Positions 1 through 34,357 of a stretch of DNA of 34,357 nucleotides are shown piece after piece. Positions within the stretch are counted from its first letter, which is position 1; each line of letters opens with the position of its first letter. The notes under the pieces are model-generated. The model was not told the origin of the DNA and did no database searches. It worked only from the letters and a program-made list of their open reading frames with translations. The stretch comes from Desulforamulus aquiferis (GTDB lineage: Bacteria > Bacillota > Desulfotomaculia > Desulfotomaculales > Desulfotomaculaceae): positions 41,682-76,038 of the forward strand of contig AWVY01000021.1 of assembly GCA_004143605.1 (NCBI GenBank), read 5' to 3'. The translations under genes and the position numbers were made by a program.

Positions 1-157
1 CGCTTCGAGTAAACATCGTGTTTACCTCAGGCTTGCCCGGACGTCCATGTCCGGGCACCCATTTTCGCATCCTCAGCTTCGTGAAGCGCTGTTTCCACTG
101 CTCCGAATGTCGCTGTTCGGGATTATTAAAACCCATGTGTATCTTTTTCAACAGGCT
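1..157. repeat. Half-copy of a palindromic repeat at the left end of the window
   Basis: Non-coding. The stretch begins inside a perfect hairpin (GTAAACA at 9-15, loop TCG, TGTTTAC at 19-25). A second hairpin follows with a 9-bp stem (TGCCCGGAC at 34-42, GTCCGGGCA at 49-57). Bases 58-157 are an imperfect inverted copy of 34242-34340: shared blocks include GGGATTATTAAAACCC at 119-134 (inverted GGGTTTTATTAATCCC at 34268-34283), the GCAGTGGA and CAGCGCT blocks, and CGAAAATGG. The first bases CTTCGAGTAAACA (3-15) also recur as the last 13 bases of the window. Inference: one dispersed palindromic element lies at each end, and the contig probably stops there because the assembler could not pass it. 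Confidence 0.7.
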
Positions 158-178
158 AACACACGCTATTCGCATGTC

Positions 179-678
179 TTAAAGGAAGGGTGACTGCCAC
201 TCGACTAGCCTGCCCTGGTGGCGCGTTTTGGATAAATCTATTATTCTTTGGTTGGAGGAACCACGAAAGGCCAAATCCCAATCCCTTAATTCTTGCCTGA
301 AGGGTCCGTCAACCAACACATCCACCAATTCCAGTAAAGGTAAATCTTGAAGCTCCTCGAACTGATAACCTGTAAATACCCAAAAATCAAGGCCGGGATA
401 AGCCTGTCTTAAGCTTTTTAGTAGTTCATAAAGCCCTTCTTTTTGCAGCAGAGGGTCCCCTCCACTAAAAGTGATTCCCTTGGTAATGGGTGAAATGGTA
501 GCAGCAATCTCTTGCTGGGCTTCCTCCAAAGAGATTTCCCTACCACCCTCCAGGGTTAATAATTCTTCATTGTGGCAGCCCGGACAATGCCTTGGACAAC
601 CCTGAAAAAAACCACTGTCCTGAGTCCCGGTCCGTCAACCACACTGTTGGAGGTTATACCTCCCAGACGTATTTTCAT
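179..678 (-). CDS. nrdG: Anaerobic ribonucleoside-triphosphate reductase activating protein NrdG
   Basis: Radical SAM enzyme that installs the glycyl radical on NrdD. After repair it is 166 aa, normal for the family. The N-terminus reads MKIRLGGITSNSVVDGPGLR, followed by the iron-sulfur motif QGCPRHCPGCHN (CX3CX2C). A GGDPLLQ SAM-binding motif comes next. Start ATG at 678 is preceded by GGGAGGG at suitable spacing. The frame is broken at the run of seven A on the plus strand (605-611): one more A restores VVFFQGC. Only the part downstream of this run (179-529) is open without repair. It lies 80 bp downstream of nrdD on the same strand, the usual nrdDG arrangement, and is probably co-transcribed with it. 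Confidence 0.9.
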
Positions 679-716
679 CAATATATCCCTCCCGGCCGGG
701 CTGACCTAAAGGCTTC

Positions 717-746
717 AACAAGCTCTTGGCTGACCAAGGGCTTGTT
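717..746. other. Long imperfect hairpin between nrdD and nrdG
   Basis: AACAAGC (717-723) pairs with GCTTGTT (740-746), and CTTGG (725-729) pairs with CCAAG (734-738), with a four-base loop and one mismatch (724/739). There is no T-tract after it on the minus strand, so it is more likely an mRNA processing, stability or attenuation element than a full terminator. This is inference from the structure alone. Confidence 0.5.
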
Positions 747-758
747 GAATTGAAGTAG

Positions 759-2769
759 CTAGAATTTATGGATGGTGCGATCATTCAGCTCAGCCACTTT
801 GGCATCATTAAATCGCTCAACGGTGCTTAGGTAGCCTGTAATCCGACGTACCCGGCGAATTTCAGGAGATTCGCAGCGTGGGCAATTATCCTGATCAATT
901 ACCCCGGTTATACTGCAGGAAGTACAATAGTCAACGGGGAAGTTTATTGCTGCATAGCCCATGTCACTGGCCTTCATATGTTTGATTATAGTCTCCACCG
1001 CTTCAGGATTTTTTACCGGCGGGGAAGACATTTCCACATAGCTGATATGTCCCGCATTACAATACTTATGGTAGGGTCCCTCCAAGGAAATTTTATCAAA
1101 TACGCTGATGGGATAGCCCACCGGAATATGGAAGGAATTTGTGTAATATTGTTTATCGGTTACACCCGGTATGATGCCAAACTCTTTTCTATCGGCCCGT
1201 ACAAATCTTCCAGAAACGCTTTCCGCAGGAGTAGCCAAAAGTGTGTAATTCAAATCATACTGTTCACTGGCCTCGTCAACCTTACCCTTGATATAAGCAA
1301 CAATTTCCAGACCTAGGGCCTGGGTTTCTTCACTATGCCCATGATGCTTACCTGTAAGGCTACCAGGGTTTCTGCCAACCCTATAAAGCCAGGAGAAAGG
1401 GTTCCATGCTTAATTACCTCTTCAATAGGATCGTTAGGTTCAAGACCCTGAGAGCCCATATATAGACCCTGGCCCATGACAAAGGGCATATCTCTAACCT
1501 TTAATTTTGCTTGAACCTTAAACCGATGATATAGCTGGCGGAAGGTTAAATCTAAAGTCTCATCAAGGAGCTTGTAAAACTTATCAATGTTCCGCTCCGC
1601 CTTAATGGCAATCCTGGGCAGGTTGATGGTTGTAAAAGACAGGTTACCCCTGCCGTCCGTCACTGCCGGACCCTTGCGATTGGCCATAACCCTGGTGCGG
1701 CATCCCATATAGCTTACATTATCCCCATATTCAGAGTTAAAGGAGGAATCCATGAAGCTAAAGGTTGGGTTAAGGCGTTTAGAGGCTACTTTTATGGCTA
1801 GTTGGAATAAATCATAGTTGGGATCCCCGGGATTTAGGTTGATACCTTCCTTAAGTTTAAAAATAATGTTAGGGAATATTGGGTTTTCACCCCGCCCCAA
1901 TCCAGCCTCATAGGCTAGAATTAAATTTTTCGTTACCCGCCGAGCAGCCTCTGAGGTTTCGGTGCCTAGATTAATACTTGAGAAGGGCACCTGGGCACCC
2001 GCCTGCTGTGCATGCTGTTCAGGTTATATATCAAGGCCTCCATGGCCTGGTATGTTTCATCATCAGTGGCGTTTTCAACAAAGGGTGCTATATCCCGATC
2101 AAAGAAGGCAAAGGATTGCCCACCGTGCATATCATTTTGTGAGCTTTGTAATATAATTGCTGCCAGCGCCGTTGCTGAGGTGGGGCGTTTAGGAGCTAAT
2201 GTAGCCGTGTCCGGTATTAAATCCCTCTTTCAATAATCTGCCCAGGGGAATCTGAATGCAGGTAAGGGTTTTGCCATAAAAATCCAAATCATGGATATGT
2301 ACATCTCCCCTCACGTGGGCCTGGGACATTTCCTCGGGAATTAATCGAGTAAGGTAGTATTTCTTGCTGGCGGCACTGGCTATCTGCAGCATCTTTGCCG
2401 AGGGGGAGTTAGAGATATTGGCATTCTCCCTGTTGGTTTCTGCTAGGATCTCCTCCACTGCATCCATTAAATCGCTCTTAGCATCCCGGAGTCGGGTGCG
2501 CTGGTGCCGATACAAAATATATGCTTGGCAGTCCGGGCATGACCCTCTTCAATTAAAACCTTCTCCACCATATCTTGAACTTCTTCTACTCCAAAAATGT
2601 TGCCGTTATATGTCTTCTTTAGCATTTTTAAAACATTTAGGGTCAGTTCCATGGCAGTTTGGCGGTCTTCCCCGCCAACAGCTTTGGCAGCTCTAAATAT
2701 TGCATCGGTTATTTTAGTCTCATCAAAGGCTACCTCCCGACCATCCCTTTTCCTAATATTCATAAACAT
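759..2769 (-). CDS. nrdD: Anaerobic ribonucleoside-triphosphate reductase NrdD (class III)
   Basis: Reduces NTPs to dNTPs without oxygen, using a glycyl radical made by NrdG. After repair it is 671 aa. Order of parts: N-terminal ATP-cone (MNIRKRDGREVAFDETKI), the RNR barrel (LLKEGFNTGHGYI, LQSSQNDMHGGQSF, FSSINLGTETS), a zinc site with two CXXC pairs (DYCTSC, DNCPRC) and the C-terminal glycyl-radical loop RRITGYL. Start ATG 2769 has GGGGG ten bases upstream. Four frame breaks: plus-strand 1355 (TT to T), about 2002 (CCC to CC), about 2186-2190 (AGGAGGCCTAAT reduced to AGGAGCTAAT, two bases) and 2524 (CC to C). Each repair restores conserved NrdD sequence. It follows nrdR by 17 bp and probably shares its NrdR-controlled promoter. 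Confidence 0.9.
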
Positions 2770-2786
2770 ATCTACAGGGCCCCCTT

Positions 2787-3247
2787 TTAAGTATGCTTAC
2801 TCTTTAAAAGCTTCTCTACTTCCTGCAAAAAACTATAAACATCCCGAAATTGCCGGTAAACTGAGGCAAAGCGAACATAGGCCACCTCATCCAACTCTTT
2901 CAGCCGCTCCATGACCTGTTCCCCAACTTCCCCACTGTTTACCTCAAGGTCCATCTTATTGCGAAGTTCTCTCTCGATTAAATTTGCAGTCTTTTCTAAT
3001 TCTTGAACAGGTACCGGTCTCTTTTCACAGGCCTTTATTAAACCGGCCAGTAACTTTGACCGATCAAAGACTTCCCTGCGGCCATCCTTCTTTACCACCA
3101 CTAAGGGCAACTCATCTATTTTCTCGTAGGTGGTAAACCTCTTTCCACAGTCGCTGCACTCCCGGCGGCGTCTAATACTGCAGCCTCATCGGCAGGCCTT
3201 GAATCTAATACACGACTTTCAGGGAAGCTACAAAATGGGCAACGCAC
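2787..3247 (-). CDS. nrdR: Transcriptional repressor NrdR
   Basis: Nucleotide-sensing repressor of ribonucleotide reductase genes. After repair it is 153 aa, the normal size. The N-terminal zinc ribbon has CPFC near the start and CSDC about 30 residues later; the ATP-cone starts at [20 protein letters not shown]. Start is GTG at 3247 (MRCPFCSF); an overlapping ATG at 3249 is out of frame. One break at plus-strand 3173 (TT to T): restoring it converts the dead-end frame to [15 protein letters not shown]. It sits directly upstream of nrdD, and a near-perfect NrdR box lies 73 bp before the start, which predicts autoregulation together with nrdDG. Confidence 0.92.
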
Positions 3248-3304
3248 ATGACACACCCCCAATATATTGGGTTTACGCTCGAACAATTCCAAGATGTTGT
3301 ATGC

Positions 3305-3334
3305 ATGCTAATTATAGTGCACTATATATAGTGA
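3305..3334. promoter_or_regulatory. NrdR box upstream of nrdR-nrdD-nrdG
   Basis: CACTATATATAGTG (3320-3333) is a perfect 14-bp palindrome and matches the core of the NrdR box (C-W-A-T-A-T-A-T-W-G) at every position. An adjoining sequence, CTAATTATAG (3308-3317), fits 8 of 10 core bases, with centres 14 bp apart. NrdR boxes usually occur in pairs with wider spacing, so the second may be fortuitous. Position before nrdR and the nrd operon fits the known role. Confidence 0.75.
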
Positions 3335-3504
3335 GTCAATGTCTGTTTCCAGTAAAAATTACCAATATATCCTAAGAAGATTAATCCTCCCTTTAATTTC
3401 CTTCAGTTTTTATCCATCCAAAGAAAATTTCTTTATAAACCACTTTTATTACATAATGTCAGTCTTCTGCGAAATACTTACCTTTAGAAAATATCTAAAG
3501 GCGA

Positions 3505-3532
3505 TGAATATAATGGAAAATATTACTTACTA
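3505..3532 (+). promoter_or_regulatory. Possible sigma-G promoter of splB
   Basis: TGAATA (3505-3510) equals the sigma-G -35 consensus, and CTTACTA (3526-3532) matches the -10 consensus CATACTA in 6 of 7 bases. The spacer is 15 bp, two to three bases shorter than usual. Because this sequence has lost bases from short runs in many places, a shortened spacer could itself be an error (GGAAAA lies within it). In Bacillus, spl is read by sigma-G in the forespore, which fits. Confidence 0.4.
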
Positions 3533-3550
3533 ACCCCTGCCAAGTCCTAT

Positions 3551-4570
3551 TTGTTTAAGCCTAAGAGGGTATTCATTGAACAGGCGGCCCTGAATTATGA
3601 TTTAGGGAGAGGATTGCAGGATAGGTTTAGGTCCGAGGGTATTCCAGTTTCAGTCCTGGGCGCCCACAACAGGGTTACCGGCATCCCAGGGAAAACACCC
3701 CAGGAGGCATTTCTTGAAGCAAAGCGCACACTGGTCATTGGAGTTCGCAAGGTTAAAGAATTCCAAACCTGCAAGCCCTCGGCCCACTACCAGTTACCCC
3801 TGGTATCAAGCTGTCCTGGCAAATGTGAATATTGTTATCTTTTAACTAATTTGGGGAAAAGGCCCTACGTAAAGGTTTATGTCAATATTGAAGAAGTCCT
3901 TGAGCGGGCTCAAGGATATATTAATGAGCGACTACCCCAGCATACAATCTTTGAGGGGGCGGCCACCTCTGATCCTATACCAGTTGAAAGATACACCGGA
4001 GCCATAAAAAAATCCATAGAATTCTTTGGCCGACAAAGTCATGGCCGTTTTAGATTTGTCACCAAGTTCACAGATGTAGACTCACTGCTAGACACCAGGC
4101 ATAATGGTAAAACCCGCTTTCGCTTCAGTCTTAACAGTGATTATGTTATAAAGGCCTTTGAACACGGTACTCCTACCATGCCAGAAAGGGTTGCAGCGGC
4201 CGGTCGTGCGGGGGCCGCTGGCTTCCCTTTGGGCTTTCTCATTGCTCCGATTTTTCTCTATGAAGGCTGGCAAAAGGGGTATGGTGACCTCTTTGAGGCT
4301 TTAAATACAACCCTGCCCAAGGAGTCCCGCAAGGACCTAACCTTTGAATTAATAACTCATCGATTCACAAGCCGGGCAAAAAACAATATTAGGGAGGTCT
4401 TTCCCAACTCCCAGCTAGATATGAGGGAAGATACCAGGCAATTCAAATATGGTCAGTTTGGCTATGGTAAATTCGTTTATCCTAAAGAAAGAATGGGTGA
4501 AGTAAGGGACTTCATGGAAGGCCTGTTAAAGCAGCACTTCCCACAAGCCAAGGTAGAGTACCTGGTATAA
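3551..4570 (+). CDS. splB: Spore photoproduct lyase family radical SAM protein
   Basis: Spore photoproduct lyase reverses the 5-thyminyl-dihydrothymine UV lesion in germinating spores. The ORF is intact, 339 aa, the usual length. The radical SAM cluster motif is SCPGKCEYCY (Cys88, Cys92, Cys95), with both flanking Tyr present; conserved blocks are GVRKVKEF, KFTDVDSLLD, HNGKTRFRFS, GFPLGF, FELITHRFT. At the position of the catalytic hydrogen-donor Cys of Bacillus SplB (EASCTSD) this protein has GAATSD (Ala138). A fourth Cys, Cys74 (FQTCKPSAHY), lies before the cluster. Start TTG 3551 was chosen because it fits the N-terminal alignment; no good Shine-Dalgarno precedes it, so the true start is uncertain. 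It is the only plus-strand gene here and is probably monocistronic. Confidence 0.85.
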   Translation: MFKPKRVFIEQAALNYDLGRGLQDRFRSEGIPVSVLGAHNRVTGIPGKTPQEAFLEAKRTLVIGVRKVKEFQTCKPSAHYQLPLVSSCPGKCEYCYLLTNLGKRPYVKVYVNIEEVLERAQGYINERLPQHTIFEGAATSDPIPVERYTGAIKKSIEFFGRQSHGRFRFVTKFTDVDSLLDTRHNGKTRFRFSLNSDYVIKAFEHGTPTMPERVAAAGRAGAAGFPLGFLIAPIFLYEGWQKGYGDLFEALNTTLPKESRKDLTFELITHRFTSRAKNNIREVFPNSQLDMREDTRQFKYGQFGYGKFVYPKERMGEVRDFMEGLLKQHFPQAKVEYLV

Positions 4571-4609
4571 TGACTCAAAGGACCCTCACCTGACTGTAAA
4601 TCCGCAATG

Positions 4610-4638
4610 AAAAGGTTGGGCGTTAATCCCAACCTTTT
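4610..4638. terminator. Bidirectional terminator between splB and the lut operon
   Basis: Perfect 11-bp stem: AAAAGGTTGGG (4610-4620), loop CGTTAAT, CCCAACCTTTT (4628-4638). The arms supply T-runs on both strands, and it lies between the converging ends of splB (4570) and the lut genes (4645). Confidence 0.85.
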
Positions 4639-4644
4639 ATAGTG

Positions 4645-6785
4645 CTATTCTTTTATCGCCTCGGCAAGTAGCTCTGCTGTGTGTTTTACAGGCAGGTTGT
4701 TGCCTTTATTGTCTAAACCACCGGAAATTTGCATTTTACAGCCTGGACAATCCAGGGCTACCATTTGAGCACCCGATGCTTCGATGTTAGTTATCTTCTT
4801 GTCCAAAATGGCTTTAGAAATATCAGCCATCTTAATGGAATAGGAGCCACCGAAGCCGCAGCATTCGTCGCAGCCCTTCATCTCTATCAGATTTGCACCT
4901 GCCTTATCCAGCAGCTCACGGGGTTCCTTCCAGACCCCCAGGGCCCGCTTCATATGGCAGGAATCATGGTAGGTGACACTGGTATTAATCCGGTCATATT
5001 TTAGCTCCTGACCATGCTTAGCCACAAAGGAGGCAAAATCAACAACCTTAGCTGCAAATTTTTCTGCCCTGCCTTTCCATGCCGGGTCGTCCTTCAAGTG
5101 TTCCACAAAGTGATGCTTTAGGACCTCCACACAGGTGGACATAGGGAAATGACATAATCCACCTTTTCCTTTTCGAAGGCCTCAAGATTCTGTTTGGCCA
5201 GCTTAACTGAAACTTCAGGAGCACCCATTTGACTGGCTGGAATACCACAGCAGCTTTGCTCTTGGGGAAAAACCACTTCCATTCCCATTTTGCCTAGAAC
5301 TTTATAGGCTGCTTCACCCTGCTCGGGATAGACAAAATCCCCTAAGCAACCAGCAAAGAATCCAACCTTGGCCTTAGCCTTACCTTCAGGTACCTGGTGA
5401 CCAACCTTATCCCTAAGGGGTGTTGCTGCCACTGCCGGTAACTGCGGCCCTCAGTTAAACCTGAAAAGAACATGGGTAGATGGCGAATCATATTACCCTT
5501 AACGAAGGGTTTTTGAACAACTGAACCAGCTCTAATTAGGGAGTGGAACAACTTTCTGTTGGTTAACACCTTTTCTAAAATTAATTTTTGGCCCGTTGGT
5601 AATCCGTCCTTTTTAACCGTCCTGCGGCGCAACTCCACAATCAAGCTGGGCAAATCAATCTTACCAGGACAGAAGGCTTTACAGCGTTCGCAGCGCAGGC
5701 AAAGGTTTTGAAGCTCCCCAGCCTTATCAAAACTATTAAAGAAAGCAGTTAAGATAGTTCCTATGCCGCCGGTATAAACGTCACCATAAACGTGGCCACC
5801 CACCTGCTGAAACACAGGACAAACATTTAAACAGGAAGCACAGCGAATGCACTGCAGGGCTTGCTTAAATACGGGATCATTACGCATTTCAGTTCTGCCA
5901 TTATCAAGCATTACTATGTGCATTTGCTTATTCTCAATTATTTCACCATCCATACCTACAGCAGAGGCAGGGCCGGTCATCATGGTTACATAGCTGGTTA
6001 GCTTCTGTCCGGTGGCACTGCGGGGCAATGCTTCTAGAATAGGTCCTATGTCTTTAAAATTAGCTACTATTTTTTCTAAGCCTACCAACACAACGTGTAC
6101 AGGTGGGACGGTGGTGGTAAGTCTGCCGTTTCCTTCATTGGTGCACATAACAATGGTTCCTGTTTCAGCCACTGCAATATTTGCTCCAGATATGCCCATT
6201 TCGGCTTTAAGAAACTTATTGCGTAGGTTTTCTCTAGCCACCTTAACCAGTTTGGGAATGTCCGGCTCCAAATTTTCCTTTACTTCTTTGGAAAATACCT
6301 CGGCCACTTCTCCCCTGGTCATGTGAATTGCAGGCATTACCATATGGGAAGGGCGTTGTCCGCAAAGCTGAATGATCCACTCGCCCAGGTCTGATTCTGC
6401 AACGTCAGAAATTCCCTCTTTGTTTAGGTGTGAGTTTAAATGTATTTCTTCGGAGGCCATGGACTTTGATTTAATAATACTCTTTACATTATTGTCTTTA
6501 GCAACCTTAACAATATAATCCTGGCCTCCTGGGCAGACTTAGCCCGGAAGACAATCGCTCCGGCCTTTTCTGCATTAGCTGCAAATTGAGCTGCTAATTT
6601 TCCATGTTCTCCGCAGCATAGCTCTTGGCCTTGGCAATTTGCTCACGAATAACCTCAAAATCTTTTCCTTCGTAGGCCTTTTCACGGGCAATAGGGTATG
6701 CTTCACCGAACCGACCCAGGGCGCCCTTCAGGTTGTCGTTATTCAGAGCAGTATTAATATCTTGTTTTAAATTTGTATTAGACAA
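4645..6785 (-). CDS. Fused LutB-LutA: LUD-domain iron-sulfur protein with C-terminal CCG domains (L-lactate oxidation)
   Basis: Part of the LutABC-type L-lactate dehydrogenase system. After repair it is one 714-aa protein. Residues about 1-310 are a LutB-like LUD domain (SKSMASEEIHLN, ETDLGE-like AESDLGEWIIQL, GITGANIAV-like GISGANIAVAETGT). Two ferredoxin-type motifs follow (CIRCASCLNVCPVF, CLRCERCKAFCPGK). The C-terminal third is LutA-like with two CCG modules (GFFAGCLGDFVYP with SCCG; VTYHDSCHMKR with CDECCGFGG), and LDCPGCK near the end. Bacillus has these as separate LutA and LutB. Breaks: plus-strand 6598-6601 (T5 to T4), 6523-6524 (GGG to GG), 5440-5441 (AAA to AA), 5137-5138 (GGG to GG). 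None falls where a natural LutB stop would be expected, so the fusion is supported. It starts 13 bp after lutC. Confidence 0.85.
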
Positions 6786-6798
6786 CTCTTATTCCTCC

Positions 6799-7358
6799 CT
6801 AGTCAATAAATACGATAATTAAGCGGCCTGGCCCGTGAACTCCTATGGTCAGCACTCGTTCAATATCTGCTGTACGGCTTGGTCCACTAACAAAGGTCAA
6901 GTAACGTGGTAGCTGGTTTAGGTTTTTATTATATAATTCAATGGCTGACAAGAGGTTAGGCAATATATTTTTTGTCCTGATTAAAACCAGGTGTACCGGG
7001 GGTAGTATAGAAACCATCCGACTCTCTAGTCCTGAAGCGTTTCCAACTAATGTACCGATTTCCGAAATGGCATAGTCTAATTCAGATATTCCCAAGTCTG
7101 CTGTTGCAGCATTTTCCCTCAAATTCTTTGTTTCCATGGCAACCCCGGTGCTTGGCAATCTCATTGGGTTCAAGGGAATTAACCAGCTCAGTGGGAGCAT
7201 ATACAGCCATTTTAATTTTTAGTTCTTTAATAATCTTAGTAACTAATTGACTAGCCTCGTTAAGACCTCCTACCCTGTGTACCTCGGCGGAAAGGATTTC
7301 AGCTTCTCCTTAAACTCCGTATAAAGTGCTTCGGTGGAGTTTTTTGCGGTGCACCCAT
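6799..7358 (-). CDS. lutC: LUD-domain protein LutC (lactate utilization)
   Basis: Third component of the LutABC-type L-lactate oxidation complex. After repair it is 187 aa. It carries the LUD-domain blocks LGISELDYAISEIGTL, PPVHLVLI, FVSGPSRTADIE and the C-terminal GVHGPGRLIIVFID. Start ATG 7358 has AGAGGTG upstream. Three breaks, all in homopolymers: plus-strand T6 at 7340-7345 (should be T7), C at 7303 (should be CC) and C4 at 7143-7146 (should be C6, two bases). Without repair only 6799-7200 is open. First gene of the operon; a promoter and a FadR/LldR-type operator lie 90-160 bp upstream. Confidence 0.87.
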
Positions 7359-7448
7359 GCTATTCACCTCTTGTTGATTATTTTTGTGCTTGTCCAAAAT
7401 AAATAATTTATAATTCATCAGCCAAATGACATAACATCAACGGGCATG

Positions 7449-7461
7449 ATGGTCAGACCAT
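7449..7461. promoter_or_regulatory. GntR-family (FadR/LldR/LutR-like) operator candidate before lutC
   Basis: ATGGTC-A-GACCAT is a perfect inverted repeat with a one-base centre, containing TGGT-N3-ACCA, the core recognised by FadR-subfamily GntR regulators such as LldR and PdhR. It lies about 28 bp downstream of the predicted -10 and 90 bp before lutC, a position for repression. No such regulator gene lies in the window. Confidence 0.6.
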
Positions 7462-7476
7462 TATTTTCAATTTTAA

Positions 7477-7517
7477 AGAAGGTACCACATTATACCTTCT
7501 CAAAATTATTTTTTAAA
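7477..7517 (-). promoter_or_regulatory. Probable promoter of the lutC-lutBA operon
   Basis: On the minus strand TTTAAA (plus 7512-7517) and TATAAT (plus 7489-7494) are 17 bp apart. The -10 is a perfect sigma-A hexamer; the -35 matches 4 of 6. The -10 sits inside an 8-bp inverted repeat, AGAAGGTA (7477-7484) and TACCTTCT (7493-7500), which could be a second operator or a hairpin. Confidence 0.5.
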
Positions 7518-7601
7518 TTAAGCAACTAGTTTGAAAATATTCTTTCTGAAAACAGTATACTAAATATTGCGACAAAGTGCAATGATAATACCTTATATTA
7601 T

Positions 7602-7870
7602 CTAGTATTTACTAATGTCATCCCTCTGTTGATGATATGGTGGTAACTCAACCAATATGACGTCCATACCAATTTTACGGATCTTCTCCCAAGGAACTAC
7701 TAATTCATCCTCTTTGCCAAAAAGCCCCATAAAGCGACCCTGTCCAGGTAGGATTATGGCAGCAATACGGCCTGCTTCCAGGTCAATATCAATATCCTTA
7801 ATTAGCCTAATCGCCTTCCATCAATGACATTAACAACCTCTCTTATACGCAGGTCCGATATTTTAATCAT
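7602..7870 (-). CDS. YlmC/YmxH family PRC-barrel sporulation-associated protein
   Basis: Small PRC-barrel protein of the YlmC/YmxH family, commonly found next to sigE-sigG in endospore formers; its biochemical role is not known to me. After repair it is 89 aa: MIKISDLRIREVVNVIDG at the N-terminus, then LGLIKDIDIDLEAGRIAAI, LPGQGRFMGLFGKEDELVVP, WEKIRKIGMDVILVEL. Start ATG 7870 follows GGGGAGGTGG. One break at plus-strand 7805 (AGGCCT read as AGCCT) creates a false stop after 22 residues. It lies downstream of sigG on the same strand, separated by a strong terminator, so it is probably transcribed on its own. Confidence 0.85.
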
Positions 7871-7966
7871 AATGCCACCTCCCCGTGATAAATATATATG
7901 CAGGGTGCTGGACATTCTGAACAACATTTTTTCACTTTTGGTTTCTATTGTCTTATGCTATTGAAA

Positions 7967-8005
7967 ATACTAAGGGTCTTGGTGTGTCCAAGACCCTTAG
8001 TATTA
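7967..8005 (-). terminator. Rho-independent terminator after sigG
   Basis: Perfect 17-bp stem, left arm 7967-7983 (starts AATACTAAGG) and right arm 7989-8005, loop TGTGT. On the minus strand it is followed by TTTTC. It closes the spoIIGA-sigE-sigG unit 60 bp after the sigG stop. Confidence 0.9.
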
Positions 8006-8063
8006 CCTTCTATCCACAAACAGTTCAGTTTAACAACAAAGCCTAAGCAATACCATGTCCAGT

Positions 8064-8837
8064 TTAAACATATTTTTTCATATGATTCAATGCCGCTTTT
8101 TCTAACCTTGAGACCTGGGCCTGGGAAATACCTATTTCCTCAGCCACTTCCATTTGGGTTTTACCCTCAAAGAAGCGTAAGGTTAGGATATGCTTTTCCC
8201 GGTCGCTGAGCCTGCGCAGGGCATCTCTTATGGAAATTCCTTCCAGCCAGCCTATATCCAGATTCTTTTCATCACTTATTTGATCCATAACGAAAATGGG
8301 ATCACCCCCATCATGATAGATGGGCTCAAACAGAGAGATAGGCTCTTGTATGGCATCTAGGGCAAAAACTATTTCCTCCCGGGGCATTTTTAGTTCCCCT
8401 GCTATTTCGTTAATGGAAGGTTCCCGAGAATATTTATTGACAAGGCTATCCCTTACCTGCAAGGCTTTATAAGCAACGTCCCTAAGGGATCTACTCACCC
8501 TGATGGGATTGTTATCCCTCAGATAACGTCGAATCTCACCAATGATCATAGGAACTGCATAGGTAGAAAATTTAACATTTTGGCTAAGATCAAAATTATC
8601 AATGGCTTTCATTAACCCTATACAGCCTACTTGGAATAGGTCGTCCACATATTCTCCGCGATTGGTAAATCGTTGGATCACACTAAGTACAAGTCTTAGA
8701 TTGCCGTTTATTAACTGACTCCGAGAATCCATATCCCCCTGCTGCATTGCTTCAAACAAAGTTCTCATCTTGCTGTTTGTTAATACGGGAAGTTTTGATG
8801 TATTTACCCCGCAGATCTCGACTTTGTTTACTAGCAT
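8064..8837 (-). CDS. sigG: RNA polymerase sigma-G factor (forespore)
   Basis: Late forespore-specific sigma factor that reads SASP, germination and spl genes. Intact, 257 aa. The N-terminal motif MLVNKVEICGVNTSKLPVLT is typical of SigG and separates it from SigF. Region 2 is GNLRLVLSVIQRF to FSTYAVPMIIGEIRRYLRDN; region 3 begins VSRSLRDVAYKAL; region 4 has ALRRLSDREKHILTLRFF and the helix-turn-helix TQMEVAEEIGISQAQVSRLE. Start ATG 8837 has GGGAGG upstream. It follows sigE after a 165-bp gap that carries a sigma-F-type promoter, and ends at a strong terminator. Confidence 0.97.
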   Translation of the reverse strand: MLVNKVEICGVNTSKLPVLTNSKMRTLFEAMQQGDMDSRSQLINGNLRLVLSVIQRFTNRGEYVDDLFQVGCIGLMKAIDNFDLSQNVKFSTYAVPMIIGEIRRYLRDNNPIRVSRSLRDVAYKALQVRDSLVNKYSREPSINEIAGELKMPREEIVFALDAIQEPISLFEPIYHDGGDPIFVMDQISDEKNLDIGWLEGISIRDALRRLSDREKHILTLRFFEGKTQMEVAEEIGISQAQVSRLEKAALNHMKKYV

Positions 8838-8888
8838 TTACCGGCCTCCCAAAGTTGCTTTATGTACGTTACTTCAGCCTACAGGTTC

Positions 8889-8917
8889 ATTATTACCTTG
8901 GCAAAATTCTTATATAC
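8889..8917 (-). promoter_or_regulatory. Sigma-F-type promoter of sigG
   Basis: Minus strand GTATA (plus 8913-8917), a 15-bp spacer, then GGTAATAAT (plus 8889-8897). This fits the sigma-F/sigma-G pattern GYATA-N15-GGnnAnAnT exactly. It is 52 bp before the sigG ATG. In Bacillus subtilis sigG is transcribed by sigma-F, so both sequence and location agree. Confidence 0.7.
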
Positions 8918-9002
8918 ATGAGGTTCGGAGCTAGTAAAAGCCTAAAAACACCACTAGAGCTGTTTTTTTGGCCTTTTTCAATGTTATTCTTGGTTTTTCA
9001 CC

Positions 9003-9734
9003 CTACTCCATCCTGTGAATTTCTTTTTTCAAACGCTTAATAATTCTTTTTTCTAGCCTTGAGATATATGATTGGGATATCCCCAGCATATCTGCAACTT
9101 CCTTTTGGGTTTTTTCCGTTCCATTATTTAGCCCAAAGCGAAGTTCCATAATCCTCCTCTCCCGCCCGGATAGTTTAAGTAGGGCCTGGTGTAATAGCTT
9201 TTTATCCACCTCTTCTTCAATATTTTTGTAAATGATATCATTCTCAGTACCCAGGACATCAGAAAGTAATAGCTCATTGCCGTCCCAATCGATGTTTAAT
9301 GGTTCATCAAAGGACACCTCTGAACGGGTCTTATTATTTCTTCTCAGATGCATGAGTATTTCATTTTCAATACAGCGTGAGGCATAGGTAGCCAGCTTTA
9401 TTTTCTTATTAGGGTCAAAGGTGTTCACCGCCTTAATTAGACCTATTGTGCCAATAGAAACCAAATCCTCAATACCCACACCGGTATTCTCAAATTTTCT
9501 GGCTATATATACAACCAACCTAAGGTTTCTTTCAATGAGAACACTTTTTACTTTACCGTCCCCGTCTCCCTCACCTAGTCGACCAATTAGGTCGTTTTCC
9601 TCATCATTTGATAAAGGTGGCGGTAATGCCTCGCTGCTCCCAACATAATGTATCTCCTGCTGATAGCCCAACCACTGCATTACCCGTACTACATAGAGCT
9701 TTACCAGCATTTTAATATGCCAAGGGTTCCTCAA
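9003..9734 (-). CDS. sigE: RNA polymerase sigma-E factor precursor (mother cell)
   Basis: Early mother-cell sigma factor, made as inactive pro-sigma-E and cleaved by SpoIIGA. Intact, 243 aa. Residues 1 to about 32 form an amphipathic pro-sequence ending [15 protein letters not shown], where Bacillus pro-SigE is cut between its two Tyr-containing positions (EVYYIGGSEAL). Region 2: [55 protein letters not shown]. Region 4: [15 protein letters not shown] and [19 protein letters not shown]. Start TTG 9734 is preceded by GGGAGGGAG; an internal ATG (residue 9) has no ribosome binding site. It follows spoIIGA by 50 bp and is co-transcribed with it. Confidence 0.97.
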
Positions 9735-9784
9735 ATATCTCCCTCCCTAACTTTGAAACTAGGAAGCCAATAGTTTTGGGTGTA

Positions 9785-10666
9785 TTAAGGCCCCGTAATT
9801 TGATCCAGGCTTAGCTTCTTGCCATAAATACCCACCACTACATCCCTTATTTCAAGTTTTTCTGTTCCATGCCAAATCTCAACTACATCAGGCCGAATTC
9901 CTAAAAGCAATCCGTTTTCCCTACCCAGTGATTGAAAAGGAATAACCCTTAATCTTTCAGCATAGGGTGTATCAGATAGTGACATTATCGCCAGGGAACC
10001 ATCACTTAGCTTTGGATCGGAAATGGCCTCTGATATTTTAACAGGTAGCACTGACCTCAAAACTTCATATTCAACAACGATCACCGGATGTTGACTCAAT
10101 GGTTCAATAAGCTGGTTTCCAGTATCAACAAGTCCACGGACCAGGGCTTTTTTGCCCCAGAGATATACTGCCACCGGCATCTCACAAATGCTTTGCTGCA
10201 CACGTTTGAGCCAAATCATCGCCCCCCATTTACCCATTAAATAACTAAATATAATCGTAAGGGCTAACACTAACCATTTATTGTATTCAGCTTGGCCGAG
10301 CCAGTTACTACTGTAGCCTCCTGTATTTGACACCAGTAAATATTGCAGGCCCATGGCTAGGCCGGCTGTAAAAAAAGAGGCCAGCATCAATAACAGGGTA
10401 TCCTTGAGCAGCTTTCTCCAGCCACTGTATTTGAAGGCAATAAAAACCATTACTAGGCCCAAAAGAAGCTTTATGTATAAAACACCAAAAAGCCCTAACC
10501 CGGGAATAAATAAAGAAAGGGCATAAATGCACCCCACAGTCGCTGCAGTAAACATTCTGGCCGGTATTAACCTATTGCCTGTAAATCTTGATGTCAACCA
10601 CAGCACTGTAAAGTTCATCACCAAGTTTACAAAAATAAGCTCATCCACGTAGACCACTTGTCTCAT
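9785..10666 (-). CDS. spoIIGA: Sigma-E processing peptidase SpoIIGA
   Basis: Membrane aspartic protease that activates pro-sigma-E in the mother cell after it is triggered by SpoIIR. Intact, 293 aa from the ATG at 10666 (MRQVVYVDELIFVNLVMNF), which has GGGGGAG upstream; the frame is open further upstream but without a better start. Five hydrophobic membrane segments fill about residues 5-150. The soluble C-terminal half has the aspartic-protease motif VRGLVDTGNQL. It stands directly before its substrate gene sigE. A TATAAA box (plus 10726-10731) lies between the terminator at 10755-10781 and the start codon, a weak promoter candidate. Confidence 0.95.
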   Translation of the reverse strand: MRQVVYVDELIFVNLVMNFTVLWLTSRFTGNRLIPARMFTAATVGCIYALSLFIPGLGLFGVLYIKLLLGLVMVFIAFKYSGWRKLLKDTLLLMLASFFTAGLAMGLQYLLVSNTGGYSSNWLGQAEYNKWLVLALTIIFSYLMGKWGAMIWLKRVQQSICEMPVAVYLWGKKALVRGLVDTGNQLIEPLSQHPVIVVEYEVLRSVLPVKISEAISDPKLSDGSLAIMSLSDTPYAERLRVIPFQSLGRENGLLLGIRPDVVEIWHGTEKLEIRDVVVGIYGKKLSLDQITGP

Positions 10667-10754
10667 TACATTACTCCCCCTGCCTAAAGGGGTGGTTACT
10701 ACCATGATATGGTGTAAACAATCTATTTATACCAATATGGCCAAAATAACAAAA

Positions 10755-10781
10755 CCCTGGCAATATTATACAATGCCAGGG
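10755..10781 (-). terminator. Terminator between the DUF2007 gene and spoIIGA
   Basis: CCCTGGCA (10755-10762) pairs perfectly with TGCCAGGG (10774-10781), loop of 11. On the minus strand the stem is followed by TTTTGTTATTTT. It separates spoIIGA from the ftsZ side of the locus. Confidence 0.85.
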
Positions 10782-10849
10782 CTGGGAAACTTGTCAATTT
10801 CTGGTATTTAATTCCATTTAATTTCACCCTAATATCTACAAAATAATTA

Positions 10850-11095
10850 CTATCTTTCTTCGTCATCTTCCTGCATTGAAGTTAAAAATTCCTGGGCCTC
10901 CTCCAATAACTCCTCGGGAACCAACACCTGGACCTGAGAGTAGGGGCCAGTGGCTGAATTGCCAAAGATAATAGAGCTAAAACTCTCCCATTTTAGGTTG
11001 ACCGGAAATCCTGAGCTTTCCAGAGCCCCCTTTAATATCTCGGCTTCCATCATATTGGCCGCGTTAGTTAGTAAACGCCAAGTAGGAGTCATCAT
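10850..11095 (-). CDS. DUF2007 family protein (putative signal-transducing, GlnB-like fold)
   Basis: About 81 aa from the ATG at 11095 (MMTPTWRLLTNAANMMEAEI), which has AAAGGGTG upstream; a start five codons earlier lacks one. The pattern of a short strand (WRLLTNAAN), a helix with MMEAEILKGALESSGFPV, and a C-terminal VQVLVPEELLEEAQEFL matches the DUF2007 family, small proteins with a ferredoxin/ACT-like fold that often sit beside regulators or zinc ribbons. No experimental function is known to me. The tail EDDEER is acidic. It lies between ftsZ and spoIIGA, with its own terminator. Confidence 0.7.
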   Translation of the reverse strand: MMTPTWRLLTNAANMMEAEILKGALESSGFPVNLKWESFSSIIFGNSATGPYSQVQVLVPEELLEEAQEFLTSMQEDDEER

Positions 11096-11132
11096 ACTAC
11101 ACCCTTTCATATCTTTTTACATCCGGGATTTT

Positions 11133-11279
11133 CTAGTTTTGCGGATCATTCCAGTCATTTCGTTTGGAGTCTTTTTTAGCAGGCCCTTTATTATGATCAA
11201 TAAACTCCTGCTCTCCCCTTACTTCATTTAGTGCCTCTTTACGGGTCAGATTTTCTTTATTATCAATATTCTTTTTCAT
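11133..11279 (-). CDS. Small charged hypothetical protein (48 aa)
   Basis: An ORF of 48 codons: ATG 11279 (MKKNIDNKENLTRKEALNEV), ending NDWNDPQN. It has a perfect ribosome binding site, GGGAGGT, at seven-base spacing, which is the main reason for calling it. The product is hydrophilic and rich in Lys, Asn, Asp and Glu, with no Cys and no membrane segment; it is probably disordered. I recognise no family. It sits between the ftsZ terminator and the DUF2007 gene and probably shares a transcript with the latter. Confidence 0.6.
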   Translation of the reverse strand: MKKNIDNKENLTRKEALNEVRGEQEFIDHNKGPAKKDSKRNDWNDPQN

Positions 11280-11352
11280 GTTGTACCTCCCTATCAAATA
11301 CTTAACCTTAGTGTACCCAGGCTAAGTAAAGATATCCTTAGAACAGGCATGA

Positions 11353-11370
11353 GTCAAGGAACTGTCCCCG
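11353..11370. repeat. Possible short dispersed intergenic repeat
   Basis: GTCAAGGAACTGTCCCCG lies in the ftsZ downstream gap. Similar GGACTRYCCCSG cores occur at both ends of the murC-murG gap (19775-19797 and 19914-19937). Sequences of this kind recur around mobile-element remnants in clostridial genomes, but three loose matches do not prove a family. Confidence 0.3.
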
Positions 11371-11392
11371 GCTCGCATTGACAAATGGAAAA

Positions 11393-11412
11393 CCCCCGGG
11401 GTTGTCCGGGGG
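11393..11412 (-). terminator. Terminator after ftsZ
   Basis: CCCCCGG (11393-11399) pairs with CCGGGGG (11406-11412), loop GGTTGT. On the minus strand a TTTTCC stretch follows. It ends the dcw operon eight bases after the ftsZ stop. Confidence 0.85.
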
Positions 11413-11419
11413 TGAGGTA

Positions 11420-12470
11420 TTAGCGGCGGCGTAGGAAGGCAGGGATATCTAGGTCATCGTGGCTGGCAAAGGGCTTGATCTCCATTTCCTTTTTGCCCTT
11501 TTCCTTTTTGTTATTAAGACGGTGCTCAAAGCCTGTGGCAATTACGGTAACCCGTACTTCTTCGTTCATTCTTTCATCTATCACGGCACCAAAGATAATG
11601 TTAGCTTCAGGATCCGCAGCCTGGGCAATAATTTCAGCTGCTTCGTTAACTTCAAATAACCCTAGGGAAGAACCCCCTGTGATATTAAGGAGCACGCCCC
11701 TAGCTCCCTCAATGGATGTTTCCAACAGCGGGCTGGATATAGCTGCCCGGGCAGCTTCTGTAGCCCTGTTTTCACCCGTTGAACTACCAATACCCATTAG
11801 CAGAGCCTGTATCCTTCATGATAGTTTTAACATCGGCAAAGTCCAAGTTAATCAGTCCAGGAACGGCAATCAAATCTGAAATACCTTGTACACCCTGACG
11901 CAGGACGTCATCGGCAATACGGAAGGCCTCAACAATGGAGGTATGCTTATCAATTACCTGCAGCAAGCGATCATTGGGGATGGTAATTAAGGTGTCTACT
12001 TTGCTTTTGAGGTTCTCAATGCCGGATTCAGCCTGGGAAAGCCTTTTTCTCCCCTCAAAGGTAAAGGGCTTTGTAACAACCCCTACAGTAAGTGCTCCTA
12101 TTTCTTTGGCAACTTCCGCCACCACCGGTGCAGCACCGGTACCAGTGCCACCACCCATGCCGGCGGTAACAAAGACCATATCTGCACCCTTTAGGGCCTG
12201 CAGTATTTCATCCCGGCTCTCTTCGGCTGCTTTACAGCCAATTTCCGGGTTGGCCCCTGCACCCAGACCTTTAGTCAGCTTAGTGCCAATTTGGATTTTA
12301 TGGTTACTTTGGGACAAAAACAGAGACTGGGCATCTGTATTAACCGCAACGAACTCTACTCCTTTGAGTCCAGCACTGATCATACGGTTTACGGCATTAT
12401 TGCCACCACCTCCGACCCCGATTACTTTAATGTTAGCAAAATGGTCCAGGTCCAGCTCGAAGTCAAGCAT
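11420..12470 (-). CDS. ftsZ: Cell division protein FtsZ
   Basis: Tubulin-like GTPase that forms the Z-ring at midcell and at the polar sporulation septum. After repair it is 350 aa. GTP-binding parts: [15 protein letters not shown], the tubulin signature [16 protein letters not shown], and the T7 loop [11 protein letters not shown]. The C-terminal peptide [11 protein letters not shown] is the usual FtsA/SepF docking tail. Start ATG 12470 follows GAGGAGG. A two-base loss at plus-strand 11798-11801 breaks the frame after DTGSA; repair gives [16 protein letters not shown], the family consensus. Because a broken ftsZ would be expected to be lethal, this is strong evidence that the breaks in this sequence are errors. 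It is the last gene of the dcw operon. Confidence 0.96.
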
Positions 12471-12515
12471 ATAAATAATCCTCCTCTATGTTTATCACAG
12501 AAAGTCGCTTAAATA

Positions 12516-13493
12516 TTACCTAAACCGGGCCAAGACTCCACGCCATCCAGAATGGTCCTCCAAGCGACTGGAACTTCTTTTAGCACCATATATAACCAGT
12601 CCCACCGATGAGGTATAGCCAGGTCCATCAAGGCCTTCTTGGGAAGGTTTTGACCCTCCTGAAGGACCTATAGTAATTCGGGAAAAGGGGAATTGCGAAT
12701 GGGCTAGACTTAAAAAGTCCTTCAGTAATGTCCCTCCCCCTGTAAATACCAGACCGCCGGATAATGCTTCAAACCGACAATTTTTCTTTAAATCGTGGTA
12801 ACATAACTCAAGTATTTCTTTAACCCGAGATTTTATGATATCTACTGCTACGGTTCCTGAGATACTTCTTATGCCATTACCTGTAAGATTGGATATCTCT
12901 AATATGACCTCCGGTTCTGGATAGGATATTCCTAAAGTTCGTTTAACTCTTTCTGCTTCCCCTAGGGTTGTCCTAAGACAAACCGCTAGATCACTGGTGA
13001 TATGCTCACTGCCAATGGGTATTGTATGACTATAAATCAGCTCACCCTGATCATACACAGCTAAACCAGTCGTTGTTCCTCCCAGGTCAATTAATACTGA
13101 ACCTAGCTTTCTATCTGTTTCGGTTAAAAGCTTTTCTGCTGAAGCAATTGCGGAATGAACGGTTTCTATGATGGTTAAGCCAGCATTAACAACACATTGG
13201 GCTAAGCTTTCATCAATAATTTCAAACTCTCCAGTTAGTGAATCAGAGGTTGGGAAGGTAATATATACTTCCTTAACCAATTCTTTAGTCATGTCCTGGG
13301 CCAGCTCAACGGCATGGGCAATAGATTTGCCTAAAGCAAAACTATCATATACCTTACCCCGCCGGACACCAATGGCCGGACTCTCTCCAAAACCTGTAAT
13401 TATCGGATATCCATTGGGACCAACCTCGGCAATGACTGCAACAATTTTTGTAGTGCCAATGTCTAATCCCGCGACAGTACGTCTCCTGGACAA
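12516..13493 (-). CDS. ftsA: FtsA-like actin-family division protein lacking subdomain 1C
   Basis: FtsA tethers FtsZ filaments to the membrane. Intact, 325 aa from TTG 13493 (MSRRRTVAGLDIGTTK), which has GGAGGTG eight bases upstream; typical FtsA is 410-440 aa. Actin-fold phosphate loops are present: GLDIGTTK, VLIDLGGTTTGLAV, VFTGGGTLLKD. The C-terminus SGWRGVLARFR could be the amphipathic membrane helix. The missing part is internal: KEVYITFPTSDSLTGEF (about residues 75-90) runs straight into the segment that precedes NAGLTI and SAIASAEKLL, so about 80 residues, the whole of subdomain 1C, are absent. The frame is continuous, so this is not explained by the one- or two-base errors elsewhere. 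It sits 45 bp before ftsZ. Confidence 0.85.
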   Translation of the reverse strand: MSRRRTVAGLDIGTTKIVAVIAEVGPNGYPIITGFGESPAIGVRRGKVYDSFALGKSIAHAVELAQDMTKELVKEVYITFPTSDSLTGEFEIIDESLAQCVVNAGLTIIETVHSAIASAEKLLTETDRKLGSVLIDLGGTTTGLAVYDQGELIYSHTIPIGSEHITSDLAVCLRTTLGEAERVKRTLGISYPEPEVILEISNLTGNGIRSISGTVAVDIIKSRVKEILELCYHDLKKNCRFEALSGGLVFTGGGTLLKDFLSLAHSQFPFSRITIGPSGGSKPSQEGLDGPGYTSSVGLVIYGAKRSSSRLEDHSGWRGVLARFR

Positions 13494-13580
13494 GCCCAGC
13501 ACCTCCAGTGCAGCTTTTACTTAAAATGTAAAATTCAACAAAGAATAAAAATTCCCTTTTCAAAGAAGACCAAAAAATAG

Positions 13581-13922
13581 TTATTTTTTTAATATATGCC
13601 TGCGAATGATGGCTAAATTTTGGAACAAGCGCACACCAAAGGCAACCACTGCGGCTGTACTTAGGGGTACTCCTAGCTTTGTTCCCAGATATGCCAATCC
13701 CGCGGCTAATAGGGCATTACTAAAAAAACCTGTAACAAATATGCGGTTATCATAATGGTCTTCCATAGCCGCCCTGATTCCTCCGAAAACTGAATCTAGA
13801 GCTGCCAGCACGGCCAGTCCCAGATATTGTGCATAGGTTTGGGGTAAAACTATCGGAACATTTAGGCCAATCATTACGCCCAGGAATAATCCAACCAGGG
13901 CAATTATAACACCTATCCACAC
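13581..13922 (-). CDS. sbp: Small basic protein Sbp (DUF1290)
   Basis: Integral membrane protein, intact, 113 aa. Three or four hydrophobic segments: GVIIALVGLFLGVMIGLNV, LGLAVLAALDSVFGG, FFSNALLAAGLAYLG and AAVVAFGVRLFQNLAII. LDSVFGGIRA and FNALLA-type FFSNALLA blocks are typical of DUF1290. Start GTG 13922 has GGAGG ten bases upstream. The gene is a regular member of the divIB-DUF881-sbp-ftsA stretch in Firmicutes; its function is unknown, presumably at the division site. Confidence 0.88.
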   Translation of the reverse strand: MWIGVIIALVGLFLGVMIGLNVPIVLPQTYAQYLGLAVLAALDSVFGGIRAAMEDHYDNRIFVTGFFSNALLAAGLAYLGTKLGVPLSTAAVVAFGVRLFQNLAIIRRHILKK

Positions 13923-13924
13923 GG

Positions 13925-14649
13925 TTACCTGGCCTCCTTCAGTGGTTTAGCATATTCAAGATTTATATTATGGTAAAATGCCGGTACTACAATTTCGTCT
14001 TGCCTTTCCACACTAACGGTAATGCCCCAATCTTGCATAGTATCCACCAGGCCACCTTTGATTAAGAGACCACTTTCCAACTGGCCTGGGGAACCGATAG
14101 CCAAAACCTTATAGGGAGGCGATATTCTGGTAAGGTTTACATCAATGAAAGACCCTGCCAGCCTAATCTCGGTGGTAGATATAATCCTCTGACCGTTAAT
14201 TGACATAGCTTCTGCCCCTGATGCCCTTAGTTCATTAATAACCCTAAGGAGGTCCTCGTCTCTAACCGTAAAGAGGTTATCCCCTGGTTTATCCCCCTTA
14301 TTCATAGGAGCTATGCTTACTTCCACCCCCGGGCCTGTAACCTGGTTAGACCAGCCATTTGCCTAACCTTGATCAATTCCTCTTGAACTGCCTGGGATGC
14401 CTCGGGACGCCCTTTATCTGCTTTTGCCAGCTTATCTTCTAAATCAATGGCCTCACTAAACAGAGTACTATATTCCCTTTCTATCTGCCTAAGTTCCGTT
14501 GTCAGAAGCTGCACCCTGTCATAGGGCACGCCTGAATCCACCCGGCCAGCCGTCCTAAACTGAAAAGCCACCATCAGCCCCAGGGCCATTGAAACAAGCA
14601 ATATGGAAAAAAATAATGGTATATTAGTTTTTAAGCTTGGTTTATTCAT
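13925..14649 (-). CDS. DUF881 family membrane-anchored protein (copy nearest ftsA)
   Basis: After repair, 241 aa. One N-terminal membrane segment (IPLFFSILLVSMALGLMVAF) is followed by a coiled-coil region (LLTTELRQIEREYSTLFSEA, DLEDKLAKA) and the DUF881 core: GPGVEVSIAP, RDEDLLRVINELRASGAEA, SINGQRI, GSPGQLESGLLIKGGLV, YAKPLKEA at the end. One break at plus-strand 14334-14335 (CCC to CC). It ends two bases before sbp begins. DUF881 proteins (YlxW/YlxX type) occur between divIB and ftsA in many Firmicutes; their role is unknown, but an extracytoplasmic division function is likely from context. Confidence 0.85.
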
Positions 14650-14660
14650 CTTCAACCGCC

Positions 14661-15363
14661 TTAATTATCAGCCACAGGTTTGGCATAATCAAAGGAAATA
14701 GCTCCTGAAAACCCTGGAACATCAAGGTTTGTTTGTTTTCGAACTTGTACTTGAATACCCCATATTTTAAGCTGTTCAACAACCCCACCCTTCATAAAGA
14801 GTGAATTTTCTAAGGTCTGAGGGTTGCCGATAGCCTTGATGGTGAATGGGGCCGGCAGTCTTTTGTTTTTATTGGTAAGAATTGTTGGCCCAATGCAACG
14901 TATTTCACTGGTAGCTATCAGCCTGACATCATTTAGGCTATGGCCTCTGCCCCTGCGGCCTTAAGCTCGTTAAGTACCCTAAGCACATCTTCATCGTGTA
15001 AAACATATAGGTTTGGATCTTGTCCCGGCTGAAGTACCACATTGCTATCATTTAATGTTACTTCCACACCTGGCCCGGAAACAGCCTGAATTCCCGCAAT
15101 GATTCTACTGGTTTCCATTTCGGCAGCAAAGTTATCGGGCTGAACATTGGCCTTTTGATCCAACCTTTCCCTTAGCTCCACTACTCTTTTCTCCAGTTGG
15201 TTCCGGGCTTCCCTTTTTTCCTTTATTTCGTTGTTTAAGGTTTGTACCCGAGCAATGGGAGGGCTTTCATTAACCTCTCGGGAAAACCTGTATTGAATAG
15301 ATATCATTAGCCCAGTGCCAAGGCGACAAGAGCTATACCCAATTGATAACCCTTTATTTTCAC
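14661..15363 (-). CDS. DUF881 family membrane-anchored protein (copy nearest divIB)
   Basis: Tandem paralogue of the neighbouring DUF881 gene. After repair, 234 aa. N-terminal membrane segment (GYQLGIALVALALGLMISI), coiled coil (VQTLNNEIKEKREARNQLEK), then SGPGVEVTLND, HDEDVLRVLNELKAAGAEA, SLNDVRLIATSEIRCIGP, IGNPQTLENSLFMKGGVV, FDYAKPVADN. Start GTG 15363 overlaps the divIB stop by one base (TAGTG) with GGAGGGTG upstream, so translation is coupled. Breaks: plus-strand 15311-15313 (C4 to C3), which alone hides the true N-terminus, and 14939 (TT to T). The two copies share the core layout but differ throughout. Confidence 0.85.
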
Positions 15364-16108
15364 TATTGGACACCCTCCGGTTTAGAATATTTAACCACCG
15401 GCACCTTAGGATTAGACAAATCTATATATTCAATCTCTCCGCCAGCTTGCTTTAGGTTTGTGATTACCTGTTCAAAAACTAGTCCTTTATACTCAATTTC
15501 CTTGGGCAGGCCAAGCCTTCCCTGGGTGCCATCCACCGTGTACAGAAAAATTTGTCCAGTTTCATTTACATGCATCTCAGAGAGTTGTTGGATCAAGGTT
15601 CTTGGTAGTTGACTCAATGAGTGAAGCATCATGGGCAAATCCTTAGACTCGACAGTTTTGCCTGGACCACTCTCCTTAACGGTCAGTCCTGTAATCACCG
15701 GTAAGGCCGAGGCAATTGTGCCCTTTTGCAAGTATACCCCATCATTATCAACTTTAATAAAGCTGTTTTCCAGGGGGAGCAGAGCTACCGCCCTTCGCTC
15801 GGTAACGTTAATAATAATTTTATCCGGTAGTTTTCTTTCTAAGCTAACGACCTTAAGGAGCGGGAGCATGCTCAGCCGCTCTTCACACTGGCTCAAATTA
15901 AGTTTAAATATATTAGTTCCAGGAATAATTCCAGAGAATTCCTTTATTTCGTCCTTTTTCATCTGCTGATTGCCAACAATTTCTATTTTTTCAATCTCAA
16001 ACAACGGAGACTGTAACAAGATATATACGGCAGCACTTACCAGCAAAATAAAAAACACTTTGTACCAAGTGGTGTTTTTTCCGGGGCTTCAGCACGAGGT
16101 CGATACAA
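15363..16108 (-). CDS. divIB: Cell division protein DivIB/FtsQ
   Basis: Bitopic divisome protein that forms a complex with FtsL and DivIC/FtsB. After repair, 248 aa. A short cytoplasmic head (MYRPRAEAPEKNTTW) precedes one membrane segment (VFFILLVSAAVYILL); the POTRA domain starts SPLFEIEKIEIVGNQQM and has IPGTNIFKLNL and LPDKIIINVTER; the beta domain ends GEIEYIDLSNPKVPVVKY. Start TTG 16108 has GGGTGGGAG upstream. One break at the plus-strand T6 at 16075-16080 (should be T7); without repair the N-terminal 19 residues are lost. It lies 100 bp after murA and overlaps the next gene by one base. Confidence 0.9.
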
Positions 16109-16208
16109 ATCTCCCACCCCTTGAAATAATTTCCGATGTTGCCCATTTTTACAATATTATAACTGATAAGTGATAGCCTTGTCCAAGGCAAAACTAAAAA
16201 AAGAGCCA

Positions 16209-17460
16209 TTAACTATTGACTCTTATAATTCTTGCCCCCAGGGAATTATATCTTTTTTCTATTCGCTCATAACCCCTATCTATATGCTCGATATTACTCA
16301 GCACTGTTCCGTCCTCCCCGGCCAATGCTGCTAGAATTAGGGCAGCTCCTGCCCGCAAATCAGTTGCCTCCACACAGGCTCCTGATAGTCGACTGACCCC
16401 CTTAATGATGGCGGTATGGCCTCCAGACGGATATCAGCCCCCATCCTGCGGAACTCAGGCACATGCTTAAATCTATTCTCGAAGATGGTCTCACTAATGA
16501 CGCTGGTACCTTCTGCAATGGTCATTAATGCCATCATTTGTGACTGCATGTCGGTTGGGAACCCCGGATAGGGCATTGTTTTAATGTCTACTGCCTTAAG
16601 GGTTCCATTACTTTGGACACGTACCCAATCATCTCCTACCTCCACAAGTACACCAGCCTCCCTCAGTTTATAAATTAAGGGATCAAGGTGCTCTGGGATG
16701 ACGTTGCTAACCGTCACATCCCCCCGGGTAACCGCTCCGGCGATCATATGAGTTCCTGCCTCAATACGGTCTGGGATTACTGTGTGGGTGACCGAACCTA
16801 ATTCTTTCACCCCTTCAATTCTAATAACGTCCGTTCCAGCACCAACAACCTTAGCTCCCATGGCATTGAGGAAGTTCTGGAAATCCACAATCTCAGGTTC
16901 CTTCGCCGCATTTCTTATAACTGTAGTACCGTTGGCCAATATGCCAGCCATTATCAAATTTTCCGTAGCTCCTACACTGGGAACGTCTAAGTGAATTACT
17001 GTGCCAACTAGTTGACTTGCTTCTGCGGTGATATAACCAAATTTTTCTGATATTTCAGCCCCCATAGAGACCAAACCTTTAAGATGTAGATTCATCGGCC
17101 TGGAGCCAATATTGCAGCCACCCGGGTGCGATATCTTAACATTTCCAAACCGGCCAAGTATTGGTCCAAGGACTAGATTTGAAGCCTCATTTTTCTCATT
17201 ATGTCTTCCGATATTTCCTGGGGCTGTACATTCGAGCAGTCAACCGTCATGGTGTGCCCTTCAAAGTTTACCTTTGCCCCAAGATATGCCAGCAGTTCCT
17301 GCATTACCATGATATCCTTGAGTCTTGGCACCTGATGTACAGTACAGACGCCCCCGGTCAGCAGCGTTGCCGCCAGGATAGGTAACGAAGCATTCTTTGA
17401 GCCATTGGCTTTGATTGTTCCCTTAAGGCGGTTACCTCCCACAATAACAAATTTCTCCAC
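16209..17460 (-). CDS. murA: UDP-N-acetylglucosamine 1-carboxyvinyltransferase MurA
   Basis: First committed step of peptidoglycan synthesis: transfers enolpyruvate from PEP to UDP-GlcNAc in the cytoplasm. After repair, 417 aa. Substrate loop [16 protein letters not shown] (Lys and Asn as in the family), the catalytic Cys loop [11 protein letters not shown] (the fosfomycin-target Cys), [30 protein letters not shown] and the C-terminal [16 protein letters not shown]. Start GTG 17460 follows GGAGGTGG. Breaks at plus-strand 17185-17186 (CCC to CC, giving a false stop just before the Cys loop) and 16420-16421 (CCC to CC). Unrepaired, the catalytic loop and the C-terminus are missing from the open frames. 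Confidence 0.94.
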
Positions 17461-17474
17461 GTTGCCACCTCCGC

Positions 17475-18385
17475 CTAGTCTTCACCCAGCAATCTAACTT
17501 CTCTCTTAAGCAGAATGCCAAAGTGATCTTCCACTAACCCTTGAACCTTCTCAATTAGAGCTAATACATCCCTGGCCTTTGCATTGCCAAGGTTTAATAT
17601 CCAGTTAGCATGTTTAGTGGACACCTGGCATCTCCAACCTGCAGGCCCTTTCCACCGGCGGCCTCAATTAATCTCCCGGCAGAGTCACCCTCAGGATTTT
17701 TAAACACGCTTCCTGCGCAGGGAAATCCCTGGGGCTGTATAGCCTTTCTTTTACTTAGATACTCCCTGGTTTCCTCCTCAATAAGAGCCTTATCCTTAAA
17801 GGTGCTGCTCCAGGTAGTTTCTACACAAATAAGCTGCATTCTTTGCAAAGCACTGGTGCGATAGCTAAAACCCAAATCTTCCTTTGCTAAAGTTATAAAA
17901 TTGCTATGCTCATCAAGTACCAGTACCGATGTCAGTACATCTGCGACACAACCGTTTAGTGCCCCGGCATTCATCACAACCGCCCCACCGAGGGAACCAG
18001 GTATACCTGCTGCAAACTCAAATCCGCCAATACCTGCCCGGCGAGCGGCAGCAGCCAGTTCCGGCAGCATAGCACCGGCTCCGGCCCGAATAGAATTGCC
18101 CTCAACCGATATCTCCGCCAAGCCTCGGCCAATCTTAATTACCATCCCCCGAATGCCACCATCCTTGACCAACAGATTAGATCCGTTGCCAATGATAGTG
18201 AGGGGTATTTCTCTGTTACGGGCATACTCAACTGCCTGGTATAGGTCCTCTAGGCTAGCCGGATTAACAAAAATATCCGCCGGTCCCCCAATTCTCCAGG
18301 TAGTGTGTTTATTCATGGGCTCAGAAGAACTGACTTGCCCTTTAATCATTGCTTGGAGTTCTTCCGACAATACCCTATAATCCAT
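17475..18385 (-). CDS. murB: UDP-N-acetylenolpyruvoylglucosamine reductase MurB
   Basis: FAD/NADPH enzyme that makes UDP-MurNAc. After repair, 303 aa (type II MurB, as usual in Firmicutes). FAD site: [36 protein letters not shown]; active-site blocks [38 protein letters not shown] with the catalytic Ser, and [20 protein letters not shown]. One break at plus-strand 17624-17625 (CCC to CC) cuts off the last 50 residues ([19 protein letters not shown]). The ATG at 18385 is preceded by AAGGAGG at a long spacing; a TTG at 18397 is too close to it. It overlaps or abuts the murC end, so translation is probably coupled. Confidence 0.93.
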
Positions 18386-18389
18386 GGTT

Positions 18390-19762
18390 TTAGCCAAGCC
18401 TCCTTAACAGTTCCCGTCCCAAGGTCCAGACATCCCCAGCACCCATTGTTAGCACAAGGTCTCCCTTAGCAACATTTGACTCAAGGTATTTAACGGTCTT
18501 TTCAAGGTTAGAAAGATAAATAATCTGCTGATTCTCCCTTGGCGGGATGGCATCAATAATTAATTGAGTATTTACACCATCGATTGGCGCTTCGGATGCT
18601 GCATATATATCCGTCAGAATTACAATATCACTATCCTGGAAGGATTCTCCGAACTCCCTGAATAGCTGACGTGTCCGGGTATATCTGTGGGGCTGGAAAA
18701 CTGTAATGATCCTGCCGGGATGGGAGTTTCTAGCTGCCTGCAGGGTAGCCTTAATTTCCGTTGGATGGTGAGCATAATCGTCCACAACCTTAACCCCATC
18801 AATTTCACCCAATAGCTGGTAGCGTCTTTTAGCCCCTCTAAACTCCTTTAAGGCCCTGGCAATATCCTCAAAATCCAAATTTAGGTACCGTCCCAGGGCA
18901 ATGGCCGCCAATGAGTTTAATAGGTTATGCTGCCCCGGGACATGCAATTCGACATCTCCCAGCTTATCACCATGATAAAGTACTTCTCCCCTATTTAACC
19001 CATGGACAAAATTAACTGCCCCCAGTGTATAGTCTGCGCCAGTCCCCTTTGTGCCATAGGTAATTAGCCGGCAGTTCAGTTCTTTGCCCATAGCCCTAAG
19101 TACAGGGTCATTCTGGCAAAGAATTGCCAATCCCTTGTCAGGTATTTTGCTTAAAAATTCTTTGAAGGCTGCGATAATATTTTCTTTAGTTCCATAGTGA
19201 TCTAAATGATCGTCTTCAATGTTTGTTACTATTGCAATAGTTGGGTCCAGGAGTAAAAAAGAACCGTCACTCTCATCAGCCTCTGCAATCAGCAGGTCAC
19301 CCTGTCCCTTTTTAGCGTTCCCACCTATGTTACTCAAGTCACCTCCAATTAGAATGGTGGGGTCAAGTCCGTTATTTTCCAGTACCAGAGCAGCCATAGA
19401 TGTGGTTGTAGTTTTCCCATGGGCTCCGGCAATGGCGACTCCTGTTTTTTCCCTCATTAACCAGGCCAGCATTTCTCCCCTTCTCAGTACTTGCAAGCCC
19501 AGGTTTCGAGCCTGCTGAACTTCAGGGTTATCCGGTGAAATGGCTGTAGAAACAACTACTATATCAACATTCTTTAAATTTTCTGGAGCATGCCCGATAT
19601 AACAAACAGCACCAAGGATTCTAATCTCTCGGTAACGGCACTTCTTTTTAAGTCTGAGCCAGATATGCGATAACCACCCATTCCTAATAGAACGGTGGCA
19701 ATACCACTCATACCTGCCCCCCCGATGCCAACAAAATGTATTCCTTTTTCAATTACCTGCAC
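18390..19762 (-). CDS. murC: UDP-N-acetylmuramate--L-alanine ligase MurC
   Basis: ATP-dependent ligase adding L-Ala to UDP-MurNAc. After repair, 457 aa. N-terminal nucleotide motif [15 protein letters not shown]-loop [12 protein letters not shown], central [18 protein letters not shown], and C-terminal [10 protein letters not shown] and FQPHRYTRT. Start GTG 19762 has AAGGAG nine bases upstream; a TTG three codons earlier is too close to it. One break at plus-strand 19612-19613 (CCC to CC) hides residues after RLESL; repair gives [15 protein letters not shown] gap of 190 bp separates it from murG, the largest inside the mur block. Confidence 0.94.
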
Positions 19763-19951
19763 TAACTTCAACTCCTTCCTGAAACAGGACTACCCCGACT
19801 ATTCTTTAAGTCCCTAAGAGCGTTTCCGTAAGCCATACTATGCATCTCGAACAGTAGGTGTTACTAACGCCCACCAATGGCTTTCCAGGGATTATACCGG
19901 CAGGCCTGTCCACTCTTCTGAAACAAAGACTGCCCCGGCAAACTTAGTTTT
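19763..19951. other. murG-murC intergenic gap with imperfect direct repeats
   Basis: 189 bp without a gene inside an otherwise tight operon. CTTCCTGAAACAGGACTACC (from 19775) and CTTCTGAAACAAAGACTGCC (from 19915) are related copies near the two ends, about 140 bp apart. On the minus strand a TATAAT (plus 19891-19896) in CCGGTATAAT could be an internal -10, but no matching -35 is seen. Confidence 0.4.
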
Positions 19952-21064
19952 TTAATGCCGCGGCAAAATCTTTTCTACGCAATCAATAATATCATTAAGG
20001 GCCCCGGCCCGTCCAAGTCTTTTGCTGGCCAGGGACATGTTCCTCAGCCTTTCGGCATCATTAATAATGCTTCTTATTTCTTTTACCAATAACGGCCCGG
20101 TTAAATCCTTATCTTTGACTAGCACCGCTGCCCCACGATCTGCGAGGGCCCTGGCATTGAATTCTTGATGATTTTCTGAGGCATAGGGATAAGGAATCAA
20201 AATCGAAGGTATGCCAAGAACCGTCAATTCCGCCAGTGTTGCCGCACCAGCTGCTGACAACCAAATCTGCCGCCCCTAAGGCATCGTGCATATTGTACAA
20301 ATAGGCTTTAATATTAATATTGACATATTTATCCAAATCAATACCCTTATTTTGGCAATCCTTAATAAATTCATCATAGCCCGTCTGCCCGGTGGCGTGA
20401 ATCACCTGAATTGATTGACTATTGCCAAATTCCCTGACTACATCAACCATGGCTTGATTGATCCTTCTGGCTCCTCGGCTGCCGCCAAAAACAAGAAGGG
20501 TTAACAAGTCATCCTTTAACTGTAAATTGTTTAGGGCTGTATGGCGCTCAGCCTGAAGAATTTCCGGTCTAATTGGCAAACCCGTAAGCCCAACCTTAAC
20601 TCCTTTGGAAAAATACTTCCTGGAGTCCTCAAAGGTTACAGTAACCTGATCTACTACCCGGGATAGAAGCTTATTGGTGATACCTGGTAAAGCATTCTGC
20701 TCGTGGATTAAGGTGGGAATTCCAATCTAGAGGCTGCCAGCACCACCGGTCCACAAACATAGCCACCCGTTCCTATAACTACGTCCGGTCTAAACTCTTT
20801 AAGGAGGGCTTTAGCCTCCTGAAACCCCCGTATAGCTTGCCAGAGTATTTTGACATTGGCTAGGGATATTTTTCTTTCCAGGCCTGCCACCGTTATGGCC
20901 TTAAAAGGGAAACCGGCCTTGGGCACTAGGTCGGCCTCAAGACCTCGGTTTGTTCCTATATAGAGTATATCTGTGCCAGCAAAGCGCTCTTGCAATCCCT
21001 TGGCAATGGCTAGGGCCGGATAGATGTGACCACCTGTTCCACCGCCTGTTAATACTGCACGCAA
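19952..21064 (-). CDS. murG: MurG: undecaprenyl-PP-MurNAc-pentapeptide GlcNAc transferase
   Basis: GT28 glycosyltransferase that turns lipid I into lipid II on the inner membrane face. After repair, 371 aa. N-terminal [54 protein letters not shown]; linker and acceptor side [20 protein letters not shown]-terminal [38 protein letters not shown] and [14 protein letters not shown] 21064 (MRAVLTGGG) is chosen because AGAGGTG stands six bases upstream; the GTG at 21073 lies inside that site. Breaks: plus-strand 20722-20723 (CCC to CC) and 20251 (CCC to C, two bases). Confidence 0.93.
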
Positions 21065-21098
21065 ATTACTCACCTCTAAAATGGATTATATGCTTCCT

Positions 21099-22197
21099 TT
21101 AACGGGGAGTTGTATATTTTGAAATATTTAGTATTATGCCAATGCCCGCCAGAGTAAACAATAGGGATGTACCACCATAGCTTATAAAGGGCAGTGGCAC
21201 TCCGGTAACAGGCATTGAGCCGGTAACTACACCCATATTAATAATTGCTTGTAGGGCTATGCCGCTTGTTATACCGGCAGCAGCAAGCTGGCAAAGGGAT
21301 CCGGTGAAGTAACCGCAATTTTTAGACCCCGCCAAATAAATACCACAAATAATAGCACCACCAATGAAGCCCCAATGAAACCCAGTTCTTCCCCTAAGAT
21401 GGCAAAGATAAAGTCAGTATGGTTTTCTGGCAGGTAGAGAAACTTTTGCTTACTTTGTCCCAGACCAAGGCCAAATAGCCCCCCTGAGCCAAGGGCATAT
21501 AAGGATTGTATAATGTGGTAACCTGTGCCCTGGGGATCCTTTTCAGGTCCATAAAGGCCAGGAACCTCCTCATGCGATAGGGCTCAAAATAAATGGCAAA
21601 GGCCACGGCCACAGCCCCTAAACCCATCAAACCACTCAAATGGAGTACTCTGGCCCCCGCTGCAAAAAGCATAATAAATATGGTTCCAGACAATACAACT
21701 GCTGTCCCTAAATCCGGCTGAAGCAAAATTAGTCCGGCCGCAAACCCCATGGCAACCAAATAGGGGAGCAGTCCTTCCTTAAAGGAGTGGATATTCTCCG
21801 ACTTTGACAGGCCAAAGGCTACAAACATAATCATACAAAGTTTAACCAATTCTGCCGGTGAAAAAGACATGAAGCCCAGATTAATCCAGCGTTGAGCACC
21901 ATTGGTTTCAGTCCCAATACCTGGTAATAGCACAGCTATCAATAGGGCAAAACCCACTAATACTATTGGCCCAATAAATCGCTTTAGCCTGTAGTAATCA
22001 AAATTCATCATACCAAACATGGCCACCAAACCTACCAGTGCCCACAGAAGTTGTTTTTTGAAGAAGTAGAAGCTATCCCCATATCTCACCATGGTAACAT
22101 ATTCACTGGAAGAAAAGACCATAATCAATCCAACACTTAGCAACATCAATACCGTGAGAAATAAGACAAAGTCCGGAGGTCTTTTCTTTAATCTCAT
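21099..22197 (-). CDS. ftsW: SEDS-family peptidoglycan polymerase FtsW/SpoVE
   Basis: Integral membrane glycosyltransferase that polymerises lipid II with a class B PBP. After repair, 366 aa with about ten membrane segments. Conserved blocks: VMVFSSSEY-like IMVFSSSEY, ETNGAQRWINLGFMSFSPAEL, LLQPDLGTAVVL, YRMRRFLAFMDPEKDPQGTG, GSGGLFGLGLGQSKQK, LPENHTDFIFAILGEELGF, GVPLPFISYGGTSLL. Start ATG 22197 with GGGGGTAGAG upstream. Breaks at plus-strand 21546-21547 (GGG to GG) and 21297 (GG to G). Being beside murG and in a spore former, it could be the sporulation SpoVE, the vegetative FtsW, or serve both; the sequence does not decide. Confidence 0.92.
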
Positions 22198-22291
22198 AGG
22201 CTCTACCCCCTATCAGCTTCAGGTTACCGGGGTCACCAAATTCAGTTCCATAACCCCTAAATGGTACCTGGCTCTGATTACTGGTGCCCGA

Positions 22292-23647
22292 TTAGCTTTT
22301 TAGTTTTAAAACAAGTTCCTTAAATAGATCTCCTCGCTCCTCAAAGTTTTAAACATATCCCAACTTGTACAGGCCGGGGATAAAAGTACAACCTCACCTG
22401 ACCTTGCATGGTTATGGGCAAGCTCTACGGCATGCTCATAGTCCTTGGCCTTTAAGATATGTTCAAAACCTTGGGTCAGGGCCGCCTCCTCAATTTGGTA
22501 CCCATCCTTACCCACGACAATCAGAACCCTGGCCTTTTCTTTTATCTTTCTAGCAAATTCGGTAAAATCAATGCCCTTGTTCTTGCCACCGGCTATTAAA
22601 ACAATGGTACATTGTAAGCTTCCAGGGCTTTGATGGAGGCATCAGGATTAGTTCCCTTGGAGTCGTTGACGTAGTCAACCCCGCCAAGGGTGGCTACGTG
22701 CTCAAGCCTATGGGCAACTCCCCTGAAGGTACTTAGTGTGTGAGCCATATTTTCCTTTGAAACTCCCATGGCATGCCCAATTGCCACAGCCGCCAAGGCA
22801 TTTTCTAAATTGTGGCCCCCGGGAATGCGCAGGGATGTTACTCCGGCAATTTCAGTGACACCATTGTCTATTACCATTATTTTGTCCTTCTGGGCAATAA
22901 TTCCTTTTTCTAAGATATGCTTTTTACTAAAAAATATTACTTCACCAGGACAAGAGTCTGCTAATTTCCTAGTTATCGGATCATCGTAGTTTAATATTGT
23001 AAAATCTCCGGGTTTTTGTTGGGCAAATATCCTTGCCTTAGCCTTTGTATACTCTTCCATGGAACCATGACGATCCAGATGATCGGGAGTAAGGTTTAAA
23101 ATCACTGCAACCTTAGGAGCAAATTGGCTGGTGGTTTCTAATTGAAAACTGGAAACCTCCGCCACAATAATATCCTCCTGGGAATAATTTTCCACCTTGC
23201 TGACTAAGGGAAGCCCAATATTTCCTGCCACCAGTGTCCGGTAACCTGCATCCCTAAAAAGCTGTCCCACCAAGGAGGTTGTAGTAGTCTTACCGTTTGT
23301 CCCAGTAATGGCCACCAGAGGTGCCCTGGAAAAACGGTAGGCTAATTCCATCTCTCCCATAACCGGAGGTGCGCCCTGACTTAGGGCTTTGGCCACAGGC
23401 GGTACTGTTAATGGCACGCCAGGGCTAACCACCACTAGATCATATGCCTCCCCCGAAACCTCTGGATACTGACCCAAAGCAAGCTTTACACCTCTGTTTT
23501 CCAGCATAGCTGCTAAATCAGCCATCTGCTCCCTTGTTCGAGAATCTGTTAAGGTTACCAGGGACCCTTTTCAATTAGAAATTCGCAGACAGCCTGGCCG
23601 CTCTTCCCAGCTCCAACTACTAGTACTTTTTTCCCCTCTAGTTCCAC
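22292..23647 (-). CDS. murD: UDP-N-acetylmuramoylalanine--D-glutamate ligase MurD
   Basis: ATP-dependent ligase adding D-Glu. After repair, 452 aa. N-terminal [15 protein letters not shown] and VSPGVPL, P-loop [41 protein letters not shown]-terminal [42 protein letters not shown]. Start GTG 23647 follows AAAGGAG. Breaks: plus-strand 23575-23577 (C4 to C3), 22606-22607 (GGG to GG) and 22347-22350 (T5 to T4). The last one only changes the C-terminal 15 residues and is recognised from the conserved FEERGD ending. Confidence 0.94.
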
Positions 23648-23692
23648 TTTAAGTACTCCTTTTGCATCAACTTTATAATATCGAAATAGCTG

Positions 23693-24693
23693 TTATCTTA
23701 GTCCGTAAACACCTAACAGGCCTATGGCGGAAAAGGCAAAGCTAATAAGCCAAAAGGTCCTAACCACCCGCTTTTCAGACCAGCCGGAAAGCTCAAAATG
23801 ATGATGGAGGGGCTCATCCGAAAAACCCGCTTGCCTGTTGTCTTAAAGGATATTACTTGAATTATTACCGAAAGGGTTTCCAATACATACAGTCCCCCGA
23901 TAAATACCAGAAACAACTCGTTCCTGGTAATAACTGCTGCAGCTCCAGTGCGCCTCCCAGCGCCAGGGAACCAGTGTCTCCCATGAAGACTTTGGCTGGG
24001 TTTTTATTGTAAACTAAAAATCCCAGGCATCCCCCGGCTACCGCGGCCAGCACAACCGCAACACCAACTTTGCCGCTGCCGAGGGCCAACAGCATAAAAG
24101 CACCGGCAGTAAAAACGGTGGCACCTGCAGCCAGACCATCCAAACCATCAGTCAAATTCACACCATTTGTTGTACCCAACAATACAAGGACGGTTAGGCC
24201 AAAAAAAGGCCACCAGCCTAAATCAAAGCCTATTCCCCCTGGTGTAAAGAAGCCTGAAAAGGGTATTAAATAATCTGTACCCCGTCCAAGGTTAAATACT
24301 GCCAGAACAGCTAATATAGAGGCAATGATAAGTTGCCCCAATAGCTTTTCACGGCTCTTCAGTCCCAGGTTCCTTTTTAATACTACTTTGATAAAATCAT
24401 CTATAAAGCCAATAAGACCGTAACCCATGGTTACAGCCAACACGATTAATCCCTCTGCTCTCCCAGGGATCCCTGGATTTTCAAGAGAAACAAACCCGCC
24501 ACAGCAATCCCTATCAGAAACATGACCCCACCATGGTGGGTGTTCCGGTCTTGGCCATATGTCTGGCCGGGCCCTCTGTTCTGATGGTCTGGCCAAATTT
24601 TAGTCTCCTTAGCAAAGGGATTGCAATGGGCCCTAGGATTATAGTTGTTATCAAGCTAATAGCCGCTGCCGGCCAAATTGCCGAATAATCCAT
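23693..24693 (-). CDS. mraY: Phospho-N-acetylmuramoyl-pentapeptide-transferase MraY
   Basis: Membrane enzyme forming lipid I from UDP-MurNAc-pentapeptide and undecaprenyl phosphate. After repair, 334 aa with about ten membrane segments. Catalytic blocks: [63 protein letters not shown] and the HHHFE motif ([18 protein letters not shown]). Start ATG 24693 has AGGGGTG upstream and overlaps the murF stop region (TAGCATG), so the two are coupled. Four breaks: plus-strand 24531-24532, 24495-24497, 23945-23946 and 23809-23812, each one base short in a C or G run. It is the most damaged gene relative to its length. Confidence 0.94.
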
Positions 24694-24694
24694 G

Positions 24695-26098
24695 CTATTC
24701 ACCCCTAATGTTCCAACGGAGTTTTTGCCCTACCAGGGCATGAACTATTTCTTCCATACGCATCCCTCTGGACCCTTTTACTAAAATGGTATCACCATTT
24801 TGTAAAACATTCTTTAAAACCTCTATTGCCCCAGAATTATTCTCACATGGATAAATACTCTCTTCAGCCAACCCTGCACCAGCTCCACCTTGGGCTATTG
24901 ACTTGGCTAAATCACCCACCGTGATTAAATGCTCAACCCCGGCCTTAACAGCTGCCTCTCCTACTTCCTTATGTCCTTGTTCGGTAAAATCACCTAACTC
25001 ATACATATTGCCCAATACAGCGATTTTCCTGTAAGCAGGTGTCTCCTTCAACACTTCTAGGGCAGCTTTTGTAGAGCTGGGACTAGCATTATAGGTATCA
25101 TTAATAATGGTAATCCCTTTAACTTCTATAATTTCAAGTCTCATCTGGGTTAGTTCAAGAGCCTTTAGCCCTTGAACAATATTCTCGAAGGTAAGACCCA
25201 GCCTTAACCCTACACCGATGGCTGCCAGGCTATTGGCAACGTTATGACTGCCCGGCACCGGCAAATACACCTCTCCCTGACCACCAGGTAGGATACTTTA
25301 AATCTTACCCCACCTGTTTCTGGCCTAAGGTTGCTGGCGGAGATATCGGCTTCTCCACCAATGGAGTACAGCCAAACCCTGCCTCTACAGCGGGAAGCCT
25401 GCTCTCTCATGTGCGGACTGTCAGCATTGAGGACTGCAAAGCCCTTTTCACTAATGTGCTCTAACACTTCTCCCTTGGCATAGGCTATGTTTTTTACTGT
25501 CCCTAACCTCTCCAGGTGAGCCTCTCCAATATTTGTTATAACTGCACCTGTGGGTTTAGTCATTTTTGCGAGAAAATCTATTTCTCCTGGCCCTCTCATA
25601 CCCATTTCTACCACAGCTGCCTGATGGGCCTTATTTAGCTCCAGCAGGGTTAGGGGTAATCCCAGCTCATTATTAAAATTGCCCTGGGTTTTAAGGTATT
25701 TAGACACGTGCCAAGTATAGAAGCAATCATATCCTTGGTGGAGGTTTTTCCATTGCTTCCTGTTACTGCCACCACCGGAATATCCAGCAGCAATCTGTTA
25801 TGCTCTGCCAATTGCTGCAAAGCTACTAGGGTATCAGGAACCAAAATCACGCCTCTCCGGGAGTTATTGGTCTCTATTTTTGGGAGATCAGCACCGCAGA
25901 AGCCCCGGCCTCCAATGCTTGGTTAATAAAACTATGCCCATCCACCTGGATTCCTTTTAGGGCTACAAAGAGAGTTCCCTCCCCCTCCTTGATCTTTCGG
26001 CTGTCAATACTTACATCTGAAACAGAAAGCTCAGGATTGCCTTGTAAAATAGTACCCCCGGTGATTTCTGCAATTTCCTTAATGGAATGGGTTAGCAC
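24695..26098 (-). CDS. murF: UDP-N-acetylmuramoyl-tripeptide--D-alanyl-D-alanine ligase MurF
   Basis: Adds D-Ala-D-Ala to complete the pentapeptide precursor. After repair, 468 aa. N-terminal [19 protein letters not shown]-loop [108 protein letters not shown]. Start GTG 26098 overlaps the murE stop by one base (TAGTG), with GGAGGGGG upstream. Breaks at plus-strand 25877-25881 (T6 to T5), 25689-25692 (T5 to T4) and 25281-25282 (CCC to CC). Confidence 0.94.
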
Positions 26099-27563
26099 TA
26101 GGCCCCCTCCTTTTTCCCGCTACCAGATATGGCTTCTACTGCCACTTGCCGATCATCAAAATCATATTTGGTGGTGCCAATTATTTGATAGGTCTCATGT
26201 CCCTTTCCCGCAATAACTACCACATCGCCGGCCTTTGCCAAATCTATTGCCCGGTTGATAGCTTGTCGTCTATCAGCTATAACCAAATAATGGGCTGCCC
26301 CCTTTTTTACTCCCTCTACAACATCTTGAATAATTTTATCCGGCTCTTCAGTGCGGGGATTGTCTGAGGTGACTACGGGCAAGTCGCTGTATTTGGCGGC
26401 AATTTCACCCATAATTGGTCTTTTGGTCCTATCCCGATCTCCCCCACAGCCAAACACTGTAATCAATCGCCCGGTGGTAATCTGTCTGGCGGTGGTCAGA
26501 ATATTTTCAAGGCCATCAGGGGTGTGGGCATAATCTACTATTACCGCAAAATCCTGACCTAGGTCAACTAACTCAAATCTCCCTGCCACACCGGAAACAG
26601 ACTCCAGGGCCTCTCTAACCTCTTCTGGAGTGTATCCTAATACAAGACCGGCCGTATAGGCTGCCAGTGAATTATAAACATTAAATCGACCCGTCAGCTT
26701 TAATTGTAAATGCTGCTTACCCCAGGGACTTAATACTGTAAAGCCCACCCCCCTAGAGGTGACTTTAATATCCTGGCTATAACATCAGCATCACTGTCTA
26801 TGGCATAGGTATAAACCTTCCCTCTGCATACTCTTATAAGTTCTGCAGAGGCTGGATCATCCCCGTTAATTACCGCATTCCTAATGTCTGTTTGGAACAA
26901 CTTCGCCTTTGCTGCTAAATAATTTTCCATGTTGCCGTGAAAATCCAGGTGATCCTGGGTTATATTGGTGAATATTGCCAAATCAAAATCCACACCGGCC
27001 ACCCGATTTAGACTCAGGGCATGTGAGGATACTTCCATTGCCACTCCCCTAACCCCTTCGCTAACCATATCGGACAAAAGCTTCTGTAAATCCAAGGATT
27101 CCGGGGTAGTGTTATTCACTGGAAATATCTTATCTCCAATATAGTTACTGATTGTTCCTATGATCCCCGGTTTAACCCCCGCCCTTTTCCAAATAGCCGC
27201 CACCAGGTGAGTGGTAGTAGTTTTTCCGTTAGTACCGGTGACTCCAACCATGGTCATATTCTTAGCTGGGTGCCCATAAAACTTATCTGCCATTAGGGCC
27301 AGTGTCTTTCTAGCATCACTAACTTTAACAACGGTAACCCCTGGGGGGACCTCCACATCCTTTTCAACCACTATAGCTGAGGCGCCTGAATCTACAGCCC
27401 CGTCAATATAAATATGTCCATCCGTTTGAAAACCCTCTATGGCCACAAACAAGCAACCTGAACCTGCCTGCCTCGAATCATAGGCTAAATAACCAATCTC
27501 AAGATTGGTTTTACCCGTTATCGAAATATAATCAATTGCTTTAAGGAGTTCACTTAATAGCAA
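26098..27563 (-). CDS. murE: UDP-N-acetylmuramoyl-tripeptide synthetase MurE (meso-DAP type)
   Basis: Adds the third residue of the stem peptide. After repair, 488 aa. DSRQAGSGCLFVAIEGF, P-loop [80 protein letters not shown]. The specificity loop reads TSDNPRTEEP: DNPR is the signature of meso-diaminopimelate-adding enzymes, so a DAP-type wall is predicted. One break at plus-strand 26771 (TT to T). TTG 27563 (MLLSELLKAIDYIS) is preferred because GGGGGG precedes it; the frame is open to 27605. It begins after a terminator, so part of its transcription may come from a separate promoter or read-through. Confidence 0.93.
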
Positions 27564-27634
27564 AACTTCATCCCCCCAGCCTATTATACTTCCTATTCTT
27601 GCCAATTGTTAAACATTTATGCCCTTGACAAGTT

Positions 27635-27670
27635 TTAAAAACCCTGACCCCCTTCCACTGGAGGCCAGGG
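27635..27670 (-). terminator. Terminator or attenuator between spoVD/ftsI and murE
   Basis: On the minus strand a hairpin with outer stem CCCTG/CAGGG (27666-27670 and 27642-27646), an inner CCTCCA/TGGAAGG helix, then TTTTTAAAA. It lies inside the dcw cluster and would split the cluster into mraZ-spoVD and murE-ftsZ parts. Confidence 0.65.
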
Positions 27671-27695
27671 CTTCTATTTACTTTGAAATATTTGC

Positions 27696-29824
27696 CTAAT
27701 TACTTTTTACAGGTGGTTTAAACTCAACCTTAACGGTGCCTCCCCTGGTTAACTTACTTCCCGGGGCAGGGTTTTGCGTATTGGCTAGACCGGTGCCACT
27801 GGGCTCAAGCATTAAACCTATGCTCTCCAATAGATTACCCGCCTCCCTTATACTCATGCCCTTTAAGTCGGGGACCGAGACCTGCTCGCCAACCTTAGAA
27901 TTAGCATTTCCAGTAAGATCCAAAATGACGGTAGTTCCGGTTAAAACTAATGCACCACTTTCAGGTATCTGTCCATAAACCACCTTTCCCTGTCCTCTGG
28001 TTTCAAAGGCTAGCCCTGCCTCCCGAAGAACTTTTTGAGCTTCCTCCAAGGAAGGTTCACCACATTGGGAACTCCCACTTCAATTCTTTCTTCTTCAATT
28101 TCCCATGGGTTAATTTTGGGTTTTGGCAGATCCTTTTGTTCAGGTACACCCAGATAGCGTAATACGTCCAGGGCCAGGGAAGAGAACACCGGGGCCGCCA
28201 CCATACCGCCGTAATAATTTCCACCCTGGGGCTCAGCAATCATTATTAAAACAGAAATCTTTGGATCGTTGACCGGGGCAAAACCGTGAAGGAGGCAACA
28301 TATTTACCGCTGGCATAGCCTCCTCGTTCCGCCACCACCTGGCAGTACCGGTTTTACCCGCAGCCCTATAGCCTTCTACAAAGGCATTTTTTCCTGTACC
28401 CTTGAATACAACATTTTCAAGTAGTTGACTGGTTACCCTAGCAGTTTCCGGCGAAATAACCTGGCGAACCTTCTCAGGGGCAAACTCCTTAATCACCTGT
28501 CCCTTTGGGTCCTCGATGGTCTTAACCAAATGGGGCTTCATTAACACCCCGTCATTGGCCACCGCACTAATTGCGGTAAGTAGTTGAATTGGTGTCACAG
28601 CGATGGATTGACCGATTGACATGGTGGCAATATTTAGATTAGTTGCATCCTTTTCGGGAATTAAAATACCTCTAGCTTCACCCGGCAGGCCAATTCCCGT
28701 CTGATTATTTAGGCCGAATGCCCTAATATATTTATAAAAATTTTCTTTCCCTAGGTTAAGACCAGTTTGAATAAATCCCGGGTTACAGGAGTTTTGAACA
28801 ACTTCCTCAAAGCTCTGACTGCCATGGCCACCGTCTTTCCAGCAGCGAATCTTCCGATCAGCCACCTGGTAATAGCCAGGATCATAAAATCGGTCAGTGG
28901 TTTTTACAGCGTTTTCTTCAAGGGCAGCTGCGGCAGTTACTATTTTGAAGGTGGATCCTGCTCATAGTTATACCATACCGCCGGATTTCGGTCCCATACG
29001 CTCTGGGGGACATCTCGCCATTGGTTGGGATTAAATGTGGGCCTGTTACCAAGGGCTAGGATCTCCCCGGTCTTAGGATCCATCACAATAATAACCGCTA
29101 TTTTAGGATTATATGTCATTACAATCTTATCTAGTTCACGTTCAACAAAATGCTGTATTGTTTGATCCAAGGTTAGAATAAGGTTATTTCCCTGGGTGGG
29201 CGGGATATACTGGTGCAAAGCTTGGGGAATCTCCCGTCCGGCTGCATCATGCTCTATGACAATGCGCCCCGGAACCCCTTTCAAATCTTCTTCAAAGGCT
29301 GCTTCCATACCCATTAAACCTTGATTATCCGTTCCGGTAAATCCCAAAATATGAGGTGCCAGTGCTTCTTGTTTATAATGACGTTTGCTCTCTTCAGCAA
29401 AGCCTATCCCATCTATTTTTAACTCCTTAATCCTATGGGATGTCTCAAAATCAACCTTTCTCTTTAGCCACTCAAAGCGGGACTTTTTTGTAATAATGTT
29501 TTTAACTTTTTCCTCATCCATGTCAAGTATAGGAGCAATTTGAGCAGCCACTTCATCTGGCTTTTTCACGTGTGAGGGTATTACATAAATTGAATCGGCG
29601 CTTATACTCGTGACAAGCTCATTCCCATTACGATCCAAGATGCTACCCCGTTTTGCCTCCACAGGAACATCTCGCATCCGGTTAATAATTCCCTTTTGCC
29701 GGAGTTCGTCTCCACGGACAAATTGAATCCAAGCCAACCGGAAGACAATCAAAGATAATAAAAGGGCACCGATCATGAAAAGCCAGGTAATTCTCCTGCG
29801 GACAAGTATGTTGGTAGTTTTCAA
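27696..29824 (-). CDS. spoVD: Class B penicillin-binding protein with PASTA domains (SpoVD/FtsI)
   Basis: Transpeptidase that cross-links septal or spore-cortex peptidoglycan with the SEDS partner. After repair, 710 aa. One N-terminal membrane segment (ITWLFMIGALLLSLIVF), PBP dimer domain (RGSILDRNGNELVTSI, LAPHILGFTG), transpeptidase domain with active-site Ser in EPGSTFKIV, SCN in VQNSCNPGF and KTG in AAGKTGTAQVV, then two PASTA repeats (VGVPNVVNLSLEEAQKVL; VSVPDLKGMSIREAGNLL). Start TTG 29824 follows GGAGG. Breaks: plus-strand 28960 (GG to G, just before the active Ser), 28341-28342, 28284-28285 and 28052-28053. B. subtilis has pbpB and spoVD side by side; here there is only one, so it may do both jobs. 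Confidence 0.9.
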
Positions 29825-29863
29825 CCTTAATTCCTCCCTGCAGGCCTGACCGTTGCCGCTTCC

Positions 29864-30394
29864 CTAAATCCTTTGCTCCCAGCGGCTCACCATGTCCACA
29901 AAGGCCTCAATTACCGGGCTTTTCTTGCTAGAGTCCAACTGATTGTCCTCCTTCAATCCCGGTGTATTTGCGGCTACCTCTGGGAAAACATTCCTAGCCT
30001 GGGTTTTTTGGCCCTCCTGGGGACTCTTAGGCAAGGCGGCAACCAATACCACATCATTGGGATCAGGTTTTACCATCCCCAATCTGGTTGTGGCTATGGC
30101 CTCTACTCGTTGTAATGATAGTAACTGACTGGCTTGGGTCTCCAAATATTCCTGCTCGGCCTGGAGATAAGCCAGATCCTTTTGCAGCTGAGTAATCTGA
30201 AAACCCACAGCCGCCACCTGAGAAAAGTAATAAGCAACAGTAACCCCTGCCAGAAACATGGTTAGGATGCAGCTTGTAAGAAGTACTTTTCCTCGAACAA
30301 TTGCCCGTCTGGAAAATTCCTTTTTTGTACTGGTCCTTTCCACCTGTTGTTCCTGGGGTGAAACGTAGCTAAATTTTTCCTGTGCTACACTCAA
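29864..30394 (-). CDS. ftsL: Cell division protein FtsL (septum formation initiator type)
   Basis: Small bitopic protein, intact, 176 aa. A cytoplasmic head (SYVSPQEQQVERTSTKKEF) precedes one membrane segment (VLLTSCILTMFLAGVTVAYYF) and a coiled coil (FQITQLQKDLAYLQAEQEYL, LETQASQLLSL), ending with the typical EAIATTRLGMVKPDPNDVV. The C-terminal tail of about 60 residues (KSPQEGQKTQARNVF and beyond) is longer than usual for FtsL and of low complexity. Start TTG 30394 has GGAAGGTG upstream. Its place between rsmH and the PBP gene fixes the identity better than sequence does. Confidence 0.87.
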   Translation of the reverse strand: MSVAQEKFSYVSPQEQQVERTSTKKEFSRRAIVRGKVLLTSCILTMFLAGVTVAYYFSQVAAVGFQITQLQKDLAYLQAEQEYLETQASQLLSLQRVEAIATTRLGMVKPDPNDVVLVAALPKSPQEGQKTQARNVFPEVAANTPGLKEDNQLDSSKKSPVIEAFVDMVSRWEQRI

Positions 30395-30470
30395 GCTTAT
30401 TCACCTTCCCGCCTTTTTAGAACTCATCCCAGTGTTATATAAAACCTCTATTACCATATTTATGAAATAA

Positions 30471-31406
30471 CTAAATTTTTTCAGCAATCCTTAATTTTGC
30501 ACTGCGAGCCCGGGGATTAATTTCAATCTCTTCTTCCCTTGGAGCCACAGGTTTTCCTGTTATAATCTTTAGCTGAGACTTATTACCACAAGCACAGACA
30601 GGAAATGCAGGTGGGCATATACAAGGATTGGCAAGTTCTTTATAGGTCTCCTTGATGATCCTATCCTCCAGGGAGTGAAAAGTGATTACACATATCCTTC
30701 CCCCAGGCTTTAGTACCCCTACGGCACCTTTAATTGCCTCAGCTAAGATTCCCAGTTCATCATTTACGGCAATTCTTAATGCCTGAAAGGTCCTTTTAGC
30801 CGGGTGTGGCCCTTCACGCCTTGCATTTGCCGGTATAGCTTTTTTAATAACCTCCACCAGCTTTGAAGTGGTGGTTATTTGCTCCCTAGCCCTTTCAGCA
30901 ACTATAAATGAAGCTATTCTTTTAGCCCAACGTTCTTCACCATAGTTCTTAATGATCTTGGTAAGTTCTCCTTCGGATAAATGGTTGACCAATTCCCTGG
31001 CACTGACCGGCTGCTCAGGACTCATTCTCATATCCAAATCAGCATCATGCATGTAGCTGAACCCCCTCTCAGGGGTATCCAGTTGGTAGGATGAAACTCC
31101 CAGGTCAAATAGTACTCCATCTATCTGGGAAATATTCAGTTCCTGTAAAACTACCGAAAGCTTGCTAAAGTTACTTAATACCCCTTGGAATTGCCCTTCA
31201 AATTCTTGTAAGCGTTCCACGGCATTATTAATGGCTGCAGGATCCTGATCTAAACCAACAAGGCGCCCCTTTGGACCAAGGCGCCTGAGTATTTCAGCAC
31301 TGTGCCCTGCACCACCAAGAGTGCAATCAACATAGATCCCTTCGGGATAAATATTCAAGCCTTCAATTGACTCCTGCAGCAACACCGAAACATGTTTAAA
31401 TTCCAT
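30471..31406 (-). CDS. rsmH: 16S rRNA (cytosine(1402)-N4)-methyltransferase RsmH
   Basis: Methylates C1402 of 16S rRNA in the ribosomal P site. Intact, 311 aa. [16 protein letters not shown]-binding [15 protein letters not shown] and [85 protein letters not shown], and a Cys-rich segment [13 protein letters not shown] near the C-terminus. Start ATG 31406 follows GGAAGGTGG. It lies 76 bp after mraZ, the standard order at the head of the dcw cluster. Confidence 0.96.
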
Positions 31407-31482
31407 TATGGTTTAGCTCTTCCACCTTCCAGAGGCTGTTCTTAAAATATAGTTTACCCAATGTTCAAAAGGCTATTAACAC

Positions 31483-31910
31483 CTATAACAGATCCACAAT
31501 CTTTTCAGCCAATTCCTCAAAGGATGCTTCCGCCTGGGTATTATAACGATCCCACTCAGCTTTAGACCATATTTCAACCCGGGTTGATACCCCCACTATT
31601 ACGGTTTCCTTGTCCAATTTGGCATACTCTCTTAGATTATTGGGCAGCAAAATGCGGCCCTGTTTATCTACCTCGCATTCGGTAGCTCCCGAAAAGAAAA
31701 AACGTACAAAGGCCCGGGCATCTGCCTGGCAAAGGGCAGTGACTTAAGCTTTTGTTCAACCTCAGCCCATTCATGGAGAGGATAAACAAAAAGACAGTTG
31801 TCTAAACCCTTGGTGACAATAAACCGGTCACCCAGGCCTTCACGGAAACGGGCAGGGATTATGAGTCGACCCTTTGGGTCAGTATTGTGTTGGAATTCCC
31901 CCATAAACAT
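31483..31910 (-). CDS. mraZ: Transcriptional regulator MraZ
   Basis: Ring-forming AbrB-like DNA-binding protein that controls the dcw operon from its own promoter. After repair, 142 aa with two MraZ repeats: [19 protein letters not shown] with [12 protein letters not shown], and [20 protein letters not shown] with [12 protein letters not shown]; both have the DXKGR/DXQGR motif. ATG 31910 fits family alignments; an open frame continues to 31946 without a ribosome site. One break at plus-strand 31722 (CC to C). Three operator repeats lie 32-60 bp upstream. Confidence 0.93.
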
Positions 31911-31941
31911 AGTATCTTGCTCCACTTCCCGGGTATTTTCC

Positions 31942-31969
31942 ACCACTTCGTACCACTTTACACCACTTT
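31942..31969. promoter_or_regulatory. MraZ operator: three 10-bp-phased repeats
   Basis: On the minus strand AAAGTGGT (31962-31969), AAAGTGGT (31952-31959) and GAAGTGGT (31942-31949) recur with exact 10-bp period, and a weaker GGAAGTGG lies near 31922. MraZ proteins are known to bind arrays of short GTGG/TGGG-containing direct repeats at one-turn spacing before mraZ. The array lies between the predicted promoter and the start codon. Confidence 0.85.
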
Positions 31970-31999
31970 ATTTCGCTACAGAGGGGCGATTTCCTGCTA

Positions 32000-32029
32000 A
32001 AGATATGTACTATTGGAATATTTTTTCAA
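32000..32029 (-). promoter_or_regulatory. Probable promoter of the mraZ-dcw operon
   Basis: Minus strand TTGAAA (plus 32024-32029), 18-bp spacer, TATCTT (plus 32000-32005). Matches to sigma-A hexamers are 5 of 6 and 4 of 6. The -35 lies within the T-tract of the upstream terminator, so the two signals overlap. Confidence 0.45.
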
Positions 32030-32058
32030 AAAAATAACCAGTTCTGGGTTAGAACTGG
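32022..32058 (-). terminator. Terminator after the PHP phosphatase gene
   Basis: CCAGTTCT (32038-32045) and AGAACTGG (32051-32058) form a perfect 8-bp stem with a five-base loop; on the minus strand TTATTTTTTT follows. It insulates the dcw operon from the upstream genes. Confidence 0.88.
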
Positions 32059-32065
32059 TCAGACA

Positions 32066-32088
32066 GTCGAGAAATTATCTTGTTCGGG
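32066..32088. repeat. Short partial copy of the end-of-window repeat
   Basis: GTCGAGAAATTATCTTGTTC followed by GGG resembles GTCGAGAAACTACCTATATTC followed by GGG at 34247-34270, differing by a few bases and a one-base gap. Its place just upstream of a terminator suggests a truncated copy of the palindromic element. Confidence 0.45.
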
Positions 32089-32109
32089 GCAGATCGGCTA
32101 GACTTTTTA

Positions 32110-32917
32110 TTAAAGATCCACTAAGCTCCGGCGTCTCTTCTCAAAGACAGCTACTTGCCTAAACCCAATGCTCTTTAATATTTCCACAGCCCTTTCCAAA
32201 CCCTCACCCACAAGCTCCGGCTTATGGGCATCGGAGCCAGGGTCACCGGAACTCCATATTCGTGACACAGGGCTAAAAACTCCGGTGCGGGATATAATTC
32301 TCCACAGGGATAGCGCCAACCTGCTGCATTAACATCCACACAGAGGTCATTTTTTTTAGGGCTAGCACAGTATCAAGATAAAGCCCTTCCAGAGGCATGC
32401 TTGCCCTAAACCCAAATTTTTTAATTAAATCAGGATGTCCAATTATATCAAAAAGCCCGGTTTCTGCGGCCCGCCGTACATGATCAAAGTAATTGTAATA
32501 GAGATCATCAATATTAAAATCTTTATACTTGTCCAATTGGGCGGGATCATCAAAGGCCCAATCATTCAAAAAATGGACTGAGCCGATAACGTAATCTAAG
32601 GGGATAGCGGCTAGGAGTTGGGCCAATTCCCCTTCATGCCCAGGTATGTAATCAGCTTCAATTCCCAATTTTATCGATAGATCCGGGTTTAATTGTTGAG
32701 CTTTTTGCACCTCATCAATGTAGAGTGCCAGCTCTGCTTGAGTCATGGCCAACTCCCTATCCCTTAACTCCTCCGACAGCCAGTAAAGGGGAAGGTGATC
32801 GGAAAAACCGAACTCAGTTAGCCCCTTTTTTCTAGCTGCTGTTATATACTCACCTACTGTCCCTATGGCATGTCCACATCGAAAGGTATGTATGTGATAA
32901 TCAACCAGCAAAATCAT
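32110..32917 (-). CDS. PHP-domain phosphatase, histidinol-phosphatase (HisJ/HisK) like
   Basis: Metal-dependent phosphoesterase of the PHP superfamily. After repair, 269 aa, normal for histidinol-phosphatases. Metal ligands lie in VDYHIHTFRCGHA, GFSDHLPL, GIEADYIPGHE, IGSVHFL, DIIGHPDLIKKF, and the C-terminal GSDAHKPE; DVNAAGWRYPCGELYP is typical of the HisJ type. No other his gene is nearby, so the physiological substrate is uncertain. Breaks: plus-strand T8 at 32350-32357 (should be T9) and 32237-32238 (CCC to CC). ATG 32917 sits close to GAGGAG; TTG at 32911 has better spacing. Terminator follows at 32022-32058. Confidence 0.83.
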
Positions 32918-32957
32918 TCACTCCTCTGTAGGTTTCTCTTTTTCAGCAGGTATATAA

Positions 32958-33888
32958 TTATTTTCTTACAGAATTAATACCACACACCCTTAAAATATCA
33001 GGCAGTGCTTGACGGGTAGCATACTCTCCCTGGGCAATAATAGAAGGTATCTTTTCAAAATCCCAGGCACCAACTCCCTTTAACAAGGGCTGCACCCTTA
33101 CATCTGCATTGCCGTCCAAAACATATTCCAGGGCATCTGTTCTGATTATATCAATGGTCTGTCCCATTACATCAATAATATTTCTTAGCTTTCTACATTC
33201 CTCTCCATTATTACCTAGATCTATGGCTATTACCGCATCGGCTCCCATGGCCTTTAAGACTTGTGCCGGTACGTTTTCCCTGAGACCCCCATCCACCAAA
33301 AGGTAATCCTTCACCCTTTTAGGTTCAAAGATACCTGGCACTGCAGTACTGGCCCTAACCGCTTCCCAAACCGGTATGCCACTTATAAACACCTGATCCC
33401 TCATAGCCCTTAACCTTTGTCGGGTGTGGCGACTTAAAAATATCACCTTGGTTCCACAATTAATATCCACTGTGGTGATGGCCAGCTCCGTATGGCCGTT
33501 TTCAAATTTTATATTCTTAAGCTTTTCCTTTATAAAGCGTTCTAGCTTAGTACCCCTCATTAAACCCAGCGGGGATCTAAAGGGACTGGGAATATGGACA
33601 AAATCAAAAAACAGCCTTGCTGTCATAACAAAAAAATTCTCCACTGCAGCAAACTCATCTATAAACATTCCAGCCTTAGGCTTAGAACTAATTTTTCCAG
33701 TTCTGACACACTCCAGCCAGCAGCATAGAGGCGCCGACCATACTTCCCGCACTGGTTCCTGCAATCATTTGAGGTCTAATGCCATACTCTTCAAGAACCT
33801 TGATCGCCCCGACATGGGCAGCTCCCCTAACAAAGCCTCCCCCAAGGGCCAAGCCAATTTTTTCATTCTTTCCACCACCCCATAACAT
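32958..33888 (-). CDS. Patatin-like phospholipase (RssA/NTE family)
   Basis: Predicted serine esterase with a Ser-Asp dyad acting on membrane lipids. After repair, 310 aa. Oxyanion loop [16 protein letters not shown], nucleophile elbow GTSAGS, and the Asp in [23 protein letters not shown] and [15 protein letters not shown] lie between. Two breaks in the same region: plus-strand 33713-33714 (CCC to CC) and 33674-33675 (CCC to CC); together they restore [19 protein letters not shown]. The start is uncertain: ATG 33888 lies inside an inverted repeat; if the T6 at about 33858 were T7, an ATG reading [11 protein letters not shown] would be a better start. Distinct from the cell-division genes downstream. 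Confidence 0.85.
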
Positions 33889-33909
33889 ATTATGAAAAAA
33901 TATGTTATG
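33881..33909. repeat. Inverted repeat over the patatin-gene start
   Basis: CATAACATA (33881-33889) and TATGTTATG (33901-33909) are perfect 9-bp arms with an 11-bp A-rich centre. It may be an operator or an mRNA hairpin covering the start codon. Confidence 0.6.
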
Positions 33910-34241
33910 AGGTGAGCAAAGAACGACTTAAAGGTCTTTTAGGTTATTGGTTTTTTTATAATCTCAAAACTAAGACAAATATTGTTAAATCTAATTTCTT
34001 ATTTACCCACTTGTTTTGGGGACAATATTAATGGTTTCAAAAAATTTAAGAACGGGGAGGTAGAAAAATTTGCAAAATAACCAAAAAGCCCCCGGTTCCA
34101 AAGGATGTCTATGGCACTGGGGAAATAATGTGCAGGGCGCAAACCTAAAAATTGACCCACCTGGACCAGAAGCAAAGGTTCATCCTCTAACAAAGAGAGC
34201 GGAATAATCTACATTGGCAGCAGCACCTGCAAAGGTGCTGC
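33910..34241. other. Intergenic stretch with an unrecognised ORF remnant
   Basis: No convincing gene. An open frame on the minus strand from 34193 to 33999 encodes 64 aa beginning MLEDEPLLLVQVGQFLGL, with a proline- and aromatic-rich middle (PAHYFPSAIDILWNRGLFGY) that looks protein-like; the frame is open a few codons further upstream (IIPLS) without a start. It has no ribosome binding site and no family I can name, so it may be a decayed fragment. The rest is AT-rich with no other signal. Confidence 0.35.
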
Positions 34242-34257
34242 AGTTTGTCGAGAAACT
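34220..34257. repeat. Two adjacent hairpins at the edge of the right-end repeat
   Basis: GCAGCACCT (34220-34228) pairs perfectly with AGGTGCTGC (34233-34241) around GCAA; AGTTT (34242-34246) pairs with AAACT (34253-34257). No gene ends close by, so they are more likely part of the repeat element than a terminator. Confidence 0.55.
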
Positions 34258-34357
34258 ACCTATATTCGGGTTTTATTAATCCCTCACGACTCCTCTCTCC
34301 GCAGTGGACAGCGCTAATCGCTTGCTTCGGGCGAAAATGGCCGCCTTCGAGTAAACA
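34242..34357. repeat. Half-copy of a palindromic repeat at the right end of the window
   Basis: Imperfect inverted copy of bases 58-157: GGGTTTTATTAATCCC at 34268-34283, GCAGTGGA, CAGCGCT and GCGAAAATGG (34331-34340) all match the reverse complement of the left end in the same order. The sequence stops at CTTCGAGTAAACA, the left arm of the central hairpin seen whole at the left end. The GC hairpin of the left copy (34-57) has no counterpart in the part of this arm that is present. Confidence 0.65.

Follow-up and report, generated by a model that had tools for sequence, protein, structure and literature searches.

A Clostridium-type spore photoproduct lyase in Desulforamulus aquiferis with its probable hydrogen-donor cysteine at a second, already known active-site position

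Gene organization at the splB locus

We analyzed a window of 34,357 nucleotides on contig AWVY01000021.1 of Desulforamulus aquiferis, which carries on its forward strand, at positions 3551 to 4570, an open reading frame (ORF) that starts with TTG and runs intact across 339 amino acids. The gene, splB, encodes a spore photoproduct lyase (SPL) of the Clostridium type (Cys74/Ala138). The protein matches NCBIfam TIGR04070 (spore photoproduct lyase) over residues 2 to 339 with 538.2 bits against a cut-off of 400, and Pfam PF20903 over residues 2 to 338 with 454.7 bits against a cut-off of 27, which bears out the end-to-end homology that the first-pass annotation had read from the sequence by eye. 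Against TIGR03886, a related radical SAM family titled "spore photoproduct lyase family protein", it scores 113.6 bits and is a non-member (cut-off 437.55); a side branch outside SPL is ruled out by this score, which lies far under the cut-off.

The window SPL contains four cysteines, at residues 74, 88, 92, and 95. The last three form the CX3CX2C motif of the [4Fe-4S] cluster, as had been noted earlier; this motif aligns with the cluster motif of Geobacillus SPL and together with the relay tyrosines Tyr94 and Tyr96 (Tyr96 and Tyr98 in Geobacillus) occupies positions 3812 to 3838 of the forward strand. Cys74 (codon TGC, positions 3770 to 3772, forward strand) corresponds to Geobacillus site 76 and is the putative hydrogen-atom donor. 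The donor-cysteine site of the Bacillus and Geobacillus enzymes is held by Ala138 (codon GCC, positions 3962 to 3964, forward strand) within the motif FEGAATSDP. The Clostridium type has a cysteine at site 74 (Geobacillus site 76) and none at the C141 site, as found here, and the Bacillus type has its cysteine at C141 (Bacillus) or C140 (Geobacillus). Judged by its sequence, the window gene is thus a full-length, ordinary, and well conserved SPL of the Clostridium type.

Divergent to splB, an NrdR-like fragment lies on the reverse strand at positions 2787 to 3110, and in D. aeronauticus and D. putei the same neighbor adjoins splB; in each case the name was given by inspection of the translation. 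The SPLs of relatives start with ATG 13 and 19 residues further upstream. The corresponding part of the window (3482 to 3572) has no upstream ATG in the splB frame; an ATG at 3513 is out of frame and runs into a stop after six codons. Either a base has been lost close to the start, or translation begins at the TTG at 3551. Downstream, at positions 4645 to 6460, three overlapping ORFs stand against a single ORF of 620 amino acids beside splB in D. putei (positions 3154 to 5016 of locus L077), a split that fits the loss of bases elsewhere suspected in the assembly. A second, canonical splB carrying the function had been considered earlier; the genome contains no match besides the window gene, a negative that extends as far as its completeness of just 72%.

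Structural comparison with solved lyases

Gap-free alignment with the crystal sequences places Ala138 on Cys140 of Geobacillus SPL (4FHC and 4FHD), equivalent to Cys141 of Bacillus, Cys74 on Ser76, and Tyr94 and Tyr96 on the published relay tyrosines. The AlphaFold2 model of the window SPL, built from 27 aligned sequences, has a pLDDT of 88.3, which goes down to 75 in residues 71 to 80 and to 70 in residues 91 to 100. Foldseek matches the model to six SPL entries of Geobacillus thermodenitrificans at a TM score of 0.95, identifying the SPL fold, and VIA-align gives the same six entries Z scores of 43 to 44, followed by the next fold at 14.3. Residues 1 to 339 of the model fall on chain residues 3 to 341, an offset of 2 that agrees with the sequence alignment; Ala138 stays on the Cys140 site, with no cysteine there, and the alanine first read at the donor position stands in both comparisons.

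The fold, the CX3CX2C cluster, and the relay tyrosine pair are common to the window SPL and the Bacillus subtilis and Geobacillus enzymes, but the latter carry the donor Cys at Geobacillus site 140 and Ser at site 76, the reverse of the window SPL. Sequence search and Foldseek agree on 4RH0 as the best PDB match, an entry whose title reads "C140A/S76C mutant with bound AdoMet"; the sequence filed for 4RH0 and 4RH1 has Cys76 and Ala140, the identical residue pair, in a protein that shares 48–49% identity with the window SPL at the same TM score. There the pair was engineered into an enzyme that originally had Ser76 and Cys140; the window SPL has it naturally.

A family survey of the two cysteine sites

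Related loci were retrieved with an alignment query, which was productive where a single-protein query had given no result; a Cys138-type query from the window's order mostly returned known genes, and a Bacilli query was needed for more. Matches occurred in 83 of 113 genomes of the order, 203 of 398 in a phylum-wide draw, and 144 of 299 of the class Bacilli, which was assigned from its sequences and from which 67 loci were fetched. The 366 fetched loci include 362 with a homologue spanning both sites; these reduce to 303 distinct proteins, 301 of them SPLs (213 Cys74/Ala138, 16 Cys74/Ser138, and 72 Ser74/Cys138). Three Cys74/Ser138 SPLs added later, which stand outside the alignment, the trees, and the tyrosine count, bring the set to 304. 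The counts cover the fetched loci, whose sampling is uneven and was guided by similarity to the window protein. Short fragments, the frameshifted L040, present as fragments only, and L048–L050, which are other radical SAM proteins at 23–26% identity, were left out, and eleven divergent Asn74/Ser138 homologues, two of them within the 303, were counted as another family.

Every one of the 304 distinct SPLs has a cysteine at exactly one of sites 74 and 138: 213 are Cys74/Ala138, 19 are Cys74/Ser138, and 72 are Ser74/Cys138, with none carrying cysteine at both sites or at neither. Accordingly, all 232 SPLs without Cys138 have Cys74, and the 72 with Cys138 all lack it. For the 303 homologues, pairwise and multiple alignment yield identical counts; of the 339 columns, just two, 74 and 138, fully separate the two types. 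All 301 SPLs checked for them retain the cluster cysteines, Tyr94, and Tyr96. Scoring the family at the donor site and at Cys74, as the first-pass annotation had suggested, thus reveals a strict reciprocal exclusion. Cys74 does lie ahead of the cluster as that annotation described, but it is no additional cysteine, and EGAATSD, at first taken as a departure, is the norm in this lineage. Titles and the beginnings of abstracts yielded no description of a family-wide exclusion of both sites, a weak negative because the key papers were beyond reach. This family-wide rule, strict in the sequences compared, is among the survey's additions and is the result worth keeping.

Residue 79 (positions 3785 to 3787 of the window) is His in 199 of the 213 Cys74/Ala138 SPLs, Asp or Asn in 16 of 16 Cys74/Ser138 SPLs, and Glu or Asp in 72 of 72 Ser74/Cys138 SPLs, and it is possibly coupled to the donor site. 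L040 (G070:C5), from the window's order, is a frameshifted SPL of the Ser74/Cys138 type, as read from its N-terminal fragment, in which Tyr replaces the second cluster Cys; it is probably a decaying gene. Four genomes (G039, G035, G019, and G028) each contain several short partial SPL matches, with nine in G039, that look like fragments of SPL copies and in part group close to the intact gene.

A proposed radical relay through Cys74

We propose that the window SPL is, with high probability, a functional Clostridium-type lyase that uses Cys74 as its hydrogen donor. Following standard SPL chemistry, the [4Fe-4S] cluster on Cys88, Cys92, and Cys95 would cleave SAM to a 5'-deoxyadenosyl radical, and this radical would take H6proR of the spore photoproduct, giving a thymine allylic radical and thymine. 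Because the textbook site holds Ala138, the allylic radical would be quenched by a hydrogen from Cys74, on the side of the pocket opposite the textbook donor. The Cys74 thiyl radical would then be reduced via Tyr96 and Tyr94 with regeneration of SAM, probably after closure of the pocket. We infer these steps for the window protein from the sequence, fold, conservation, and exclusion described above, together with published work on the role of C74 and on the engineered rescue.

For the SPL of Clostridium acetobutylicum, the accessible part of PMC5368176, citing Yang et al. 2017, gives C74 as the conserved cysteine and projects it opposite the conserved tyrosine. This enzyme belongs to the same family and its donor Cys bears the same number opposite the relay Tyr, but it comes from a different organism, and the residue at its 141-equivalent is only presumably a non-cysteine. 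According to the accessible part of PMC9692996, citing Benjdia et al. 2014, SPL activity lost by mutation of the Cys is restored by another Cys near the substrate, and the C140A/S76C combination named in the title of 4RH0 is such an engineered pair. One of two readings offered in the first-pass annotation, in which the relay is completed by Cys74, is thus well supported by the reciprocal exclusion, the C. acetobutylicum C74, and the C140A/S76C enzyme; it appears right and is in print for a relative, and the novelty that was implied for the arrangement falls away, since it is already described. Four SASP genes score above the Pfam cut-off in the window's genome; therefore, the DNA conformation that forms the spore photoproduct, and the lesion itself, should occur in its spores. 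In Clostridioides difficile, loss of spl lowers the UV survival of spores about tenfold (PMC8452069, accessible part).

A changed substrate or chemistry, in which an external quencher or another lesion is involved and Cys74 is structural, is very unlikely. With a dinucleotide substrate, C. acetobutylicum SPL leaks about 20% TpT-SO2-, suggesting a donor function less tight than in Bacillus, but 80% of the product is normal TpT (PMC5368176, accessible part). A structural cysteine would not track the donor site as Cys74 does in all 232 and none of the 72 SPLs, and the relay tyrosines and cluster, invariant in the 301 SPLs, the unchanged fold, and the SASP genes likewise argue against a side branch with altered chemistry, the other reading put forward at first.

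Still less probable is a tyrosine as direct hydrogen donor with Cys74 dispensable. Tyr94 and Tyr96 are invariant, which is compatible with such a role, and Tyr305 occurs in 95% of the Cys74 type and is rare in the Cys138 type. However, the Bacillus C141A mutant, which has UV-sensitive spores and keeps both tyrosines, yields TpT-SO2- without lag in vitro; in Bacillus SPL, tyrosine is therefore no direct donor, and Cys141 very likely is (PMC3742179, accessible part). Tyr305 follows ancestry, being also found in Cys138 sequences outside Bacilli, and was rejected as a compensating residue on the same distribution. Finally, a sequencing error or a dead or decaying gene copy as the source of Ala138 has a negligible probability despite the frameshifted genes near by and the incomplete assembly, as the ORF is intact, a change from Cys to Ala takes more than one base, and all nine Desulforamulus genomes carry Cys74 and Ala138, which rules out the error and confirms the earlier judgment that the substitution is real and no artefact of base loss.

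Evolution of the donor site

Trees were built for 84 representatives with columns 74 and 138 removed. In the 84-row tree, the Cys138 type needs three changes, namely in Bacilli, in the L033/L036 group of the window's order, and in L229, and it forms a single group in none of 200 bootstrap trees. A tree of 41 hand-picked rows also needs three; these rows comprise every one of the 15 with Cys138 or Cys74/Ser138, and 26 of the 67 with Cys74/Ala138. The AU test of a single Cys138 clade gave p values of 0.043 against the careful 84-row tree and 0.061 on the 41 rows, where uniting the two larger Cys138 groups alone gave 0.030. Against the quick 84-row tree, p was 0.846, the constrained tree having beaten the free one and been missed by the quick search. 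Relocation of the donor more than once is thus likely, not proven, the AU tests being mostly borderline. The independent pairs in the data number three, which gives p = 0.25 in a sign test and puts significance out of reach of any such test; given so few evolutionary events, the exclusion is not statistically independent evidence despite the many agreeing sequences.

The Cys74/Ser138 sequences lie beside the Bacilli Cys138 group in the 84-row trees. Ser138 is encoded by AGY in 16 of 16 of them, and Ser74 in the Cys138 type by TCN in 72 of 72. A single base change turns AGY, TCC, or TCT into a Cys codon, so the donor switch could plausibly have passed through a Ser138 stage. Cys74 may be the older state, in trees whose root and base lack resolution. 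We put forward, at somewhat less than an even chance, that the donor can change its place: the combination of Cys74 and a small residue at 138 would be older and would remain the rule in SPLs outside Bacilli, and the Bacillus donor would be derived from it, probably via Cys74/Ser138, with up to three swaps (in Bacilli, in a small group of the window's order, and in L229) that always ended with exactly one cysteine, the cysteine of a sister family being a possible third site.

That sister family consists of divergent SPL homologues from the phylum (L371–L379, L041, and L042), with about 30–34% identity, Asn74/Ser138, and neither donor Cys. In all eleven, query position 99, four residues past the last cluster Cys, holds an invariant Cys (CX3CX2CX3C) that may serve as a third donor site or as an additional ligand. 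In a profile check of these homologues, no match reached the TIGR03886 cut-off.

Biological significance

The probable hydrogen-donor cysteine of the window SPL is at a second, already known place of the active site and not at the Bacillus position; the window SPL adds a member to the known Clostridium-type SPLs. Cys74 predominates outside Bacilli in our sample, which explains the puzzling alanine, and the Bacillus enzyme, behind the worked-out mechanism, represents the less common arrangement among these sequences. The strict either/or pattern amounts to natural replicates of an engineered rewiring of the radical pathway, and the Cys74/Ser138 sequences, together with the small Cys138 groups, are material for testing the route of the switch.

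Follow-up and report, generated by a model that had tools for sequence, protein, structure and literature searches.

Subdomain 1C is held to set FtsA apart among the actins. In Escherichia coli and Vibrio, FtsA assembles into an antiparallel double filament whose lateral contacts are made by 1C, which also binds the FtsN tail (PMC7613929), and subdomain 2B is the known FtsZ-binding subdomain of the protein (PMC4281207). Bacillus subtilis, which has no FtsN, is able to divide without FtsA (PMC11790237, PMC8178401). In this organism, FtsA depletion is rescued by overexpression of SepF (PMC8178401), and SepF together with FtsZ suffices for Z-ring formation in a multiple-deletion strain carrying suppressors (PMC11790237). 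Our searches of the open-access literature returned neither a description of a naturally 1C-less FtsA nor a paper treating Desulforamulus together with FtsA. Here, we describe the FtsA proteins of this genus, from which 1C is missing.

Identification of a Short ftsA Gene

The window, a 34,357-nt stretch of the Desulforamulus aquiferis genome, contains an ftsA gene without 1C at 12516..13493 on the minus strand, which encodes 325 aa from a TTG start. A Shine-Dalgarno-like GGAGG (13502..13506, minus strand) is located 8 nt ahead of this start, and an alternative GTG start at 13502 (minus strand) gives the longest frame, of 328 aa. The ftsZ gene (11420..12470, minus strand) lies directly downstream and is split in the assembly by one frameshift near 11800, while the gene directly upstream (13581..13922, minus strand) encodes a DUF1290-like small basic protein and adjoins ftsZ in those relatives that lost ftsA. 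The placement of a short ftsA just ahead of ftsZ, reported in an earlier note on this DNA, is thus confirmed, with an intact frame from either start.

The window protein matches the Pfam FtsA model (E 2.9e-27) and reaches 183.9 bits against the ftsA equivalog model TIGR01174 in two stretches, which is above the curated cut-off of 175.85, so an automatic annotation would label the gene plain FtsA. Orthology is indicated by the dcw position ahead of ftsZ and by the placement of the protein among the FtsAs of the order in the tree. However, the inserted 1C is missing from it, and SHS2_FTSA (PF02491), the Pfam model of 1C, has no match in the window FtsA; the variant is therefore FtsA-derived by descent and not a canonical FtsA by architecture. 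Membership in two other actin-fold families was rejected, the scores being 49.6 against a cut-off of 152.1 for EutJ (TIGR02529) and 35.9 against 365.75 for MreB (TIGR00904).

Loss of Subdomain 1C in the Genus Desulforamulus

Alignment of the genus FtsA profile with E. coli FtsA (7q6d) yields two blocks, residues 6–87 and 167–388, and the 7q6d residues between them, which constitute 1C, have no counterpart in the profile. At this site, the window FtsA carries a linker of 13 residues, TSDSLTGEFEIID (13212..13250, minus strand), which in the alignment replaces the about 84 residues of 1C. The corresponding interval measures 12–13 aa in all nine Desulforamulus genomes, 83–86 aa in families f3, f5, f9, f12, f14, f16, and f18, 80 aa in f13, 48–78 aa in f8, and 57 aa in genome G009; these counts leave out G101, for which a wrong sequence was picked. 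Thus, the gap falls exactly at subdomain 1C, as the earlier note had placed it.

The same short gene occurs in all nine Desulforamulus genomes as open frames of 328–334 aa that align contiguously from end to end (1–329). The eight other genomes, with frames of 328–333 aa, share the junction with the window FtsA, are 47–54% identical to it across the full alignment, and in several cases are single-contig assemblies. The genus was assigned through a record of D. aeronauticus DSM 10349, whose FtsA has the same sequence as that of one genus member. Among the matches listed for the 113 genomes of the order, which also represent every genome of the class in the collection, a contiguous FtsA match was found only in the nine genus genomes. 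Every FtsA match listed from outside the genus is interrupted where 1C lies, and the frames measure 366–488 aa, with the sole exception of one 192-aa fragment at a contig end. Likewise, in a sample of 398 evenly drawn genomes of the phylum, 202 of which have matches, no contiguous match outside the genus appears among the 150-odd strongest, which were listed. A search of the dcw clusters of relatives for a short FtsA had been put forward in the earlier note, and the same segment proved to be missing in nine out of nine genus genomes; close relatives with a full-length FtsA, named there as the result that would speak against a natural variant, are absent among the eight other genomes of the genus.

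The window assembly itself seems to be rich in indel errors. Of six dcw genes checked against G003, four carry frameshifts, ftsZ among them and ftsA not; the genes apparently split in this way are ftsZ, both DUF881 genes (13925–14655 and 14658–15373), and ftsQ (15372–16209), and murA is also in pieces in the list of open reading frames (16337–17460). Such an error-prone assembly, together with a genome completeness of 72%, might point to the missing 1C being an assembly or sequencing artefact of the window genome; however, the window ftsA reads through the junction without a frameshift, as previously noted, and the identical junction and short gene recur in eight other genomes, single-contig ones included. 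The probability of an artefact is thus negligible, and the larger assembly deletion that had been considered as a possible cause is excluded by the same recurrence of the short form.

Nor was 1C found elsewhere in these genomes: the PF02491 profile has no match in any of the nine, while it finds 1C in f3, and the f3 1C sequence used as a query against the genus genomes returned nothing below E 0.2. The profile is not fully sensitive, missing some of the eroded 1C regions of f8, so a highly diverged stand-alone 1C in the genus could escape the search. In addition, an FtsA-like paralogue of about 620 aa is encoded at L134 (2956–4830) and L135 (2875–4749), and similar frames are present across the order, FtsA-less families included. 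The additional FtsA-like matches in nine out of nine genus genomes and the long FtsA-like proteins across the order raise the question of whether a separate gene or this paralogue supplies the 1C function in trans. Both 1C searches argue against it, and the paralogue is present whether or not FtsA has 1C and hence does not track the 1C loss; we therefore consider retention in trans improbable.

Retained Motifs and Selective Constraint

The actin-type phosphate loops, all of which had been credited to the window protein, are only in part canonical. The phosphate-1 loop GLDIGTTKI (13443..13469, minus strand) is retained, whereas the phosphate-2 loop DLGGTTTG (13065..13088, minus strand) is atypical, as it departs from D[IL]GGGTTD by replacement of the third glycine and of the acidic residue. 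The adenosine motif TGGG (12732..12743, minus strand) is also retained. Phosphate-1 and TGGG are conserved across the genus, and a phosphate-2 that departs from the usual pattern is shared by many FtsAs in the order. Loss of the phosphate-2 acidic residue as a peculiarity of the 1C-less form was rejected, since this residue is absent from most FtsAs of the order and from Staphylococcus aureus FtsA too. Moreover, the FtsA of D. radiodurans shows ATP-dependent polymerization with no detectable ATPase activity (PMC4281207), and thus weak hydrolysis alone need not mean lost function.

In the subdomain 2B helix SRVKEILE (12807..12830, minus strand), the S, R, E, I, and E residues are invariant in the genus. 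The C-terminal membrane helix proposed earlier is present, with the difference that it is of the amphipathic type: the segment SGWRGVLARFR (12519..12551, minus strand) is a putative membrane-targeting helix, whose GWR and hydrophobic pattern are conserved in the genus, as expected at the sequence level for such a helix. Its hydrophobic moment is about 0.5–0.6 in eight of the nine genus FtsAs and 0.22 in G005. An AlphaFold2 model of the short FtsA, built from a three-row alignment, has a pLDDT of 47, too low for the fold to be interpreted.

As judged from substitution rates, the short ftsA is under purifying selection, with dN/dS values of 0.13–0.29 within the genus and 0.15 for the closest pair. 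The rate ratio of the FtsA core to FtsZ is 7.7 in the genus versus 4.6–6.2 elsewhere; this somewhat faster evolution of the core suggests that the constraint may be relaxing. Subdomain 1C is gone genus-wide and was not found elsewhere in the genomes, and the rest of the protein is kept under purifying selection in its original ftsZ neighborhood.

Origin of the Short Form

In the tree of FtsZ and the small basic protein, Desulforamulus is placed with strong support beside f3, the sister family, which has a full-length 1C (86 aa); the loss is therefore derived and genus-wide. The FtsA core tree, from which the 1C columns were left out, has the genus inside the order and does not reject a union with f3 (AU p 0.72), a result that argues for vertical descent. 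An origin from outside, either by gene transfer or by recruitment of a short actin-like protein such as EutJ, could be suspected because the best non-genus profile matches in the phylum sample are other clostridial FtsAs and not those of the order, and because EutJ likewise lacks 1C and gives a weak match. However, the position of the genus in the core tree and the unrejected f3 grouping, the synteny, which is that of the order, and the EutJ score, far under its cut-off, make such an origin very improbable.

Because the genus is found beside the full-1C family f3 in the FtsZ tree, the Desulforamulus loss looks like a direct one from a full-length ancestor, apart from the erosion in f8. Gradual 1C erosion within the genus's own lineage is unsupported, given that its neighbor in the FtsZ tree keeps the full 1C. 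In FtsAs of f8 and G009 (L089, L096, L108, and L081), 1C has shrunk to about 48–78 residues, apparently in a separate event. Despite its Desulforamulus family label, G009 groups with f8 in the tree of FtsZ and the small basic protein, and its ftsZ and ftsA (L081) both fall with f8; this draft genome may be mixed, or its family label may be uncertain.

FtsA Loss, SepF and the FtsZ Tail in the Order

Outright loss of FtsA is repeated in the order, with SepF retained. In 18 of 20 FtsA-less genomes that were inspected, the small basic protein gene stands directly ahead of ftsZ with no ftsA between them, and in the remaining two the upstream sequence is lacking. FtsA presence and absence require at least eight changes on the tree, and SepF was found in 110 out of 113 genomes. 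The ftsA gene is gone from this junction in many families (e.g., L139, L148, and L157).

All nine Desulforamulus genomes, as well as most of f3, have two SepF loci, one located between yggS and ylmH and the other near upp/uraA (L137, L138, and equivalents). A duplicated SepF as a specific compensation for the loss of 1C is unsupported, since the second copy is common to f3, which keeps 1C.

Within the genus, the canonical FtsZ tail IPAFLRR[RK] is kept in every genome whose ftsZ is intact, eight in all. Across the order, none of the 71 FtsA-bearing rows in which this tail could be read departs from it, and it is changed in 12 out of 20 FtsA-less rows. With phylogeny considered, the association between FtsA loss and FtsZ-tail drift comes down to four independent pairs and is not significant; the pattern, which fits constraint of the FtsZ tail by FtsA, is suggestive.

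Proposed Role of the Short FtsA

We consider it likely that the Desulforamulus protein is an FtsA orthologue from which the entire 1C was lost once, for the genus as a whole, and that what remains acts alongside SepF as a reduced tether between FtsZ and the membrane. As predicted from the conserved residues, the 1A-2A-2B core would still bind nucleotide, 2B would still hold the FtsZ tail, given its conserved residues and the canonical FtsZ tail kept in the genus, and the C-terminal amphipathic helix would still seat the short FtsA on the membrane. Polymers, if any, would be single protofilaments held by longitudinal 1A/2A/2B contacts, as the antiparallel double filament joined through 1C-1C contacts would be impossible and no 1A-1C cleft would be available for the tails of partner proteins. 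Recruitment of the late division proteins would then fall to SepF, encoded twice in each of the nine genomes, or to other proteins. A changed filament geometry and recruitment in Desulforamulus, anticipated in the earlier note, would follow by analogy with the published roles of 1C. A 1C-less tether beside SepF is plausible in the light of B. subtilis, which lacks FtsN, divides without FtsA, and, in a strain carrying suppressors, can have its Z-rings supported by SepF.

Alternatively, the short FtsA might be a decaying relic in a lineage where SepF took over as the FtsZ anchor and the unneeded 1C was lost first. The absence of ftsA from the ftsZ locus in many families, with its at least eight changes on the tree, the near-universal SepF of the order, the independent erosion of 1C in f8, and the higher FtsA/FtsZ rate in the genus are all consistent with decay. 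On the other hand, the gene is open in nine out of nine genomes, its dN/dS is far under 1, and the genus has kept the amphipathic tail as well as the ATP-site residues and the FtsZ tail, which points to constraint across the genus and not to drift; we thus regard a relic as rather unlikely. Going back to the reduced tether, it is quite possible, if somewhat short of probable, that the short protein represents a functional minimal FtsA of three subdomains, having neither 1B nor 1C, that it forms a narrower or single filament, and that SepF recruits the late proteins, 1C being dispensable in nature.

The 1C-less FtsA of Desulforamulus, set beside relatives whose FtsA is complete, partly eroded, or lost, forms a natural series, which could show whether FtsZ tethering separates from the job of 1C and whether SepF does that job.

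Comparison With Known FtsA and Actin-Like Proteins

The Desulforamulus FtsA shares with the canonical FtsAs of E. coli (7q6d), V. maritimus (7q6f), and T. maritima (1e4f) the position ahead of ftsZ, a similar 1A-2A-2B core, the phosphate-1 and adenosine motifs, and the C-terminal amphipathic helix, and it differs from them in having no 1C and an atypical phosphate-2. The canonical phosphate-2 acidic residue is also absent from S. aureus FtsA (3wqt, 3wt0; DIGEDVTQ in the aligned stretch), which, however, has 1C. In the Desulfotomaculales-type FtsAs of family f8 (e.g., G016 and G111), 1C is reduced and a remnant is still there; according to the FtsZ tree, this reduction arose apart from the Desulforamulus loss. 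EutJ (3h1q) is a short actin-fold ATPase without 1C that matches the Desulforamulus FtsA weakly in sequence; it differs in its gene context, with no FtsZ neighborhood, and the score against its model is far under the cut-off. MreB, an actin-fold, membrane-bound filament former, likewise has no 1C; however, it possesses subdomain 1B, and the Desulforamulus FtsA is far below the MreB cut-off.
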